From: Acidimicrobiales bacterium
Lineage (GTDB): Bacteria > Actinomycetota > Acidimicrobiia > Acidimicrobiales > SZUA-35
Assembly: GCA_020630065.1 (NCBI GenBank)
Contig: JAHDCC010000008.1
Location: 1 to 64,000 of the forward strand
DNA: 64,000 nt
Reading direction: 5' to 3'
The notes under the pieces are model-generated. The model saw only the letters and a program-made list of their open reading frames with translations, was not told the DNA's origin and searched no databases. The translations under genes and the position numbers were made by a program. Positions within the stretch are counted from its first letter, which is position 1. Each line of letters opens with the position of its first letter. Of this stretch, positions 1 to 64,000 are shown in pieces.

Positions 1-83
1 TTGGTTGTGTCCCTCAAGTGTGTTTTTTGTTCGGTCCCGAAACCCGGAAACCATTATTGTGACCTGCTTAGTGAACGCCCTCA

Positions 84-118
84 ACTTGGGTCCTGAGTGT
101 CTTACTCAGGACCCAAGT
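84..118 (-). terminator. Hairpin after iniB-like gene
   Basis: A perfect 14-bp inverted repeat (arms 84-97 and 105-118, 7-nt loop) starts 18 nt downstream of the minus-strand stop at 136. No T-rich tract follows it in either direction, so it may act as a 3' stability hairpin or a U-tract-less terminator. The sequence 1-83 shows no supportable gene. Confidence 0.6.
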
Positions 119-135
119 GTGCGGGTATCAATTTC

Positions 136-1203
136 TTATTCCCCAGCTTCGAATTCTGGGGTGACGTCGTCGGTAATTTCTGCGCTAACGGGAGCCGCTT
201 CTGCGATAGCAAAGTCGGTCGGTTCCTCGAATACCGGTGTCTCGATTTCAAGGTCAACATCGAGGCTGTCAACGTTCTGCGTGACATCGCCGTCAGCGTT
301 TGCCTGTTGGGTGTTGTTCTCAACCGTGTTGCCGCTGCCGCCGATAACGGTTTGGGTGTTAGCAGCGTTGGTGTTCACTTCAGCACCACTATCGTCGCCG
401 GATCCAAATCCATCGTCGTCTTCGGAAGATCCTCCGCCGACCTTGGCATCAATGTCGATGCTGTCGATGTTCTGATCAACATTGCCGTCGGCGTTTGCCT
501 GTTGGGTGTTGTTCTCAACGGTGTTGCCGTCGCCTTTAATGAAGGTTTGTGTATTGGCGGCATTGGTGTTGATCTCAAGGTCGTCCATTTCATACGGATC
601 GTCCTTGTGCCCGTCGTGGTCCTCTTTGTCTTTGGTGTACATGCCGTCTGGGTTGATGCCGCCGTTGCCGCCCTCTTCCATAGGAGGAATGGTGGTTGTC
701 TCTGGCCCGACTTCGACATCTACATCGAGGCTGTCGATGTTTTGGTCGACGTCGCCGTCGGCGTTAGCTTGCTGAGTGTTGCTCTCGACAGTGTTGTTGT
801 CGCCGATGATCGTGGTTTCGGTGTTGCTGATGTTGGTGTTGACCTCGAGGTTATTGATGATGGTGGTATCACCCTCGTAGACGTTGTAAACGTAATGGTT
901 GGTTGTGTGTTCAAGGGTTGCTACGGCGCTTGCTGATGCCGAAGCAGATGCGCTAGCGCTCGCTGAGGCAGAAGCGCTTGCAGACGCACTAGCTTTTGCG
1001 TAAACGGCTGGGCCGTTAGGTACGTGCTCACAGGCAGTTTCGAACGCCTGATCGTAGTCGACCTCGGAAAGGTCCATTTCGGTTACCCCACTGGCGGCCA
1101 TGTAGTCGCTAGGGCCTTCTGAATAAGCGAGCGCTTCTTCAGGATCTCCGAGGATTTTTGCGATCATCTCGGATACAAACGTTGTTGCTTCATTCATTTC
1201 CAT
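136..1203 (-). CDS. IniB-like repeat protein
   Basis: This acidic protein of about 355 residues has three parts. Residues 1-65 look like the IniB N-terminal domain (helical, with a GDPEEALAY stretch and a following small-residue/Asp pattern). Residues 71-92 are eleven uninterrupted Ala-Ser dipeptides. The rest carries three 46-48 residue repeats (about 119-166, 209-256, 274-320) built on NTN-x3-NT, GNTVENNTQQANADG and DQNIDSLDVD. No signal peptide or membrane segment is seen. The start is the ATG at 1203, because AAGGAGG lies 8 nt upstream of it; the longer reading frame from 1230 has no ribosome site. IniB proteins belong to the cell-wall-stress iniBAC locus of mycobacteria; iniA- and iniC-like genes lie 12 kb away in this window, which supports the call. 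The molecular function of IniB is not established. The family assignment rests on pattern and context. Confidence 0.7.
   Translation of the reverse strand: MEMNEATTFVSEMIAKILGDPEEALAYSEGPSDYMAASGVTEMDLSEVDYDQAFETACEHVPNGPAVYAKASASASASASASASASASASASAVATLEHTTNHYVYNVYEGDTTIINNLEVNTNISNTETTIIGDNNTVESNTQQANADGDVDQNIDSLDVDVEVGPETTTIPPMEEGGNGGINPDGMYTKDKEDHDGHKDDPYEMDDLEINTNAANTQTFIKGDGNTVENNTQQANADGNVDQNIDSIDIDAKVGGGSSEDDDGFGSGDDSGAEVNTNAANTQTVIGGSGNTVENNTQQANADGDVTQNVDSLDVDLEIETPVFEEPTDFAIAEAAPVSAEITDDVTPEFEAGE
244..849 (-). repeat. Three 46-48-codon repeats in the iniB-like gene
   Basis: Units at 706-849, 436-579 and 244-384 encode the same Asn/Gln/Asp-rich block. They differ at many bases, so they are old duplications kept by protein-level selection. 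Non-repetitive Gly/Asp-rich linkers separate them. Confidence 0.85.
928..993 (-). repeat. Ala-Ser dipeptide tract (11 copies)
   Basis: These 66 bases encode eleven Ala-Ser pairs using mixed synonymous codons (GCT/GCG/GCA/GCC with AGT/TCT/AGC/TCA/TCG). The DNA is therefore not a simple microsatellite, and the peptide pattern itself appears to be selected, probably as a flexible linker between the N-terminal domain and the repeats. Confidence 0.85.
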
Positions 1204-1537
1204 TTTGTATTTCCTCCTTGTGGTCGCCATCGGGGCGATCGGTTGATGTTTTCCAATTTAAAACACAGACCAAAGACGGCCATCGGGGAAACCCCCAGTC
1301 CCTAGGGGAAAGTTTAGGGGAGGGGTGGGGCATCAGTCACGTGAATGTTTGTTTATTGTTGTAGACGCAACTCTGGTTAAGGGCGGTATATAGATGCTGA
1401 CCTGCCTTTTCGTGATAGGGCGTACCTTGATATTGGCATGATTGCCTCCGATATTGTTTCTTCTCTCGGGTATTTAGCCCCACCCCTACGTGAACTAGGG
1501 ATAGCCCCTATGGGACTAAACAACGATCTGATCTAAG
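1204..1537. promoter_or_regulatory. Divergent control region of the iniB-like and acidic genes
   Basis: This 334-bp spacer between divergent genes contains no convincing ORF. AGGGGTGGGG at 1321-1330 and its exact reverse complement at 1478-1487 form a widely spaced inverted pair. Each arm is followed within about 10-20 bases by ACGTGAA. A CCCTAGGG palindrome lies near 1301-1308. The layout suggests binding sites for a shared regulator, but no consensus -35/-10 pair was identified with confidence. Confidence 0.4.
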
Positions 1538-2272
1538 ATGACAACTGTGAGTATCCGATCGATTTTGCGCAACGCAATAGAGTCCGGTGATGCGTCCTCG
1601 TTGGGCGAGTTGTTGGCGACTAACGGTTTCGCTGAAGTCGAGTCGGCGCAGATCGGTGAAGCACTTCTTCACTACGCCGATGCTGCGCCTTTAGATCACG
1701 CCGAAGCGTTACGTCCAGCCGTTACCTCGTATCACAGCCACACCCATGGTCTTGAGGTAGATGATGATGGTATAGCCGTTGACTCTTCGTTCTCTCTCCC
1801 AACAGTAATCGCCGCCGATGAAGCTGATCTAGAACAAGAAGCGTCTGATTCGGCCGAACCCACCGTCAACAGTGTCGATCTTGACGATCTTGAACCTGGC
1901 GGAATCGCCGATGCCGGAATGGCTGGTGACGCGCTGGACGATATCGACGAGCTAGACGATTCCGGGTTCGACATAGATGATATAGACGGTCCACTAGCGA
2001 ACGCGGGAATCCAAGACGCCTCGTCTCCGCTCTCCGATGTAGGGGTGAGCGAAGCTGCAGTTTTTGGGGTCGGATCGACCGAGACAACAGCCAGCCTGAC
2101 AGACGGGCAGGAACTAGACGCCTGGACTGCTTCGGTCGATGAGATCGACGACATTGACGATGTTCCTTTCGAAGCGATGCCACAGACTCCAGAACCCCCA
2201 GCATCGCCTTCTCTTCCAGTGGAAGATCCAGCAGATCTAGACTTCGATGACGATCTGCTGGACTTCGATTAG
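1538..2272 (+). CDS. Highly acidic protein, possibly IniB-associated
   Basis: A 244-residue protein of unknown function. The first 65 residues are an ordered helical-looking segment (SILRNAIESGDASSLGELL, then an EALLHYADAAP stretch) whose size and pattern resemble the N-terminal domain of IniB-like proteins. The remaining 180 residues are disordered and extremely rich in Asp, Glu, Ala and Ser, with many Asp-Asp-Ile/Leu-Asp clusters, and end in DDDLLDFD. There is no signal peptide or membrane segment. It is divergent from the iniB-like gene and overlaps the end of the giant surface-protein gene by 4 nt. A weak GATCTAAG precedes the ATG. The relationship to IniB is inference from the N-terminus and position. 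Confidence 0.6.
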   Translation: MTTVSIRSILRNAIESGDASSLGELLATNGFAEVESAQIGEALLHYADAAPLDHAEALRPAVTSYHSHTHGLEVDDDGIAVDSSFSLPTVIAADEADLEQEASDSAEPTVNSVDLDDLEPGGIADAGMAGDALDDIDELDDSGFDIDDIDGPLANAGIQDASSPLSDVGVSEAAVFGVGSTETTASLTDGQELDAWTASVDEIDDIDDVPFEAMPQTPEPPASPSLPVEDPADLDFDDDLLDFD

Positions 2273-5200
2273 GAACCTTTGTTGTAGGCGAAACGTTTTC
2301 TCCGTCGGAGAAGTACTGCGCCGACGATAATCATCGCAACTGCGGCCCAAGCCATTGTCCGGGTTGAGGTCCCCGTGAGCGCCAGAGCAGTAAGGGTCGA
2401 ATCCTTCTTTAAAGAAGTGGTCAGAACAACCGACGCCGTATCGCTTTCGTTGGTAGACATCGTTGCGTCAGGGTCAACGGTGCTGTCGGTGGTAGGAGGT
2501 AACCCGACAGGGGTCGAAGCTTCCACCGACGCTGTGTTCACAAACGCCTCGGTAATATCGGTGAGAGTACATGTCACTAGCCATGTTTCACCAACGGCCA
2601 GAGAAGGGCGGGTGGCGTCACAACCGGGTGCTATCGGGTCGTTCACGACCACATTGGTCAACGTGACGTTGCCAGTATTGGTAACCGCGATCCTAAACAT
2701 AGCGCTTCCGCCAAGTTCGATGTCGGTCGAATCGACCCAACGGTTGTCAACAGTCGGATCACAATCAGATGGTTCGACTCCACAGACCGACTTAACCAGA
2801 TTGACCGCCGGTTCAGAGCCGAAGTAATTAGCAGCGTCCTCATCGGTGACTGGCGAAACAGGTTCGAGAGTTTCTGGGTCGAGGACAGGCGTGTAGCCTC
2901 CCTCTCCATCGGGCTGAACCGGATCACCGGTGACAGAACCAATGTTGGTGTACTGGCCGAGTGTGGCATCTGCAGGCTCGCCGGTGCACGTCATAGCCTC
3001 ACCGATCTGTAGCAAGTCGAGCGGGCACGTAACGACTACCCCCTGGTCATCAGAAACGGCAACGTTGTCGAGAACGGTGTCACCAATATTGGTTACAACA
3101 TAAGTCCAGGCGACTTCTTCGCCAGTCAGAACAAAGATGCCGGGCGCTTCGTTGGCATCGTCATCATTGACGTACTTGACGATACTGATCGCCGGTCCGG
3201 CACCATAGTAGAAACCATCGTCGGTATCGCTAACAGGAGGAGGCGTAGTCGGATCGCCTTCAGGGTTGGTTTCCTCTGGAGGGGTTCCTTCCACCTCGGC
3301 CACATTGTGGTAGTCGCCTGCAGTTGCTACACCGGTAGCTTCGAATACCCAAATTTCGTCGACGTCAAGCAGGCCATCATCGTTGAGGTCTCCACTCACA
3401 TAGACGGCGATCAGATCATCACTTGGGTCCGAAGGTGTTCCATTGTCATCGGTTACAGCTACATCGGTGAGCGCAACGTTTCCTTCGTTGGTCACCGTAT
3501 AGGTCCACACGATAGGGGCACCAGCAACGATGAACTGGCCTGGGCCAACCTCGTCATCCGACCCATTAGTCACTTTGACAATACCGATGCCGGGTTCAGA
3601 ACCGAAGTAGAAATCCGGGTCGTCATCTGTCACTGGATCTGGCTCGGTTGTTGTTCCATCAGGGTTATTGACCGTTGGAGGAGTGCCGGATGCTATCGCA
3701 TTGTTTTCGTACTGGCCTTCGGTGGCGGTGCCGTCGATTTCGAAGGTCCAGGTTTCGTTGAGGTCGAGGAGGTTGTCGTTGTTGGTGTCGCCGGAGATGT
3801 AGGTGGCGGTTCCTTCTTGGTTGTCTTCGACGTTGATGTTGGCTAGTGGTACGTTGCCGGTGTTGGTAACGGTGTAGGTCCACGTGATCGGATCACCGAC
3901 ACGTACATGAGGCCCGGTTTCACTGTCACTATCGACAAGGTTTGTTGTCTTCACCACGTCGATGCCTGGTTCGGAGCCGTAGTAGTTGGATGGGTCGTTG
4001 GCGTTTACTTCTTCGCCTTCGACTGGGTTGCCTTCTTCGTCGGTGGTTTCTGGGGCGGTGCCGGTGGCGGTTCCTTCGTTGGTGTAGGTGCCTTCGGTGG
4101 CGGTGCCGTCGATTTCGAAGGTCCAGGTTTCGTTGAGGTCGAGGAGGTTGTCGTTGTTGGTGTCGCCGGAGATGTAGGTGGCGGTTCCTTCTTGGTTGTC
4201 TTCGACGTTGATGTTGGCTAGTGGTACGTTGCCGGTGTTGGTTACGGTGTAGGTCCAGGTCACCAGATCACCATTCGGGATGAACACATCATCGTCACCG
4301 TTTGTCACCTTGACAATCGCGATCGCCGGTTCGGTGCCATAGTAGTTAGCGTCGTCGTCGTCGGTTACTTCTTCGCCTTCTACCGGGTCGCCATTTTCAT
4401 CAACTGTTGATGGTCCAGTCGCGTCGACGACCACATTGTTGGAATAGGCCCCTTCAACCACAGTACGATCCATTTCATACGACCAAGTTTCATCCGGATC
4501 TAACAGTCCGTCATCATTGGTATCGCCAGAAACGAACGTCGGGACAAAGTCATCGGAGAGATCTAGCGGAGTGCCCGCATCATCAACAATCGAGTCAATC
4601 GTTAGGGGGCTATTGCCAGTATTGGTAACTTCATAGGTAAACGCCGCAGTACCGTCGGCGTCGATAAGGGGGCCAGGTGCATCATTGGCATCCTCGCCTT
4701 GAACATACTTGGTTATGTCGATACCGACCGTGACACCGTAGTAGTTGGATGGGTCGTTGGCGTTTACTTCTTCGCCTTCGACTGGGTTGCCTTCTTCGTC
4801 GGTGGTTTCTGGGGCGGTGCCGGTGGCGGTTCCTTCGTTGGTGTAGGTGCCTTCGGTGGCGGTGCCGTCGATTTCGAAGGTCCAGGTTTCGTTGAGGTCG
4901 AGGAGGTTGTCGTTGTTGGTGTCGCCGGAGATGTAGGTGGCGGTTCCTTCTTGGTTGTCTTCGACGTTGATGTTGGCTAGTGGTACGTTGCCGGTGTTGG
5001 TTACGGTGTAGGTCCAGGTGATGTCGCTGCCTGCTTCGATGAGGAGTCCGTCATCGCCGTTGGTTACCTTGTCCACGTCGATGCCTGGTTCGGAGCCGTA
5101 GTAGTTGGATGGGTCGTTGGCGTTTACTTCTTCGCCTTCGACTGGGTTGCCTTCTTCGTCGGTGGTTTCTGGGGCGGTGCCGGTGGCGGTTCCTTCGTTG

Positions 5201-8200
5201 GTGTAGGTGCCTTCGGTGGCGGTGCCGTCGATTTCGAAGGTCCAGGTTTCGTTGAGGTCGAGGAGGTTGTCGTTGTTGGTGTCGCCGGAGATGTAGGTGG
5301 CGGTTCCTTCTTGGTTGTCTTCGACGTTGATGTTGGCTAGTGGTACGTTGCCGGTGTTGGTTACGGTGTAGGTCCAGGTGATGTCGCTGCCTGCTTCGAT
5401 GAGGAGTCCGTCATCGCCGTTGGTTACCTTGTCCACATCGATACCCGGTTCGGAACCGTAGTAGTTGGCCGGATCGTCATCGGATAACTCGTTGTCGAAG
5501 ATATCTTCAGCCGTCACAGAAGCATTATTAGAATACGGACCTGCAGTCGCCGTCGCTGTATAGGTGTACAACCAGGTTTCATTCGGATCGAGCAGGCCAT
5601 CATCATCGGAGTCCCCTCCAACCAGCGTCGCAACCCAGTCGTCGGTAAGGTCCGAAGCTGTGCCCGCATCGTCTACCAGGTCTCCGACAGTGACTTCCCA
5701 ATTGCCGGTGTTGACTAATTCGTAGGTGAACACCGCATCGTCGCCAGCGGCAATCAACGGACCAGGTGCACTATTAGCGTCCTCAGTATTGACGAACTTT
5801 GTTAGCTCTATCCCGCTGGTAACACCGTAGTAGTTAGCCGGGTCTGTAGCCGATAGCTCCTCTAGCCCGGGGGCCACCGGCTGTCCGGTAACCGTGCCAA
5901 TATTCGAATACTGATCCGCAGCGGCGACAAATCCGGTTGCTTCATAGTTCCAGGTTTCGCCCGGATCGAGGCGGTCATCACCATCGGTGTCACCGCTGAC
6001 ATAGGTGGCAGTGAAATCGTCGGTCGCGTCCAAAGGTGTTCCGTTGTCGTCAGTTATCTCAACATCGGACAAAGGCATATTGCCAGTGCCGGTTGAAACC
6101 TGGTAGGTGAACGTCACCGGATCGCCCTCTTCCAGCACAACACCAGGAGCGGTTTGGGCATCATCCCCGTTGACGAATTTGGTGATTTCAAGATTCGGGT
6201 CACTAGTAGGTGTAACCGAATCAGCATCGTTGGTGTCATCCACTTCGATCCCCGAACCGATACCTTCAGCAGTCACATCGGCGGTATTAGTGATATCGGT
6301 AACTACAGTCGACGTTGTGCAGATCCACGACACATGGTCGCCGACGTTAATGTCGCCGAGCGCTGCCGCGTCACGATCACACGCGTCTTCGATATCATCG
6401 TCGACCACAACGTTGGTTAGCATCTCGAACCCGATGTTAATTACTGATATTCGCCAAACAACATCGTCGGTGAACTGAGTAGTCACGGTTTCAACCCAAC
6501 CATCAGAAGCGTCAAGCGGATCAGTTGAAAGGTCACAACCACCGATCGACGGGTCACAAACCTCCTTTATGATCTGAACGTCGGGGTCACCACGGAACCC
6601 AAGATCTACAGTCAGGTTCGACAGGTTGTCAAAAGTAATCGGGTTTCCGAGATTAAAGATGTTCTCACCGGTTGGCTCTAAACCGAGTGGAGGGTCGATA
6701 GTTGTGTCAGCATTTAGGGTGACAATGCCAGAAGTGGTATATCCGTTGGTTGAGTCGTAGCCCTGCTGGTCGACGTCTTCGTTCGCGTCATCATTCGCCG
6801 GGGTGGGGAGAATCGTTTGAGTCCACGTGTCGAGCGTCCCTCCACTAAGCTCAGCGTCAGGAATACGAATCTCGTAGTCGCCTTCGATGAGTTCCTCAAA
6901 TATGTAGCGGCCGTTGGAGTCCGTGGTCGTATCATCGACGAACGCCATAACACCGCCACCGGTATCGGTCCATAATTCGACAACGGTCCCCACCACCGGT
7001 TGATCGACGCCGGTCGTGAATTTACCGTCGACGTCGGTATCAAGAAAAACTAGATCTCCAAGATTCAATGACAGAACCTGAACCAGAACTTCGTTAGATC
7101 GGACAAGGTCATCCACACTGTCGGTGCGTGCGGCAAACCGGTTGACGTATCGATCAGCTGGTTCGTTCGGGTTGGTGACGGTTCCGGCTTGCATTTCAAA
7201 CGAAACCACTACTGAAGACTGAGCAGCCAAAATATCAGATTGAACAAAACGGACGGCAGTAGCATCCGACAGTGTGAAGTCACACGGAGCAGCCGCCGTT
7301 GTCAACTCAGCTTGTGTGCACCAGGTGACCGTTCCTCCTGAAAGGGCATTTGCTGGGGCATCGGCATCGTGAGGAATAGTGTTCGGATCATCTGCGGAGT
7401 AATACCATGTACCGCCGGTGACTTCGGTTCCACCACCGTCAAGCAGGGTCGTTGGTTGAGCCATCCAGCCGGTCAAGAAATAGTCACCCGAATAGTTGGA
7501 ATCAAATTCGGTTCGCTGGTTCAGCGGGTTTACCGCATCGCCGTTGTAGCCAAACACGTCGATAATGTCAGGCGGAGCGAAGTCAAAGTCGGTAGATAGA
7601 TTACGCCAGCCCATCGTGAATTCTTGGGTATCTAACTGTAACTCGAGTGGAGCATCGACCTCTTTGAAAAGCTGCAGCTCGCCACTCGCTACTACCGTGA
7701 CGGTACGTTCATCTTCGCGTGCAGACTCAGGTGAAACGTCGCTATCTGATTCGATAGTGACATGGTTTATCAGGTCAGTTCCAGGGTCCAAGAAATTGTC
7801 GATCGTGGTGCAGAGAGGTATCGGCCCAATCGGTTCGTTGGTTGGGCGAGTTCCTAGATCGAAGACGATAGTGGTGGTGCCGTCTGGGTTGACGGTTACC
7901 GAATCCAGTACCACGTTGGCGTCTGGGTAGGCCTGGCTCGCTTGGCAATACGAATCAAAGGAAACGCCTGCAGGTAACGTATCTGTGATCGTCACGCCGG
8001 TAGCTGGTGCGCCGGATGTAACCGCAGTTACCGCAGGTTGAAGCCACCAGACAACCGTCTCAGCGCCTTGAACATTGATAAGGTCATCGTCGGTAGGCGA
8101 CAAAGGGTCGATCGAAGTAGTTTTGTTGATCCGTACTTGGTGACGGTTGAGGATGAGGCGGTCACCCCACGCCGAGTTGACGTAGTCTTCGGCCCCGAAA

Positions 8201-10599
8201 TGGGTGGTGCTGTAATCGACCGAACCGTATTTGCGGTTGGCGTTATTGGCCAGAATGTTTCCGACATCAATAGATTCTCCGTCCCGGGGGCCACCGTTGT
8301 ATATGTCGCGTATTTCGACCGGGAATGAGACCTGAAAGTACTGTGATGGTAGTACTTCGGCCACTACGGTCGGGTCGAGCCTGACCCGAATCATTCCCAC
8401 TTTTTCTAACGACGTTGTCGGGTCGGTGTCAAAACTTAGTGGGTCGGTCGACCAATCGTTGTTAGGGGCGGTACAGGTCTGTACAGCCGCTACCTGATTG
8501 GTCCAGTCATTAGCTGAGGTGTCGTCGTTGAACCCTGCAGTGGCATATTCGATAATGTATGCGTTCGCCGGAAACGAGCCACGGATATAGAGAGGTTCTC
8601 CGCCGGTCCAGGTTGTCAGCGACATCGTAGAATTGTCGAACGCATCACAAAGCTCAGCGCTTTCAGCTGGCCACGGCGTCGTCCCATCGTTTCTCATCCA
8701 ATACCAGAAGTGTGCTTTCTCTCCTGGTTGAACCGGAGCGTCTCCTTGCAAGCAGGCTTGGGTCTGACCGCTCATTAATGAGCCTGCGGCAATAGAGGAA
8801 GACCCGCACGGCCACACACCAGGACTGCCGGTGAGGGAACCATCAGGAATAATATTGTCTGCCCACTCATACGATCCGAGGTGTTTGCTGAATCCGCCAC
8901 GTTCCTTAATAGGTACCGAAATTTGACGGTCGTTGTTCCCTGTTGGTTCAGTGCCGTCACCAAAGTTGCTTTGACCGGTTGCATCCGTAGGGTCAAAGTT
9001 CGTGATCTCGTTGACCAATGGGTAGTCGCCCTCAATAGGGTCGTCACCATATTCCCAGCTTGGGTCGATTCGTTGATAGAACTCGCTCAACGGATACCAA
9101 ATAACGATTCGGCCTCCGAAAGCGACATAAGGGCCAGCGGCCAACGAAGTGCCGTTGTTGCCTTGGGTGGGGACAGGGTCGCCGTCGGTGTCGACCCCGG
9201 TCACTGTTACATCGATTTCGTTGTTGGCGTAGTCTTCAACACAACTCCATGTGCCGCGATCACCCCAGTCCTGAGGGCCAGCCGAATCATCAGGTAGACC
9301 ACTACCGGATGGATAAGGCGTGTTGTGGCAGCTAACAAGATCCCAACCAGTAAAGTCAGCCGAGATTTTGTCAGAAAACGTTATCGGGTCGACCAGAGCG
9401 GTTTGCCCTTTAGCGTCACCGTCGTAAAGCACACTGACATCCCACGAATAGTTGACACCGTATTCGGACACGCCGGTGTTTGGGTTGAGCCGTTCAGTTG
9501 TCTGTAAATACACGACCCGGTTGTACGGGTTGGTTGAGTCATTGCCTTTGGTGATGTCGAACTTAGGTGAACCAGAAACGAATATCTCTTCTTCTTCAAG
9601 AATGCTACGTTCATCAACTTGGGCTCGATCGGTTCCCGAGTACACACGAGCTTCGACCGTGAACGATGAACCGTTTTCTGAGGCGCCATCGGTTCGGATA
9701 TAAGTAGGGATAATCGAGGTGCCGTTATCTTTTGGTCCAAGATTACAGGTCACCGTGATCACGCCAGTCACCGGATCAACGACGATAGATGACGTTGGGT
9801 TCACTCCGGTGGTTAAACAGTTTGGGTGAAGAGAAGGAACTTCAACCACGGCTCCAGGGTTAGGGGTTATGGTTTGTTCGAGCACAACATCGTTAAGGGG
9901 GTTCGTTGAACCGTCGGGAACGTTATCGACCGTGACGGTATAACCGATCGTTGTGGCGTCGTTCGTCCGGATAACGTTGTCATAGGTTCCGCAGTCATCT
10001 CCAGGTGTTAGGGTCGGGCAGGTTCCTTCGGTGTCAAACGGGGCGGTCCCGGTCTCGATCATCGGGTCGCCGGTCGGGGTGATGAAATATCCGAGTCGCA
10101 GTTCAGGTAAACCAGAAACAGCGCCAGTGATTGACAGGTCATCGCCTGAGGCATAGGTAAACGAGTAGTCGGCGGTAAAAAGATCACCAGCGGTGGTTGG
10201 GGGAGGCCCTGGGGTGAAGGCGTTGTCTGTTCCCGGAGCAGACGAATAATACTCGGACGGAAACGTTGCCTCAATTTGGTAGTTGCCTGGAGCGAGACCA
10301 GCGAAGTCGAAACAGCCTGTTACTGGGTCGGTGGTAGTAGTCGCGACGGTGACGCCTCCAGAAGTTAAGACCAGGGTGATTGGTGCAGATACAAATGCAG
10401 TCTCGTCATTGACCGAAGTGTTCTGGGCATCACCTTGCACACTCGAGCCATTCAGATCCCGAAAAAAGCAGCCGTCGATGCCGGTTGGAGAAGCCGCCGC
10501 CGGTGTACCTGGAGCGATGAGCGTGAACGCGAGTAATGAGACACACGCTACCATCCGCACTACGTTCGAAATAGGTGACTGACCGTTTGCTTTACCCAT
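2269..10599 (-). CDS. Giant secreted DUF11/SdrD-type repeat protein with LAxTG anchor
   Basis: This 2776-residue cell-surface protein begins with a signal peptide (residues 1 to about 36, ending in PAAAS). A first SdrD/prealbumin-like B domain follows (about 38-160), then a long stretch of large beta-rich modules to about 1180, a second SdrD_B-like domain (about 1183-1336; FLDTDVDGKF start), and eleven DUF11/DUF7507-type repeats of 100-125 residues with the TYTVTNTGNVPL and DxNxDGLLDxxETW signatures; the latter resembles a calcium-binding loop. The C-terminus has LALTG at about 2738-2742, a hydrophobic helix and RRRKR, which is the sorting signal expected for a class E sortase (LAxTG). Such proteins are usually covalently wall-bound adhesins or stalks. 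The start at 10599 lies downstream of a good promoter. Several repeats are identical at DNA level. It shares its stop region with the acidic gene. Function beyond surface display is not predictable. Confidence 0.9.
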   Translation of the reverse strand: MGKANGQSPISNVVRMVACVSLLAFTLIAPGTPAAASPTGIDGCFFRDLNGSSVQGDAQNTSVNDETAFVSAPITLVLTSGGVTVATTTTDPVTGCFDFAGLAPGNYQIEATFPSEYYSSAPGTDNAFTPGPPPTTAGDLFTADYSFTYASGDDLSITGAVSGLPELRLGYFITPTGDPMIETGTAPFDTEGTCPTLTPGDDCGTYDNVIRTNDATTIGYTVTVDNVPDGSTNPLNDVVLEQTITPNPGAVVEVPSLHPNCLTTGVNPTSSIVVDPVTGVITVTCNLGPKDNGTSIIPTYIRTDGASENGSSFTVEARVYSGTDRAQVDERSILEEEEIFVSGSPKFDITKGNDSTNPYNRVVYLQTTERLNPNTGVSEYGVNYSWDVSVLYDGDAKGQTALVDPITFSDKISADFTGWDLVSCHNTPYPSGSGLPDDSAGPQDWGDRGTWSCVEDYANNEIDVTVTGVDTDGDPVPTQGNNGTSLAAGPYVAFGGRIVIWYPLSEFYQRIDPSWEYGDDPIEGDYPLVNEITNFDPTDATGQSNFGDGTEPTGNNDRQISVPIKERGGFSKHLGSYEWADNIIPDGSLTGSPGVWPCGSSSIAAGSLMSGQTQACLQGDAPVQPGEKAHFWYWMRNDGTTPWPAESAELCDAFDNSTMSLTTWTGGEPLYIRGSFPANAYIIEYATAGFNDDTSANDWTNQVAAVQTCTAPNNDWSTDPLSFDTDPTTSLEKVGMIRVRLDPTVVAEVLPSQYFQVSFPVEIRDIYNGGPRDGESIDVGNILANNANRKYGSVDYSTTHFGAEDYVNSAWGDRLILNRHQVRINKTTSIDPLSPTDDDLINVQGAETVVWWLQPAVTAVTSGAPATGVTITDTLPAGVSFDSYCQASQAYPDANVVLDSVTVNPDGTTTIVFDLGTRPTNEPIGPIPLCTTIDNFLDPGTDLINHVTIESDSDVSPESAREDERTVTVVASGELQLFKEVDAPLELQLDTQEFTMGWRNLSTDFDFAPPDIIDVFGYNGDAVNPLNQRTEFDSNYSGDYFLTGWMAQPTTLLDGGGTEVTGGTWYYSADDPNTIPHDADAPANALSGGTVTWCTQAELTTAAAPCDFTLSDATAVRFVQSDILAAQSSVVVSFEMQAGTVTNPNEPADRYVNRFAARTDSVDDLVRSNEVLVQVLSLNLGDLVFLDTDVDGKFTTGVDQPVVGTVVELWTDTGGGVMAFVDDTTTDSNGRYIFEELIEGDYEIRIPDAELSGGTLDTWTQTILPTPANDDANEDVDQQGYDSTNGYTTSGIVTLNADTTIDPPLGLEPTGENIFNLGNPITFDNLSNLTVDLGFRGDPDVQIIKEVCDPSIGGCDLSTDPLDASDGWVETVTTQFTDDVVWRISVINIGFEMLTNVVVDDDIEDACDRDAAALGDINVGDHVSWICTTSTVVTDITNTADVTAEGIGSGIEVDDTNDADSVTPTSDPNLEITKFVNGDDAQTAPGVVLEEGDPVTFTYQVSTGTGNMPLSDVEITDDNGTPLDATDDFTATYVSGDTDGDDRLDPGETWNYEATGFVAAADQYSNIGTVTGQPVAPGLEELSATDPANYYGVTSGIELTKFVNTEDANSAPGPLIAAGDDAVFTYELVNTGNWEVTVGDLVDDAGTASDLTDDWVATLVGGDSDDDGLLDPNETWLYTYTATATAGPYSNNASVTAEDIFDNELSDDDPANYYGSEPGIDVDKVTNGDDGLLIEAGSDITWTYTVTNTGNVPLANINVEDNQEGTATYISGDTNNDNLLDLNETWTFEIDGTATEGTYTNEGTATGTAPETTDEEGNPVEGEEVNANDPSNYYGSEPGIDVDKVTNGDDGLLIEAGSDITWTYTVTNTGNVPLANINVEDNQEGTATYISGDTNNDNLLDLNETWTFEIDGTATEGTYTNEGTATGTAPETTDEEGNPVEGEEVNANDPSNYYGVTVGIDITKYVQGEDANDAPGPLIDADGTAAFTYEVTNTGNSPLTIDSIVDDAGTPLDLSDDFVPTFVSGDTNDDGLLDPDETWSYEMDRTVVEGAYSNNVVVDATGPSTVDENGDPVEGEEVTDDDDANYYGTEPAIAIVKVTNGDDDVFIPNGDLVTWTYTVTNTGNVPLANINVEDNQEGTATYISGDTNNDNLLDLNETWTFEIDGTATEGTYTNEGTATGTAPETTDEEGNPVEGEEVNANDPSNYYGSEPGIDVVKTTNLVDSDSETGPHVRVGDPITWTYTVTNTGNVPLANINVEDNQEGTATYISGDTNNDNLLDLNETWTFEIDGTATEGQYENNAIASGTPPTVNNPDGTTTEPDPVTDDDPDFYFGSEPGIGIVKVTNGSDDEVGPGQFIVAGAPIVWTYTVTNEGNVALTDVAVTDDNGTPSDPSDDLIAVYVSGDLNDDGLLDVDEIWVFEATGVATAGDYHNVAEVEGTPPEETNPEGDPTTPPPVSDTDDGFYYGAGPAISIVKYVNDDDANEAPGIFVLTGEEVAWTYVVTNIGDTVLDNVAVSDDQGVVVTCPLDLLQIGEAMTCTGEPADATLGQYTNIGSVTGDPVQPDGEGGYTPVLDPETLEPVSPVTDEDAANYFGSEPAVNLVKSVCGVEPSDCDPTVDNRWVDSTDIELGGSAMFRIAVTNTGNVTLTNVVVNDPIAPGCDATRPSLAVGETWLVTCTLTDITEAFVNTASVEASTPVGLPPTTDSTVDPDATMSTNESDTASVVLTTSLKKDSTLTALALTGTSTRTMAWAAVAMIIVGAVLLRRRKRFAYNKGS
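3716..5436 (-). repeat. Near-identical 360-bp intragenic repeats
   Basis: Inside the giant gene, 4736-5076 and 5096-5436 are identical over 341 bp with a period of 360 bp (120 codons). A third copy at 3954-4260 matches them over about 307 bp, and 3716-3867 is a shorter fourth match. Other repeats of the same protein differ freely at synonymous sites, so these copies come from recent duplication or gene conversion. Assemblies from short reads may collapse or miscount them. Confidence 0.9.
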
Positions 10600-10652
10600 A
10601 GAGGGTCTATCGACCCATTAGGCAGAAACCTGTGTCTCTTTAGTCGAACTGC

Positions 10653-10681
10653 CTTATAGAGAGGGGCAGAAGAGGTAACAA
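10653..10681 (-). promoter_or_regulatory. Promoter of the giant surface-protein gene
   Basis: Read on the minus strand there is TTGTTA (10681-10676), a 17-bp spacer and TATAAG (10658-10653), a good sigma-70-type pair about 54 nt upstream of the ATG at 10599. A small dyad GGGTC-TATC-GACCC (10603-10616) sits between promoter and start. Confidence 0.55.
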
Positions 10682-10743
10682 ATGCCTCGAACACTAGGCC
10701 AGACGAACCAAGATTTCTTGATCTGAGACGCCAAACTCTGCAA

Positions 10744-11199
10744 TTATCGACCAGGAAGAAACGTTGTTCGATGTGATAGACAGCCCCAGACGATCGGCAC
10801 AGCGGCGGCCAGATGCATGATATTTAGCCACAACGCGGTCGCAGGTGTGTCTGCTTTGACGAATGCTAAGACGCCGTACCCTGCCAAACCAATCACCGCC
10901 CCGCCCAACAAAACCAAACGCGGGCGGGGCACAAAACGACCGACAAGACCAGCGACTACCAAACTCGACAATCCCAATGTGAGAGTTGCCCCGGCCACGG
11001 TCATGAACCCGGCGCTGCTGGCTGGTGCTGAACTAAATTCTGGTGTCACACGAAGCTGATCGCCGGTCGCCCGAGCGGCAACAAAAACTATGGTCACCGA
11101 AGCAATTGCAGTCAGCAAGATTAGGGCAGATGATTTCAAATACCCCGTTGGTGGAGTAGTGGTAACAGTTGAAGATCGTTGGTTGGTTTCAAAGGTCAT
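10744..11199 (-). CDS. DUF6069-like four-helix membrane protein
   Basis: A membrane protein of about 151 residues with four predicted transmembrane helices: about 23-43 (LILLTAIASVTIVFVAARAT), 64-87, 94-112 and 122-140. Its overall pattern, a short cytoplasmic N-terminus followed by four helices with an alanine/glycine-rich core, matches the DUF6069 family of small actinobacterial membrane proteins of unknown function. The ATG at 11199 is preferred; a TTG at 11208 gives three extra residues. A weak AAGGAGA lies farther upstream. It precedes the giant gene on the same strand, with a separate promoter between them. Confidence 0.6.
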   Translation of the reverse strand: MTFETNQRSSTVTTTPPTGYLKSSALILLTAIASVTIVFVAARATGDQLRVTPEFSSAPASSAGFMTVAGATLTLGLSSLVVAGLVGRFVPRPRLVLLGGAVIGLAGYGVLAFVKADTPATALWLNIMHLAAAVPIVWGCLSHRTTFLPGR

Positions 11200-11253
11200 A
11201 CGTGGCAACGTACAACCTCGAGTCTCCTTGAGGTCAAGGAAAAAAAATCGGGT

Positions 11254-11697
11254 TCACTGAGTAGACGAAGAAGTTCCTTTGATTCGTTGATCGATCTCGT
11301 CACAGTCGAGGTCTTCAACATCTTGGGTGATGATCCACAGATGGCCAAACGGGTCACGGAGTCGACCATCACGGCGTCCATAGGGGCGGTCGTCGATCGG
11401 AATCAAAACAGTCGAACCTGCATCAACCATAGAGTTTGCGACGCCGTCGGCATCTGGAACTAGCAGCATGAGAATTACCGCCGACCCGTCCAAATGCTCA
11501 GGCGAAAAGTTATGGACGCCGTCCTCTTCAGCGAGGGCGAGCATCCCATCTCCAAGTTTGAGTTCTGCATGAACGATCGTGCCGGTACCGTCAACGAATT
11601 TAGCGACCTCAGTGGCACCGAGAACTGTCGAGTAAAACGTAAGAGCGTCGGCGGCGTTTCGAACCACGAGCCGAGTAGTAAGTTTAGAAGTAGTCAT
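11254..11697 (-). CDS. VOC-superfamily (PhnB/glyoxalase-like) protein
   Basis: A 147-residue protein with one vicinal-oxygen-chelate fold made of two beta-alpha-beta-beta-beta halves: an N-terminal half with LVVRNAADALTFYSTVLGA and a C-terminal half ending in RDPFGHLWIITQ, the typical PhnB-like closing strand. VOC proteins include glyoxalases, dioxygenases and antibiotic-binding proteins; the substrate cannot be read from sequence. AGGAAACT precedes the ATG. It lies in a group with an AraC regulator and a second VOC gene on the same strand. Confidence 0.8.
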   Translation of the reverse strand: MTTSKLTTRLVVRNAADALTFYSTVLGATEVAKFVDGTGTIVHAELKLGDGMLALAEEDGVHNFSPEHLDGSAVILMLLVPDADGVANSMVDAGSTVLIPIDDRPYGRRDGRLRDPFGHLWIITQDVEDLDCDEIDQRIKGTSSSTQ

Positions 11698-11762
11698 AGT
11701 TTCCTATTCTGCGGCGTCGATAACAGAATGTCTTGAACATTTTGTCAACGGATATGTACCGA

Positions 11763-12536
11763 CTAGCCAGAGTTGCCCGGAAGTAGATGATGGGGGGAAG
11801 TGCTCGGCTGCGATCGCAGCACACCAGGGGTAACCCCACTGAACGCTTTAACCTCACGTGTCAGGTGCGCCTGGTCGGCATAGCCTAGCGACGCTGCGAT
11901 CATCGACATGGACTCGTTCGAGGGTGTTCGTAGACGGGAAACGGCAGCCCGAAAACGGTAAAGTCGGCTATAGCTCTTCAGACCCAATCCCACCGTTTCA
12001 GAAAACGACTGGGCCAGTTTTCGTCGATCGGTCTGTAACGCTGACGGGATCTGCCCCGCACCGATGCCGTGCCTAATGGCTTGCTCCGCGGCGATGACGT
12101 TGGGATCAAAAACGTATTCGTGGGATAGGCGTTGTTGAAGAGCGGCGTCGAGTAGATCGAATAGTTGATCGGGGTCGGCGATGCAGCGAAGCTGGTCGAT
12201 GAAGCCCGCTGCCTCCGGTCCCCAAATATCTTCTAGCTCGATTTCTTGGTCGACCAGATTCTTAGCGTTCTCCCGGCAAAAAACTGACGCCGCTCCCACT
12301 CGAAGGCTGATGCCGATCGCCCTACGCTGTTGGGTTGGGTCAATGGTTGACGGTTTGATCGACGGGCCAACCAAAACGCTCAGATCCGGTGAAGCTGGAT
12401 GTAACCCGATGACGAGTTGGCCTTGCGCCGACGGAAATACAACCTCAACGTTGTGGGAAACGGAGAGCTGACAATACCAGTAACTCGACACGAATCTAGC
12501 CACTAGGCGAGATCGAGGTTGGCGAGTTGCGAGCAT
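11763..12536 (-). CDS. AraC-family transcriptional regulator
   Basis: A 257-residue regulator with an N-terminal sensor half of the DUF6597 type (residues about 1-110) and a C-terminal pair of helix-turn-helix motifs (about 155-240), including the ASLGYADQAHLTREVKAFSG segment that corresponds to the second AraC HTH and the GVTP turn. It presumably controls the neighbouring VOC genes, which flank it on the same strand. The effector is unknown. Confidence 0.85.
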   Translation of the reverse strand: MLATRQPRSRLVARFVSSYWYCQLSVSHNVEVVFPSAQGQLVIGLHPASPDLSVLVGPSIKPSTIDPTQQRRAIGISLRVGAASVFCRENAKNLVDQEIELEDIWGPEAAGFIDQLRCIADPDQLFDLLDAALQQRLSHEYVFDPNVIAAEQAIRHGIGAGQIPSALQTDRRKLAQSFSETVGLGLKSYSRLYRFRAAVSRLRTPSNESMSMIAASLGYADQAHLTREVKAFSGVTPGVLRSQPSTSPHHLLPGNSG

Positions 12537-12570
12537 AAACTACAAGCTTAAACTATCGAACAGCTCAAGC

Positions 12571-12939
12571 CTAGAAAAATTGGTCGATGAGTATAGGGTT
12601 GCCGTCCGGGTCCTTCAGCGTCAACGAACCGGCTCCGGCACTGAGCATGTCCACTTTTGTGTCCAACTCCAAACCTTTGGCCTCGAGCATTGTTTGGATC
12701 TCGCGGATATCTGTAAAGCTTGACAGTTGTTCTTTCGAGTTGGTCAGACCAGGGTTGAACGTCAAAATATTCTTGTCGAACATGTCTTGGAACAGTCCGA
12801 TAAGGGTGGTGCCGTTTGCCATGATGAGGTATCGGCCGTCGTCGCCTCCCGTCTTTGAGAACCCAAGTTTTTCGTAAAAAGCTCGAGAGACTTCAAGGTC
12901 TTTGACGGTCAGACTGATAGAAAATGCACCTAGTTCCAT
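12571..12939 (-). CDS. VOC-superfamily protein (second copy)
   Basis: A protein of about 122 residues with the VOC fold: [20 protein letters not shown] at the start and [14 protein letters not shown] at the end. The ATG at 12939 gives the usual family N-terminus ([14 protein letters not shown]); an upstream start at 12999 would add 20 residues that match nothing recognisable, and neither has a clear ribosome site. It lies 66 bp downstream of the iniC-like gene on the same strand, so it may be its operon tail, and it is followed by the AraC gene. Substrate unknown. Confidence 0.78.
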
Positions 12940-13005
12940 ACCGACAGTCTGGTCGCTAGAAGTGACAATCACAAGACCGGGTTCTAGTTGCCCGGACACC
13001 GGTGT

Positions 13006-14487
13006 TTACTTGCGGTCAGCGCTGAGCCGGACCATCTCACCTTCGAGCGAGCGGACCGCTACATCGATAACGGTTTGCATATCGTGGCTGACCATCGGAT
13101 TCCCAGCTAGCCGTTGCCACCGCTGATGCTGTTCTGCGGCCGCCGCACGTAGCTCTTCGTTCGATGATGACTCGTCCAAGCCCAGCCGTTGGGACGGTAA
13201 CGTGCCGTTGACACCTAAGACCTGTTCGAGCGTCTCGAGATCATTGTCTCGTCCTTTAATCCAGCCGCTCCGTAGAGAAGCCAATGCAGATAGTTCTCGA
13301 AACGGATGAGCGCTGCTTACAATTCGCTCCAACTCCAGCGACAGTTCTGCCGAACCTGGATGGTCGGGATAGGCGGCACAGGTGCGATCAAGACGCCACA
13401 GTGCCGAGCGGGCCTTCAACACTTCCGACCGTCCCATAAACAGAGTCGACAGAATGTGATGAAGTTTGACGATACCTGAGCGTTCCTTCAAACCGGCTGC
13501 CAGTTCGCTGCTGGTCGAAACGTTGCCGGAGCGTACAAGAGCTAGCGATTGGCGAACCCCGAACAGTCCAAACCGGCCCAGAAGCTGCTCCCGTTCAATC
13601 GACGTCAACGGGGTCTCAGGAGTAGCTTCGATGAAACGGTCCGCCGAAAGTAGATACGGTCCGATCTCGTTGGACTTACGTTCCGCCAATTGTTGAAGCT
13701 GGCGAAATTCTGTTTCGGTGAGTGTGGTGGCGGTTTCAGCCAACAAACCAGCGACGGGAACGACCAGCTGAACGAGTCGTCTCAGACGTTTCTCCTCGCC
13801 GTACCGTTTCGATATTTTCTTGGCTGAAGCCATGGCGTCGATCCGCCCGCCTCCTACCTCATCAGCTCGCGAAAGGACAGCGATAGCGTTGATTGCGTTG
13901 GGATGCGAAGCCGTGTCGTCATGGAAAGCTTCCAACAGCGACATGTCCGATGAGTGGATGTGTTTCATCAGATATAGCACGGCGTCTGCCGGCGTGTCGG
14001 TGTCATCCGGGTCAAGAAAGTCGAAGGTCTTTTTCTCTGCCGCTGCGTTTAGCGTGTCAACGCCCGGAGTGTCGATCAGGGTGATACGCCGCAGACTTGA
14101 GGTCGGCCATGTCACCTCGAGTCGGTCAACATCTTCGGGCCCATACCCGCCCAAATCGACTTCTAACGCATCGTCGTCTCGGTTGAACTTAACCTGTTTT
14201 GGTTGATCCGACCCTGTCGGGAAAAGATCGACATTGTAGGTCACGCCGTCTTTGTACCAGGTGACGATCTTCGTGCACTCACCGGTATCGGTTGGCGCAA
14301 GGCGTTCACCAACTAAGGCGTTGAGTAGCGTCGACTTACCGGCCTTAACTTTCCCGGCGATAGCGACCCGGAGCGGTCCGTCGAGACGCTCACGAATAGC
14401 GTGGACTTCCACCAAGGCTTCAGTTCCGGCGAAAACCTGTTCGGCTTTTTCCAAAATAGCGTTTGTTCTAACCCCTACGTCACTCAC
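13006..14487 (-). CDS. iniC: IniC-like dynamin-family GTPase
   Basis: A 493-residue bacterial dynamin-like GTPase. G1 is GKVKAGKST (45-53), the G2 region has GECTKIVTWY, G3 is DTPG (139-142) and G4 is SRADE (206-210). The sequence is collinear with mycobacterial IniC, including LAPTD after the P-loop, ADEVGGGRIDAM, and the C-terminal RWQRLAGNP region, and it is about the same length. There is no transmembrane segment. It starts with GTG 5 bp after the stop of the IniA-like gene, so the two are certainly cotranscribed. In mycobacteria the iniBAC locus responds to cell-wall inhibitors and IniA is membrane-associated; a partner role in membrane remodelling is inferred here. Confidence 0.85.
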   Translation of the reverse strand: MSDVGVRTNAILEKAEQVFAGTEALVEVHAIRERLDGPLRVAIAGKVKAGKSTLLNALVGERLAPTDTGECTKIVTWYKDGVTYNVDLFPTGSDQPKQVKFNRDDDALEVDLGGYGPEDVDRLEVTWPTSSLRRITLIDTPGVDTLNAAAEKKTFDFLDPDDTDTPADAVLYLMKHIHSSDMSLLEAFHDDTASHPNAINAIAVLSRADEVGGGRIDAMASAKKISKRYGEEKRLRRLVQLVVPVAGLLAETATTLTETEFRQLQQLAERKSNEIGPYLLSADRFIEATPETPLTSIEREQLLGRFGLFGVRQSLALVRSGNVSTSSELAAGLKERSGIVKLHHILSTLFMGRSEVLKARSALWRLDRTCAAYPDHPGSAELSLELERIVSSAHPFRELSALASLRSGWIKGRDNDLETLEQVLGVNGTLPSQRLGLDESSSNEELRAAAAEQHQRWQRLAGNPMVSHDMQTVIDVAVRSLEGEMVRLSADRK

Positions 14488-14492
14488 GTTGA

Positions 14493-16313
14493 TTACGCCT
14501 TACGTTCCGACTGAATCACGAGTTCACATTTCTTAGCTAAGTCGGCGACCCGACCGATTTCTGCCGTCAAGTTACGTACCTTCTGGTTGCGTTCGGCCTG
14601 CGATGTTTGCACGGTCGATGTAGCCGCCTTTAACGCTTCGGCTGTGGAACGGTTGAGTTCTTCGGCCCGCATCGTGTAATGGTCACGTAGTTGTCTGTGG
14701 ACTTTGCGGCAGGTAGATCGGCTATCTTTACCCACCTGGAATTGGACCTCTTCGCAGTAGCGGCGCACCGAAACTTTTGCTTCAGATTTCCGTTGTTTCA
14801 ACCCTCGGGCTTTCTCATCTTTCAGAGATTTGCGGCCCATCACTAGTCCTACTCCGACGGCGATTGGAGTCAACGGAGCGACTGCCACGAGTGACCCGAG
14901 CATCGTGCACATCAACATGCCAGAATACGATCCCTTTAGTAGGGTCATGCCTTTAGCCGCCGTTGTCGTCTCCTTCATTTCTAGCGCCAGATCTCCTTGG
15001 ACTTTGGACATCGGATGATCACCGGTGTAGATGTTAAGTTCATGGAGGAGGTTTCCGCCGTCGTCGACGAAATGTTCGGCAACTTCATGGCTTAACGCCA
15101 TCGACCGTTCAGTTAAATATCGGTAGTTGGAGACAACCTCTTGTGACACGATGTCGACCAGCCAAGGTTCGAACTCTTCCCAAATAGTTAACGGGTCACC
15201 ATCTTCGATAGCGTTGTCGGCCTCTTGAGTGATAGTTCGGATACGTTGCCTGAAATCGTGATCGATATCGGCGTTGAGTTCTTGAATGCCGTCATTGAGT
15301 GTGATCTGCCAGCGCGACAGGTTGGATCGAAGCGATTCCGAACGGGTTTTCGCGTTCTCAAGTTCGCTCACCAACGCGTCGGTTCGTGTCGGATCTTCGT
15401 AGACGGATAGTTCGGCTTCCAGTTTTGACGACAACTGTTCACAAACCGATAGAACATCTTTGGCTGCGTTGGTCCAGACGTTCGATTCTCGCCGCTCAAC
15501 GTAGGTTGTTCGCAGTTCCCGAACAAGGTGAGCACACCCCGACTCTTCGTTTATCTTCTTATCTGAAAGTCTCATTGCTTCGTCCCGCAGATACGACGAA
15601 ACTGGGATGATTTCGATCTCGAGTCCAGCCCTAGCTAGATGAGCTTTGTTGAGTTCAACCACTTTACGCCACGCCGGGTAAAGGTCGATCTTGGTAGCGA
15701 CAAAAACAAGATTGCTACATAGACCGTTGGCCTGTTGGAGGTAGTTGAGTTCAGCTAGAGTCAACTCTTGAGAAGTGTCGCTGACGAAGATGCCTATTTC
15801 GGCAACGGAAAGGGTTCCGAGACCGGCGGTAGCGTAGGCCGAACCTAGTCCCCCAACTCCTGGGGTGTCGATGAACGTAATTCCGTTTTGTAGAAGTTTG
15901 CGGGGAATTTCAACCTCAACCCCTTTTACTTCAAATGGGGCGTCGGGCAGTCCCCGCTCAGTAGTGTATGTTTCGAGCTGATCGACCGGGATGGGTTCTC
16001 GGCGCCCCTCAGGATTGTCATCGTCCGGGACCAGCGCCCAAGCGGCGTCGGTCTCCCCATATCGAACAAACGTCGGTACCGCGGTCGCTATGTCGTCGTC
16101 GACCGAACAGACCGTTGCGCCAACTAGCGAGTTGACTAACGAACTTTTTCCCTGCTTAAACTGCCCGAGTACAGCAATCGTGGTGTCGGGTTTTGCTGCT
16201 TTGACGGTTAGAGCTGAAAGTCGCGTCGCCAGGTCAGGCCGTTCGTAGGCCGTTGCGGCCTTAACACCAGAGTTGACCAGCGCTTGGATCTCTTGGCGTT
16301 TTTGTTCGCTCAT
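14493..16313 (-). CDS. iniA: IniA-like dynamin-family GTPase
   Basis: A 606-residue dynamin-like GTPase with G1 GQFKQGKSS (50-58), G3 DTPG (149-152) and G4 TKID (207-210). Long helical stalk segments follow (about 270-440 and 500-600), interrupted near 455-485 by a hydrophobic Gly/Ala/Leu-rich segment (MLGSLVAVAPLTPIAVGVGL) matching the membrane-binding paddle of IniA. GAGGGAA precedes the ATG. It lies 51 bp downstream of the LuxR gene and 5 bp upstream of the IniC-like gene. Mycobacterial IniA binds and remodels membranes under envelope stress; the same is inferred for this protein. Length is slightly below the mycobacterial protein. Confidence 0.85.
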   Translation of the reverse strand: MSEQKRQEIQALVNSGVKAATAYERPDLATRLSALTVKAAKPDTTIAVLGQFKQGKSSLVNSLVGATVCSVDDDIATAVPTFVRYGETDAAWALVPDDDNPEGRREPIPVDQLETYTTERGLPDAPFEVKGVEVEIPRKLLQNGITFIDTPGVGGLGSAYATAGLGTLSVAEIGIFVSDTSQELTLAELNYLQQANGLCSNLVFVATKIDLYPAWRKVVELNKAHLARAGLEIEIIPVSSYLRDEAMRLSDKKINEESGCAHLVRELRTTYVERRESNVWTNAAKDVLSVCEQLSSKLEAELSVYEDPTRTDALVSELENAKTRSESLRSNLSRWQITLNDGIQELNADIDHDFRQRIRTITQEADNAIEDGDPLTIWEEFEPWLVDIVSQEVVSNYRYLTERSMALSHEVAEHFVDDGGNLLHELNIYTGDHPMSKVQGDLALEMKETTTAAKGMTLLKGSYSGMLMCTMLGSLVAVAPLTPIAVGVGLVMGRKSLKDEKARGLKQRKSEAKVSVRRYCEEVQFQVGKDSRSTCRKVHRQLRDHYTMRAEELNRSTAEALKAATSTVQTSQAERNQKVRNLTAEIGRVADLAKKCELVIQSERKA

Positions 16314-16364
16314 GGCAGTTCCCTCAACCTACTATTTGACGAAAGTGGTACGATACACCTTCGA

Positions 16365-18710
16365 TTATTCCATACGAGAGTTTATCTTCTTTAGCATGTC
16401 GGCCCTTGAACTAGCACCGAGCTTCTGGCGGATACGGGCGACGTGATGTTCGACAGTTTTCGGGGAAATATAGAGGCGTTCGCCGATTTTCTTGTAGGCG
16501 TGACCTTGACCGACGAGCATGGCTACTTCAGCCTCCCGGTCGGATAGGCCCAGGTCGCCGAAGTTATTGGTCACGACTTTGCCGACCTCGGTCACCACAT
16601 CGCGAGCTTTCTCTAACAGCCTTCTCGCCGCCTTAGGGTCTTGTTCGTCTAACGCCGCTTGGCCCAAGAGTCGAGATGCCTGCCACGGGTCGGCGTCGGC
16701 GGCTACACGTTCGGCGCATTCGACTACGGCGCGTTCGTCGGCTGAGGCCTGTTCACCTCGTTGACTGGCGAGTATTTGTTGCCATAGCTGGCTAGCGGAG
16801 CAACGAGCGGCGGCCCGCTTCGCGACTGGTGTCGCCGTCGATAACAGACTCGCTATACGTTCCACTTCTTCGGGTTGGTTAGCGGCGAGCGCAACGTTGA
16901 GCTGAAGCCAGGACGCGGCGATGGCAACGTCACCACCAATGCGGTTGGCCTGTCGGACGAGTTCGTCGACTACGGGGCGTATCCGGTCGGCCTCTTCTAG
17001 TCTGGCTCCAGCAACGACAATATCGTGAAGTAGCTCTAGGTAAATCCAGCTAGGTGACACCTCTAAGATGACGGTTTCTGCGTTCGACCATGCTTCACGA
17101 AGACGTGTCGTGTCGCCGGACCGCCGAGCGAGTCCAGCATTGAGCGACGACCACAACAGCTGCTCTCTAAGCGTCCAGCCAGGTTCGGGTCCGGATTGGG
17201 GTCCCGTTGTTGCCGTCAACGCTTCTCGGTATTCGCCTACCACCAGATTGCAGTAGGCGGCAAGAAGTTCAAACGTTCTATGTTCGGCTGGTTCGATCGT
17301 CGGGCTGGCGATCGCCTTACGCACCAATATGCGAGACGCATCGATATCGCCTACAGCTGACGCGGCCAGAGCACCTATTCGATGAGGGTTAAAAGCTAAC
17401 GAAAATGCGTCGGCTGGTTCGACGTGGTCTAGCCGATCGTAGTCGCTCGCCGCAATCGAAAAAAGGCTAAACGATTCGGGTTGCTTGCCGTCTACCAGAT
17501 GGCGGAGAGCGATGGTAGTGTCACCTTCGATAGTGCCGGCTGGTTTGGTGGCTACCGGAGCTGTTTCTGCCAGCAGCAGTTCGATCATCGCCTGGCAGGT
17601 TCCGCTTACGTCAGCGGTTGAGATCGCCTGATGCCATCTCATGTTTCGTACCGCTAGGCCCAACTGGATCGACGTCGACGCCGACGACACGATGGGTGAG
17701 GTCTCTCCCAGCCTAAACGTCGCTGCCTGATCGATCTCGTTCGCCCGATCCGATGTCTCGTCGATTCGGAGGGCGGCACGGGTAAATTCGATTGACTGTC
17801 GAGGGTCGGACCACCAGCAAACTTCGGCTGCCGAAACCAACGTTTCGACAGTGCCTGACCCAGTAGAGGAACCTTGGAGAGCAAACGTTGCGGCTTTCAC
17901 CGGGTCGGGTTCGGTCTCTGCTAGTCGGGTGAACAGTTCCGACTTGGTTGTGCTGGTAATGCTGGCCCGTATCGCTTCGGCGACTGGTTGTAGCAGTGTC
18001 AGCTCAGCGTCAGCAAACCCCGATGCCCGAAGACCGTGCTCGGCTTGTTGTGTGTCGTGTGATTCCCCTAGCGCGGCGACGGCGGCAGCAACCGAAAGGC
18101 CAGGGCTGATGGCCAAAAGTTGGGCCAAGGCTTCAGTGGATGAATGGCATTGTGCCACCCGCTGGTTAAGTAAATACACCAGCTGCTCGGGCATTGGGTC
18201 ATCTGGGGTGAGGTGCCAACCAGTGCTTATGATGTCAGCGCAAAGGCCGACCGAACCGAAACTATGTTCGTGCAGCCAAGCGGTCAGCTCGGCCTTCACC
18301 GGTCCGTCAAGGATTTTGGCCGCAATCGGGCGTAACCCTTCCGGAGTTACCAGGCCGGTGGTGAACGCTGGGCTTGTGGCGGTTAGTAGCGACGAAACGT
18401 GATGTAGAAGATCTGAAGTAGGCCATGGACGTTTACTTGCCCATACCGGGACGGCGACGTCGTCGAGCCGATCAGCTAATGTTTCTAACGCTTCGTCACT
18501 AAACCATTGCAACTCATCCAGTACGACAACACCGTCGGCGTCGTTGAGGCATGTGACGAGTTTGTCTGCTGTGACTGGGCGTCGAGCGTACCCCGTGAGC
18601 CAGGTAGCTTTGTTGCCACCCATCTCGTCTACCCAGGTTCTCAGGAGTGTTGATTTGCCGGTACCGCCTACACCAACAAGGAGTCGATGGTTATCGTTGT
18701 CAACTCCCAC
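16365..18710 (-). CDS. Large LuxR-family ATPase regulator (LAL/STAND type)
   Basis: A 781-residue regulator with an N-terminal P-loop ATPase domain (Walker A GVGGTGKST at 13-21, Walker B VVVLDELQWF at about 79-88), a long alpha-helical TPR-like middle (about 280-700) and a C-terminal LuxR/GerE HTH (about 715-780: LSDREAEVAMLVGQG, then SPKTVEHHVARI). The start is a GTG at 18710, because AGAGGGAA lies just upstream; a longer frame would run into the upstream gene. It lies between the solute-binding lipoprotein and the iniA/iniC pair, all on one strand with gaps of 52, 51 and 5 bp, which suggests it controls this locus. STAND regulators usually switch on ligand and ATP binding; the ligand is unknown. 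Confidence 0.88.
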   Translation of the reverse strand: MGVDNDNHRLLVGVGGTGKSTLLRTWVDEMGGNKATWLTGYARRPVTADKLVTCLNDADGVVVLDELQWFSDEALETLADRLDDVAVPVWASKRPWPTSDLLHHVSSLLTATSPAFTTGLVTPEGLRPIAAKILDGPVKAELTAWLHEHSFGSVGLCADIISTGWHLTPDDPMPEQLVYLLNQRVAQCHSSTEALAQLLAISPGLSVAAAVAALGESHDTQQAEHGLRASGFADAELTLLQPVAEAIRASITSTTKSELFTRLAETEPDPVKAATFALQGSSTGSGTVETLVSAAEVCWWSDPRQSIEFTRAALRIDETSDRANEIDQAATFRLGETSPIVSSASTSIQLGLAVRNMRWHQAISTADVSGTCQAMIELLLAETAPVATKPAGTIEGDTTIALRHLVDGKQPESFSLFSIAASDYDRLDHVEPADAFSLAFNPHRIGALAASAVGDIDASRILVRKAIASPTIEPAEHRTFELLAAYCNLVVGEYREALTATTGPQSGPEPGWTLREQLLWSSLNAGLARRSGDTTRLREAWSNAETVILEVSPSWIYLELLHDIVVAGARLEEADRIRPVVDELVRQANRIGGDVAIAASWLQLNVALAANQPEEVERIASLLSTATPVAKRAAARCSASQLWQQILASQRGEQASADERAVVECAERVAADADPWQASRLLGQAALDEQDPKAARRLLEKARDVVTEVGKVVTNNFGDLGLSDREAEVAMLVGQGHAYKKIGERLYISPKTVEHHVARIRQKLGASSRADMLKKINSRME

Positions 18711-18762
18711 AGGTTCCCTCTCACCGCAAGATCGTGTCAAATTCGATTCTACCGGCCCGGAT

Positions 18763-20091
18763 TTATCCGAACTCAACGACGGCGAATGTGGCTTCTGTTG
18801 GTTCCCCGTTGGAGCTGAACGAAAGAGGACCTGAAATTCCGTTGTAGTCGATGTCGGTTTCGCCGCCATTGATCAGTTTCTTACATTGGGCAAACGAAGA
18901 ACAACGAGCACCGCCGCTTGTAACCCCATTAATTCTCTTGGCGATTTCGGGTGCTGCGTCGGACTGGGCCAGTTCGGCGGCTAACGCAACGATGACGATG
19001 GCATCGTAGGTCTCGGGGCTAAAGCTGTAATCGACGATGTCTTCGTCTAGCTGGTTGAGTCGTCGTTTGAATGGAGACGGTGCCTCAGCTCCGGGAAGGA
19101 CACCGCGAATACCGTCTAGCTCGTTGGGTGCGGTGAATTTTTCGCCTAGGGCGTTTCCGGCGTTGCCGTCCGACAAATATATTTTGTCGGTAGTGATGCC
19201 TCTTCTGAGCAGCTCTTTAAGGATCTGACTAGATTCTTCAAACCCGATGAGCACGATGGCGTCTGGGCTTGTCGCTGTGGCGGAGTCTGCGGCTGCGTTA
19301 AAATCGACTGCTGTAGGGTCATAGACCGTCTGGGCCACTTCGATGTTGGCATTTCCGAGGGCGGTAGTCGTGAACGCGGCGAGGGCTTGCCCGTACAGGC
19401 CGTCCTCGGCGATTATCGACACGTTAGTTGCCGCGCTCCGAGCAACGATGTCAGATAGGGCTTGACCTTGGAGTTCATCTGAGGCGGCGGTTCGGAAATA
19501 CAGTTGGTTTTGTTCGAGGGGTGTGAATCCAGCGGCGGTGTTCGCACTCGAAATTTGGATACGGCAACTTCCGGTTATTTCGGATGTGACCTGTTTGGAA
19601 AGGACTGATGAAGGCGGCCCGAAAATGACATCAGCCCCTTCTTCAAGGTGGCGTTGGGCAGCGACTAGCGTCGATCCGCTACTTCCAGAGTCACCCGGAA
19701 GGTAAATTACGTCTCGCCCGGTGACTCCCTCAGCTCGATCGATGTCGTCTAGAGCTAGTTGGATGGCGGCTTGTTGTGCTGGTTCGAGATAGTCGAGTTT
19801 GCCGGTTTGGGGAAGTAGTCCGCCAATTATGAGACGATTATCGGACTCGTAGCTGCAATCGGGAGCCGCTTCGAGGGTGCTTGTTTCACTTTGGGAGACG
19901 TTGAAGTAGTCGGTTCGGTTGGGGTCGATCTCGTTGACCGCGTTCGTAGGCACGATTCGGGTGGCCGCCCGGTCCTCGGTTGTGCCTTGGGGGCTTTCGG
20001 CATTCGACGGATCGGAACCACTTGTACACGAAACAGCCAACAGAAGCGTAGCGATGACTATCGATGCTGCATTCCAAATCAAGGCTCTCAC
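18763..20091 (-). CDS. Lipoprotein solute-binding protein (type 1, branched-chain amino-acid family)
   Basis: A protein of about 442 residues with a lipoprotein signal (LLLAVSC, lipidated Cys22) and a periplasmic-binding-protein type 1 fold of the LivJ/amide-receptor family: IIGGLLPQTGKLDYLEPAQQ, then ADVIFGPPSSVLSKQV, and SPETYDAIVIVALA near the C-terminus. The start is the GTG at 20091, with AGGAG 6 nt upstream. No permease or ATPase gene of the corresponding ABC importer is nearby. With the LuxR ATPase directly downstream, a role as an outer sensor for the locus is possible but inferred; it could equally work with a transporter encoded elsewhere. Confidence 0.8.
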   Translation of the reverse strand: MRALIWNAASIVIATLLLAVSCTSGSDPSNAESPQGTTEDRAATRIVPTNAVNEIDPNRTDYFNVSQSETSTLEAAPDCSYESDNRLIIGGLLPQTGKLDYLEPAQQAAIQLALDDIDRAEGVTGRDVIYLPGDSGSSGSTLVAAQRHLEEGADVIFGPPSSVLSKQVTSEITGSCRIQISSANTAAGFTPLEQNQLYFRTAASDELQGQALSDIVARSAATNVSIIAEDGLYGQALAAFTTTALGNANIEVAQTVYDPTAVDFNAAADSATATSPDAIVLIGFEESSQILKELLRRGITTDKIYLSDGNAGNALGEKFTAPNELDGIRGVLPGAEAPSPFKRRLNQLDEDIVDYSFSPETYDAIVIVALAAELAQSDAAPEIAKRINGVTSGGARCSSFAQCKKLINGGETDIDYNGISGPLSFSSNGEPTEATFAVVEFG

Positions 20092-20228
20092 ACGGTTCTC
20101 CTGCATCTTCAGCAATGTTTTTCCGCAGTTCCTACCTTACTCAGCTGGATTGCCGATCGCGTGTCTGTCGATCTCCCGATTCGTAGAGCCGGGGCGCATC
20201 TGTCAGTTCGCCGTAGCCTGAACCGTAT

Positions 20229-22106
20229 ATGTTACCGCGACGAGATATCTGGCCCCGAGACCGTGACCGGGTAGCCGGGGCAAAGATCGAGCGCCAGGCG
20301 GCGATCCGAGTTTGGAAGTTCGCTCGCCCTTACCGGCTTCCGATTGTGGCATTTTTGGCTAGCGGTATGGTTCAGGCCGCGTTGGCGATTGTGCCTCCGC
20401 TGTTGTTTGGTCGGATTATCGACTCGGCGATCCCTAATCAGGATCGAAGCCAGGTGGTTGTGTTGGCGGTAGCCGTTGTTGGTATCGCCATCGTGTCAGC
20501 GGTTGTTGGTTTGTTCGAGCGGTATTGGTCATCGAGGATCGGTGAGGGGGTGATTTACGATCTGCGAGTAGCCCTATTCGATCATGTTCAGCGACTGCCG
20601 TTGGCGTTCTTTACGCGGGTGCAAACGGGAACGCTCACCAGCCGGTTAAACAGCGACGTGTTAGGGGCCCAACGTGCGCTTACGGCAACTCTAGGAACGG
20701 TCGTAACCAACATCATTAGCCTGGTAGTGACCCTGTTGGCGATGTCGTTTCTTGAATGGCGGCTTACGTTACTCGCTTTGGTTCTAGCCCCGATCTTCAT
20801 TTTGCCGTATCGAAAGGTCGGTGGTGTCCAGCAAGCGATTACCCGGGATGGCATGGACCACAACGCAGCGATGAACACAACGATGACAGAACGTTTCAAC
20901 GTTTCTGGCGCTTTGTTGGTCAAGTTGTTTGGTCGTCAACAGGATGAACTTGATTTGTTTGAAGGGCGGGCGGCCGAAGTCCGCAAGATTGGTATTCGTT
21001 CTGCCTTATTTACCCGCGGCTTCCTGACCGTGTTGACCGTGCTTGGCGCAGTCGGCACAGCGCTCGTCTATGGCCTGGGAGGCTGGTTTGTTATCTCGGG
21101 GTCGTTTACGGTGGGTCAGCTAGCAGCCATGGGGTTGCTGGTTGGAAGAATCTACGCGCCGCTTACGGGTTTGACCAACGCGAGAATCGATGTGTTGACA
21201 GCGATGGTGTCGTTCGATCGTGTGTTCGAGATTCTCGATTCGGTTTCTCCGTTGACCGACGCAGAAGACGCAGTTGAACTAGTGGATGTGTCTGGGCGAA
21301 TCGAATTCGACAACGTGAGTTTCCGCTACCCGAACGCGTCCGAATTGATTGTTCCGGCGTTAGAGGTCACGGCGAGAACCCGCCCCGATGATGATCCGGT
21401 TGAGGTCCCACACGATGATATTCAGATTCTTAGCGACGTGTCTTTTGTGGTGGAACCCGGGGAACTCGTGGCTGTGGTCGGCCCATCCGGGGCCGGTAAA
21501 ACCACGTTGAGCGCGCTTGTTCCTCGTCTATACGACGCGGGAAGCGGAGTCGTGAAAGTCGACGATCACGATGTGCGGTCGATTACGCAAGAGTCGTTAC
21601 GAGCCGCCATTGGGGTAGTGGCTCAAGACCCACATCTATTCCACGAGTCGATCCGAGACAACCTGCTATATGCCAAACCGGGAGCCTCCGACCAAGAACT
21701 TATTGAGGCCTGTCGCGCGGCCCAAATCTACGAAACTGTACGGTCGTTACCGAACGAGTTCGACACCATCGTTGGCGAACGCGGATATCGGATGTCGGGT
21801 GGTGAAAAGCAGCGGCTATCAATCGCTCGAATGTTGTTGAAGAACCCGGCGATCGTGATTCTGGACGAAGCCACATCTCACCTCGATTCCGAAAACGAGG
21901 CGCTTGTCCAACAAGCTCTTTCGAAGGTTCTTCTGAATCGAACTTCGTTGGTGATCGCCCACCGTCTCTCGACTATTGTTGGTGCTGATCGTATCATCGT
22001 CCTAGACGATGGTCGGCTAGTGGAGACTGGGACTCACACATCGCTGCTTTCCGACGGTGGGCTTTACGCCGAGTTGTATACACGGCTCGCCGGTAGCGGT
22101 TCGTAG
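20229..22106 (+). CDS. ABC exporter, fused membrane and ATPase domains
   Basis: A 625-residue half-transporter of the MsbA/BmrA class. Six transmembrane helices lie in residues 30-330. The ATPase domain has Walker A GPSGAGKTT (about 418-426), signature MSGGEKQR (about 522), Walker B AIVILDEAT (about 540-548) and the switch histidine in VIAHRLST. A linker of about 30 residues (ELIVPALEVTARTRPDDDPV) inside the early ATPase domain, just before QILSDVSFVVEPGE, is longer than usual. The substrate (lipid, drug or peptide) cannot be decided. It is a lone gene divergent from the solute-binding protein gene. The ATG at 20229 has no strong ribosome site. Confidence 0.88.
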   Translation: MLPRRDIWPRDRDRVAGAKIERQAAIRVWKFARPYRLPIVAFLASGMVQAALAIVPPLLFGRIIDSAIPNQDRSQVVVLAVAVVGIAIVSAVVGLFERYWSSRIGEGVIYDLRVALFDHVQRLPLAFFTRVQTGTLTSRLNSDVLGAQRALTATLGTVVTNIISLVVTLLAMSFLEWRLTLLALVLAPIFILPYRKVGGVQQAITRDGMDHNAAMNTTMTERFNVSGALLVKLFGRQQDELDLFEGRAAEVRKIGIRSALFTRGFLTVLTVLGAVGTALVYGLGGWFVISGSFTVGQLAAMGLLVGRIYAPLTGLTNARIDVLTAMVSFDRVFEILDSVSPLTDAEDAVELVDVSGRIEFDNVSFRYPNASELIVPALEVTARTRPDDDPVEVPHDDIQILSDVSFVVEPGELVAVVGPSGAGKTTLSALVPRLYDAGSGVVKVDDHDVRSITQESLRAAIGVVAQDPHLFHESIRDNLLYAKPGASDQELIEACRAAQIYETVRSLPNEFDTIVGERGYRMSGGEKQRLSIARMLLKNPAIVILDEATSHLDSENEALVQQALSKVLLNRTSLVIAHRLSTIVGADRIIVLDDGRLVETGTHTSLLSDGGLYAELYTRLAGSGS

Positions 22107-22202
22107 TTGACGCCGCTCGCTGTGTACCTTTGTTTATCGGAATAGGTTGCGGGGCGTAGGCATCATATTGGTGTAATCCGTAATTCCGAAGCGTTAGATG
22201 AC

Positions 22203-23336
22203 ATGACAGGCGATATGACAGCAACGACACCAAGACAGACCTTCCACTATCTACGAACGAAAACGGCAGCGCTTGTTATTGGTGGCTGCCTAATCTTGTC
22301 GGGTTGTGTCAATGGTGAAGCGGGTACGCCGGTGGAAACTACGGTAGGCGACGATGCCGGTCCCGACATTGTTTCAGTTTCCTCGGGGGGTCCGGTAGCA
22401 GTTCCAGAATGCGGTGCGTATTGGGGAGCGTACGTGAACGCAAATATCCGTACCGGTCGTAATAGCGCACCAGCTCGTTTGGAGGCGTTGCAGACCGTCG
22501 AACAGGACCTGGACCGAACCTTCGATCTCGATCACCACTTCTATCGGTGGGACAATCTTTTAAGCGATTTCAGCACCGAAAATCATGTCAAGAAGTCGAT
22601 TGAGGCAGGCCGAACACAGTTCCTTTCTTGGAAGCCGGTTTATGAAGACGGCACCAATATTGCGTGGGCGTCGATCGCTGATGGGGAACACGACGAGTTG
22701 ATCAGAGAAAAAGCGGGCCGTGTCGCCGCTCTCGATGAGCCGGTGATGATGGTGTTTGGGCACGAAGCCAATGGGCGGGTCGGCGAGTTCGAACCGGGCC
22801 GACACACTGGTGGAGGTCATATAAATACCAAGGCTGGTTCGGCGGAGGACTTTGTCGCGGCGTGGCAACATATTCATGATTTGTTTGCTGAGCAGGATGT
22901 TTCGAACGTCAGCTGGGTGTGGATCATGACTCGAGGCCCCTTCGAAGGTGAGGCTAATCAGGCCGACCAGCTGTACCCGGGCGACGCCTACGTTGATTGG
23001 GTTGGCCTTGATCCGTACAACTTTTTCCATAACCAGCAGAATTGGCGAGAAATGGAAGATTTGATGACTGGGTTTACTGGCTGGGTGGAGACTCGAGATA
23101 TCGACAAGCCCTGGCTTTTGGGTGAATGGGGGACAGTCGAAGACCCGAGTCAAGATGGCCGGAAAGCTGAATGGTTGCGTAACGCCGCCGACTATTTCGA
23201 ATCTGAGTCTCGACTGAAAGCGATTGTTCATTTTGACTCGTCGCCTAAGAACAACTGGCTATATGATTCGAGCGAATCTTCAAGACAGAGCTTTATCGAG
23301 ATTTCTAATCGCCCGTACTTTAACCAGCAGTGCTAG
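22203..23336 (+). CDS. GH26-like glycoside hydrolase lipoprotein
   Basis: A 377-residue exported protein with a lipobox (CLILSGC). The mature part resembles GH26 (beta-mannanase-like) barrels: YWGAYVNAN at the start, an acid/base candidate Glu in FGHEANG (about 187), VSWVWIMTRGP, DWVGLDPYNFF and a nucleophile candidate Glu in LLGEWGT (about 307). It would act outside the membrane on a beta-mannan or related polysaccharide; the true substrate is uncertain because actinobacterial homologues are diverse. The ATG at 22203 or 22218 are both possible. A hairpin lies 19 nt past the stop. It has no polysaccharide-utilisation neighbours. Confidence 0.75.
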   Translation: MTGDMTATTPRQTFHYLRTKTAALVIGGCLILSGCVNGEAGTPVETTVGDDAGPDIVSVSSGGPVAVPECGAYWGAYVNANIRTGRNSAPARLEALQTVEQDLDRTFDLDHHFYRWDNLLSDFSTENHVKKSIEAGRTQFLSWKPVYEDGTNIAWASIADGEHDELIREKAGRVAALDEPVMMVFGHEANGRVGEFEPGRHTGGGHINTKAGSAEDFVAAWQHIHDLFAEQDVSNVSWVWIMTRGPFEGEANQADQLYPGDAYVDWVGLDPYNFFHNQQNWREMEDLMTGFTGWVETRDIDKPWLLGEWGTVEDPSQDGRKAEWLRNAADYFESESRLKAIVHFDSSPKNNWLYDSSESSRQSFIEISNRPYFNQQC

Positions 23337-23355
23337 AAGTGTCACATCCACGTTC

Positions 23356-23373
23356 TGAGTGCAGTCGCACTCA
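23356..23373 (+). terminator. Hairpin after the GH26-like gene
   Basis: TGAGTGC and GCACTCA (7-bp arms, AGTC loop) lie 19 nt after the stop at 23336, and a short T-rich run (CGTCTTTT) follows a few bases later. This is a plausible intrinsic terminator. Confidence 0.55.
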
Positions 23374-23404
23374 ATTGGTTCGTCTTTTGGCCTAGGATTA
23401 AGCG

Positions 23405-24940
23405 GTGAGCGACTCCAGTTCGAAAGCCGATCTATCCAGTGCCGGTGGCTTGGACCAACTTCGTAGACGGGTGTGGTGGCATCGTCACCTCGATCCGGAG
23501 GATCGTCGTCGTGTGATGGACGATCTGGCGATGCGTCGGGGAGACCGAAAGATCTTTCCGTTTGTGGTCATGTTGACGTTGTCCGTCGTCGTTGCCGTGA
23601 TGGGGTTGGCCCTTAATTCGGCCGCCGTCGTCATTGGTGCCATGCTTATTGCTCCGCTGATGCAGCCGGTTTTGGCTACGGGGGCTTGTTTGTCATTGGC
23701 GTTGTACCGCAAGTCGCTATTTGCGTTTATTCGGGTGGTGATGGCGACGGTCTGGTGTATTGCTATCGGGTTTTTCCTATCGAAAGTGCTACCCGAGCAA
23801 GAGCTTACGGCCGAGGTCTTGGCGCGAACCCAGCCCGACATCAAAGATCTGGTTGTGGCGTTGGCGGCAGGTACAGCCGGTGCCTATGCTACCGTTCGGG
23901 AGGATGCGTCCAGTGGTTTGCCGGGGGTAGCGGTTGCCGTTGCCTTGGTTCCGCCGTTGGCTGCGGTCGGGGCGACGTTGGAAGCAGGGCAAAACACGTT
24001 GGCTTGGGGTGCCTTCTTGTTGTACACGACTAACCTTTCGGCGATCATTTTTGCCAGCATTTCTGTGTTTGTATTCACTGGGTTCGTTCCTCCGCGACGT
24101 ATCGCGTCGACGATTAAGGGCGTGTCGATAGCGAAACTCGGGTTGGCGGCGTTGGTGGCTATTGTTGCCTACCCGCTGTATCAGGCTTCGAGACTGTCGG
24201 TCAGTGCTACTGAGAAGCAGCTGTCGGCTGAGGCCGAAGTTGCCGAATGGTTGGGTGAAGTTGATTTGCAGTCCCAGGTTTCTATCGGCGACGAAAAGAT
24301 CGTAGTCGCCCTTCAAGGGTTCGAGCGTCCGCCGTCACAGGAGTTATTAGAAAACAACCTGGCCGCTCTTTTTCCCGAATCGAAGGTGTTGGTGGAGTGG
24401 GTTCGGACCGAACAGATCACAACAACGACAACTGCGTCGCCTGACCCAGACGCCGAGTTGGAGTCAGAGGTACTTCCAGTAGTTGTCGAATGGCTAGATT
24501 CTGGCGGGGCGGACTATGAAATCGAAGAGGTAAGTGTAGAGGGCGACGTGGTGCGAATCGATGTTGATGGAGCCGGTGAGCCGCCGTCGATTGATGACCT
24601 CGATTCTTTGCTCGATGAGCAGATAGACGAGACGTTGACGCCACGGTTGAACTGGACCCAGCGCGAAACGATACGGCCAGGTGACAACGACCCAACCCCA
24701 ATCGACCAGATCCAAGACCAGATGATGCGTTTCGTAGACACCTGGGCCGACGAACAAGATGTCCAACTTCGCGAATTCATCTATGACGGTGAGTTGGTGG
24801 AAGCCGAGTTCGCCGGTGCTCGGTCTCCGTCGCAGACTGCGTTAGCCGAGCTAAATGAGGCGCTGGTTGAATTTCATGGTGATGAGACGTTGCCGATCGA
24901 ATTCTATTTTCTGCAGCGTCAACCGTTGTCGGCTCCCTAG
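23405..24940 (+). CDS. DUF389 membrane protein
   Basis: A 511-residue protein. Residues about 55-260 contain five to six transmembrane helices with the DUF389 core signature NSAAVVIGAMLIAPLMQP and a conserved Gly/Pro-rich segment VAVALVPPLAAVGATL. The C-terminal 250 residues are soluble and acidic, with BON-like alternating strands repeated about three times (VLPVVVEWLDSGG and similar). The family is widespread and its function unknown. It starts with GTG and shares a CTAG double stop with the convergent hydrolase gene. Confidence 0.82.
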   Translation: MSDSSSKADLSSAGGLDQLRRRVWWHRHLDPEDRRRVMDDLAMRRGDRKIFPFVVMLTLSVVVAVMGLALNSAAVVIGAMLIAPLMQPVLATGACLSLALYRKSLFAFIRVVMATVWCIAIGFFLSKVLPEQELTAEVLARTQPDIKDLVVALAAGTAGAYATVREDASSGLPGVAVAVALVPPLAAVGATLEAGQNTLAWGAFLLYTTNLSAIIFASISVFVFTGFVPPRRIASTIKGVSIAKLGLAALVAIVAYPLYQASRLSVSATEKQLSAEAEVAEWLGEVDLQSQVSIGDEKIVVALQGFERPPSQELLENNLAALFPESKVLVEWVRTEQITTTTTASPDPDAELESEVLPVVVEWLDSGGADYEIEEVSVEGDVVRIDVDGAGEPPSIDDLDSLLDEQIDETLTPRLNWTQRETIRPGDNDPTPIDQIQDQMMRFVDTWADEQDVQLREFIYDGELVEAEFAGARSPSQTALAELNEALVEFHGDETLPIEFYFLQRQPLSAP

Positions 24941-25833
24941 CTGAACTTCTTCAGGATTTCAGCGGCGATGGTGTTTGGGGCGTCTTCTTGGATGTAGTGA
25001 CCGGCCTCTTTTAGTTCTACCACGGTGGCGTGGGGGAAGTCGTTCCTCCACCGTTTTTCGACTCGCTTAGTGCCCATGGCTGGATCTTTTCGTCCGAAGA
25101 ATAGGAGGGTAGGTTTGGTGGCGAGGGCGGATTTGACGCGTTTGTCGAGTGCTTCCAAGAAAGGTTCGGCGTCGCGGATCTGTCGTGGGAAAACTGCGAA
25201 TCCGGTTCTGGATTCAGGAGTGGGGTTGGTTTGAACGTAGTGATCAAAAGCTGGTTCGTCGATTCGTGACTTGATGGACATTCGCATCAATTTCTCGACA
25301 AAGAAGTTTCGCTGAAGGATCCGTTTTTGTATCGGCGCTGAGCTCATGACGGCGCTAAATATTCGCATCATTCGGTCGGGTGGTTGATAGAACGTGTTTC
25401 CGAGCGCGATGCCGCTGAAACGATTCGGCTGTTGTGACGCAACTTCTAGGCCTATGGGTCCGCCCCAGTCTTGTCCCATGAGAACGGTGTCTTGTAGGTC
25501 GAGATAGTCGACGAGTTCGGTGACGACGGCGGCATGTTCTGCAGCCGTGAAGCCATAACCCTCGGGGTGGTGGGATAATCCAAATCCAGGGTAGTCGAGG
25601 GCGACACACCGGAAGTGGCCTTTGAGTTGGCTAATGATCTGTCTGTAGAGGAAGCTCCAGTCGGGATTGCCGTGAAGTAACAGGATTGGGCGGCCTTGTC
25701 CTTCGTCGATGTAGTGAACGGGGCCGACTGAGGATTCGAACCATCTGGAGGTGAAGGGATAGTGGTTTGGGTCTGGGGTGAAATCAACGGTGCTGTCGGG
25801 TTTTGTGGTGCTGGACCGGTTGGTGGCTGACAT
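24937..25833 (-). CDS. Haloalkane-dehalogenase-like alpha/beta hydrolase
   Basis: A 298-residue alpha/beta hydrolase. HGNPDWSF (54-61) supplies the oxyanion-hole and halide-binding Asn region, GQDWGG (120-125) has the nucleophile Asp122 with the adjacent halide-binding Trp123, and the catalytic His is His279 in GHYIQED. Asp rather than Ser as nucleophile points to haloalkane dehalogenase rather than esterase. It would hydrolyse carbon-halogen bonds of small alkyl halides in the cytoplasm; the natural substrate is unknown. AAGGAAG precedes the ATG. It is divergent from an SDR-TetR pair and convergent with the DUF389 gene. Confidence 0.82.
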   Translation of the reverse strand: MSATNRSSTTKPDSTVDFTPDPNHYPFTSRWFESSVGPVHYIDEGQGRPILLLHGNPDWSFLYRQIISQLKGHFRCVALDYPGFGLSHHPEGYGFTAAEHAAVVTELVDYLDLQDTVLMGQDWGGPIGLEVASQQPNRFSGIALGNTFYQPPDRMMRIFSAVMSSAPIQKRILQRNFFVEKLMRMSIKSRIDEPAFDHYVQTNPTPESRTGFAVFPRQIRDAEPFLEALDKRVKSALATKPTLLFFGRKDPAMGTKRVEKRWRNDFPHATVVELKEAGHYIQEDAPNTIAAEILKKFS

Positions 25834-25937
25834 GGCGTTCTTCCTTGGAGTGAATAATTTTTCTGGTGGTGGAATATTTGGGCTTGCATAACCATTCTAT
25901 ACTTCGTAGTATAAAAAGAAACTAGGAAGGTAGAACC

Positions 25938-26759
25938 TTGAAGGAACAATTTGGTCCATGGGCTGTTGTGACCGGAGCGTCGTCTGGAATTGGTGAAGAA
26001 TTCGCTCACCAGCTGGCGTCGATGGGACTCAATCTGGTCTTGGTCGCCCGAAATGATGTGCTGCTCAAAGAGTTGGCGGATCTGCTTCAACAAAAACACA
26101 ATGTGGATACCAAAGTGGTCAAGCTCGACCTTTCTGATCCGGGTTTCCTGCCTGTATTGCGAGACGTCACCGACCCACTCGACATCGGTCTGGTCGTATC
26201 AAACGCTGGCTTCGCCACGATGGGCGCGGTTTTGTCAGTGCCGGTCGCATCTCTGCAACAGAATCTTGCCTTGAATGCGTCAGCGCATCTCGCTCTAGCC
26301 CACCACTTTGGTGAGCGGCTACTGGCACGAGATAGTGGGGGCATTCTGTTGGTCGGCTCAACCACCGGACTGCAGGCAACCCCCTATGCTGGCAACTACG
26401 CTGGCGCTAAAGCCTACGTTCACGGGCTTGGGCAGGCAATGAATTACGAGTTACGCAAAACTGGCGTTCACGTCAGTGTCTTGGTTCCCGGGCCTACTCG
26501 AACCGATGCGATAACAACCAAGACCGATTTCGAACTCGATCGTCTCCCGGCACCGCTCATGTCGACAGAAAAGCTAGTCAATATCGGGCTCAAAGGTTTA
26601 CGCAAAAATAAGCCGCTGGTGGTCGCAGGCGCTCCGAATCGAATGGTCGACTGGATGAATCGAAAACTCTTTGGCCACAAGGGAGGCCGGATGATGTTGG
26701 GCATGATGATGGAACGGGTAGCCCCACCAAACCGCACCGTCGCCGGTCGGCAAAGTTAG
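25938..26759 (+). CDS. Short-chain dehydrogenase/reductase
   Basis: A 273-residue classical SDR with cofactor motif TGASSGIG (12-19), NAG at about 90, a Ser in the GSTTGLQ region and catalytic YAGAK at about 153-157. A C-terminal extension of about 30 residues with many Met and Arg (RMMLGMMMERV) may be membrane-associated. The start is TTG, with AGGAAGGT upstream. The protein resembles the SDR at 37454 throughout its length. It is followed by a TetR gene. The substrate is not identifiable; fatty-acyl or steroid-like ketones are typical of this subgroup. Confidence 0.85.
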   Translation: MKEQFGPWAVVTGASSGIGEEFAHQLASMGLNLVLVARNDVLLKELADLLQQKHNVDTKVVKLDLSDPGFLPVLRDVTDPLDIGLVVSNAGFATMGAVLSVPVASLQQNLALNASAHLALAHHFGERLLARDSGGILLVGSTTGLQATPYAGNYAGAKAYVHGLGQAMNYELRKTGVHVSVLVPGPTRTDAITTKTDFELDRLPAPLMSTEKLVNIGLKGLRKNKPLVVAGAPNRMVDWMNRKLFGHKGGRMMLGMMMERVAPPNRTVAGRQS

Positions 26760-26831
26760 GGGCCGTCGACACGGGTAGGTCGCAGATATCCTCTAGCTAG
26801 GGCCTTGCACAGTATTGGTAGGTAGCGGAAT

Positions 26832-27449
26832 ATGAACAAACCACTTTCGGACCAGCTAGGCCGCCCGCTAACGTTCGATCCTGAAAGGGTCTTGTTCGAG
26901 ATCCTCAATGTTTTCTGGGAAAAAGGGTATGACCATACCAGTGTCGGTGACCTCGAAACTGCTACTGGACTGACCAGACCGAGCCTCTACAACACCTTTG
27001 GCAACAAACGGGTCATGTATGAAAAATCAATCGAGTTGTATCTGGCAAAGATGGAGACCTTTATCGGGACCTCGTTGACCAATGGTTCGAACGGTTTAGA
27101 AGATTTGATCGGTTTTGTCGACACGTTGATTGAGAGTTTCCATGACGAAACCTACGCGGCAGGCTGCGCCATCCTAAACGCCATGGCCGCACACGGCGAA
27201 CTAGATGTCTTTGCGGCCAATTCAGCTCGGGTATATCGCGAACAGCTCCTGGCCGGCATAACGGCAACGGTTGAACGTGCGGTTGCCGCAGGCGAGGTTC
27301 CCGAACGAGAGCTAGAAGTCTTAGTGGATCGGATGCACCTGTATCTGGTCGGGCTGAATATTCTCACTCGTCACAACGACACGTTCGAACGGATCGTCCT
27401 TAGCGCCGAGGCGATAAAGTCCGATATTCGGGCTTGGGCGCAAAAATGA
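26832..27449 (+). CDS. TetR/AcrR-family transcriptional regulator
   Basis: A 205-residue repressor-type regulator. The N-terminal HTH spans about 15-62 (FDPERVLFEILNVFWEKGY, then TGLTRPSLYNTFGNKRVMY), followed by a helical ligand-binding domain with a CAILNAMA segment as in YcdC/RutR-like and AcrR-like groups. It is 72 bp downstream of the SDR on the same strand, and probably controls that gene and perhaps the divergent dehalogenase gene. Ligand unknown. Confidence 0.88.
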   Translation: MNKPLSDQLGRPLTFDPERVLFEILNVFWEKGYDHTSVGDLETATGLTRPSLYNTFGNKRVMYEKSIELYLAKMETFIGTSLTNGSNGLEDLIGFVDTLIESFHDETYAAGCAILNAMAAHGELDVFAANSARVYREQLLAGITATVERAVAAGEVPERELEVLVDRMHLYLVGLNILTRHNDTFERIVLSAEAIKSDIRAWAQK

Positions 27450-27466
27450 TGGTCCAGCGTGACGTC

Positions 27467-28759
27467 TCAACGGCAGGCCGGGCCCTCGACTACGGCGATC
27501 GTTCTCGTGGTTGTAATTTCGTTATTTGCCCGCGCTGAGATAGTGTAGTAACCCGGCTCGAAAGGAAATTCTAGCCGAGCACCTTCAGCAGACGGTTGGG
27601 TTATGCGCAGGGTTGGGGAATCCCAGAACACGGTTTCTACCGTCCCGGTTCTCGTCGTCACCGAATAGTCCACGGCGGATCCACAGACCACCTGCCCGGG
27701 GCCCGAAATGCTAGGTTTGGGCTGGTCTGGTTTGCCGCTGCAGCCTTCCGCTGATCGAACCTCTATTGTTTTGGTTGCCGATGCTGCGCCGCCGTTAACC
27801 TCGACGGTCACCGAGTACGTTCCGGGGTCTAGGTCGAACGAGAGGACTCCCTTGGGTCCGTCGTTCCATGGCGTTTGTACGCCGAGCTGGGTTGTGATCC
27901 AAACCCAGCTTGTGACTTCACTCCCAGTGTTGATGGCTTCGTATGTGTGGTTGTCTCCCCAGCAGTCAACGGCTGCCGGTCCCGAGATTGAAATGATAGG
28001 CGCTTGGGGTTGCTCCGTTGGTCCAGCAGGAGGCAACGTAGTGTCACTGTCGGCGGCTATATCCGGTTCGAGGCTTGAGGCTTCTGCTGTCTGGGTTAGC
28101 AGTTCAGGCTCTGACCAGACTCCTAGTTGGCGGGAGCCAGCAGCCCCAAGTGCTATGCCAGCAATGGCTGCCGCCGTCAACCTGAGCCAACCTCGTCCCG
28201 AAATCGAGGAGGAATCAGGTTCGAACCCTGGCCGATTCATCGTATCTGCCTGCAGATATGCGATTAGGTCGCCAGTCGACTGGTGCGGGCTCACTTCGAT
28301 AGCCATCGAGTGAGGTACGAGACTTAACGAGGTCGAAGATTGTTTGATTCCAATTGGGTCGGTCTTCGCAGCATCGTCATCGGAGTTCTCAATCGAGGGG
28401 CGCAACGTCAGAGACGGACCTCGAAAGGTTAGAAGTGGCATCAGCTCAGGGCTGGCGTCTTGTTGGAGTTCGGTGAGGTCCCAACCTTTCCCTGCCAGTT
28501 CAAACATCACTGCCGTCATCGCGTTGTCGGTGTCAAGCGCCCGCAGTACGGCTCCAAGGCGTCTCCAGTCGCGAGGTCGAGAGTTGTTATATCGTCTAGT
28601 CCAGTTCTGGATCGTATGTTTATCTAGCGGTTTATATCCAGGTACTTCGACACCTATCTCGTTGGCGTCATGGGCCAGTCGACGATGGTTCCGTCCATCT
28701 AGGGTCATCATTTTCCGCAGTAAATCTCGGAACTTTCCAGAATCGTCGGCGGCGGCCAA
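27467..28759 (-). CDS. Membrane protein with putative DNA-binding head and outer PKD/Ig-like domains
   Basis: A 430-residue protein with an unusual layout. Residues 1-115 are basic and helical, with a likely XRE-like HTH (HRRLAHDANEIGV, then LDKHTIQNWTRRYN). Residues about 115-190 are a flexible linker, about 193-212 form a single transmembrane helix, and the rest contains two PKD/Ig-like beta domains, each opening with SISGP, each with two Cys. The N-terminus would be cytoplasmic and the beta domains outside. This suggests a ToxR-like one-component transducer, which is inference. The start is TTG, with GAGGGAA 4 nt upstream. A strong dyad lies in its promoter region. Not recognised as a named family. 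Confidence 0.65.
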   Translation of the reverse strand: MAAADDSGKFRDLLRKMMTLDGRNHRRLAHDANEIGVEVPGYKPLDKHTIQNWTRRYNNSRPRDWRRLGAVLRALDTDNAMTAVMFELAGKGWDLTELQQDASPELMPLLTFRGPSLTLRPSIENSDDDAAKTDPIGIKQSSTSLSLVPHSMAIEVSPHQSTGDLIAYLQADTMNRPGFEPDSSSISGRGWLRLTAAAIAGIALGAAGSRQLGVWSEPELLTQTAEASSLEPDIAADSDTTLPPAGPTEQPQAPIISISGPAAVDCWGDNHTYEAINTGSEVTSWVWITTQLGVQTPWNDGPKGVLSFDLDPGTYSVTVEVNGGAASATKTIEVRSAEGCSGKPDQPKPSISGPGQVVCGSAVDYSVTTRTGTVETVFWDSPTLRITQPSAEGARLEFPFEPGYYTISARANNEITTTRTIAVVEGPACR

Positions 28760-28819
28760 AACTTTCCCTCTCTATAAGGTGAGTCTATTGAGCGACATGA
28801 ATGCTGCTCAGTGTAGATT

Positions 28820-28860
28820 CTACCCGTTTTACTACACTTCGAGTTTTTAGTAACGGGTAG
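28820..28860. promoter_or_regulatory. Dyad in the promoter region of the HTH-membrane protein gene
   Basis: CTACCCGTT (28820-28828) and AACGGGTAG (28852-28860) are perfect 9-bp inverted arms. With a TT bulge the pairing extends through ACTA/TAGT to 13 bp. It lies 60 nt upstream of the TTG start at 28759, so it may be an operator for autoregulation; it could also be a hairpin in the transcript of either strand. No other gene is seen in 28760-29081. Confidence 0.5.
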
Positions 28861-29027
28861 TGAAAGTCGGTTACCACATTTAGATAAGAAGTGAACCTAT
28901 GGCAGCTATGGGTGGTCAGGTCGGTCGACGGGAACACAAGTCCGGTGCAGACCCCTTGGATGACGACCTCGCCGTAGATCGGCTCTCGGCGCCGCCGTTC
29001 CACCTAAAACCGGCTGGACGAGAGTCA

Positions 29028-29061
29028 GGGCCGGCAGGAGATCAGCCTCTCCTGCCGGCCC
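29028..29061 (-). terminator. GC-rich terminator hairpin of the gap gene
   Basis: A perfect 13-bp stem (29028-29040 with 29049-29061, 8-nt loop) lies 20 nt after the stop of the GAPDH gene. No T-tract follows on the minus strand, as with the hairpin after the iniB-like gene. Confidence 0.7.
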
Positions 29062-29081
29062 GCTTTGATGGGCTATCGGGT

Positions 29082-30518
29082 TTAGGGAACCCGCGGGTAG
29101 GTCAGGCCAGCGATGCTCTGCACGATCCGAGCAACCTGGTAGCTGTAGCCAGCTTCGTTGTCGTACCAGACGTATAAAACGCATTGCCGTCCGTTGGATA
29201 TTGTGGCGGTGCTATCGATGATGCCGGCATGTTCTGACCCGACTAGGTCGCTCGAAACGAGTTCAGTCGAGGAAGTGTAGTCGATCTGTTCTCGTAGTTT
29301 GGAGCTGATAGATGCACCTCTAAGCGCTGAGTTAATGTCATCTGCGGAGGCATCACTAGACAGGTTCAGATTGAGGATGGCTAGCGACACGTTAGGGATC
29401 GGTACACGAATGGCGTTGCCGGTCAGTTTGCCTTCAAGTTCCGGTAGAGCCTTGACGGCGGCTTTGGCCGCCCCGGTCTCGGTTAGGACCATGTTGAGAG
29501 GTGCGCTGCGACCGCGTCGTTCCTTGGTGTGGAAATTGTCGGTCAGGTTCTGGTCATTGGTGTAGGCGTGCACGGTCTCGACATGGCCGGTTTCAATCCC
29601 GAACGTGTCGTTGATGACTTTGAGCGTCGGCACAATCGCATTCGTAGTGCAGCTTGCGGCAGATACGAGCGTGTCATCGGCGGTGATCGTATGGTCATTG
29701 ACGCCGTAGATAATATTCTTGATCTTGCCTTTGGCCGGTGCGGTGAGCAGCACTTGTTTTACTCCAGGGGACTCAAGGTGTTGACCGAGAGCTTCTTCGT
29801 CCCGCCAAATGCCGGTGTTATCGATAATGATTGCGTTATCGATTCCGTAGCTCGTGTAGTCGATCGAGTCGGGGCTGTTGGCATAAATTACTTGGATAGG
29901 GTTGCCGTTGGCGATGATTCGTTTCTTATCCGAATCGACCTGGATGGTGCCGTCAAACGGCCCGTGGACTGAGTCTCGGCGTAGAAGGCTGGCTCGTTTC
30001 TCAAGATCATCGGTCTTGCCAGGACGAATTACGATAGCTCGGAGTCTGAGTTTGGCGCCACTGCCTGTCCGGTCGATGAGGATTCGAGCTAAGAGCCGCC
30101 CAATTCGGCCAAACCCGTAGAGGACGACATCGGTTGGCTCGGCAAGAAGATGTCCCCGTCCGGTGGTGATGGACTCGAGCGAAGACGCTAAAAATTCTTC
30201 GACGTTCTGATCTGAGGCGTCTGCATACTGTGAGGTCAACTGGCCGAGGTCGACCCGAGCGGCGTCGAGATTCATTTCAGCGAGTGCTTCCATAATCGGG
30301 TAACTATCTTGGACCGATAGATGCTCACCTGTGATCTGGCGGGCGAAACGGTGTGCGCGTAAAATGTCGATTGCTGATCGACGAACCAGCTTGCGACCAT
30401 AGACATGAGTGATCACGTCACGCTCTCGGTATAGGCGTCCGATCAGGGGAATCATGGCTTCGGCCAGTTCCTCGTCCGCTCGCCATTCGGTCATCTGGGT
30501 TGGCTCAGAGTCTGTCAT
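29082..30518 (-). CDS. Glyceraldehyde-3-phosphate dehydrogenase, long GapB type
   Basis: This enzyme oxidises glyceraldehyde 3-phosphate to 1,3-bisphosphoglycerate, or the reverse in gluconeogenesis. The protein is about 478 residues instead of the usual 335, because an alpha-helical domain of about 130 residues precedes the Rossmann motif VLYGFGRIGRLLARIL. The catalytic Cys is in SAASCTTNAIVP (about 289), with the substrate loop TAPAKG before it. This long form corresponds to the GapB type of Corynebacterium and relatives, which tends to favour the gluconeogenic direction. The ATG at 30518 is chosen; the TTG at 30575 would add 19 unsupported residues. It stands alone with its own terminator. 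Confidence 0.88.
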   Translation of the reverse strand: MTDSEPTQMTEWRADEELAEAMIPLIGRLYRERDVITHVYGRKLVRRSAIDILRAHRFARQITGEHLSVQDSYPIMEALAEMNLDAARVDLGQLTSQYADASDQNVEEFLASSLESITTGRGHLLAEPTDVVLYGFGRIGRLLARILIDRTGSGAKLRLRAIVIRPGKTDDLEKRASLLRRDSVHGPFDGTIQVDSDKKRIIANGNPIQVIYANSPDSIDYTSYGIDNAIIIDNTGIWRDEEALGQHLESPGVKQVLLTAPAKGKIKNIIYGVNDHTITADDTLVSAASCTTNAIVPTLKVINDTFGIETGHVETVHAYTNDQNLTDNFHTKERRGRSAPLNMVLTETGAAKAAVKALPELEGKLTGNAIRVPIPNVSLAILNLNLSSDASADDINSALRGASISSKLREQIDYTSSTELVSSDLVGSEHAGIIDSTATISNGRQCVLYVWYDNEAGYSYQVARIVQSIAGLTYPRVP

Positions 30519-30970
30519 ATGGGGGACAGTAACGCTAAAAAGTTCTGGCTGAGAATTCAGCGCCGAAAATTGCAAAGAATTTACGATCGTCTGTCATTCG
30601 TCCAGTGGTGGTGCATTCATCTCAGCAGCGTGGGTGTGCGACGCCCGCTGTTAATCCGATGTTGTCGTGAGTGCTATCCGATGCTTCTCTAACCGTAACC
30701 GTCGCCGCCTACGATAACGGACAGATGAGCAAGCACACCAGCGGTCTACTTGGCTAAATCGGTAACGATAGATGTAGCGAAGTAATGGATCTCTACCCAT
30801 ACACACCGACTTTGGGACCCCAATCATTTGAGGGTCCCGAAGCAGGTTTTGGTGGATCCGTTGAACGGGAACTGTTACCGCTTAACGTATTCGTCGATTT
30901 TGAGATCCGTAACCGACCCCCCACCGTTTACCATCTATAACGTGCTAGTTCTCTTCTTCCAGGTGGCGGT
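30519..30970. other. Intergenic stretch between gap and antiporter genes
   Basis: About 450 bp lie between divergent genes. The only structures seen are a 7-bp dyad GGGACCC/GGGTCCC (30814-30820 and 30832-30838) and a possible 51-codon plus-strand reading frame (30785-30940) that spans it, without a ribosome site or known relatives. AGGTGG at 30961 is the ribosome site of the next gene. No RNA gene was recognised. Confidence 0.4.
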
Positions 30971-31966
30971 GTGAGTTTTCTCCTCCAGCCCTCACTCCCA
31001 GTCGCAGCTATTGAGATACTCGTTGGCCTGCTCCTTTTGACGTTTGCAGCCGACAAGTTCGTCGACGGAGCTGTAGGTATCGCCCGAGTAGCTCGGATAT
31101 CGCCCGTCGTAGTCGGCGCAGTTATCGTTGGATTCGGAACAAGTGCTCCCGAACTGTTGGTGTCCGGTATCGCCGCATCGAACGGAGATCTCGACCTTGG
31201 TGTAGGCAACGTAGTTGGCTCTAACGTGGCGAACCTGACGCTTGTATTGGGAGCCGCCGCCTTCATCATCCCAGTGTTGGCGCTACGGCCGCTGCTGGTA
31301 AAAGAAGTCCCGATTTCGCTTGTATCAACCCTCCTCTTCGCCTTCTTCACTATCGGCGGTTTGGCCATCTGGGAAGGTGTGACCCTTCTAGTTGTTTTGG
31401 CCGCCATGCTCACCTGGACCGTAATGGGTTCACGCCAAACAGAAGAACAGGTTGCACCGGCCTCCGACGATAATGCGCCTGGCGATGATGCCGAGGAGGA
31501 GGACGGCTCGGTTGCCATGAACGCAGTAATTACTGTGGTCGGCCTCGCTGGGACAGTGCTTGGTGCTCAGTTCCTGGTGACAGGAGCGACTACTGTGGCC
31601 GACGAGTTTGGCCTCACCGGCGGCTTTGTTGGGTTCACTTTGGTGGCTTTGGGTACGTCGCTGCCCGAGTTGGTGACCGCCATAGTGGCTGCTCGAAAAG
31701 GTCAAACAGATCTGATCATGGGAAACTTGCTTGGATCTAACATGTTTAACAGTTTGGCGGTTGGTGGCGTTATCTCGATCCTGGGTCCAGGGTTAATTGG
31801 GGACGCCTCTATGCGGACCGTTGGGATATGGGCGATGGTGTTTGTGAGCAGCTTGGCTTCGGTCTTCATCGTGACTCGTCGTCGGCTCCACCGCGTCGAA
31901 GCAGTGATCTTGCTGAGTTCTTGGTTGGGTACCGTAGCTTTACTAGCTCAAGGGTCTACGTCTTAG
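30971..31966 (+). CDS. Calcium/sodium antiporter (CaCA family)
   Basis: A 331-residue protein with ten predicted transmembrane helices in two inverted halves. Each half carries an alpha-repeat: GFGTSAPELLVS with GNVVGSNVANL, and ALGTSLPELVTA with GNLLGSNMFN. These residues bind the cation, so the protein exchanges Ca2+ for Na+ or H+ across the cytoplasmic membrane, as in YrbG. A charged acidic loop (DDNAPGDDAEEEDG) joins the halves. The start is GTG, with AGGTGG upstream. No regulatory partner lies beside it. Confidence 0.9.
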   Translation: MSFLLQPSLPVAAIEILVGLLLLTFAADKFVDGAVGIARVARISPVVVGAVIVGFGTSAPELLVSGIAASNGDLDLGVGNVVGSNVANLTLVLGAAAFIIPVLALRPLLVKEVPISLVSTLLFAFFTIGGLAIWEGVTLLVVLAAMLTWTVMGSRQTEEQVAPASDDNAPGDDAEEEDGSVAMNAVITVVGLAGTVLGAQFLVTGATTVADEFGLTGGFVGFTLVALGTSLPELVTAIVAARKGQTDLIMGNLLGSNMFNSLAVGGVISILGPGLIGDASMRTVGIWAMVFVSSLASVFIVTRRRLHRVEAVILLSSWLGTVALLAQGSTS

Positions 31967-32048
31967 CTCATAAGTCGTAGTCATGCATCTTCGGCAACGG
32001 ATGAGAGTTGTTGGATGGTTATGCTGATCATGACCAAAGGAGATGGCC

Positions 32049-32927
32049 ATGATCGTTCACGTCGTCGATGGAACGTACGAACTATTCAGACAGTTTTTTG
32101 CTCGCCCATCGCATGTGAACTCTAACGGTCTTGATGTCGGTGCTGCTCGGGCTGTCGTTCGTTCGATGGTGTCTTTGCTTGAAGAAGGTGCAACTCATAT
32201 TGGGGTTGCCACGGATCATGTGGTTGAGTCGTTCCGTAACGACCTCTACGCCGGTTACAAAACCGGCGAAGATATGGATCCGGTGATCAAAGCCCAATTC
32301 GAACCGTTGGAAGATGGGCTGCGAGCTATCGGGGTCGCCACGTTCCCGATGGTCGAATACGAAGCCGACGATGCCATGGCTTCGATAGCGGCGGTGGCCT
32401 CCAACGACGAGCGAGTAAACAAGGTTCTGCTTTGTACCCCTGACAAAGATCTGGCTCAATGCGTCGATGGCGACCGGGTTGTACAGTTCGACCGGCGAAA
32501 CAACAAAATTTTGAACGATGCAGCGGTGGTCAAGAAATACGGTGTTGAACCAGCATCGATTCCCGACTATTTGGCTCTAATGGGAGATTCAGCCGATGGC
32601 TTTCCCGGACTCTCTGGATGGGGAGCAAAAACGTCGTCTACCCTGCTCGCCCGCTACAAGACGATCGAACAGATCCCTACCGCAGCAGGTAAGTGGGATA
32701 TCACGGTTCGAGGCAGTAGTCGTCTGGCGGAAACGTTGAAGGCCGATATCGAGGATGCGTTGCTGTTCAAAAAATTGGCGACTCTTGCGGCCGACGCCCC
32801 TACGGTTAACAGCGTCGATGAGCTGGCATGGGATGGGCCTAGTGAAGATTTAGCTTCGCTCGCCGCGATGTTCGATGCACCCGATCTGGTGACCAGAATA
32901 GAGAAGTTGACCAAGTCGCGAACATAG
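32049..32927 (+). CDS. 5'-3' exonuclease (PolA N-terminal-like / FEN)
   Basis: A 292-residue protein of the flap/5'-nuclease family, like the N-terminal domain of DNA polymerase I. Acidic metal-binding positions are visible in VVDGTYELFR, YEADDAMA and TPDKDLAQCV, followed by LMGDSADGFPG, and a helix-hairpin-helix-type DNA-binding segment (SGWGAKTSSTLLARY). It removes 5' flaps or RNA primers. The ATG at 32049 is preferred over 32043, because AAAGGAG is placed 6 nt before it. It stands alone, separate from any polymerase gene. Confidence 0.87.
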   Translation: MIVHVVDGTYELFRQFFARPSHVNSNGLDVGAARAVVRSMVSLLEEGATHIGVATDHVVESFRNDLYAGYKTGEDMDPVIKAQFEPLEDGLRAIGVATFPMVEYEADDAMASIAAVASNDERVNKVLLCTPDKDLAQCVDGDRVVQFDRRNNKILNDAAVVKKYGVEPASIPDYLALMGDSADGFPGLSGWGAKTSSTLLARYKTIEQIPTAAGKWDITVRGSSRLAETLKADIEDALLFKKLATLAADAPTVNSVDELAWDGPSEDLASLAAMFDAPDLVTRIEKLTKSRT

Positions 32928-32997
32928 TATTCGGTTCGCCCGTCCGCTTTGTCAACTCGAGCTTCAGTTCGAAGTTCTTGCATCCGATACCTAACCG

Positions 32998-33717
32998 ATG
33001 GCAGAGCGCAGGCTGGGGTTCGATCCTAAGCGTCAACTACGAGAAATCGTACCGCTATTCTTTTTGTGGATCGTCGGGTTTTGTGTGTTAGCCATCGCTG
33101 GATTTCAGGACGAAGCCCCACTTAAACAACTATTTCTAGATCCGGCCTCGTTGACAGGGAGTCCGTGGTACACGGGCCTGATCTCCAATATTGGTATTTT
33201 GTGTTGGTCGGTTGCAGCAACAGCGGCCGCAGGCGGAGCATGGGTTGCTAAACAGACTGGTCGACCGTCCGCCTCGAAATTCTTGCTTATGGGTGCGGTT
33301 GCCACTGTCGTGTTGTTGCTTGACGATCTTTTGCAGATTCACGCGACGTGGCTACCTAAGCTAGGAATGAACAAGTTCGGATCGCAGATACTGATTGTTC
33401 TTCCAACGGTGTTATGGCTTTTTGTGTTCTTCCGCGACCTGATACGAACCCGATGGTTGCTCGTGATCTGTGCTCTTGGTTCATTTGCCGTATCTCTAGT
33501 TATCGATTCGGGGCTGGGCTTAACCGGCACGACATCGTTGATGGTAGAAGACGGGGGAAAATTTCTCGGCGTCCTTGCATGGGCACTGTACTTCACGCTC
33601 ACAGCCAAAGACATCACAGCGTCGACCATCCGGGCGGCGCAATGGAAACCGGGTCAGAAAGATCTACCGGTTATCGAATCGGCACGGATCGTTTCAGCCG
33701 AGCTAGTGCGCCAGTAA
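32998..33717 (+). CDS. Multi-spanning membrane protein of unknown function
   Basis: A 239-residue protein with six to seven predicted transmembrane helices (about 20-40, 62-85, 97-113, 130-145, 152-170 and 185-205). Conserved-looking acidic and His residues lie at helix ends (LLLDDLLQIHATW, and VEDGGKFLG in the last helices). Such a pattern recalls CREST-type membrane hydrolases, but the match is too weak to assign. It is convergent with alkB, with one base between the stops. Confidence 0.5.
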   Translation: MAERRLGFDPKRQLREIVPLFFLWIVGFCVLAIAGFQDEAPLKQLFLDPASLTGSPWYTGLISNIGILCWSVAATAAAGGAWVAKQTGRPSASKFLLMGAVATVVLLLDDLLQIHATWLPKLGMNKFGSQILIVLPTVLWLFVFFRDLIRTRWLLVICALGSFAVSLVIDSGLGLTGTTSLMVEDGGKFLGVLAWALYFTLTAKDITASTIRAAQWKPGQKDLPVIESARIVSAELVRQ

Positions 33718-33718
33718 C

Positions 33719-34372
33719 TCAGCTATCGTGGGCTGTCGGTTCGACCTGCCTGATCGTGATATTGAGTCGGGTGCCCGCTTGGAGTATCGGCGACCCGTCA
33801 TGGTAGACGTTTGGGATGCCGTGGAAAGAGTACCGGCGGTCGCCGCCGAATACAAACAAGTCTCCGCTACGCAACTCGATGTCTTGCCACGGCTTGTTTC
33901 TGTTGATTGTGTTCCCAAAACGGAACACGCCGGTGGACCCGAGACTAATCGAAACCACCGGGGCGTCGCACTGCTCGTCGTTGTCTTGGTGCATACCTTG
34001 ACGGGCATCGTTGGTATATCGGTTAATTAGGGCGGTGTCGGGGGCATAGCCGATATCTTCGTTGTAGGTATCAGCAATCGCCCGTGAGGCTAACGACCGA
34101 AGCTCATCAGGAAACGGTTTTACTGGCTGGGATTTAGCCTCGTCGACAAAACGAGAATAGCCGTAGGCGTACCAATGCCAGCCTAAACAAACCGTTTCTA
34201 CACTCATCCATTTTTTGTTTGGCAGCTGGGTTCGCCCGAACCCGGCCGGAGGTTCCCCCCAGTTCTGTATCGACTCGACCAGTTCACGTTGTTCATCGGG
34301 GTCCAGCCAATCTGGATAGTGCCAAACCTGGTCGTCGAGTTGTTGAACCGATCTGCTGAAAAGTTGATTCAC
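33719..34372 (-). CDS. alkB: AlkB-like 2-oxoglutarate/Fe(II) dioxygenase
   Basis: A 217-residue enzyme that would repair 1-methyladenine and 3-methylcytosine in DNA or RNA by oxidative demethylation. Iron ligands are His128 and Asp130 (in GMHQDND) and His184 (SFHG). The 2-oxoglutarate-binding RxNxTxR-type motif is RLNITIR (202-208). INRYTNDARQGMHQ and SGDLFVFGGDRR are typical of bacterial AlkB proteins. The start is GTG at 34372, with AGGA immediately upstream, which is closer than usual. No ada-type partner is adjacent. Confidence 0.9.
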   Translation of the reverse strand: MNQLFSRSVQQLDDQVWHYPDWLDPDEQRELVESIQNWGEPPAGFGRTQLPNKKWMSVETVCLGWHWYAYGYSRFVDEAKSQPVKPFPDELRSLASRAIADTYNEDIGYAPDTALINRYTNDARQGMHQDNDEQCDAPVVSISLGSTGVFRFGNTINRNKPWQDIELRSGDLFVFGGDRRYSFHGIPNVYHDGSPILQAGTRLNITIRQVEPTAHDS

Positions 34373-34511
34373 TCCTGTGATTCTAGGCGAACCGGCCGTT
34401 CGCTTTGCCTAGGCGCTAACGGCTGGGCTGATGCAAAGGATGCGTCGGTGCTGGCCGAGAAATGGTTCCGACCGCCGGCGGTGTTTCAATATTCGTTGTA
34501 CGGTTAACCAT

Positions 34512-35147
34512 GTGCCTACCGTTCATGCAGTTTCGGCGTTTGCTGCTCTGTCTTTCGCTCTTATCGTTGTGCCGGGCCCCAGCGTCATGTTTATCGTTGG
34601 GCGGGCAGTGGCCCTTGGCCGTCGAGCGGCCCTGTGGACAGTCATTGGGAACTCTGCTGGCGCTTATCTCCAAGTAGTTTTGGTTTCCTTGGGGGTTGGG
34701 GTGATAGTTGAACGGTCGATGATTGTATTTGCCACGTTAAAGATAGTCGGTGCGATATATCTGATGTGGCTGGGTGTACGTGCGTTCAGTCGCCCGATCA
34801 CTCAATCAGGGTCTAAAAGTACTGTACGAACTAAAGGTTTTTCGAGGATAGTGCGGGAAGGATTTGTGGTCGGTTTTACTAACCCCAAATCGTTTGTGTT
34901 CTTCGCCGCGTTTCTTCCGCAATTCGCGAACACCGAAGGTCTGCCAATAGGTTTTCAGATGGCATTGTTTGGTCTGGTTTTCACCGTGATCGCCGTACTC
35001 TGTGATGCCATATATGGCTTGCTGGCCGGTACATTCCGAGACTGGTTTACCACTTCGACTAGCCGGCAGCGATGGATGAATCGCGGCTCCGGCGCCGTCA
35101 TGATTGGCTTAGGCACTCGGCTTCTTACAACAGGACGGGCAACGTAA
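34512..35147 (+). CDS. LysE/RhtB-family exporter
   Basis: A protein of about 211 residues with six predicted transmembrane helices and the LysE-family N-terminus (ALSFALIVVPGPSVMFIVGRA), GAIYLMWLGVRAF and GFTNPKSFVFFAAFLPQF. It exports amino acids or their derivatives by proton-driven transport. The GTG at 34512 gives the family's normal length and puts the first helix at the N-terminus; the frame open from 34431 would add a basic, non-conserved leader. It lies 4 bp upstream of the HAD gene, so both are likely cotranscribed. Confidence 0.85.
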   Translation: MPTVHAVSAFAALSFALIVVPGPSVMFIVGRAVALGRRAALWTVIGNSAGAYLQVVLVSLGVGVIVERSMIVFATLKIVGAIYLMWLGVRAFSRPITQSGSKSTVRTKGFSRIVREGFVVGFTNPKSFVFFAAFLPQFANTEGLPIGFQMALFGLVFTVIAVLCDAIYGLLAGTFRDWFTTSTSRQRWMNRGSGAVMIGLGTRLLTTGRAT

Positions 35148-35151
35148 CCCC

Positions 35152-35799
35152 ATGGCTCTACCAACACCAACGTGTTTGATTTTTGACAACGACGGAACAC
35201 TTGTCGACTCGGAGCTAGTTCAACATAGTGCGATGGCCGACGAGCTCAAACTGTTAGGTATCGACTCACAACCCGAAGTGCTTAGCGAACGTTTTCGTGG
35301 TTGGAAACTCGACCAACAACTTAGAACTATCGAGGCCGAATCAGGTGTCGCGATAGACGACGGCCTGGTAGGCCAGTTTCGTATCCGGCTCGCTCAGTAC
35401 TTAGAAGCACAGCTTCTGCCTATCGCTAATATGGAGTCGTCGTTGACGCGGTTGCCGCAAACGAAATGTGTTGCCTCCAATGCGCCGGTCGAAAAAATTG
35501 AACTTTGCCTTCGAGTAACCGGTCTAAGCGGGTTCTTCGACGATCGACTTTACAGCGCATACGATATTGAACGATGGAAACCCGAACCCGACCTGTTCCT
35601 TCACGCAGCCAGTGACTTGGGATATGAACCGGCGCAATGTGTGGTTATCGAAGATTCAGCTGTTGGCGTAAAGGCCGCCGAAGCTGCCGGAATGCGGGCC
35701 GTCCTCTACAACCCGTTCTCGTTGCCGATCCCGGTAGCGTCAACGACGATTGAAATCTCCGACATGATTGACCTACCAGACGCTGTGGCTTCGTTATAG
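35152..35799 (+). CDS. HAD-family phosphatase (beta-phosphoglucomutase-like)
   Basis: A 215-residue HAD subfamily IA hydrolase. Motif I is FDNDGTLVDSE, with nucleophile Asp12 and Asp14; motif II is the Ser/Thr of CVASNAP; the motif III Lys is in ERWKPEPDLF; and motif IV is VIEDSAVGVKAA. A helical cap follows motif I. The order resembles YieH-like 6-phosphogluconate phosphatases and beta-phosphoglucomutases, but the substrate cannot be fixed. It starts 4 bp after the LysE-type gene. Confidence 0.85.
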   Translation: MALPTPTCLIFDNDGTLVDSELVQHSAMADELKLLGIDSQPEVLSERFRGWKLDQQLRTIEAESGVAIDDGLVGQFRIRLAQYLEAQLLPIANMESSLTRLPQTKCVASNAPVEKIELCLRVTGLSGFFDDRLYSAYDIERWKPEPDLFLHAASDLGYEPAQCVVIEDSAVGVKAAEAAGMRAVLYNPFSLPIPVASTTIEISDMIDLPDAVASL

Positions 35800-35888
35800 G
35801 AGAGCCAGCTAAGGGGGCGGACGTTTCGCCTCATTTAAGGTGCTGGCAATAAACGAGGAACGGTAACAGAATTTCCTCATTGAACCTC

Positions 35889-35919
35889 TTGACTCTCGGG
35901 TTACCCGAAGCTTTAAACT
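35889..35919 (+). promoter_or_regulatory. MerR-type promoter and operator
   Basis: TTGACT (35889-35894) and TAAACT (35914-35919) are separated by 19 bp, the long spacing typical of MerR-controlled promoters. The spacer contains the perfect dyad TCGGGT-T-ACCCGA (3596-35108 in the last digits, i.e. 35896-35908). It lies 52 nt upstream of the MerR gene, so autoregulation is likely. Confidence 0.7.
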
Positions 35920-35970
35920 CAGTTTCAGGCAGCTATCGAGCCGCCCCTACGTTACATAGGTAAGGAAACC

Positions 35971-36807
35971 GTGTTCAAAATTGGCGAGTTCTCGAAGATA
36001 GCGCAGGTGTCGGTGCATCTTCTTAGGCATTACGACGAAATCGATCTCCTGAAACCTGCCACCACGGATGAATGGACTAACTATCGTTTCTACAGCGCTA
36101 AACAACTTCCTAGGTTAAACAGGATTTTGGTTCTCAAAGAAATGGGCCTGTCGTTACAGCAGATCAAGACCATCGTTGACCAGGAAACCTCTGCTGAAGA
36201 AGTGCGAGGCATGTTTGCGTTGAAGAAAGCGCAGCTTGAACAGTCGATTCAGGACGACATCAACCTGCTCAGAACCATCGAGGCTCGTCTGAAACGTATA
36301 GATGAAGGCGACCGTGGAATCGACTTTGACATCGTTGTCACATCGGTTCCGCGACATAGCGTTTTGACGTTTCGAAATACGTTTCATGATTTCTCGGTCG
36401 TGCAGCACATGATGGTTGAAATGGTCTCTGCGGTTCACAAGGCGAACATGGGCAACGTAGTCGGCGAGATGATTGCGGTTCTCCACGACGATGCCCTACA
36501 AGAAAAAGACCACGATATTGAAATCGGATTCTTTACTTCAGAACCCGTCGACCCCGTTCAGCTTTCTCATGGAAGATGGCTTGAGCCGACGCATTTGCCT
36601 GCAGTTGAAAAGATGGCGACTGCGATCAAGGTTGGACTCCCAACAACATCACACGTTTGCCGAGCAGACCTGGCGCTGTGGATCGAGGAAAACGGCTACG
36701 AATTAGCGGGCACGGGTAGAGAGATCTTTAAAGTCCCGCCTAGGCCCGGAAAAGAAGACGAGACGGTAATGGAAATTCAGTTCCCGATTCGCCTCACCGC
36801 TGAGTAG
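35971..36807 (+). CDS. MerR-family regulator with GyrI-like effector domain
   Basis: A 278-residue regulator. The N-terminal MerR HTH and wing (residues 1-70: FKIGEFSKIAQVSVHLLRHYD) is followed by a dimerisation helix (about 75-115) and a GyrI/BmrR-type small-molecule-binding domain (about 125-275). Such proteins bind hydrophobic or cationic compounds and untwist a promoter with a long spacer; exactly such a promoter lies upstream. The start is GTG, with TAAGGAAA. It heads the SRPBCC-SDR-flavoprotein group and probably controls it. Confidence 0.88.
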   Translation: MFKIGEFSKIAQVSVHLLRHYDEIDLLKPATTDEWTNYRFYSAKQLPRLNRILVLKEMGLSLQQIKTIVDQETSAEEVRGMFALKKAQLEQSIQDDINLLRTIEARLKRIDEGDRGIDFDIVVTSVPRHSVLTFRNTFHDFSVVQHMMVEMVSAVHKANMGNVVGEMIAVLHDDALQEKDHDIEIGFFTSEPVDPVQLSHGRWLEPTHLPAVEKMATAIKVGLPTTSHVCRADLALWIEENGYELAGTGREIFKVPPRPGKEDETVMEIQFPIRLTAE

Positions 36808-36930
36808 ATCTAGTCCACGTCGGATCTAGTAATTACACAATGCAGTAGCAGCTCATAGGGCAGCAACCTCAACCAAGTTTCGGTAGAGCGTTATTGAGCG
36901 CGCCGCAAAACTAACAACAAGGAGAAACAC

Positions 36931-37443
36931 ATGACATCCATACGCCAACAAGTCACTATCAATGCAACAAAGGCACAGGTATGGGCCGTGCTTGCAGATT
37001 TTGGCAACGTCTATAAAACCAACCGGGCTATCGGCTCGTCTCATTTGACGTCAGTCCAGTCATCTGGAGTGGGTGCTACCCGTCAATGCGACATGACTAT
37101 GTTGAACGCCAAAATGTTCGAACGAATAGTCGGCTGGGAAGAAGAGAAGCGGCTTGAGATAGACATCTACGACTGGAGAAATATGCCAGGGATTAAGTCG
37201 ATGGGAGCGGTTTTCTCCGTTGAAGAAGTTGGCGACAAAACTCAGGTGACCGGAACTATGAACTATGAAATGAAATGGGGATTCGTCGGTAAATCGATGG
37301 ACACAATGATGATGAAAAGTCAGAACAGCAAAGGGTGGGAACAGTTTCTAGCTGGAATCAAACATCATGTGGAAACTGGGCAAGTGGTTACCAAGGAAAC
37401 CCGACTCGATACCGAACCTGTGACGGCGTTGGCGGCGAGATAA
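36931..37443 (+). CDS. SRPBCC (polyketide cyclase/START-like) protein
   Basis: A 170-residue protein of the SRPBCC helix-grip fold: INATKAQVWAVLADFGNV at the start, a GVGATRQCDM turn, a central KRLEIDIYDW strand, and a long C-terminal helix (about 125-150). The fold binds hydrophobic ligands; in similar operons it acts as a cyclase, carrier or lipid-binding protein. AAGGAG precedes the ATG. It lies 10 bp upstream of the SDR gene in the MerR-headed group. Confidence 0.82.
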   Translation: MTSIRQQVTINATKAQVWAVLADFGNVYKTNRAIGSSHLTSVQSSGVGATRQCDMTMLNAKMFERIVGWEEEKRLEIDIYDWRNMPGIKSMGAVFSVEEVGDKTQVTGTMNYEMKWGFVGKSMDTMMMKSQNSKGWEQFLAGIKHHVETGQVVTKETRLDTEPVTALAAR

Positions 37444-37453
37444 GGGGGCCTCG

Positions 37454-38260
37454 ATGGAGAATTTAACTGAACGATACGGCAACTGGGCGTTAGTGACCGG
37501 CTCATCGTCGGGAATTGGGTCTGAATTTGCTCGGCTGCTCGCAGCCGAAGGGTTCAATCTTGTGGTAGCAGCTCGTCGTCAACATCGGCTAGACGAGCTG
37601 GCAAACCAACTAACCGCTACATACGGCATCGAGGTAAGGTCGGTGTCAGTTGACCTCACCTCGCCAGATCACCTTGACGTCATTTCGAAAGCGACCAGCG
37701 ACATCGAGATCGGACTGACAGTACTAAACGCAGGGGCTGCTACCCCTGGAGCGTTTCTCAAACAACCGTTGGACGATCGGACCAGAAACATCCGCCTAAA
37801 TATTGTTGCGCCAGTCGAGCTCGCATATCACTACGGTGAAGAGATGGCTCGGCGGGAAGCCGGAGGAATTATTTTTGTCGCAAGCATGGTCGGTTTCACC
37901 GGCTCTCCTTACATGGCATCCTATGCAGCGGCAAAGTCGTACATTCTCAACTTTGGTCAGGCGCTCGGTGAAGAACTGAAAGTCAACAACGTCGACGTTC
38001 TAGTTCTGTCACCTGGAGCGACTCGAACAGCTATGGCCGAACACGACGATGTTGACATGGGCGGATTGCCTATGCCCTGGATGGACGCCGAAACGGTGGC
38101 CAGAATCGGGTTGGCGTCTATTGGTAAAAAACCTTCTGTCATTACAGGAAAACGAAACAAACTGATGGTCTTCATGATGACTCGGCTCATGCCACGTCGC
38201 ATGAGCTACAAAATGTTTGGTCAGATGATGAAACGTTCGATGGTCGAGCATCTCACATGA
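37454..38260 (+). CDS. Short-chain dehydrogenase/reductase in MerR operon
   Basis: A 268-residue classical SDR with TGSSSGIG (14-21), LNAGAATPG, catalytic Ser in VASMVGF and YAAAK in the active site. A C-terminal Met/Arg-rich tail (MTRLMPRRMSYKMFGQMM) resembles that of the SDR at 25938; the two are paralogues. It reduces or oxidises a carbonyl or hydroxyl of a presumably hydrophobic substrate. It overlaps the next gene by 4 bp (ATGA), which proves translational coupling. Confidence 0.87.
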   Translation: MENLTERYGNWALVTGSSSGIGSEFARLLAAEGFNLVVAARRQHRLDELANQLTATYGIEVRSVSVDLTSPDHLDVISKATSDIEIGLTVLNAGAATPGAFLKQPLDDRTRNIRLNIVAPVELAYHYGEEMARREAGGIIFVASMVGFTGSPYMASYAAAKSYILNFGQALGEELKVNNVDVLVLSPGATRTAMAEHDDVDMGGLPMPWMDAETVARIGLASIGKKPSVITGKRNKLMVFMMTRLMPRRMSYKMFGQMMKRSMVEHLT

Positions 38261-39948
38261 AGGGTCCCAACACCACAGAGTTAGGTGGCAATGTCTGCAC
38301 TGACTACGACGTCATCATTATCGGCGGCGGCCTCGCCGGTCTGACGTTGGCAACAATCTTGGCTTCCAACAACACTTCGGTACTGGTTCTGGAAGCTAAG
38401 GAACACCCCCGGTTTGCTGTTGGCGAATCCATGATTCTCGAAACCAGCGAAATGATGAGAGCGGCCGCCCACTATTTCGATGTTGCTGAGGTGGCCCACC
38501 TCAGCTCTGAAAATTATCGCAAGGAGGTTGGGACAACACACGGTGTCAAGAAACATTTCGGTTTCTGCTATCACAAATCCGGGGACGAACACGACGCCGA
38601 AAATACGTTGCAGGCCGTCATTCCCAAAGACCCCTACGGCCACGAATTGCATATCTACCGACAAGACAGTGACCACGCAATGATGGTGAATGCCATTAAC
38701 CGAGGCGCCGTGGTGAAACAGAACGTTGATGTATCCGACATCGAAATTAATGAACACCAAGCACGAGTCTTCGACCGTAACGGTCTGGCATATTCGTCGA
38801 GATTTGTGGTGGATGGCGGGGGCTATCGGTCGGTTATCGCCGACAAATATAATTTAAGAACCAACACCAGTGCCCACCGTTCTCGGGCACTGTTTACCCA
38901 CATGATTGGTGTTGATGGGTACAACCCAGGACGGCTTCCATATCCGATGAAGGAAGGAACGTTGCACCATGTCTTCGATGGTGGGTGGCTTTGGATTATT
39001 CCGTTCGACAACTTCAAGGGCACAACCAACCATGTACAGAGTGTCGGTCTAGTTCTCGACCCCGACAAGCACCCCGAAGACCAATCCGTCACCCCGGAAG
39101 TCGAATTTGGGCGACTGATTCAGCAATTCCCGACAGTTGAACGCCAACTACGCTCTGCGAGGCCTATTCGCGACTGGGTCCGAACAGGAACCCTGCAATA
39201 CGGATCTCGTCAGGTAGTAGGCGATCGTTGGGCCTTGCTAGGTCACGCTGCTGGTTTCGTCGACCCTCTCTATTCCAAAGGCTTGTACCTTTCGATGGCC
39301 TCGGTCGTGGTGCTCGCTCACTCGTTGCTAGATATGTTTGCCAGATCCGACTTTGACCGTTCAAACCTTTTGCCGTTGGAACGGATGGTTCTGCGGTACC
39401 TTCGACGCAACGACAGACTAATCAACACCAGTTTTTTGTCATGGTCGTCGCCTGAACTGTGGCGAACATACAGTGTTCTCTGGTTGCTTGGTGCCTACAC
39501 GGAACTTCTGAAATTGGGGATGCTTCGGGTAGACGCTGGAGACGACCGAAATGCTTACGTGGCCGAGCTATCAAAACTTGAATTGGTTGGTGGGGGGTTT
39601 GGAGAGTTCTTCCAACTCTCTGACACAGTCGACCAAAAGATCGAGTCATCTGTCGGTGCGAACAAGAGGCAGCTTCTGGAAATCAACGAAGAGGTGTTGG
39701 CATCGATGAATGAGGTCGAGTGGATGCCAGACCCTTTTAGAAAAATTCTTTCCGGGGCGCCGAGTCTCCCCCGAAGAAAGGTTCGGCCCGAGCTATTTAC
39801 CGGACGTTCTGGCGGGCCGCTCGGAACAGGAAACTATAGACAACACTTCTTTGGGTCTCGTTCGTTGTGGAACGTTGGGTTAGTGGCCATTCAACAAAAG
39901 CTGACCTACAGTACTTTTTCGCTTCCAGCACATCGAAAGTTGCGATGA
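38257..39948 (+). CDS. Halogenase-like FAD-dependent oxidoreductase
   Basis: A 563-residue flavoprotein of the tryptophan-halogenase / geranylgeranyl-reductase superfamily. The FAD site is IIGGGLAGLTLA with a following acid in LVLEAKEHP, then FAVGESM. GWLWIIP near residue 242 fits the WxWxIP motif used to mark flavin-dependent halogenases, and LLGHAAGFVDPLYSKGLYL is the second FAD motif. A C-terminal part of about 180 residues is unassigned. It is coupled to the SDR by an ATGA overlap. A halogenase, hydroxylase or reductase activity are all possible; the flavin partner is not encoded nearby. Confidence 0.8.
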   Translation: MKGPNTTELGGNVCTDYDVIIIGGGLAGLTLATILASNNTSVLVLEAKEHPRFAVGESMILETSEMMRAAAHYFDVAEVAHLSSENYRKEVGTTHGVKKHFGFCYHKSGDEHDAENTLQAVIPKDPYGHELHIYRQDSDHAMMVNAINRGAVVKQNVDVSDIEINEHQARVFDRNGLAYSSRFVVDGGGYRSVIADKYNLRTNTSAHRSRALFTHMIGVDGYNPGRLPYPMKEGTLHHVFDGGWLWIIPFDNFKGTTNHVQSVGLVLDPDKHPEDQSVTPEVEFGRLIQQFPTVERQLRSARPIRDWVRTGTLQYGSRQVVGDRWALLGHAAGFVDPLYSKGLYLSMASVVVLAHSLLDMFARSDFDRSNLLPLERMVLRYLRRNDRLINTSFLSWSSPELWRTYSVLWLLGAYTELLKLGMLRVDAGDDRNAYVAELSKLELVGGGFGEFFQLSDTVDQKIESSVGANKRQLLEINEEVLASMNEVEWMPDPFRKILSGAPSLPRRKVRPELFTGRSGGPLGTGNYRQHFFGSRSLWNVGLVAIQQKLTYSTFSLPAHRKLR

Positions 39949-40019
39949 CAACTCCCTATCGGAAACTATTTAGATAGCAATCCTCCCCAACGAACTATGG
40001 AAACGCGATGCGGTTTGGG

Positions 40020-41198
40020 TTAGCGGCCGGAGGTGCCGACCTGCATGGATTTGTGTAGTTTCAAGATAGCTAGTCCCCCAGCTAGCGGGCCTGGTACCAG
40101 CACCATAAATGCCCATCCCCAGCCAACGATGTCACGTATGTAGGGCACCAGAAAGATGGTGACCGTAGTCAGCAGATAGCCGGATGCTATCTGGACCGTT
40201 AACGTCGTTCCGACATAGCGTTGGTCGGCGACTTCTGTGACGATGGCCGAGAACTGGGCGGAGTCGGCGATAGTCCAGAAACCCCAAATAAGGCATACGG
40301 CGACCACAAGTGTCGGGCTTTGAACCAGGAAGCCAGCGACTGCGGCCGATACGCCAGAGAACAGCAACGACAGTCCAGCTGCCGTCGTGCGAGAGGTTCG
40401 GTCGGACAAAACTCCACCGACCAAACAGCCGAAGAAACCGATGCCGACTACGCCGAACGCCATCCGAGCAGCCGAAATCGGGTCGTCGGCAAAGACATCG
40501 TTGGCAAATACCCCAATCCAAGCCCACAATGCATACAACTCCCACATGTGGCCGAGATAGCCGATGGTTGTCAACGCCACTTTGCGTTCGGTGAATGCGG
40601 TGACAATTTGGGTTGGGTTAAAGACAGCTGGCGGAAACTGATGAGGCCCATCTTTGGCGGCGAATTCAGCCACCAAACCGCCTGCCACGGTCAGTGCAGA
40701 GGTGGCGACGATGACAACTTGCCACGACGGGACACCGAAGCTTCTGATCAGATGAGGCGATGATGTTCCAAGCGTTATCGCCCCCACCATGGTGCCAAGA
40801 GCAAAACCGCGCCCGGTCACAAACCAAGCCGACATTGCCTTTAAGGCGGGAGGATAAACCAACGCCAGAAAGAAGCCGACCAGAAGTCGAGCGGTAACAG
40901 CGGTAACGATTTCTCCGGCAATAAGTAGCGCTGCGTTAGCGACAGCCGAGCCGATAGAGCCGAATAAAACTAGGCGTCTAGGGTTAACCCGGTCGGCCAG
41001 GTTGGTGACTGCTGAACCGACAGCGCCGACAACAAACCCAATCTGGACCGCAATGATAAGAACGCTAGTACTCGTGGTGGTTAAAGATAAACGTTGTTCG
41101 ATCTGCGGCAGAATGGCGGCCGCCGAGAACCACACGCTCATCGATGCCACCATTGTCACCGCCAAGAGCAACAGTTGGAACCACTTATTGCTGGTCAA
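40020..41198 (-). CDS. Major facilitator superfamily transporter
   Basis: A 392-residue protein with twelve predicted transmembrane helices. The first cytoplasmic loop has NLADRVNPRRLVLFG, and a related VLSDRTSRTTAA loop occurs in the second half, as in MFS drug/H+ or metabolite transporters (CynX/nitrate-like group). The substrate is unknown. The likely start is TTG, with AGAAGG about 10 nt upstream. It is convergent with the flavoprotein gene, so it is not part of that operon, though export of its product cannot be excluded. Confidence 0.85.
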   Translation of the reverse strand: MTSNKWFQLLLLAVTMVASMSVWFSAAAILPQIEQRLSLTTTSTSVLIIAVQIGFVVGAVGSAVTNLADRVNPRRLVLFGSIGSAVANAALLIAGEIVTAVTARLLVGFFLALVYPPALKAMSAWFVTGRGFALGTMVGAITLGTSSPHLIRSFGVPSWQVVIVATSALTVAGGLVAEFAAKDGPHQFPPAVFNPTQIVTAFTERKVALTTIGYLGHMWELYALWAWIGVFANDVFADDPISAARMAFGVVGIGFFGCLVGGVLSDRTSRTTAAGLSLLFSGVSAAVAGFLVQSPTLVVAVCLIWGFWTIADSAQFSAIVTEVADQRYVGTTLTVQIASGYLLTTVTIFLVPYIRDIVGWGWAFMVLVPGPLAGGLAILKLHKSMQVGTSGR

Positions 41199-41295
41199 AA
41201 GAAAGGTACCTTCTACTTCTGGCGGTTAGAACGTTTGTTGATATAGATGAACCGAAGGTCGAGCACAAATATTTCGATCGCGGGTTTAGTCACCG

Positions 41296-41940
41296 TTACC
41301 GGGCGAACTCGAGGCTTCCGCTGCGGTAACGGCCCGCCCAAGTCAAGACGTTCTGTTGATATTCGACCGATTGGTTATAAGCCAGAATGACGTCGGTAGG
41401 GTCGCTGCCTTCCGGAAGAGTTTTTGAACAAAGCAGATTTGCTGCTGCCGCGACGGCGTCGTAAAGGTTGTGTGGATCTTGTATGCCGTCGTTGTTCCCG
41501 TCGGCCCCGTAGATCTCGAATGTATTGGGTAAAAACTGCATCGGGCCAACCGCCTGTAGCCACTGACCTTCGATTCCGTACTGTCCAGTCCATTCTCCCG
41601 CCGGCATTTCGGTAGTGTTGCCGCCAACCCCTGTCCCATCCAGTGGTGGCCCCAACACGATTGGAGCGACGGCCCCGTCGGGTGCCAGCGACCCTCCGAA
41701 GATACGTCCATGATCGGATTCGACTTTACCGATACCAGCGAGTAGTGCCCAGTCGACTCCCGGACATGGCGTGCCGAGACGGGCATAGGCATCTAACGCA
41801 ATTGTCGGTATTTCGGGAGGCGGTGGCCGGGTTGTCGTCGTAACCGCAGTCTGGCCGTTAGAGCAAGCGGCGAGTAGTGATATTAGCGAAACAACTGTGG
41901 CGAGCGCCCGGCGAGAAGTGGCTTTCCGCTTATCCGTCAC
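41296..41940 (-). CDS. Lytic-transglycosylase-like lipoprotein
   Basis: A 214-residue exported protein with a lipobox (SLLAAC, Cys26), a Thr/Pro-rich linker and a soluble lytic-transglycosylase fold of the MltB/RipA-unrelated actinobacterial type: catalytic Glu candidate Glu74 in KVESDHGR, GPMQFLPNTF, and GNNDGIQDPHNLYDAV. It would cleave peptidoglycan glycan strands with anhydro-sugar formation. Its GTG start directly follows the yaaA stop (TAG then GTG with no spacer), so translation is coupled. Confidence 0.85.
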   Translation of the reverse strand: MTDKRKATSRRALATVVSLISLLAACSNGQTAVTTTTRPPPPEIPTIALDAYARLGTPCPGVDWALLAGIGKVESDHGRIFGGSLAPDGAVAPIVLGPPLDGTGVGGNTTEMPAGEWTGQYGIEGQWLQAVGPMQFLPNTFEIYGADGNNDGIQDPHNLYDAVAAAANLLCSKTLPEGSDPTDVILAYNQSVEYQQNVLTWAGRYRSGSLEFAR

Positions 41941-42723
41941 CTATGCGGCGCGGCGGGTAAATACCGGCTCGGTCGCCGTCGAGCGGTCGGCGTCATATCG
42001 ATAACCCATCCGGTCAAATTCGGGTAGTGCTTTAATTGTGTCGACCCGTTCCTGGATAAGCCAACCGGCCATCGAGCCCCGTGCTTTCTTAGCAAAAAAA
42101 CTTACGATCTTGTAGTCGCCGTCTGCCTTTGCATCAAGGAACACCGGGCTTATGACTGTGCCTTCGACGTCGGCGGCGGCGACTGCTCCGAAATATTCGT
42201 TTGATGCCAAGTTGACCAGGACGTTAGCGCCCGGGCTATTGGCGATAGCTTCGTTCAGGTGTTCGGTGATAACCGAACCCCAGTAGGCGTACAAATCTCG
42301 GCCAGCCGGATTGGTAAGTTTGGTGCCCATTTCGAGACGGTATGGCTGGATAAGATCCAGTGGTTTGAGAAGCCCGTAAAGGCCGGACAAGATACGAAGC
42401 GACTTTTGTGCTCGAGTGAAGTCCCTCTCGGAAAATGTGTTGGGTGCGTCCATCCCAGTGTAGACATCACCGCTGAACGCTAAGAGAGCGGCCCGTGCGT
42501 TTTCTGAGGTGAATGGGGTTTCCCAGTTTTGGAACCGTTCGAAATTGAGTTCCGCTAACTTGTCGGAGATCGACATCAGCTTTCCGATTTCGTCAGGTTT
42601 TTTGGCCGCCATAATGTCGACCAGATCAGACGCCTGGTCTAAAAGTTCCGGTTGGCTCGATTTCTTGGTAGCTAGAGGGGTTTCGTAGTCGAGCGACTTG
42701 GCTGGAGAGAGAACTGATAACAC
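41941..42723 (-). CDS. yaaA: YaaA peroxide-stress protein
   Basis: A 260-residue DUF328/YaaA protein: LSPAKSLDYETP at the N-terminus, LAFSGDVYTGMDA, LRILSGLYGLLKPLDLIQPY and LASNEYFGAV, all family hallmarks. In E. coli YaaA lowers free iron and limits oxidative DNA damage; it also binds DNA. The start is GTG at 42723, with AAAGGGC. The immediate downstream fusion-like neighbour is the transglycosylase. It is divergent from tpx, so two peroxide-defence genes share the 42724-42978 spacer. Confidence 0.9.
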   Translation of the reverse strand: MLSVLSPAKSLDYETPLATKKSSQPELLDQASDLVDIMAAKKPDEIGKLMSISDKLAELNFERFQNWETPFTSENARAALLAFSGDVYTGMDAPNTFSERDFTRAQKSLRILSGLYGLLKPLDLIQPYRLEMGTKLTNPAGRDLYAYWGSVITEHLNEAIANSPGANVLVNLASNEYFGAVAAADVEGTVISPVFLDAKADGDYKIVSFFAKKARGSMAGWLIQERVDTIKALPEFDRMGYRYDADRSTATEPVFTRRAA

Positions 42724-42978
42724 GTCTCAAGCCCTTTCGTGGTTGTTGATCTGTGCTTTAGGTCGAGTCTACTCGCTGTGAACCGTCACGGCTGAGTCAA
42801 ACCTGACGACGTTGTCATCGTGAGTTGGTTTGGTGGCGCAGCCTTAAACATTGGTTTCTAAATGGTGGCTCTCATGATCTTCGTCTCGAAGATGTGCACC
42901 GCTGTGAAGCCAGTGGTTACTATGACGGTGCACGGGTTGCAGAACGCAGACCTTGTGAACGAGCCGAAGGAGAATCTA

Positions 42979-43479
42979 ATGGCCCAAACAGCACTTCAAG
43001 GAAATCCGGTTTCGACGAGTGGGGACTTACCCGCGGTCGGGTCTGCGGCCCCTCAATTTACGCTGACAAACGTCGACCTAGGACCAGTATCATCGGCCGA
43101 TTTTGCTGGCAAACGAGTTGTGCTAAATATTTTCCCGTCGATCGATACCGGCACCTGTGCCACCAGTGTTCGTACGTTTAACGAGCGAGCGTCCAGCCTC
43201 GACAACACCGCTGTTTTGTGTGTGTCAGCCGACCTGCCGTTTGCTCATGGTCGATTCTGTGGAGCTGAAGGAATCGAAAACGTTGCGACCGCTTCGACCT
43301 TTAAGAACCCAGAGTTTCTATCTGCTTTTGGTGTGGGAATGGTAGACGGCCCATTAGAAGGGCTTTGTGCTCGTGCGGTTGTTGTCTTGGATGAGTCGGG
43401 ATCGGTTCTTCACCAACAACTAGTCGACGAAATCGTGGACGAGCCGGACTATGACGCCGCGATCGCTGCGCTCGGCTAG
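42979..43479 (+). CDS. tpx: Thiol peroxidase Tpx
   Basis: A 166-residue atypical 2-Cys peroxiredoxin that reduces peroxides with thioredoxin. The peroxidatic Cys60 is in [10 protein letters not shown] and the resolving Cys94 in HGRFCGAEG, matching the positions known in E. coli Tpx. [20 protein letters not shown] is the family N-terminus. The ATG at 42979 is preferred, because AAGGAG lies 6 nt upstream; the frame is open from 42862. It shares a CTAG double stop with the next, convergent gene. Confidence 0.93.
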
Positions 43480-44117
43480 TCGATTACCGGGGTAGCTGAT
43501 GCCACGGTAGCGAGTTGCTTTTGGATCTCGTGGGTTTGTTCGGTCAGAGTCGAAAGTTTGCCTGATGTTGATCGAACCGGCCCGCGAGTTTCGACGTCTT
43601 GAAGGTGGCGTTGGGTGTCCAGAAGAGAAGAAGCTGCCTGTTCGAGTTCGGTCAGGTCCTCTATCAATGAGCTGCCCTCGACCGCAAGTTCAACAAAAAT
43701 GTGCTCTGAAGCGCAAGCACTAAACTGGTTATATGTTCGATTGATTTCGAGGTTTGCGGTTTCTGCCAATACCAGAAGATGATCTTGGACCGGTCCGGGC
43801 TGAGCTTTTTGTGCCAACACATGTAGGCGACGGTTGATAGTTGAAGCCTGATGCATCATCGAACCGATTTCGTGAGGAAACCCGGCCACGGATAAACGTG
43901 GATCTTGTACTGAACGATACTTCCATCTCAGTAACGGGTATCCGCCAATGGCAAAGGCGGTAGCGAGGAACCCGAGTCCATAGATCTGATCGTTGACCGA
44001 AAACGCGGCGGCTAAAAGCCCAGCGCCAAGTGACGATGTCAACGTCCAGATGAATGACTGCAGCAGAGCGTTGAACCGCTCGTCATCTGGGTTGTATGTT
44101 TCAACCGGAACAGTCAT
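43476..44117 (-). CDS. Two-helix membrane protein with coiled coil, unknown function
   Basis: A 213-residue protein with two predicted transmembrane helices (about 20-40 and 44-62) and a long cytoplasmic helical part (about 85-210) with likely coiled coil. No catalytic motif is visible. AAGGGA precedes the ATG. It lies 35 bp downstream of the degenerate GGDEF gene on the same strand, so the two may work together. Confidence 0.55.
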
Positions 44118-44152
44118 AGTTCCCTTATTTTAGTACAGCTGGTTGAACGAAT

Positions 44153-44920
44153 CTAGTCTGTGGCTGCCGCCGCGACTTCGATTCGGTCTTGACGCCATTC
44201 GCGTGCGTTTTCCAATGCCTGCTCGGCGGCGGTAAGGATTTCGTCTGCGCCGAAAGCATGCGCCGGGTAGCAGGCCACACCAGCCCAAACGGTCACTTCA
44301 GGATTGGTTTCGCTGAGCTTGCGTCGGATGCGTTCTACCGTCCAAATAGCGCCATTTTCGGGTGTGTCTTCCAGAAGCGCAGCAAAGTAACCGTTTTTGA
44401 GGCGGCAGGCCGTGTCTGCACCACGAAGCGTTTCGGTGATACTGGGTGCCACCGAAGTCGGGTTAGCTTGCGTTGGGCTGTCATCTGGAAGCCCGTTGAC
44501 GACATCGATGAGAGCGATGGCGACTGGACGTAAATGTCGGCGTGCTGCGGCAACCCGAGAATCAAGCGAGGCTCGAAAGAAACTCTCGCTGAATAGGCCA
44601 GTTTCCGGGTCGGTAAGCGGCTCTTCGTCTTCGAGTGTGCCGGAGGACCGGGTGAGCTTGTCGAGTTCGGCTTGAACTTTCTGTTCGGTGTCTTTAGCTG
44701 CTGCTCGTACGGTCTTGAGTTCTTCCTCGATCACAGACTGGACGGCTTTCTGGCGTACTAGCCGTTGAGCGATCTGTATGCAGGAAACCCCGGCGGCAAG
44801 CGCCAGAACACCTGCTACCACAGCAAATATTGGTCGTTCGGAACCAAATGAAATTCCGCCCGCGACCAAACCCAAAATGCCGGTTATTAAGCCTGGTAAC
44901 GCAACTCTTGGTGTGCTCAT
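44153..44920 (-). CDS. Degenerate GGDEF-domain membrane protein
   Basis: A 255-residue protein with two transmembrane helices (about 8-25 and 30-50), a coiled-coil linker (60-95) and a GGDEF-type domain (about 104-250). The domain start DPETGLF and the IALIDV metal strand are kept, but the signature loop is KNGYF (175-179) instead of GGDEF, so diguanylate cyclase activity is unlikely. It may bind GTP or a partner, or serve as a structural module. The next gene downstream is also a two-helix coiled-coil membrane protein. Confidence 0.75.
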   Translation of the reverse strand: MSTPRVALPGLITGILGLVAGGISFGSERPIFAVVAGVLALAAGVSCIQIAQRLVRQKAVQSVIEEELKTVRAAAKDTEQKVQAELDKLTRSSGTLEDEEPLTDPETGLFSESFFRASLDSRVAAARRHLRPVAIALIDVVNGLPDDSPTQANPTSVAPSITETLRGADTACRLKNGYFAALLEDTPENGAIWTVERIRRKLSETNPEVTVWAGVACYPAHAFGADEILTAAEQALENAREWRQDRIEVAAAATD

Positions 44921-44987
44921 CTAAATAACCATCGGCTTCTATTGGAGGATCTGAAGTAAGACCGATGTCTGGGTCTCATTGGAAAGG

Positions 44988-45674
44988 TCAACGTTGCGTG
45001 TGTGTTCTGTCTGATTCATCGAAAATAGGTGGAGCGTCTATTGCTTCTTGCAGTAACTGGGAGTAGGTGGCTCGTGGTAGTTCTTGGCCACCTAGACGTT
45101 TGAGGTGGGGCGTGAGCCATTGTACGTCAAGAAGGCTCTCCCGTCTGGTTTTTAGCCGGTTAGTCAGATGTAACAGAGCGACTTTAGATGCGTCAGTCCT
45201 GCGGTGAAACATCGATTCACCAGCAAAAAATGAGCCAATGGCTATTCCGTAAACGCCGCCGGCCAAACCTTGATCGTCCCATACTTCGACGCTGTGAGCC
45301 CACCCAAGCCGATGGAGTTCTAGGTACGCATCTTTGATGTTGGTGTCGATCCATCCGTTCGGGCGTCGGGGATGGGCGCATTCGTCTAGAACTTGTCCGA
45401 ACGCCTCGTTTGATGTGGTGCGAAATCGTCGAGCCGATTTCTTGAGTGAACGACTGACGTGGAATGCTGAAGGGAGGATAACCCCTCGTGGGTCAGGGCT
45501 GAACCAGCCGATCGTGGTTTTGTCGACCGGCATCGGAAAGTACGTGGATCGGTACGCCTCAAGCAGCGTCGCCGGTTTTAGGTCTGCACCGCATGTAATG
45601 AGATCTTTTCGTGGCGGGAGAAGGGCCGGTGACGGAAACTCCCACGCCGAGATAGGTAGTTCGATACGTTCGAT
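44988..45674 (-). CDS. aat: Leucyl/phenylalanyl-tRNA-protein transferase
   Basis: Aat adds Leu or Phe to proteins with N-terminal Arg/Lys, marking them for ClpAP. Family motifs are WFSPDPRGV, ISRS-type HVSRSLKK, GWIDTNIKDAYLELH, GGVYGIAIGSFFAGESMF and LLDVQWLTPHL. The first canonical start in frame is ATG at 45533, but the frame continues upstream with clear family sequence (WEFPSPALLPPR, then CGADLKPATLLEAYRSTYFP) to a TAA at 45686, with no ATG, GTG or TTG. The start shown (ATC at 45674) gives about 228 residues, the normal length, but is a guess; translation may begin at another non-AUG codon or the sequence may contain an error. Confidence 0.85.
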   Translation of the reverse strand: MERIELPISAWEFPSPALLPPRKDLITCGADLKPATLLEAYRSTYFPMPVDKTTIGWFSPDPRGVILPSAFHVSRSLKKSARRFRTTSNEAFGQVLDECAHPRRPNGWIDTNIKDAYLELHRLGWAHSVEVWDDQGLAGGVYGIAIGSFFAGESMFHRRTDASKVALLHLTNRLKTRRESLLDVQWLTPHLKRLGGQELPRATYSQLLQEAIDAPPIFDESDRTHTQR

Positions 45675-45728
45675 CTTCGAATCTTACGTCAACGAAACGC
45701 CGTGTCAAATCTGGTAGACACCCAGAAC

Positions 45729-46085
45729 CTATTCGGCTTCGGTGCTCTCAGGTGACTCGTCGTCGGTGGTTTCGTCTTCGGTGGTTTCGTCTTCGGTGGT
45801 TTCGTCTTCGGCCGAGTCTGACTCCTCTGGTGCAGGGTCATTGGCGACGGTCGGAAGTGGCTGTTCTGGTACTGCAGGTTCTTCGGTAACCACTTCGGTG
45901 GGTTCGCTGTCGGCATCGTCTTGACCGAAAAAGAACCAAAGTCCAAGAGCGGCGACTACCGCCACCGCTATCAAACCGATAATTAGGCCCCTGTCTTTCG
46001 TGAGGTCGCGTTGTTCTTGTTTACGCTGTTCCTCCAGCTTTTGGGCTCGGTTTGCTTTTTGACGTTCTCTTTTTGGTGTACCCAC
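45729..46085 (-). CDS. Small single-pass membrane protein with acidic tail
   Basis: A protein of about 118 residues: a basic N-terminal helix (GTPKRERQKANRAQKLEEQR), one transmembrane helix (LIIGLIAVAVVAALGLWFFF) and an acidic Glu/Asp/Thr/Pro-rich tail with three DETTE repeats. The basic head is the same as in many actinobacterial membrane-bound peptidyl-prolyl isomerases, but no isomerase domain follows, so this may be a truncated relative. The GTG at 46085 is preferred by similarity; a GTG at 46133 is also open. Function unknown. It is divergent from lysC. Confidence 0.6.
   Translation of the reverse strand: MGTPKRERQKANRAQKLEEQRKQEQRDLTKDRGLIIGLIAVAVVAALGLWFFFGQDDADSEPTEVVTEEPAVPEQPLPTVANDPAPEESDSAEDETTEDETTEDETTDDESPESTEAE
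45765..45809 (-). repeat. 15-bp tandem repeat (3 copies)
   Basis: Three perfect copies of GGTGGTTTCGTCTTC encode the DETTE repeats of the acidic tail. Being identical and in frame, they are likely to vary in copy number between strains. Confidence 0.85.
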
Positions 46086-46164
46086 ACTCCAAAATTTATC
46101 AACCCTACGCCCCGGTTTGACAACGTAGGTCACATTAGCTGTTGGGGTCAGGTGTTGGTACCGT

Positions 46165-47388
46165 GTGAGCGTGGCTTTAGTAGTTCAGAAATTTGGAGGA
46201 ACGTCGGTAGCGGATCCAGAACGGATGCGAAACGTGGCCGACCATGTTGCTCGCTGTAGGCGCAGGGGTGACTCTGTTGTCTTAGTTATCTCAGCGATGG
46301 GTAAGGAGACCGACGAGCTGCTCCGAATGGCTGAGCGGGTGTCGTCGACTCGTCCCGGCCGTGAGATGGACATGTTAATCACCGCAGGGGAACGCAAAGC
46401 GGTTGCCCTGCTATGTATGGCGCTAGCCGACCTTGGTGTAGCGGCCCATTCGTTTACCGGTAGTCAAGCCGGTTTTCTGACAGATACGAATCATCGAAAC
46501 GCCCGAATCCTTGAAGTTAACCCCGATCGAATAGCGGATGCTATCGAAGAGGGGATCGTCCCGGTAGTGGCAGGTTCTCAGGGGGTTTCGACCGAACGAG
46601 ACGTGACGTTTCTGGGTCGTGGCGGTTCGGATACGACCGCGGTGGCGTTGGCGAAAGCGCTTGATGCCGACATGTGTGAGCTTTACACCGATGTTTCCGG
46701 CGTCTTTACCTCGGACCCCCGGATTGTTACTGCAGCGACCAAAATCAGTTCGATCACGTTCGATGAGCTTTTGGAGATGACGGCCACCGGTTGTCCCAAG
46801 CCTGCGATGCGGTCAGTCGAAGTTGCACATAGTCATGACGTCGCCCTACATATTCGTTCAGCTTTCACGTGGGAAACAGGAACCCTCGTTACCAATACGG
46901 AGCAAGACATGGAACAGCCAATTATTCGAGCAGTCACACACGACTTGTCAGAGTCAAAGGTGACGGTAGCTAAGGTTCCGGACACCCCTGGTCTTGCTGC
47001 GACTCTGTTTCGAATGCTGGCCGACGAATCCATCGACGTCGACATGATCGTTCAGAACACCTCTGATGCTGGTGTGACCGATATTTCCTTCACCGTGCCT
47101 TCCGACCAGCTGAGTGCCGTAACCGCTGTTTTAGAAGATGATGCGATCAAACAGTTGGGTGCCGAATCCATTCGCACCGATGACTCGATTGGTCGGGTCT
47201 CCGTCGTTGGTGCAGGAATGAAGTCGAACCCGGGTGTTGCTGCCACGGTTTTCGAAGTTTTGGCAGCTCACGACATCAATATCCAGATGATCTCGACGTC
47301 GGCGATACGAATAAGTTGTGTGATCGATGCCCAACAATGTGAAGACGCGGTGCAGCTACTCCACACCGCTATGGGGCTAGACGGCTAA
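46165..47388 (+). CDS. lysC: Aspartate kinase
   Basis: A 407-residue aspartokinase that phosphorylates aspartate in the first step to lysine, threonine, methionine and diaminopimelate. KFGGTSVADPERM is the N-terminal kinase motif, GRGGSDTTAVALA the substrate/ATP region, and two ACT domains fill residues about 265-400, expected to bind lysine and/or threonine for feedback control. The start is GTG. The asd gene follows after 84 bp, as in other actinobacteria, although no internal beta-subunit start was examined. Confidence 0.93.
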   Translation: MSVALVVQKFGGTSVADPERMRNVADHVARCRRRGDSVVLVISAMGKETDELLRMAERVSSTRPGREMDMLITAGERKAVALLCMALADLGVAAHSFTGSQAGFLTDTNHRNARILEVNPDRIADAIEEGIVPVVAGSQGVSTERDVTFLGRGGSDTTAVALAKALDADMCELYTDVSGVFTSDPRIVTAATKISSITFDELLEMTATGCPKPAMRSVEVAHSHDVALHIRSAFTWETGTLVTNTEQDMEQPIIRAVTHDLSESKVTVAKVPDTPGLAATLFRMLADESIDVDMIVQNTSDAGVTDISFTVPSDQLSAVTAVLEDDAIKQLGAESIRTDDSIGRVSVVGAGMKSNPGVAATVFEVLAAHDINIQMISTSAIRISCVIDAQQCEDAVQLLHTAMGLDG

Positions 47389-47430
47389 AAGCCCGTTCTG
47401 AAGCTAGGTCGGTCAGACTGTTCGCCATAA

Positions 47431-48495
<1,065 letters not shown>

Positions 48496-48497
48496 TG

Positions 48498-48521
48498 ATT
48501 CCATGTTGATACAAATGGAAT
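48498..48521 (+). terminator. Hairpin after asd
   Basis: ATTCCAT and ATGGAAT (7-bp arms, 10-nt loop) start 3 nt after the asd stop and precede a T-containing stretch (TGTTCATT). This is a weak terminator candidate for the lysC-asd unit. Confidence 0.4.
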
Positions 48522-48575
48522 TGTTCATTAGGGTTTAATAAGCGCCCGGCGTGATCGCGATCTTTCAGGTGCTGC

Positions 48576-50846
48576 ATGGCGTCCGGTGACAATGCTCCTG
48601 TTGGAAGAGGTGTGAGCGGTATGGATCTTGGAATTCCCGGTATTGAGAACGTTGTCCCCGTCGGGCAGGGCGGGTCAGCTGTCGTCTACCGTGGTAAACA
48701 GGTCAAACTGGAACGTACCGTTGCGATTAAGGTTCTCCGCGAGTCATGGGACGAGGCGGGCAAGACAAGGTTCGATCGCGAACGTCGAGCTATGGGTCGC
48801 CTGTCCGAAGACGTCGGGATCGTTCCGATCTATGAAGCCGATGAAACCGCCAACGGCGATCCGTACTTTATCATGCCGTATTACGAGAACGGGTCACTTC
48901 AAGGACGTATCGATACGTTCGGTGCTGTCGGGTGGACCGAAGCGGTTGGTCTAATCGAAGCGGTCGGGGTGACCATATCCAAAGCCCATTCCGCCGACAT
49001 CATCCACCGTGATATCAAACCTGCCAACCTCTTGATCGACAACGGAGGGCGACCGTTAGTTGGCGATTTTGGTATCGCCCGCATAGCGTCTGACCTCACC
49101 GGAATCAACACCCAGTCCGCCTATTTCACTCCAGCGTTCAGCCCGCCCGAACTTTTCAGCGCTGGCGGAACTACCCACCCGACCGTCGATGTGTACGGGC
49201 TTGGCGCCACCTTGTGGTCGCTGCTCGCCGGAGGGCCTCCATTTCTTGTCCCTGGCGAGACTATTAGTTCGGTTGCATTACTTTCCCGAGTTGTGAACGA
49301 ACCTGTCGGCGACTTACGAGCCACTGTCCCATCAGAAATCTGTGACGTGGTTGAACAGGCGATGGCGAAAGATCCGCGGGACCGTCCTCAAACGGTTGAC
49401 GCATTCTTGTTTGACCTCCGTCGAGCCCGGGGGATTCTCGATGGAACGGTTCCGCATCCACAGCAACTTGACGAGTCTGCCGAGTTTTATTCAGAGGACA
49501 CCGCCCAGTTCGAATCGATTGGTTCAAGTATTCCTGACCCGATCTTGGGTCCAACATCGGAGCAGCGGGCGGGGCTCGCTCTTAAACCTTCATGGGCGAT
49601 CTCCACAGGCGGAGGTGCAAGTTCAGCTATCGCCGCTATTCAGGAAGCGGAACGAGGTGAGCTGGAGACCACTGAACAGGCTGGCTCGCAGAGCTCTGGG
49701 CCAGGTCGAAACGCTTGGCTTGCCATTGCTGCTTCGGTAGTCGTTCTCGGAGGTTTGATAACTCTACTGGTCAACCGTGGGGGAGATGAATCCGCCGACG
49801 CTGATTCCAGCGATGGTGCCGCGGCCGCCGAAGCGCTTGACGAAGAAGACGATGTTGGCAAACCGGTTGAGAGCGCCGCCCCAGAGGACGTAATCTTCAC
49901 CGAAGACGTCCCCGAGGTTGTCCTGCTCGAACAGTTCACGGGTCTTGGTGTGACCAGCCTGCTTCCTGACTCGTTTGCCTCTGCTCAGCGGTCGGTGCTC
50001 GACGGCACCGACTTGGGTTCTCCGATGAAGGTCCAGACGAACGTGTCTGAACTGACCTCTACGTCGGCTGTTGTTTGGGTGCATTCAGATAAGTGCTCGG
50101 TTGCTCGGTTTACCAGCAGCAGTGGTGTGTACGGTTCACCGGGTTGGCCAGATTTCAACGAGTGTGGAAACACGTTCAAACAAACGCTTTCCGACCTTGA
50201 CCCTGGTCGCAAGTACGTATTCTCAATCAACTTGTACACCGAATCGTCGAAACCTGTTCGTGCGTTTGTCGAATTTGAAACCCCAACCGGTGACAACGAG
50301 CCTTTGATGATTGAAGGACTACGCATCGACCGAGAAGGGCCTGAAACGGTCGGTATTTCGTTCTCGACCACCAACTGTGCCGTGATAAAAGTCGAACGTC
50401 CATCGAACATATTTCGCGACGATGGCTGGCCGACCGCCACCGAAGAATCATGCCGAACCGAACACCGGTATCGGGGAAGTCTTCTAAGTCCGAACTCGAT
50501 CTTTGATCTCCAGGTTACGGCCTTCGATGAAGCTCGACAGGTTGTCCGAATCGGAATCACCACAGCTACCGAACCGGTGGCAGGTGCCGTTCCTGAAATT
50601 ACCGAAACTCGAGTCGAAACCCTCAGTGAAAATACGGTTGAGGTTTTCTTCGAAACCGATGTATGTGCGTCGCCGACCTTTGTGTTGCACACCGGAAAGG
50701 TCGTATTCCTCCAAGGGTGCCAGGTCGTTCACCGTTACATCGTGAGTTTGCTAGAACCAGGCCGTGACTATGAGATCCAAGTTCTGGCCCGCAACGAGAG
50801 CGGCCAAACGGCCACCGAGACGATCACGTTCAACACTCAACCGTAA
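48576..50846 (+). CDS. PknB-like Ser/Thr kinase with extracellular Fn3-like domains
   Basis: A 756-residue membrane kinase. The kinase domain (about 18-285) has VGQGGSAVVY as glycine loop, the ATP Lys in VAIKVL, HRDIKPANLL as catalytic loop and DFG. A linker of about 95 residues leads to a transmembrane helix (about 383-402, LAIAASVVVLGGLITLLV). The outer part holds an acidic segment and three Fn3-like beta modules (about 480-755) rather than PASTA domains. It therefore probably senses something other than muropeptides. The start at 48576 could be replaced by a GTG downstream. It is convergent with a MazG-like gene. Confidence 0.88.
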   Translation: MASGDNAPVGRGVSGMDLGIPGIENVVPVGQGGSAVVYRGKQVKLERTVAIKVLRESWDEAGKTRFDRERRAMGRLSEDVGIVPIYEADETANGDPYFIMPYYENGSLQGRIDTFGAVGWTEAVGLIEAVGVTISKAHSADIIHRDIKPANLLIDNGGRPLVGDFGIARIASDLTGINTQSAYFTPAFSPPELFSAGGTTHPTVDVYGLGATLWSLLAGGPPFLVPGETISSVALLSRVVNEPVGDLRATVPSEICDVVEQAMAKDPRDRPQTVDAFLFDLRRARGILDGTVPHPQQLDESAEFYSEDTAQFESIGSSIPDPILGPTSEQRAGLALKPSWAISTGGGASSAIAAIQEAERGELETTEQAGSQSSGPGRNAWLAIAASVVVLGGLITLLVNRGGDESADADSSDGAAAAEALDEEDDVGKPVESAAPEDVIFTEDVPEVVLLEQFTGLGVTSLLPDSFASAQRSVLDGTDLGSPMKVQTNVSELTSTSAVVWVHSDKCSVARFTSSSGVYGSPGWPDFNECGNTFKQTLSDLDPGRKYVFSINLYTESSKPVRAFVEFETPTGDNEPLMIEGLRIDREGPETVGISFSTTNCAVIKVERPSNIFRDDGWPTATEESCRTEHRYRGSLLSPNSIFDLQVTAFDEARQVVRIGITTATEPVAGAVPEITETRVETLSENTVEVFFETDVCASPTFVLHTGKVVFLQGCQVVHRYIVSLLEPGRDYEIQVLARNESGQTATETITFNTQP

Positions 50847-50860
50847 GAAGAAGACCGAGA

Positions 50861-51112
50861 CTACGGCGGGTTATCGACGTAGCGTTGAGCCGCGTCTTGG
50901 AGATCTAGATCTAACTGGTTGGCGATTGAACTTAACCAGGCCAACACGTCGCCCAGCTCATGGAGCTGCTGCTCTTTTGTTCCTTTTCTGATTGCTTGGG
51001 CCAGTTCGCCGGTCTCTTCACATAGCCATGCAACCGAAGCGGCAAGGCCTCGTTCCCGGTCGAGTTCTCCGTAGAGCTCTTCCATAAGGGCTTGGAAATC
51101 ACGCAAGTCCAT
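50861..51112 (-). CDS. MazG-like nucleotide pyrophosphohydrolase
   Basis: An 83-residue all-helical single-domain protein with the metal-binding pattern CEETGELAQAI and HELGDVLAWL (ExxE then ExxD). It would hydrolyse NTPs or modified nucleotides to monophosphates. It is a short, one-domain form. It lies 11 bp after the STAS gene on the same strand, so the two are likely cotranscribed. Confidence 0.85.
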   Translation of the reverse strand: MDLRDFQALMEELYGELDRERGLAASVAWLCEETGELAQAIRKGTKEQQLHELGDVLAWLSSIANQLDLDLQDAAQRYVDNPP

Positions 51113-51123
51113 GGAGGGGCGTC

Positions 51124-51489
51124 TTACTTATCCGAATTGGCGAGTTTCTCGAGTTCCTCGATGAGAGCCTCTTCTGCTTCTTCAATCGATTCGGTGACTG
51201 GAACGATCCGGTTGAATCCGGTTGTGTGAAGCAGACGGGTCAAAGCCGGGCGGGAACACGCAACGGCGACAACGCCTTCGGCTTCTCTGGTTCGTCGTAT
51301 ACCACCGATGAGGGCTCCTAGGCCGGCCGAGTCCATAAATGGGACCTCTGATAGGTCGATGAGCAGGTGCGACTTTCCAGCGAGTTCTGTGAGCGTCTCA
51401 CGAAATGCCCCAACCGTGTACGCATCTAATTCACCCGATGGGCGACAAAGTGTGTATTGTTCGGTCTCTTCGACTTCAATTTCGAGCAT
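51124..51489 (-). CDS. STAS-domain anti-sigma-factor antagonist
   Basis: A 121-residue SpoIIAA/RsbV-like protein: GELDAYTVGAFRETL at the front and FMDSAGLGALIGG with the phosphorylatable Ser54. In the unphosphorylated form it would bind an anti-sigma kinase and free a sigma factor. No RsbW-type kinase or sigma gene is nearby. It is divergent from a CheY-like gene, with a dyad between them. Confidence 0.9.
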   Translation of the reverse strand: MLEIEVEETEQYTLCRPSGELDAYTVGAFRETLTELAGKSHLLIDLSEVPFMDSAGLGALIGGIRRTREAEGVVAVACSRPALTRLLHTTGFNRIVPVTESIEEAEEALIEELEKLANSDK

Positions 51490-51510
51490 CAGATGAGTCC
51501 TTCCCTCAAA

Positions 51511-51535
51511 CCCAAACCGAAGTATAAGGTTTGGG
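51511..51535. promoter_or_regulatory. Dyad between STAS and CheY-like genes
   Basis: CCCAAACC (51511-51518) and GGTTTGGG (51528-51535) form a perfect 8-bp inverted repeat with a 9-bp spacer in the 102-bp divergent spacer. This is an operator candidate for both genes. Confidence 0.4.
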
Positions 51536-51591
51536 ATGTGATAGTAGCGTCATATTACTCTATGAGTGGTTTGAACTGGCCGCGCTAGCAT

Positions 51592-51996
51592 TTGATTGTG
51601 ACCATTGTTTTGTTAGCAACCGATTCCGATGAACTGTTCCGTAGCGTCGACGCTGCGCTCGCTACAGACGAGGTGGAGGTGCAACGAATCACCGAAGGTG
51701 CCAATGTTGTGCCCACGATTCAGGCTATTCAGCCCGATTTTGTACTTCTCGATATGCAGATTGGCAATATGGGCGGCGTGGCGGCCTGTATCGCTGTGCG
51801 GCAAGAAGAAGGCGCTCAGCGGCTCGATGAGCGCCCCATCGCCCTCCTGCTCGATCGCAAAGATGACATCTTCATTGCACAACAGGCGAAGGCGGATGGT
51901 TGGCTGGTTAAGCCACTTGATTCGCTGCGGCTCCGTAAGTTGTTCTCGACGCTTTCCGATGGCGGAAACCTCTATGAGCAGCTTGCTGCTACATAG
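51592..51996 (+). CDS. CheY-like receiver-domain protein
   Basis: A protein of about 134 residues consisting of a single receiver domain with no output part. The phospho-acceptor is Asp54 in VLLDMQIG, the acidic pocket includes Asp11 and Asp13, and Lys107 lies in LVKPLDS. The conserved Thr/Ser at the end of strand 4 is missing (ALLLDRK), so signalling may be altered. The start is TTG at 51592 or GTG at 51598. No histidine kinase is adjacent. Confidence 0.82.
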   Translation: MIVTIVLLATDSDELFRSVDAALATDEVEVQRITEGANVVPTIQAIQPDFVLLDMQIGNMGGVAACIAVRQEEGAQRLDERPIALLLDRKDDIFIAQQAKADGWLVKPLDSLRLRKLFSTLSDGGNLYEQLAAT

Positions 51997-52150
51997 CCCA
52001 TCGGGTACGACATATTAGGTAACTATCCCTAGTCGGCCCGATTTTGTGTAACTTTCTTCACGTACATAGCGTCTGATACTCCACATAAGGCCGCGCAATT
52101 AAGCGACGAACTGCGTTAGCTGATGCGGCCGGATAAGGGAGGCACAAAGA

Positions 52151-52888
52151 ATGAATATGAAGGAGCTAGCTGCCGAATTCATCGGCACGTTCTGGCTAGT
52201 GCTCGGCGGAGTAGGGTCGGCGATTTTCGCTGCAACCTTCCTGGGCGGTGACACCGAAATCGGTATAGGGCTCTTGGGTGTAAGTTTGGCCTTTGGTTTG
52301 ACCGTGGTAACCGGTGCATACGCGGTAGGGCACATCTCGGGTGGTCATTTCAACCCTGCAGTAACTTTGGGTGTTGCCGCTGGCGGACGTTTCGAATCTT
52401 CTAAGATTCCGGGATATATCATCGCTCAGGTTCTTGGAGCCATCGCAGCTGCAGGCCTGATGGGATTCATCATCCAAGAAGCCGACGGTGGCACCATCGG
52501 CACACTAGCATCCAACGGTTTCGGAAGCGACGCTGATTTCGGTTCCCCAGGCGGTTACAGCATGGCGGCTGTCCTCGTAGCAGAAGTCGTTCTGACCGCT
52601 ATCTTCCTGATCGTCATTATGGGTGCGACCGCTAAACGAGCGGCTGCCGGATTTGGTGGATTGGCTATCGGTCTGTGTTTGACTCTGATCCACTTGATCT
52701 CGATTCCGATCAGCAACACCAGCGTCAACCCAGCTCGTTCAACTGGGCCGGCATTGATTGCCGCTGTGGACGGAACAAGCGCTCCGCTAGAACAGCTTTG
52801 GCTTTTCTGGGTGGCTCCGATCATCGGTGGCATCCTTGGAGGTCTTATCTACAAGTACCTTTTAGACGCTGACACTGACATAGCGTAA
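52151..52888 (+). CDS. aqpZ: Aquaporin Z-type water channel
   Basis: A 245-residue MIP-family channel with six transmembrane helices and two NPA loops: [12 protein letters not shown] and [12 protein letters not shown]. The narrow-filter Arg follows the second NPA, and the His in the HLISIPIS helix matches water-specific AqpZ rather than glycerol facilitators. AAGGGAGG precedes the ATG. It stands alone with its own terminator. Confidence 0.92.
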
Positions 52889-52923
52889 TCGTAGAGATCA
52901 ATACGAACAGCCTGTAATTGACG

Positions 52924-52962
52924 TAAGCCCCGGACACGTTTCAACCCGTGAGCCGGGGCTTA
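52924..52962 (+). terminator. Terminator hairpin of aqpZ
   Basis: A 10-bp perfect stem (TAAGCCCCGG with CCGGGGCTTA) lies 36 nt after the aqpZ stop. A second small hairpin and a T-rich run (GTTTTCTTT) follow shortly after it. Confidence 0.75.
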
Positions 52963-53044
52963 TGGCATCCAAGGATGCGTTTTCTTTGTTAACGATCTTG
53001 GTGTAGGTGTTGTCAGTACAACAAATCTCGGTAAATGTAGGAGC

Positions 53045-54757
53045 GTGAGTAGCAGCGACTTCATCCGAGACAAGATCAAAGCCGATATCGAATCATCCAA
53101 GTTCGGTGGGCGAGTGCACACCAGGTTTCCTCCGGAACCCAACGGCTACCTCCACATAGGTCACGCTAAATCGATCTGCCTGAACTTCTCTATCGCTGAC
53201 GAGTTCGGCGGCAGCTGCAACCTACGGTTCGACGATACGAATCCCGACGCTGAAGACGCTGACTTCGTTGACGCCATCCAGGAAGATCTCGCCTGGCTCG
53301 GGTTCGAACCTAATGGCGAAGCGAAGTACGCGTCCGACTACTTCGAACAGCTATACACCTGGGCAGAGGACCTCATCCAGAAAGGTCTCGCCTACGTCGA
53401 CGACCAGGATGCGGAAACTATTTCAGCCAACCGAGGCGGATTCACGACCCCCGGGGTTGATAGTCCGTGGCGGGAACGGTCGGTCGAGGAGAACCTTGAA
53501 CTATTTAGAGGGATGTGTGCTGGCGAGTTCGATGACGGCGCAAAAGTCCTGCGAGCCAAAATCGATATGCAGCATCCAAACATGCATATGAGAGACCCCG
53601 TTCTCTATCGCATTAAAAGGGCAGCCCACATTAGGACGGGCAACGATTGGGTTATATACCCGACCTATGACTTTGCTCATGGGCAAAGCGATGCCATCGA
53701 AGGGATCACCCATTCACTGTGCACGCTGGAATTCGACGACCACCGGCCTCTCTATAACTGGGTGCTGAATAACCTGGATCTGCCTCACGAGAAACCAGAA
53801 CAAACCGAATTCGCTCGACTCAATTTGACCCATACCGTAATGTCGAAACGGATTCTGCGGCAGCTGGTAGAAGACGGTTCAGTAGACGGTTGGGATGATG
53901 CCCGAATGCCAACCTTGCGAGGTCTGCGTCGACGCGGTTATCCACCAGCCGCTATCCGTGAGTTCATCGACCATATTGGTTTAGCTAGGGTCGACGGTAC
54001 CAACGAGATCGAACTTCTCGAATCGTTCGTACGGACCAGTTTAAACAAGACCGCCCTACGGCGAATGGCTGTTCTCGACCCAGTCAAGGTGATAATCACA
54101 AACTGGCCAGAAGGCAAGACAGACCTTCGCGAAGCGGTCAACAATCCCGAAGATGCCGACGCTGGTACTCGGAGCGTGCCGTTCACTGGAGAGCTATGGA
54201 TAGAGCGTGAAGATTTCTCGCTGGACCCTCCACCCAAGTATTACCGACTCACAATTGGGCGTGAAGTTCGACTTCGCTCCGGCTACTTCATTACCGCTCA
54301 AGATGTTGTCACCGACGACGACGGAAAAGTCGTCGAAATTCACTGCACCTATGACCCTGAGACCGCTGGTGGTCAAGCCCCTGACGGTCGCAAAGTCAAA
54401 GCGACGATTCATTGGGTCTCTGCCGAGCATGCCCTCGATGCAAACGTTCACCTCTACGAGCGTTTGTTGACTGAAGCACTTCCTGGTAAAGACGGGCAAG
54501 AAATTTTGGCGTCGCTGAATCCCGAATCGCGCAAAACTGTTTCTGCCAAACTCGAACCGATTCTCGCTGATGTTGAACCTGGCCAGGTGGTTCAGTTCGA
54601 GCGCCTCGGATATTTCGCCGTTGACCTCGACGATACGTCGCTGTTTCATCGGACGGTTGGTCTCCGCGACGAATGGGCGAGAATCCAGAAACGTCAAAAC
54701 AATCAGAACAAACAAAAGAATCAGAAGAAAAACAAGGGGCGTGCGCCGATCAGCTAG
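53045..54757 (+). CDS. glnS: Glutaminyl-tRNA synthetase
   Basis: A 570-residue class I synthetase that charges tRNA-Gln. RFPPEPNGYLHIGHAKSI carries HIGH, VMSKRIL corresponds to KMSKS, and NLRFDDTNP is the usual substrate motif. The C-terminal beta-barrel anticodon domains are present, followed by a basic Lys/Asn/Gln tail (RQNNQNKQKNQKKNKG) that is not part of the core fold. Most actinobacteria instead use the GatCAB route, so direct GlnRS is of some note. It starts with GTG, with GTAGGAGC. Confidence 0.93.
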   Translation: MSSSDFIRDKIKADIESSKFGGRVHTRFPPEPNGYLHIGHAKSICLNFSIADEFGGSCNLRFDDTNPDAEDADFVDAIQEDLAWLGFEPNGEAKYASDYFEQLYTWAEDLIQKGLAYVDDQDAETISANRGGFTTPGVDSPWRERSVEENLELFRGMCAGEFDDGAKVLRAKIDMQHPNMHMRDPVLYRIKRAAHIRTGNDWVIYPTYDFAHGQSDAIEGITHSLCTLEFDDHRPLYNWVLNNLDLPHEKPEQTEFARLNLTHTVMSKRILRQLVEDGSVDGWDDARMPTLRGLRRRGYPPAAIREFIDHIGLARVDGTNEIELLESFVRTSLNKTALRRMAVLDPVKVIITNWPEGKTDLREAVNNPEDADAGTRSVPFTGELWIEREDFSLDPPPKYYRLTIGREVRLRSGYFITAQDVVTDDDGKVVEIHCTYDPETAGGQAPDGRKVKATIHWVSAEHALDANVHLYERLLTEALPGKDGQEILASLNPESRKTVSAKLEPILADVEPGQVVQFERLGYFAVDLDDTSLFHRTVGLRDEWARIQKRQNNQNKQKNQKKNKGRAPIS

Positions 54758-55368
54758 TCAACTGATTGTTGGCTAGACGGAACGGCAGGGTTTGTAGCCG
54801 GCTCTTGGTTGTCGCTTTGTTCTTCGGACGCATCCGAACGTTCGTCTGAAGAACCGTTCTCCTCGCCCTGTTCACTTGACGAAGTTTCGTTGTCCTCATC
54901 ACCGTCATCGCCGGTCGATGATTCGCGACCCGAACTCGTACCCTGGCTCGAACTTTCCTCTTCTCGAGCGATAGTTGTTGCTGGTCGGCTTGGGCGCCGA
55001 ACCTCTCTCGGAGTGGTTCGCCGGCGGGTAGTCGATGTCCGTATCGGTCGGTCAGGGTCGAGATACTCCGTTTCAGTCCGACTAGCTGAAACCGGTGGCG
55101 CCGTCGAAGACTCGATATAGATTACTTCCGACGTGGACTCTGTAGTCCAGGTAATCGCAATGAAACTATAGATTGACGCGCCGATCCCGCACAGCAGTAA
55201 AAAGCCACCGACGGTTAGTGCGGCCCAAGGGCGTCGGCCAGAGTTTGGTTGGGGATCGGATTGTGGTTGGTCAGGTTTCACCGAAGATCCTCGCCAGTGC
55301 CGGAATGACTCCGAGAGAATCCCTACACGGTAGTTCTCCTCACCGTCTCGTTGAGGGACCCCTGACAT
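54754..55368 (-). CDS. Single-pass membrane protein with Ser/Glu-rich tail
   Basis: A 204-residue protein. A cytoplasmic N-terminus of about 45 residues precedes one transmembrane helix (LTVGGFLLLCGIGASIYSFI), then an outer disordered tail rich in Ser, Glu, Asp and Thr. AAGGAT precedes the ATG. It is 13 bp downstream of an SRPBCC gene on the same strand and shares the CTAG stop with glnS. Function unknown. Confidence 0.6.
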   Translation of the reverse strand: MSGVPQRDGEENYRVGILSESFRHWRGSSVKPDQPQSDPQPNSGRRPWAALTVGGFLLLCGIGASIYSFIAITWTTESTSEVIYIESSTAPPVSASRTETEYLDPDRPIRTSTTRRRTTPREVRRPSRPATTIAREEESSSQGTSSGRESSTGDDGDEDNETSSSEQGEENGSSDERSDASEEQSDNQEPATNPAVPSSQQSVD

Positions 55369-55381
55369 AATCCTTCAGTTT

Positions 55382-55843
55382 TTAGCTACCTTCGACGACC
55401 TGAGCTAACCGTTCAAGGGTCGCCTTGATGCCAGCCAAATTTTTCTCTGGATAGTTGACGAGCTCATAGAGGGCAGCGGGAAAGCGGGCCTTACCCCAGT
55501 CGAATGATTCGGTCACTTCGGTGGTGTTGTCGTCGATTGGTCGTAACTCGTAGCGCCACTCATGATGTCCCAAATGCCGCCAAGCGATTACTCGGCCTTC
55601 TTCAAAGTCGACAACTTCGTTCGAGATCCTATACGGAACAAACATCCGCATATCCATAGAAAATTTGGAACCGAGTTCAAGCCTCGTGGGGTTTGACCGG
55701 CGTCCCCCATTGACGGTTCCAGATCCGTCAAACATGTGATGTCGTGCCGGGTCAGCCACAAGGTCAAAGATCGTGGCGGCAGAAGCCCCGATTACACGAG
55801 TAGCAGAAACGACCTTATGGTGCTGTCGATTTTTGCCCGTCAT
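55382..55843 (-). CDS. SRPBCC-family protein
   Basis: A 153-residue protein of the polyketide-cyclase/dehydrase type: VIGASAATIFDLVADPARHH at the start, then MRMFVPYRISNEVVDFEEGR and a C-terminal helix (NLAGIKATLERLAQVV). AGGA lies ahead of the ATG. The fold binds hydrophobic ligands; the specific role is unknown. Confidence 0.85.
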   Translation of the reverse strand: MTGKNRQHHKVVSATRVIGASAATIFDLVADPARHHMFDGSGTVNGGRRSNPTRLELGSKFSMDMRMFVPYRISNEVVDFEEGRVIAWRHLGHHEWRYELRPIDDNTTEVTESFDWGKARFPAALYELVNYPEKNLAGIKATLERLAQVVEGS

Positions 55844-55929
55844 CCGATTCCGTCCTGTTGAGTCACCCCAGAATCGTATACGTCTGAGACAGTGAACCGG
55901 AAACCGAAGAACTCGGTAATACGAAGAAT

Positions 55930-56370
55930 TTAGAACTCGAATTCGAACGAATCCATCTCGCCGTGGTCGAGATCGTACATCGCGTGCCAGTAGCAGCGCC
56001 CATCGCTTTTGACCGTGGCAGACATTTCGGTTGGCCGGTCAGCACAATCGCCTTGAACAACGAGATGTCGTATGCCGTCAACATCTTCGTATCCGGCGTA
56101 AACCCGCCACCATTGAGTCACCTCTTCTTTGGGGTCAAATTCGAGATGACCGGTTGACTCCATAGCCACCTCGAATTTTTGTACCTCTGAAGATGTCGGT
56201 AGAAACACGTTGCCGTCTGCGTCAGCTGGCATGGCGGTTTCGTCTGCGACCAGGATGCCTTCAAAGTTTTGCTCGGTCACCATGTAGGCCTCGTCGATAG
56301 CAGCCTGATTCGAACAAGAACTGACTATGAAAGCTGCGGCTGCGAAGAGAAGAAGCGTTGTTCGTTGCAT
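55930..56370 (-). CDS. Small lipoprotein of unknown function
   Basis: A 146-residue protein with a lipobox (FIVSSC) and a mature part of about 125 residues with one Cys pair (GDCAD and GRCYW), probably a disulphide. No family was recognised. It is likely anchored on the outer face of the membrane. Confidence 0.65.
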   Translation of the reverse strand: MQRTTLLLFAAAAFIVSSCSNQAAIDEAYMVTEQNFEGILVADETAMPADADGNVFLPTSSEVQKFEVAMESTGHLEFDPKEEVTQWWRVYAGYEDVDGIRHLVVQGDCADRPTEMSATVKSDGRCYWHAMYDLDHGEMDSFEFEF

Positions 56371-56455
56371 ACTAGTTCTGACGATCCAGCGTGGATGGTT
56401 AGTTCCCTGAACGATAGAAATATGGTTTGAACGTCATCGTAGGGCCGACTGGTAG

Positions 56456-57166
56456 CTAACGTCGGAGGTGGCGTAGAAAGGCCGCTCCTAGCGTTACCGC
56501 CAACGTGTATGGGGCGAGTCGAGTTCCCCATCGAACCAGAGCTAAGCGGCGTCGAAGCGCTACCGAATCGTTCAAATGGGGGAAGGGCTCGTCCGGCACA
56601 GCTACATCGAGAAACTCACAAAGCGGCTCCCAACCCTGTGACACCTCAAAAACCAGTAGTCGATCTGGGTCACAATAGGCTTTTACTTCGGCGATGTGAT
56701 CATTGAACACCTTTATAGCGTGCGCCTTATCGAGAAACCGGCCGTCAAAGAGTCCGAACCACACCAAATCATCCACCATGTCAAGCCATCGTTGGGTGAA
56801 CGGAACCGCCTTTTTAAGCCAGTGTGGATACAACGTCCGAGCCGGATAGATCGTAGTTGCAGTGCTTTCCCACCACGATTCAGGGTCTCGAACCGTCAGG
56901 ATCACCTTGGCATCGGGGTACGCATCGTAGAGTTCGCGCCAAGCGCATGAAGCCGGGTAGTCAACAGTCGAACTGTACTTTTTGAACAGATCGTCCCAGT
57001 CGGCGGTTCGCGTTGACCCGAAATCAAGCCACCGTTGAGCATGGGACGGGTTCTTGAACACGTCGTTCATATGGTACGTCGGGCCAAACCCAAGGTTGTC
57101 TAGGGCTTTTTGCATTGAAAGCGTGCCCGTTCGACCAAAGCCTGCGCCAATCACATGCAACGTCAC
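56456..57166 (-). CDS. Sulfotransferase-family protein
   Basis: A 236-residue protein with the PAPS-binding P-loop-like motif GAGFGRTGTLSMQKAL, the 3'-phosphate site VILTVRDPESWW and a C-terminal hydrophobic helix (YTLAVTLGAAFLRHL). Its form matches the Sulfotransfer_4-type group common in actinobacteria and protists. It would add sulfate to a small molecule or lipid. The start is GTG at 57166, with GGAGGG. It has no clear partners. Confidence 0.85.
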   Translation of the reverse strand: MTLHVIGAGFGRTGTLSMQKALDNLGFGPTYHMNDVFKNPSHAQRWLDFGSTRTADWDDLFKKYSSTVDYPASCAWRELYDAYPDAKVILTVRDPESWWESTATTIYPARTLYPHWLKKAVPFTQRWLDMVDDLVWFGLFDGRFLDKAHAIKVFNDHIAEVKAYCDPDRLLVFEVSQGWEPLCEFLDVAVPDEPFPHLNDSVALRRRLALVRWGTRLAPYTLAVTLGAAFLRHLRR

Positions 57167-57330
57167 GTCATGCCCTCCGTCCTCACGTTACCCGAATTAC
57201 CAAACTCTGGTAAGTAACCAGACAGCGTCGAGTCTTCGATAACACTGCGCCGGAGTCAGCGATCCGGTTTGTGTCAAGGCCCCGCCGTCCGATATTTCAC
57301 CGATCGCTCAAATAATCTATAGTTAAGCAG

Positions 57331-58191
57331 GTGAAACTCGTTCTAGATCGAATACAGCACCGAAGTAGCCAGGTAATAGCGAACGCCTTACTCGGTGATG
57401 CGCCACCGGTAGAGGACTTTGCCACGGAAGAGGACCCTGGCTTATTTGGTCCCGGTAGCGCCACATGGCAGATCCACAGCGATATATCGACTCTTATCGG
57501 GGGCTTTCGTGCCCTTCTATTACAGCCGCTTCAGCCTCTGGCTATGGCCGCTGTCGCCGACCATTCAGTGATGGAGCAAGACCCATTGGGCCGATTTCGG
57601 CGGACATCTAAATTTGTTCTTACCACCACCATGGGAAATACCGCCGCCGCAGAGCGAGACATCGCCATCGTGAACAAGATTCACTCAAAAATTTCGGGTT
57701 TCGCTCCCGATGGAAGACCATATGTTGCCAACGACCCGCACTTGATTCTCTGGGTCCATCTGACCGAAGTCGACAGCTTCCTCAATTCCTACCGGAGGTA
57801 TGGGCCAGAAGAGTTGAGTGTCGCCAGACAAGATCAATACGTCGACGAAATGTCTCAACTAGCCATAAGGCTCGGAGCCAAAGCAGCCGACGTACCAACA
57901 ACGGTTGCTGAGCTAACCGCAGCACTAGATTCGTTCGAAGAAGAATGTGTATACGGCAATCAGGCCCGCAACGGGGTCAAGTTTCTCTTAGAGGCTCCAA
58001 TGTCGCCGATTGTGCGTGGCCCATACGCAGTCATTGGTGGCGCCGCGTTAGAATCTCTTCCAGAGTGGGCTAAGAAGATGATGAAGATCGACCCCAAACG
58101 AGGTGTCGGACCGCTACTGGTCACTCCAACAGCGAGTGCGGTGACTCAAACCTTACGATGGCTAGCAACAGACCCTTACATAGAAGCCTAA
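57331..58191 (+). CDS. MpaB-type (DUF2236) oxygenase
   Basis: A 286-residue protein of the DUF2236/MpaB/latex-clearing family: GPGSATWQIHSDISTLIGG at the front, PLQPLAMAAVADHS, and LILWVHLTEVDSFL with candidate haem or metal His residues. Such proteins are likely haem-binding oxygenases acting on hydrophobic substrates. The start is GTG. It shares a CTAA stop overlap with the ArsA gene. Confidence 0.85.
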   Translation: MKLVLDRIQHRSSQVIANALLGDAPPVEDFATEEDPGLFGPGSATWQIHSDISTLIGGFRALLLQPLQPLAMAAVADHSVMEQDPLGRFRRTSKFVLTTTMGNTAAAERDIAIVNKIHSKISGFAPDGRPYVANDPHLILWVHLTEVDSFLNSYRRYGPEELSVARQDQYVDEMSQLAIRLGAKAADVPTTVAELTAALDSFEEECVYGNQARNGVKFLLEAPMSPIVRGPYAVIGGAALESLPEWAKKMMKIDPKRGVGPLLVTPTASAVTQTLRWLATDPYIEA

Positions 58192-59288
58192 GATAGGGCG
58201 TCACTCTGGGCGGTCCACAACGGTTCAACATCTTGGAGCTGGCTAGCCAACGACACTAAGGCGTCTAGCGTGTGGACCGGTTTAGCTTGCTCAGCAATCT
58301 CGATAACAGTGGTTTCTGAGCCAATCGAAGACTCCATCATCTGCTCAAGGTCGGTGCGTTCGGTAGCGGCGACTCGGAACATTTCAGCGAAGTTCTGTTC
58401 CAATAAGTTGCTTGGTTTCTCGGCCCATCGAGTTGTGTCGACGTCTACGGTTATTGGAGTAGACCGGTTCACCAAAAGTGCATGCACCTGGCGTTGTCGT
58501 CGTTGTAAGGATTCAGCTATCCACCCGCTCTCACGGAGGGGTTCGCTTTTGGGGGAAGTAACCACCACATATCTGGAATCAGCAGATTGCAACAGCTCAT
58601 CGATAGCGTGGGCGCGTTCACTGAACCCAATGTCTATCCCATCGAAGTCGGCAAAGAAATCTACTACATCGTTGACAAGCTCACTTCCCACAAGTGTCCC
58701 CAGTAGCCGAAGCAGGCGTTGCGCCGCGATGTTGAGAGACTTAAGGACCCCTTTTCTGGGGCGGAAGACACTGCGATACAACTGGTGATCAAGAAACCGG
58801 GTTAGCCGTTGTGGGCTGTCCAAAAAGTCAAAGGCGTGTTGAGCTGGGGGAGTGTCGACGATGATGTGATCAAACCGTTTGAGGTCGAATAACTGGTACA
58901 GGCGTTCGGTTGCCATGTACTCGTTGGTGCCTGATAGTGACGTAAGTAGGTTGTTGAAAATTCGGTTGGAAAGAATACGATCACGTTGTTCAACTGACGT
59001 TGCCTGCCGAGTGATCACGTCGGTGAACATTTCCGCCGGGTCCAGCATGGTCGCCCAAACTTCGCCCGACCAGTCGCCTTCAACGTTGGTTAGGCCGTGA
59101 TTGAGCCCGTGGTTTTCGAGTCCGAGGGTGTTGGCCAGTCGGCGGGCCGGGTCGATGGTCAGAACAACACAGCGTTGTCCGCGGCTGGCGGCGGCCATTG
59201 CATAGGCCGCTGACATGGTTGTCTTGCCGACGCCTCCTGGGCCAAGACATAGCGTGATCTTCGTGTCTACTCGAGATTCCGTCGTCAT
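58188..59288 (-). CDS. ArsA/Get3-family ATPase (second of pair)
   Basis: A 366-residue P-loop ATPase. The Walker A is GPGGVGKTT (about 17-25), followed by LTIDPARRLANTLGLE; a switch II-type IIVDTPPAQHAFDF lies at about 140-153. The family moves tail-anchored proteins or arsenite; in actinobacteria the role of these paired proteins is not known. It overlaps its partner by ATGA and is therefore translationally coupled. Confidence 0.88.
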   Translation of the reverse strand: MTTESRVDTKITLCLGPGGVGKTTMSAAYAMAAASRGQRCVVLTIDPARRLANTLGLENHGLNHGLTNVEGDWSGEVWATMLDPAEMFTDVITRQATSVEQRDRILSNRIFNNLLTSLSGTNEYMATERLYQLFDLKRFDHIIVDTPPAQHAFDFLDSPQRLTRFLDHQLYRSVFRPRKGVLKSLNIAAQRLLRLLGTLVGSELVNDVVDFFADFDGIDIGFSERAHAIDELLQSADSRYVVVTSPKSEPLRESGWIAESLQRRQRQVHALLVNRSTPITVDVDTTRWAEKPSNLLEQNFAEMFRVAATERTDLEQMMESSIGSETTVIEIAEQAKPVHTLDALVSLASQLQDVEPLWTAQSDALS

Positions 59289-60319
59289 GAATCGCCGACC
59301 TGTGCGGTTATCGAATGAGCTAGCGATGCTATGTCGCCCAAGTCGAGTTGTGAAGAGAAGATGGTGGGAAGAATAATTTGGTCTAACGGCAGTTCTGCTG
59401 CAAGTCGGTCGATCTGATCTTCCTGGGCCCGCTGTTTGTTGAGCCGAAACTGGGCGGCCGCTACTAGGGCGGTCATCTTCTTTGTTTGTCTACGCCGTTT
59501 AGCGTCAGAGACTTCGCTGGCGAGAGTCGATGTGGTTGAGCGTCCGGGTTGACCGTTGGGGTTTCCAACGACGTTGTTGATCACAATTGGTGCTAGCGCA
59601 AGGTCGACTTCCTCTTCCAAACGGAACGCGGTGTCGATTAACTCCGAAACCGGGGTCTCTTCTGCGAGGGTGACCAACATGGCTTGGCATCGGGCTGAGT
59701 CTGCGAGTAGTTCAAGTACTTGGTCCGCTTGTTGACGTACCGGACCTGACGCTACGGCATTCGCTAACCCAGTTGCCGACTGTAGAAAAGTGAGGGCATG
59801 TCCCGCCGCTGGGGCATCGACGATGATAAGGTCCGCATCGTTTGATTGTTCGAGTTGGCGGACCTTACCAAGAGCTAACACATCTCGTATGCCAGGGGCG
59901 GCGGTAGCCACTAGCTCAACCACACCTGACCGGGCAAGCCGGGTTGCAACCTTTCCTAACTCGCTGCCGTTGAGGTAATCGTGTAGCGCTTCGTCAGGAG
60001 TGATCTGCCGGCCACGGAGACGCCCCTTGACGATGCGTTGCCGTGTTATGTCGTCGGCCCGAGGTTGGCCAGTGGTTTGTGTCACATGGTCCGCCAGATT
60101 TGTTCCTCGTTCGAGCATCGTTTGTCCATCGTAGGACAGCTGATCAAGCCCGAATGGGGCCCCAAGATTGCTGTGGCCTTCCAGTTCTATGAGAAGCACG
60201 TCAAAACCGGCTTCAGCAGCCGCAACACCCATCGAAGCCCCTACCGTGGACTTACCAACGCCGCCTTTTCCGGCCACTATGAGGACCTTGGATGCAGCAA
60301 AGAAATCATAAGAGGACAC
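59285..60319 (-). CDS. ArsA/Get3-family ATPase (first of pair)
   Basis: A protein of about 344 residues with Walker A GKGGVGKST and switch DAPAAGHALTFL. The best start is GTG at 60319 (MSSYDFFAASKVLIVAGKGG), based on the usual N-terminus; other GTGs lie at 60325 and upstream. It overlaps the 5' end of nfeD by about 28 bp on the opposite strand, and its 3' end overlaps the second ATPase (ATGA). Paired ArsA genes like these are common in actinobacteria. Confidence 0.88.
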   Translation of the reverse strand: MSSYDFFAASKVLIVAGKGGVGKSTVGASMGVAAAEAGFDVLLIELEGHSNLGAPFGLDQLSYDGQTMLERGTNLADHVTQTTGQPRADDITRQRIVKGRLRGRQITPDEALHDYLNGSELGKVATRLARSGVVELVATAAPGIRDVLALGKVRQLEQSNDADLIIVDAPAAGHALTFLQSATGLANAVASGPVRQQADQVLELLADSARCQAMLVTLAEETPVSELIDTAFRLEEEVDLALAPIVINNVVGNPNGQPGRSTTSTLASEVSDAKRRRQTKKMTALVAAAQFRLNKQRAQEDQIDRLAAELPLDQIILPTIFSSQLDLGDIASLAHSITAQVGDS

Positions 60320-61704
60320 AATCACGAAGGCTACCGCTTCGCGCTGGGCTGTTGTGTTTATGTTTGGCATTGTTGTCTGGCATATTTTCTGTTCTCGGTG
60401 TTGGCGCCGACGCAGCTGAGGCTCAAGAGGCAGAACCGGATCTCACAGCCCCGGCCGGAACCCCTGACTGTCCAGACGACATCAGCACTATCGCAGCGTC
60501 AGATTCCGAAGTACGCATCGTCAAAGTGTCTGGATTTATCGATCCGATTGTTAAATCGTTTATTCTCGAAGAGTTAGAGGAAGCGGAATCCAACGGATCT
60601 TTGGCTTTGGTGTTGTGGATCAACAGCAAAGGCACCGTGCTCGATGACACCGAATTCATCGATCTGGCCACCCGTCTACGAGATACCGATCTTACGGTAG
60701 CGATGTGGGTAGGTCAGGCAGGATCTTCTGCACTGGGAGGCACAGCGGAGTTGCTCGGTGTCGCCGATTTGGTGGCGGTCACCCCTCGCTCGAAAATTGG
60801 TAAAACCGGACCCGCCCGGTTGCCGTCAGATTTCGACCCAGCGTTCGGTGAGTTGACCCGCAAGCTTGAAACCGACGCGATTGGACCACAGGAAGCAATC
60901 GACGAAGGTCTCGCAGTCGGACCGCTTCAAAACGTGGCAACGATCGGACCATTCCTTACCGAAATCCCCGGCTACGAAATATTTGAATGTTCAACCGAAA
61001 CCAAACAACTGGCGACGGTAGCAAAGACACGAAACCAGCTTGCTGGACTGTCGCTGCTCTCCCAGCTTTTTCATAGCGTCGCAAGCCTCGAAGTTACGTA
61101 TCTATTTTTTGTAGCCGGCATGTGGCTGCTTCTTTTTGAACTGTTCACCGCAGGTATCGGGATCGCTGGTGTCTTAGGAGCCTCACTGGTTACATTAGGC
61201 AGCTTTGGGCTTTCGATGTTGCCAACGAACTGGTGGGCGATCGCGTTGTTGATACTGTCGGTCATCTTGTTTGCCGTCGATGTGCAAACCAACGTTCCTC
61301 GCGGTTATACGATTGCCGGGTTGGTGGCATTTGGCATCGGCACGATATTTCTCTACGACGGGTTAACGATGTCTTGGGTGACTGCGGCCTTGGTCGGAAT
61401 CTCCGCGGTGTTGTACGCCTACGTCGGGATGCCGAGCATGGTTCGAACCCGGTTCTCGGCTCCAACTATTGGACGTAAATGGATGATTGGGACCATCGGT
61501 ATCGCATCTGGTGATATTGAACCTGAAGGTATGGTCACAATTAATGGCGTGAACTGGCGAGCGGTCACTAACCGTGCAACGCCGATTAAATCGGGCGAGA
61601 ACGCTCGGGTCATCGGACTTGACCGACTGCTCCTCGAAGTCGAACCCGAAGAGGGCGCAGCCGAAGACTATCGGGAACGGCGAAAGAAACCGAAGAACGA
61701 CTAA
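60292..61704 (+). CDS. NfeD-like membrane serine protease
   Basis: A 470-residue protein with a signal peptide (to about residue 45), a ClpP/SDH-type protease domain (Ser in GQAGSSALGG and Lys in SKIGKTGP as dyad candidates), four or five transmembrane helices (about 260-400) and a C-terminal NfeD OB-fold (GMVTINGVNWRAV). It resembles the long NfeD form (NfeD1b), which usually works with a SPFH/FloA protein; no such gene is next to it. GAGGACC precedes the ATG. Its first codons lie inside the divergent ArsA gene. Confidence 0.85.
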   Translation: MQQRNHKRTQSRRLPLRAGLLCLCLALLSGIFSVLGVGADAAEAQEAEPDLTAPAGTPDCPDDISTIAASDSEVRIVKVSGFIDPIVKSFILEELEEAESNGSLALVLWINSKGTVLDDTEFIDLATRLRDTDLTVAMWVGQAGSSALGGTAELLGVADLVAVTPRSKIGKTGPARLPSDFDPAFGELTRKLETDAIGPQEAIDEGLAVGPLQNVATIGPFLTEIPGYEIFECSTETKQLATVAKTRNQLAGLSLLSQLFHSVASLEVTYLFFVAGMWLLLFELFTAGIGIAGVLGASLVTLGSFGLSMLPTNWWAIALLILSVILFAVDVQTNVPRGYTIAGLVAFGIGTIFLYDGLTMSWVTAALVGISAVLYAYVGMPSMVRTRFSAPTIGRKWMIGTIGIASGDIEPEGMVTINGVNWRAVTNRATPIKSGENARVIGLDRLLLEVEPEEGAAEDYRERRKKPKND

Positions 61705-61752
61705 CTCGAAACTTGGTTGAGGTCTCAATACGTCCATGACATTGATCGGGCT

Positions 61753-61927
61753 ATTGGACGTCTAGTTTGACCTTGAAAGCGGCCGTGACCGAAAAAAATT
61801 ACTAGTCCAATTTTGGACGTAATTAGCGGTTTCGCAGGTCAGCATACGTGCTTGTTTAAACAGGTAGTTCTACCTAAAACTACCTCAAAAAGTTTCCCTT
61901 GTCATTGCTTGAAGGTCGTCCTATGGT
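61753..61927 (+). promoter_or_regulatory. whiB promoter with several dyads
   Basis: A consensus-like pair TTGTCA (61899-61904), 17-bp spacer, TATGGT (61922-61927) lies about 30 nt ahead of whiB. Upstream are two copies of TTGGACGT (61754 and 61813), the second within the palindrome GTCCAATTTTGGAC (61805-61818), and the inverted repeat GGTAGTT/AACTACC (61863-61884). These are operator candidates. Confidence 0.6.
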
Positions 61928-61957
61928 GTCCCAAACAACAAGCACAAGGGGTCGCAC

Positions 61958-62221
61958 ATGGGTGTAGAACTTTTGAGTCGTGGTTGGCGTCATAAGGCGG
62001 CTTGTCGGGGGCCAAGCCAAGACATTTTCTTTCCGCCAGAACGAACCGAAAGGCGTCGCGATAAGCGACGAAGAGAGCAGCGAGCTAAAGAGATATGCGC
62101 AGAGTGTCCGGTCTTATATGCATGTCGAGAATATGCGATTCGGATCAACGAACCCTACGGAATCTGGGGCGGGCTTAATGAAAGTGAGCGGCGGCAAATT
62201 GCTGCCGGTCAAGCAAGTTAA
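61958..62221 (+). CDS. WhiB-family iron-sulfur regulator
   Basis: An 87-residue WhiB protein with four cluster-binding Cys (Cys16, Cys47, Cys50, Cys56), the GIWGG turn (68-72) and a C-terminal basic tail. Between Cys16 and Cys47 it carries an unusually basic stretch (RTERRRDKRRREQRAK). WhiB proteins bind a [4Fe-4S] cluster and the primary sigma factor and control cell division, redox or virulence genes. AAGGGG precedes the ATG. It is specific to actinobacteria. Confidence 0.93.
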   Translation: MGVELLSRGWRHKAACRGPSQDIFFPPERTERRRDKRRREQRAKEICAECPVLYACREYAIRINEPYGIWGGLNESERRQIAAGQAS

Positions 62222-62318
62222 AAGCCGAAATACTTCTAGAGATGACAAGAAACGACTAAGAACCTAGTCGCATCAACTGACAGCACATCGAAATCATGTG
62301 CTCGCTGAGGGGCAGAAT

Positions 62319-64000
62319 TCAGTTGACGTTATTAGGAAGGCGAGGACCGGGGATTCGAATATTCTCCCGTCGACGCGTCATCCCAGTCGCATCCATTTCG
62401 GCCAGCAACGCTAACGCATATTTCCGAGAAGTAGACCACAGGTCACGAATTTCAGAAACCGTCATGCCGTCAGGGTTTGACAGGAACCCGCCAGCCAGTA
62501 AAACCGCAGCTTCTTCAACCGTGGAAGTTGCGAAAAAGATCCCATCTCGTTCAATGACAAGGTTCTGTTGAATGAGTTGTCGAATCTCCCCCCGATTGAC
62601 CTCGTCGGCACCCGGTGGACTAAACCCAGCTGCTCGAAGCTGGGAAAGCCACGGGTGTCCGTCGAGGTCTGATGTCGGTTCACCTATTGTCACGGCGGTG
62701 CCGGTAACAACCATCTCTTGATCTAGCTCGACGAGGGCCCGCTGCTGTTCGCTTAGCGCCGCTATGTCGAACCCCAAGTCGCCGGCGGCCTCGATTATTC
62801 TGCGCAGTTCAGCTTCAGCGTCTGAACGAACCTTAGGGTCGACGACCCAGCGCCCGACAGTTGGTTCCACTAGTTCTCCGGCGATCTTCGAAAGGTGGGC
62901 GGCCTCGGCCCACCCCCGCTCCTTAACCAACCGTTCCGTGGAGATCTCGGGATTGGCTTTTGTCGTTGGGAGCAGCGGGTCAACGTCGAGAAAATGACCT
63001 CCACCTACGGTCTCATTTCGGCCACTCTCGCGAAGGATAAATCGGTCTCCCGGCTGGGCAGGGACAACCCGGTCAAGGTACAGGCGGATCTTTCCCGTAG
63101 ACCCTGGTTCAAGTTCTTGACCGCCGAGTATTTGAATCTTGGCGGACAGTTCAGCTGAACCGATGTAGACAAAGTAGGCTCCTCGGCGATCAACGGAATG
63201 GTCGAGGCTGTCGAGAACCCGAATTTGGGCGTCGACTTTGGCGGACAAGTGCCACTGGCCGGACGTTATCAAACAATCGCCCCTCCGTATTTCGTTGTGG
63301 TCCACGCCGGTGAGGTTGACGGCTACTCTGTTTCCTGGGTCGACCGTCTCTTGCTTGGTATTGTGATTCTGCATTGACCGGATACGGGCCGACACGTTAG
63401 AAGGGGTGAACTCGATTTCGTCTCCGATCTTCAGTCGCCCTTCCGTCAGCGTTCCGGTGACAACGGCTCCAGCCCCTTTGGGTGAAAACGAACGGTCGAC
63501 CCAAAGCCTTGGTCTACCCCGGTCTTGGTCGACGTCATCTGGGATGTGGGCGTCGAGCGCTGTTTGTAGTTCGGTAAACCCGATTCCCGTTTGTGTAGAA
63601 GTTCCAATGATGGGTGCATTCGCGAGAAACGTTCCGGCAACCCGATCTTCCGTTTCCATCTTTGCCAGTTCCAACAGATCATCATCTACGAGATCGGCTT
63701 TGGTGATGGCGATAATGCCCCGTTGGATTCCTAATAGTTCTAAGATTTGGAGGTGTTCTTCGGATTGGGGTTTCCATCCTTCAACTGCAGAAACAACAAA
63801 AACACAGCCGTCGATTGCTCCGACCCCGGACAGCATGTTCCGAAGAAACTTGATGTGGCCGGGAACGTCGATGAAAGATATGCGTCTTCCTGAAGGTAAG
63901 GTCGCTGACGCAAACCCGAGGTCGATAGTGAGTCCGCGTGCTTTCTCTTCTTTCCACCGGTCGGGATCTGTTCCAGTCAGATGCTGAACGAGGGTTGATT
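62319..64000 (-). CDS. selB: SelB selenocysteine elongation factor, partial
   Basis: The gene runs off the right edge of the window; its N-terminal P-loop (GHVDHGKS) is outside. What is visible starts at STLVQHLTGTDPDRW, then EEKARGLTIDLGF (G2), DVPGH (G3), and TKAD (G4), the SelB-type barrel domains and a C-terminal set of winged-helix domains (about the last 200 residues) that would bind the SECIS RNA hairpin. The 62222-62318 gap to whiB is 97 bp. The presence of selB implies tRNA-Sec, selA and selenoproteins elsewhere in the genome. The ATG at 63836 is an internal codon, not the start. Confidence 0.92.
   Translation of the reverse strand, partial: STLVQHLTGTDPDRWKEEKARGLTIDLGFASATLPSGRRISFIDVPGHIKFLRNMLSGVGAIDGCVFVVSAVEGWKPQSEEHLQILELLGIQRGIIAITKADLVDDDLLELAKMETEDRVAGTFLANAPIIGTSTQTGIGFTELQTALDAHIPDDVDQDRGRPRLWVDRSFSPKGAGAVVTGTLTEGRLKIGDEIEFTPSNVSARIRSMQNHNTKQETVDPGNRVAVNLTGVDHNEIRRGDCLITSGQWHLSAKVDAQIRVLDSLDHSVDRRGAYFVYIGSAELSAKIQILGGQELEPGSTGKIRLYLDRVVPAQPGDRFILRESGRNETVGGGHFLDVDPLLPTTKANPEISTERLVKERGWAEAAHLSKIAGELVEPTVGRWVVDPKVRSDAEAELRRIIEAAGDLGFDIAALSEQQRALVELDQEMVVTGTAVTIGEPTSDLDGHPWLSQLRAAGFSPPGADEVNRGEIRQLIQQNLVIERDGIFFATSTVEEAAVLLAGGFLSNPDGMTVSEIRDLWSTSRKYALALLAEMDATGMTRRRENIRIPGPRLPNNVN

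Follow-up and report, generated by a model that had tools for sequence, protein, structure and literature searches.

How is a gene translated when the part of its frame that encodes a conserved N-terminus offers no AUG, GUG or UUG? The aat gene of the window, i.e. the whole stretch of 64,000 nucleotides analysed here, from an uncultured Acidimicrobiia-type bacterium, raises this question for leucyl/phenylalanyl-tRNA--protein transferase (Aat), which marks proteins for degradation by adding Leu or Phe to them and whose gene starts at UUG in E. coli. On the minus strand, the frame is open from a TAA at 45686-45684 down to the gene's stop at 44988. The TAA is followed by GAT TCG AAG, ATC (45674), GAA CGT, ATC (45665), GAA CTA CCT, ATC (45653), TCG GCG and TGG (45644), and so on to ATG at 45533; both the sequence and its translation were read, and no ATG, GTG or TTG occurs in frame between the TAA and this ATG, exactly as the original prediction had it. 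Text searches of the literature for unusual aat starts gave nothing useful.

Conservation of the N-terminus and choice of the start codon

The identity of the gene, present as a single copy in the genome, is supported by matches to TIGR00667 (190.2 bits, curated cut-off 143.55) and PF03588 (4e-62; 209.1, cut-off 22.7; profile positions 1-170 of 171), and by alignment of residues 9/11-209 to the E. coli L/F-transferase structures, which covers the conserved regions GADL, GESMF and LxDxQ. The first positions of PF03588 match from residue 34, whereas ATG 45533 corresponds to residue 48, which makes the latter implausible as a functional start. Moreover, residues 11-47, all of them upstream of this ATG, show a mean identity of 51% to 141 relatives versus 54% for the rest of the protein, indicating that the N-terminal stretch is constrained like the remainder. 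Profile, structure alignments and identity thus agree with the earlier claim that about 46 Aat-like residues precede ATG 45533, back to the TAA. That Aat would start at this ATG, the first start in a mechanical listing of open reading frames, is very improbable given that the conserved N-terminus would be lost, and the same low probability covers a start at an upstream TTG followed by a frameshift: TTG 45708 belongs to the -35 element described below and the shift would be unexplained, while after TTG 45692 a single codon, ACG, precedes the TAA.

Table 1. Features of the aat locus (positions in the window)
Feature	Position	Strand	Remarks
aat, leucyl/phenylalanyl-tRNA--protein transferase	44988..45674	-	228 aa if read from ATC 45674; TIGR00667 and PF03588
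Proposed start codon ATC	45672..45674	-	6 nt past the -10 element; ten codons before the conserved Trp (-10); A is the predicted transcription start
Conserved Aat N-terminus, 47 codons, above the first standard start	45534..45674	-	From translation; 51% versus 54% identity
First in-frame ATG, internal, unlikely start	45531..45533	-	Conserved N-terminus lies upstream of it
-35 element TTGACA (6/6)	45703..45708	-	Promoter scan
-10 element TAAGAT	45681..45686	-	Separated from the -35 by 16 nt; includes the in-frame stop TAA at which the aat frame opens

In many relatives, aat starts with ATG, GTG or TTG located 8 to 10 codons before the conserved Trp of the W-x-F-P motif (-8 to -10), an interval in which ATC 45674 is the sole start-like codon of the window's aat. 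The original prediction had proposed ATC at 45674 or 45662; the former is indeed an ATC and the best candidate, but 45662 opens a GAA codon. Neither of the two other in-frame ATC codons above ATG 45533 was retained, as ATC 45665 (-7) corresponds to an Ile/Val codon within the gene in relatives and ATC 45653 falls just before the conserved Trp. No Shine-Dalgarno-like core was found before ATC 45674. Non-standard initiation of aat is well supported, and its start codon is probably AUC 45674.

Start codons of aat and infC among relatives

Within the family, 9 of 37 genomes carry an aat without ATG, GTG or TTG in the open frame within 30 codons above the Trp, whereas none of 30 aspartokinase genes of the same family lacks a near standard start (Fisher p = 0.003), a control that is fair rather than identical since its motif lies about 5 codons into the gene, closer to the start than that of aat. 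ATC or ATT occupies position -9 or -10 in five of the nine: ATC at -10 in the window's own genome (G000), ATT at -10 in G007 (which has TAGCGT at -12 and a weak -35), ATC at -9 in G010 and G024, and ATC at -10, one codon past an upstream TGA, in G013. The other four cases are weak. The aat of G011 has CTG in a frame that is open far upstream, and no codon of this kind lies nearby in G003, G031 and G032: the first has a GTG that overlaps the upstream stop yet is out of frame, and may contain a frame error; in the second, a TGA lies within the gene and the N-terminus does not resemble that of its own genus; the third is open far upstream. Several of the nine could thus reflect frame errors or starts located far upstream, which leaves G000, G007, G013 and the sister genus g11 to carry the case. 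In the latter, ATC at -9 is kept in four species (G010, G019, G024 and G028), with Shine-Dalgarno-like cores of the GGAG, GAGG or AAGG type 6-8 nt above it; two of the four have no standard start, and in the other two a TTG lies further up. Among 112 distinct aat loci from outside the family, 4 lack a standard start, one of them being a copy of the G032 case. In G004 (locus L192), aat apparently starts at a GTG only two codons ahead of the motif; with TAAACT at -12, it would be leaderless and have a shortened N-terminus.

An error at base 45672, whether of sequencing, of assembly or a strain variant, would convert the case into an ordinary leaderless ATG gene. ATC differs from ATG by a single base, the promoter has the ideal spacing for such a gene, the draft genome consists of 81 contigs, and its genus is represented by this one genome. 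The original prediction had named a standard start at the corresponding codon of relatives as evidence against a non-standard start, and this is partly borne out, as many relatives have ATG or GTG there; however, ATC or ATT is found independently at this position in other genera of the family, which makes a one-off error less likely, and the 30 aspartokinase starts of the same genomes show no such defect. We consider an error unlikely, and the absence of a normal start is probably real, as the pattern is repeated in relatives.

It is more improbable still that a genuine change of ATG to ATC has left aat almost silent and that the gene is being lost. The rule established for mycobacterial leaderless mRNAs predicts little translation from such a codon (PMC4633059), and about a third of the genomes of the order yield no aat match. 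Against this, the frame is intact over 228 codons with its conserved residues kept, ATC is maintained across the g11 species, and ClpS, which serves the N-degron route as its adaptor, is encoded in the genome.

The gene infC, which the original prediction had cited as precedent for a rare start codon, provides a positive control in the lineage itself. In the window's own genome it reads TGA ACA GTC ATA GCT AGG, beginning at ATA without a standard start, and all 30 family loci (L268-L297) likewise lack one, with ATA, or ATC in genus g6, at the conserved place; non-canonical initiation is thus very probably at work in this lineage. As in infC, whose start is AUU, AUA or AUC, the window's aat is a conserved gene without AUG, GUG or UUG, with a probable start codon of the AUH type that IF3 rejects. 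Unlike aat, which has no Shine-Dalgarno sequence and whose codon sits at the predicted +1, infC of the family has a Shine-Dalgarno-like leader, and its autoregulation by its own product is inapplicable to Aat. In 22 of 29 readable loci, infC is preceded by a six-codon open reading frame (MRGDRQ* type) whose TAG stop shares bases with the ATA start as ATAG, and which looks like a coupled leader; the infC of the window's own genome lies on G000:C63, near 167917.

A predicted promoter adjoining the candidate codon

A promoter that would place +1 on ATC 45674 is new here and was not seen in the original prediction. The spacing between TAAGAT and A 45674 is 6 nt, and the +1 predicted from it falls on the first base of the codon, as in leaderless genes, even though the codon at this 5' end is ATC and not AUG or GUG. 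In 5.6 kb, TTGACA-16-TAAGAT is the better of two promoter-like matches where shuffled sequences give 3.1, so that the number of matches is meaningless and it is strength and spacing that stand out. The combination TTGACA-(15-19)-TANNNT is rare: when both strands of 1.28 Mb of the genome were scanned, it occurred 22 times among 2.55 million positions. In most leaderless-type genes of the genome, the -35 is worse than that of aat, and the -10 slightly better.

Leaderless transcription is common in this genome, as TANNNT peaks upstream of 756 predicted genes at -12 (43), -13 (26) and -14 (22), against about 6 per position from -30 to -16. Likewise, of 124 open reading frames whose opening stop forms part of TARNNT, 34 have ATG or GTG at precisely +12, versus 42 of 629 others. 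No genome-wide enrichment of ATC or ATT at the leaderless position was detected. The idea of a genome-wide class of leaderless ATC/ATT starts was therefore dropped, making aat an exception rather than a member of a large class.

A less probable reading is that ATC is a real start codon on a main translated mRNA that is leadered, resulting from upstream read-through or another promoter, the promoter at 45708-45681 being minor or starting transcription elsewhere. A same-strand upstream open reading frame ends 54 nt before ATC with no terminator-like site listed in between, aat of g11 and G013 looks leadered or coupled, and non-canonical starts on leadered mRNAs are documented (PMC4633059, PMC13009471). 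However, the lack of a Shine-Dalgarno sequence before ATC 45674 argues against it, as does the aat promoter, which few other matches in the sampled genome equal in strength. This reading and the one that we prefer are not mutually exclusive, as the AUC start is common to both.

Proposed initiation at AUC and the supply of Aat

On balance, we favor with some reserve the reading in which aat is translated, weakly and in a sparing dose, from AUC 45674-45672 on a leaderless or near-leaderless mRNA. The strong sigma-A-type promoter would start the mRNA at, or within 1-2 bases of, A 45674, and the main transcript would then be leaderless or nearly so. The AUC would act as a near-cognate start, leading to a 228-residue Aat beginning with fMet-ERIELPISAWEFPSP, and the predicted N-terminal peptide would be (M)ERIELPISAWEFPSPALLPPR or its Met-less form. 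AUU, AUC and AUA are rare bacterial starts discriminated against by IF3 (PMC4611024); as AUC belongs to this rejected set, weak initiation is to be expected and the enzyme would be made sparingly, with an output that is perhaps higher when IF3 is scarce.

Weak start codons of this kind have precedents. In S. aureus grown in poor medium, the output of cvfC1 (AUU) and of ccpN and citZ (AUA) is about 10% of that obtained with AUG (PMC13009471), and pcnB of E. coli starts at AUU, as mentioned in PMC13009471 with reference to Binns and Masters (2002). In these genes the weak codon limits output (PMC13009471), as proposed here for aat; they are, however, other genes, and those of S. aureus depend on extended Shine-Dalgarno sequences. 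The aat of g11 shares with that of the window an ATC close to the conserved Trp (at -9) and, in two of four species, the lack of any standard start, but it is led by Shine-Dalgarno-like sequences rather than adjacent to a promoter, and the two other species also have the TTG further upstream. Mycobacteria, which belong to the same phylum judging by relatives, have leaderless mRNAs with the -10 about 12 nt before the start codon, the layout that is common in the aat genome. Leaderless translation of reporters in M. smegmatis nevertheless required AUG or GUG at the 5' end, with ATC as the presumed negative control (PMC4633059), whereas the aat codon is AUC. A leaderless aat mRNA beginning with AUC is thus a prediction from sequence that conflicts with the mycobacterial rule. 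The conflict would be resolved if the lineage differs from mycobacteria in this respect, if translation proceeds from a leadered mRNA, if the base is an error, or if aat is almost silent.

If correct, leaderless translation from a 5' AUC would break the AUG/GUG-only rule of leaderless initiation, and the placement of a promoter directly on the codon offers a direct test of an event, leaderless translation from a codon that IF3 rejects, that the mycobacterial work deems impossible. We only tentatively extend this proposal to the lineage, where 5'-AUC leaderless mRNAs would be translated in Acidimicrobiia and aat would be a recurrent, perhaps IF3-sensitive, second user of AUH starts besides infC. 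A recurrent AUC or AUU start on an N-degron transferase suggests that its dose is held low at initiation. Gene callers restricted to ATG, GTG and TTG would truncate proteins such as an AUC-started Aat.

Several observations concern the neighboring genes. Aspartokinase, located at 46165-47388 on the plus strand of the window and at loci L238-L266 in the family, mostly has TANNNT 12-14 nt before a GTG start, which suggests a leaderless gene in many of the family's genomes; for the window's copy, a GTG at -5 relative to the motif suits such a layout better than GTG 46165. The open reading frame upstream of aat (45729-46133, minus strand) encodes 134 aa with one likely membrane segment and an acidic repeat tail, and gave no Pfam match. 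In several relatives, the gene at this place instead appears to be peptidyl-prolyl isomerase-like or of the acyl-CoA dehydrogenase type. Finally, the open reading frame that follows aat (44153-44920, minus strand) encodes a partial GGDEF domain matching profile positions 61-158 of 161.
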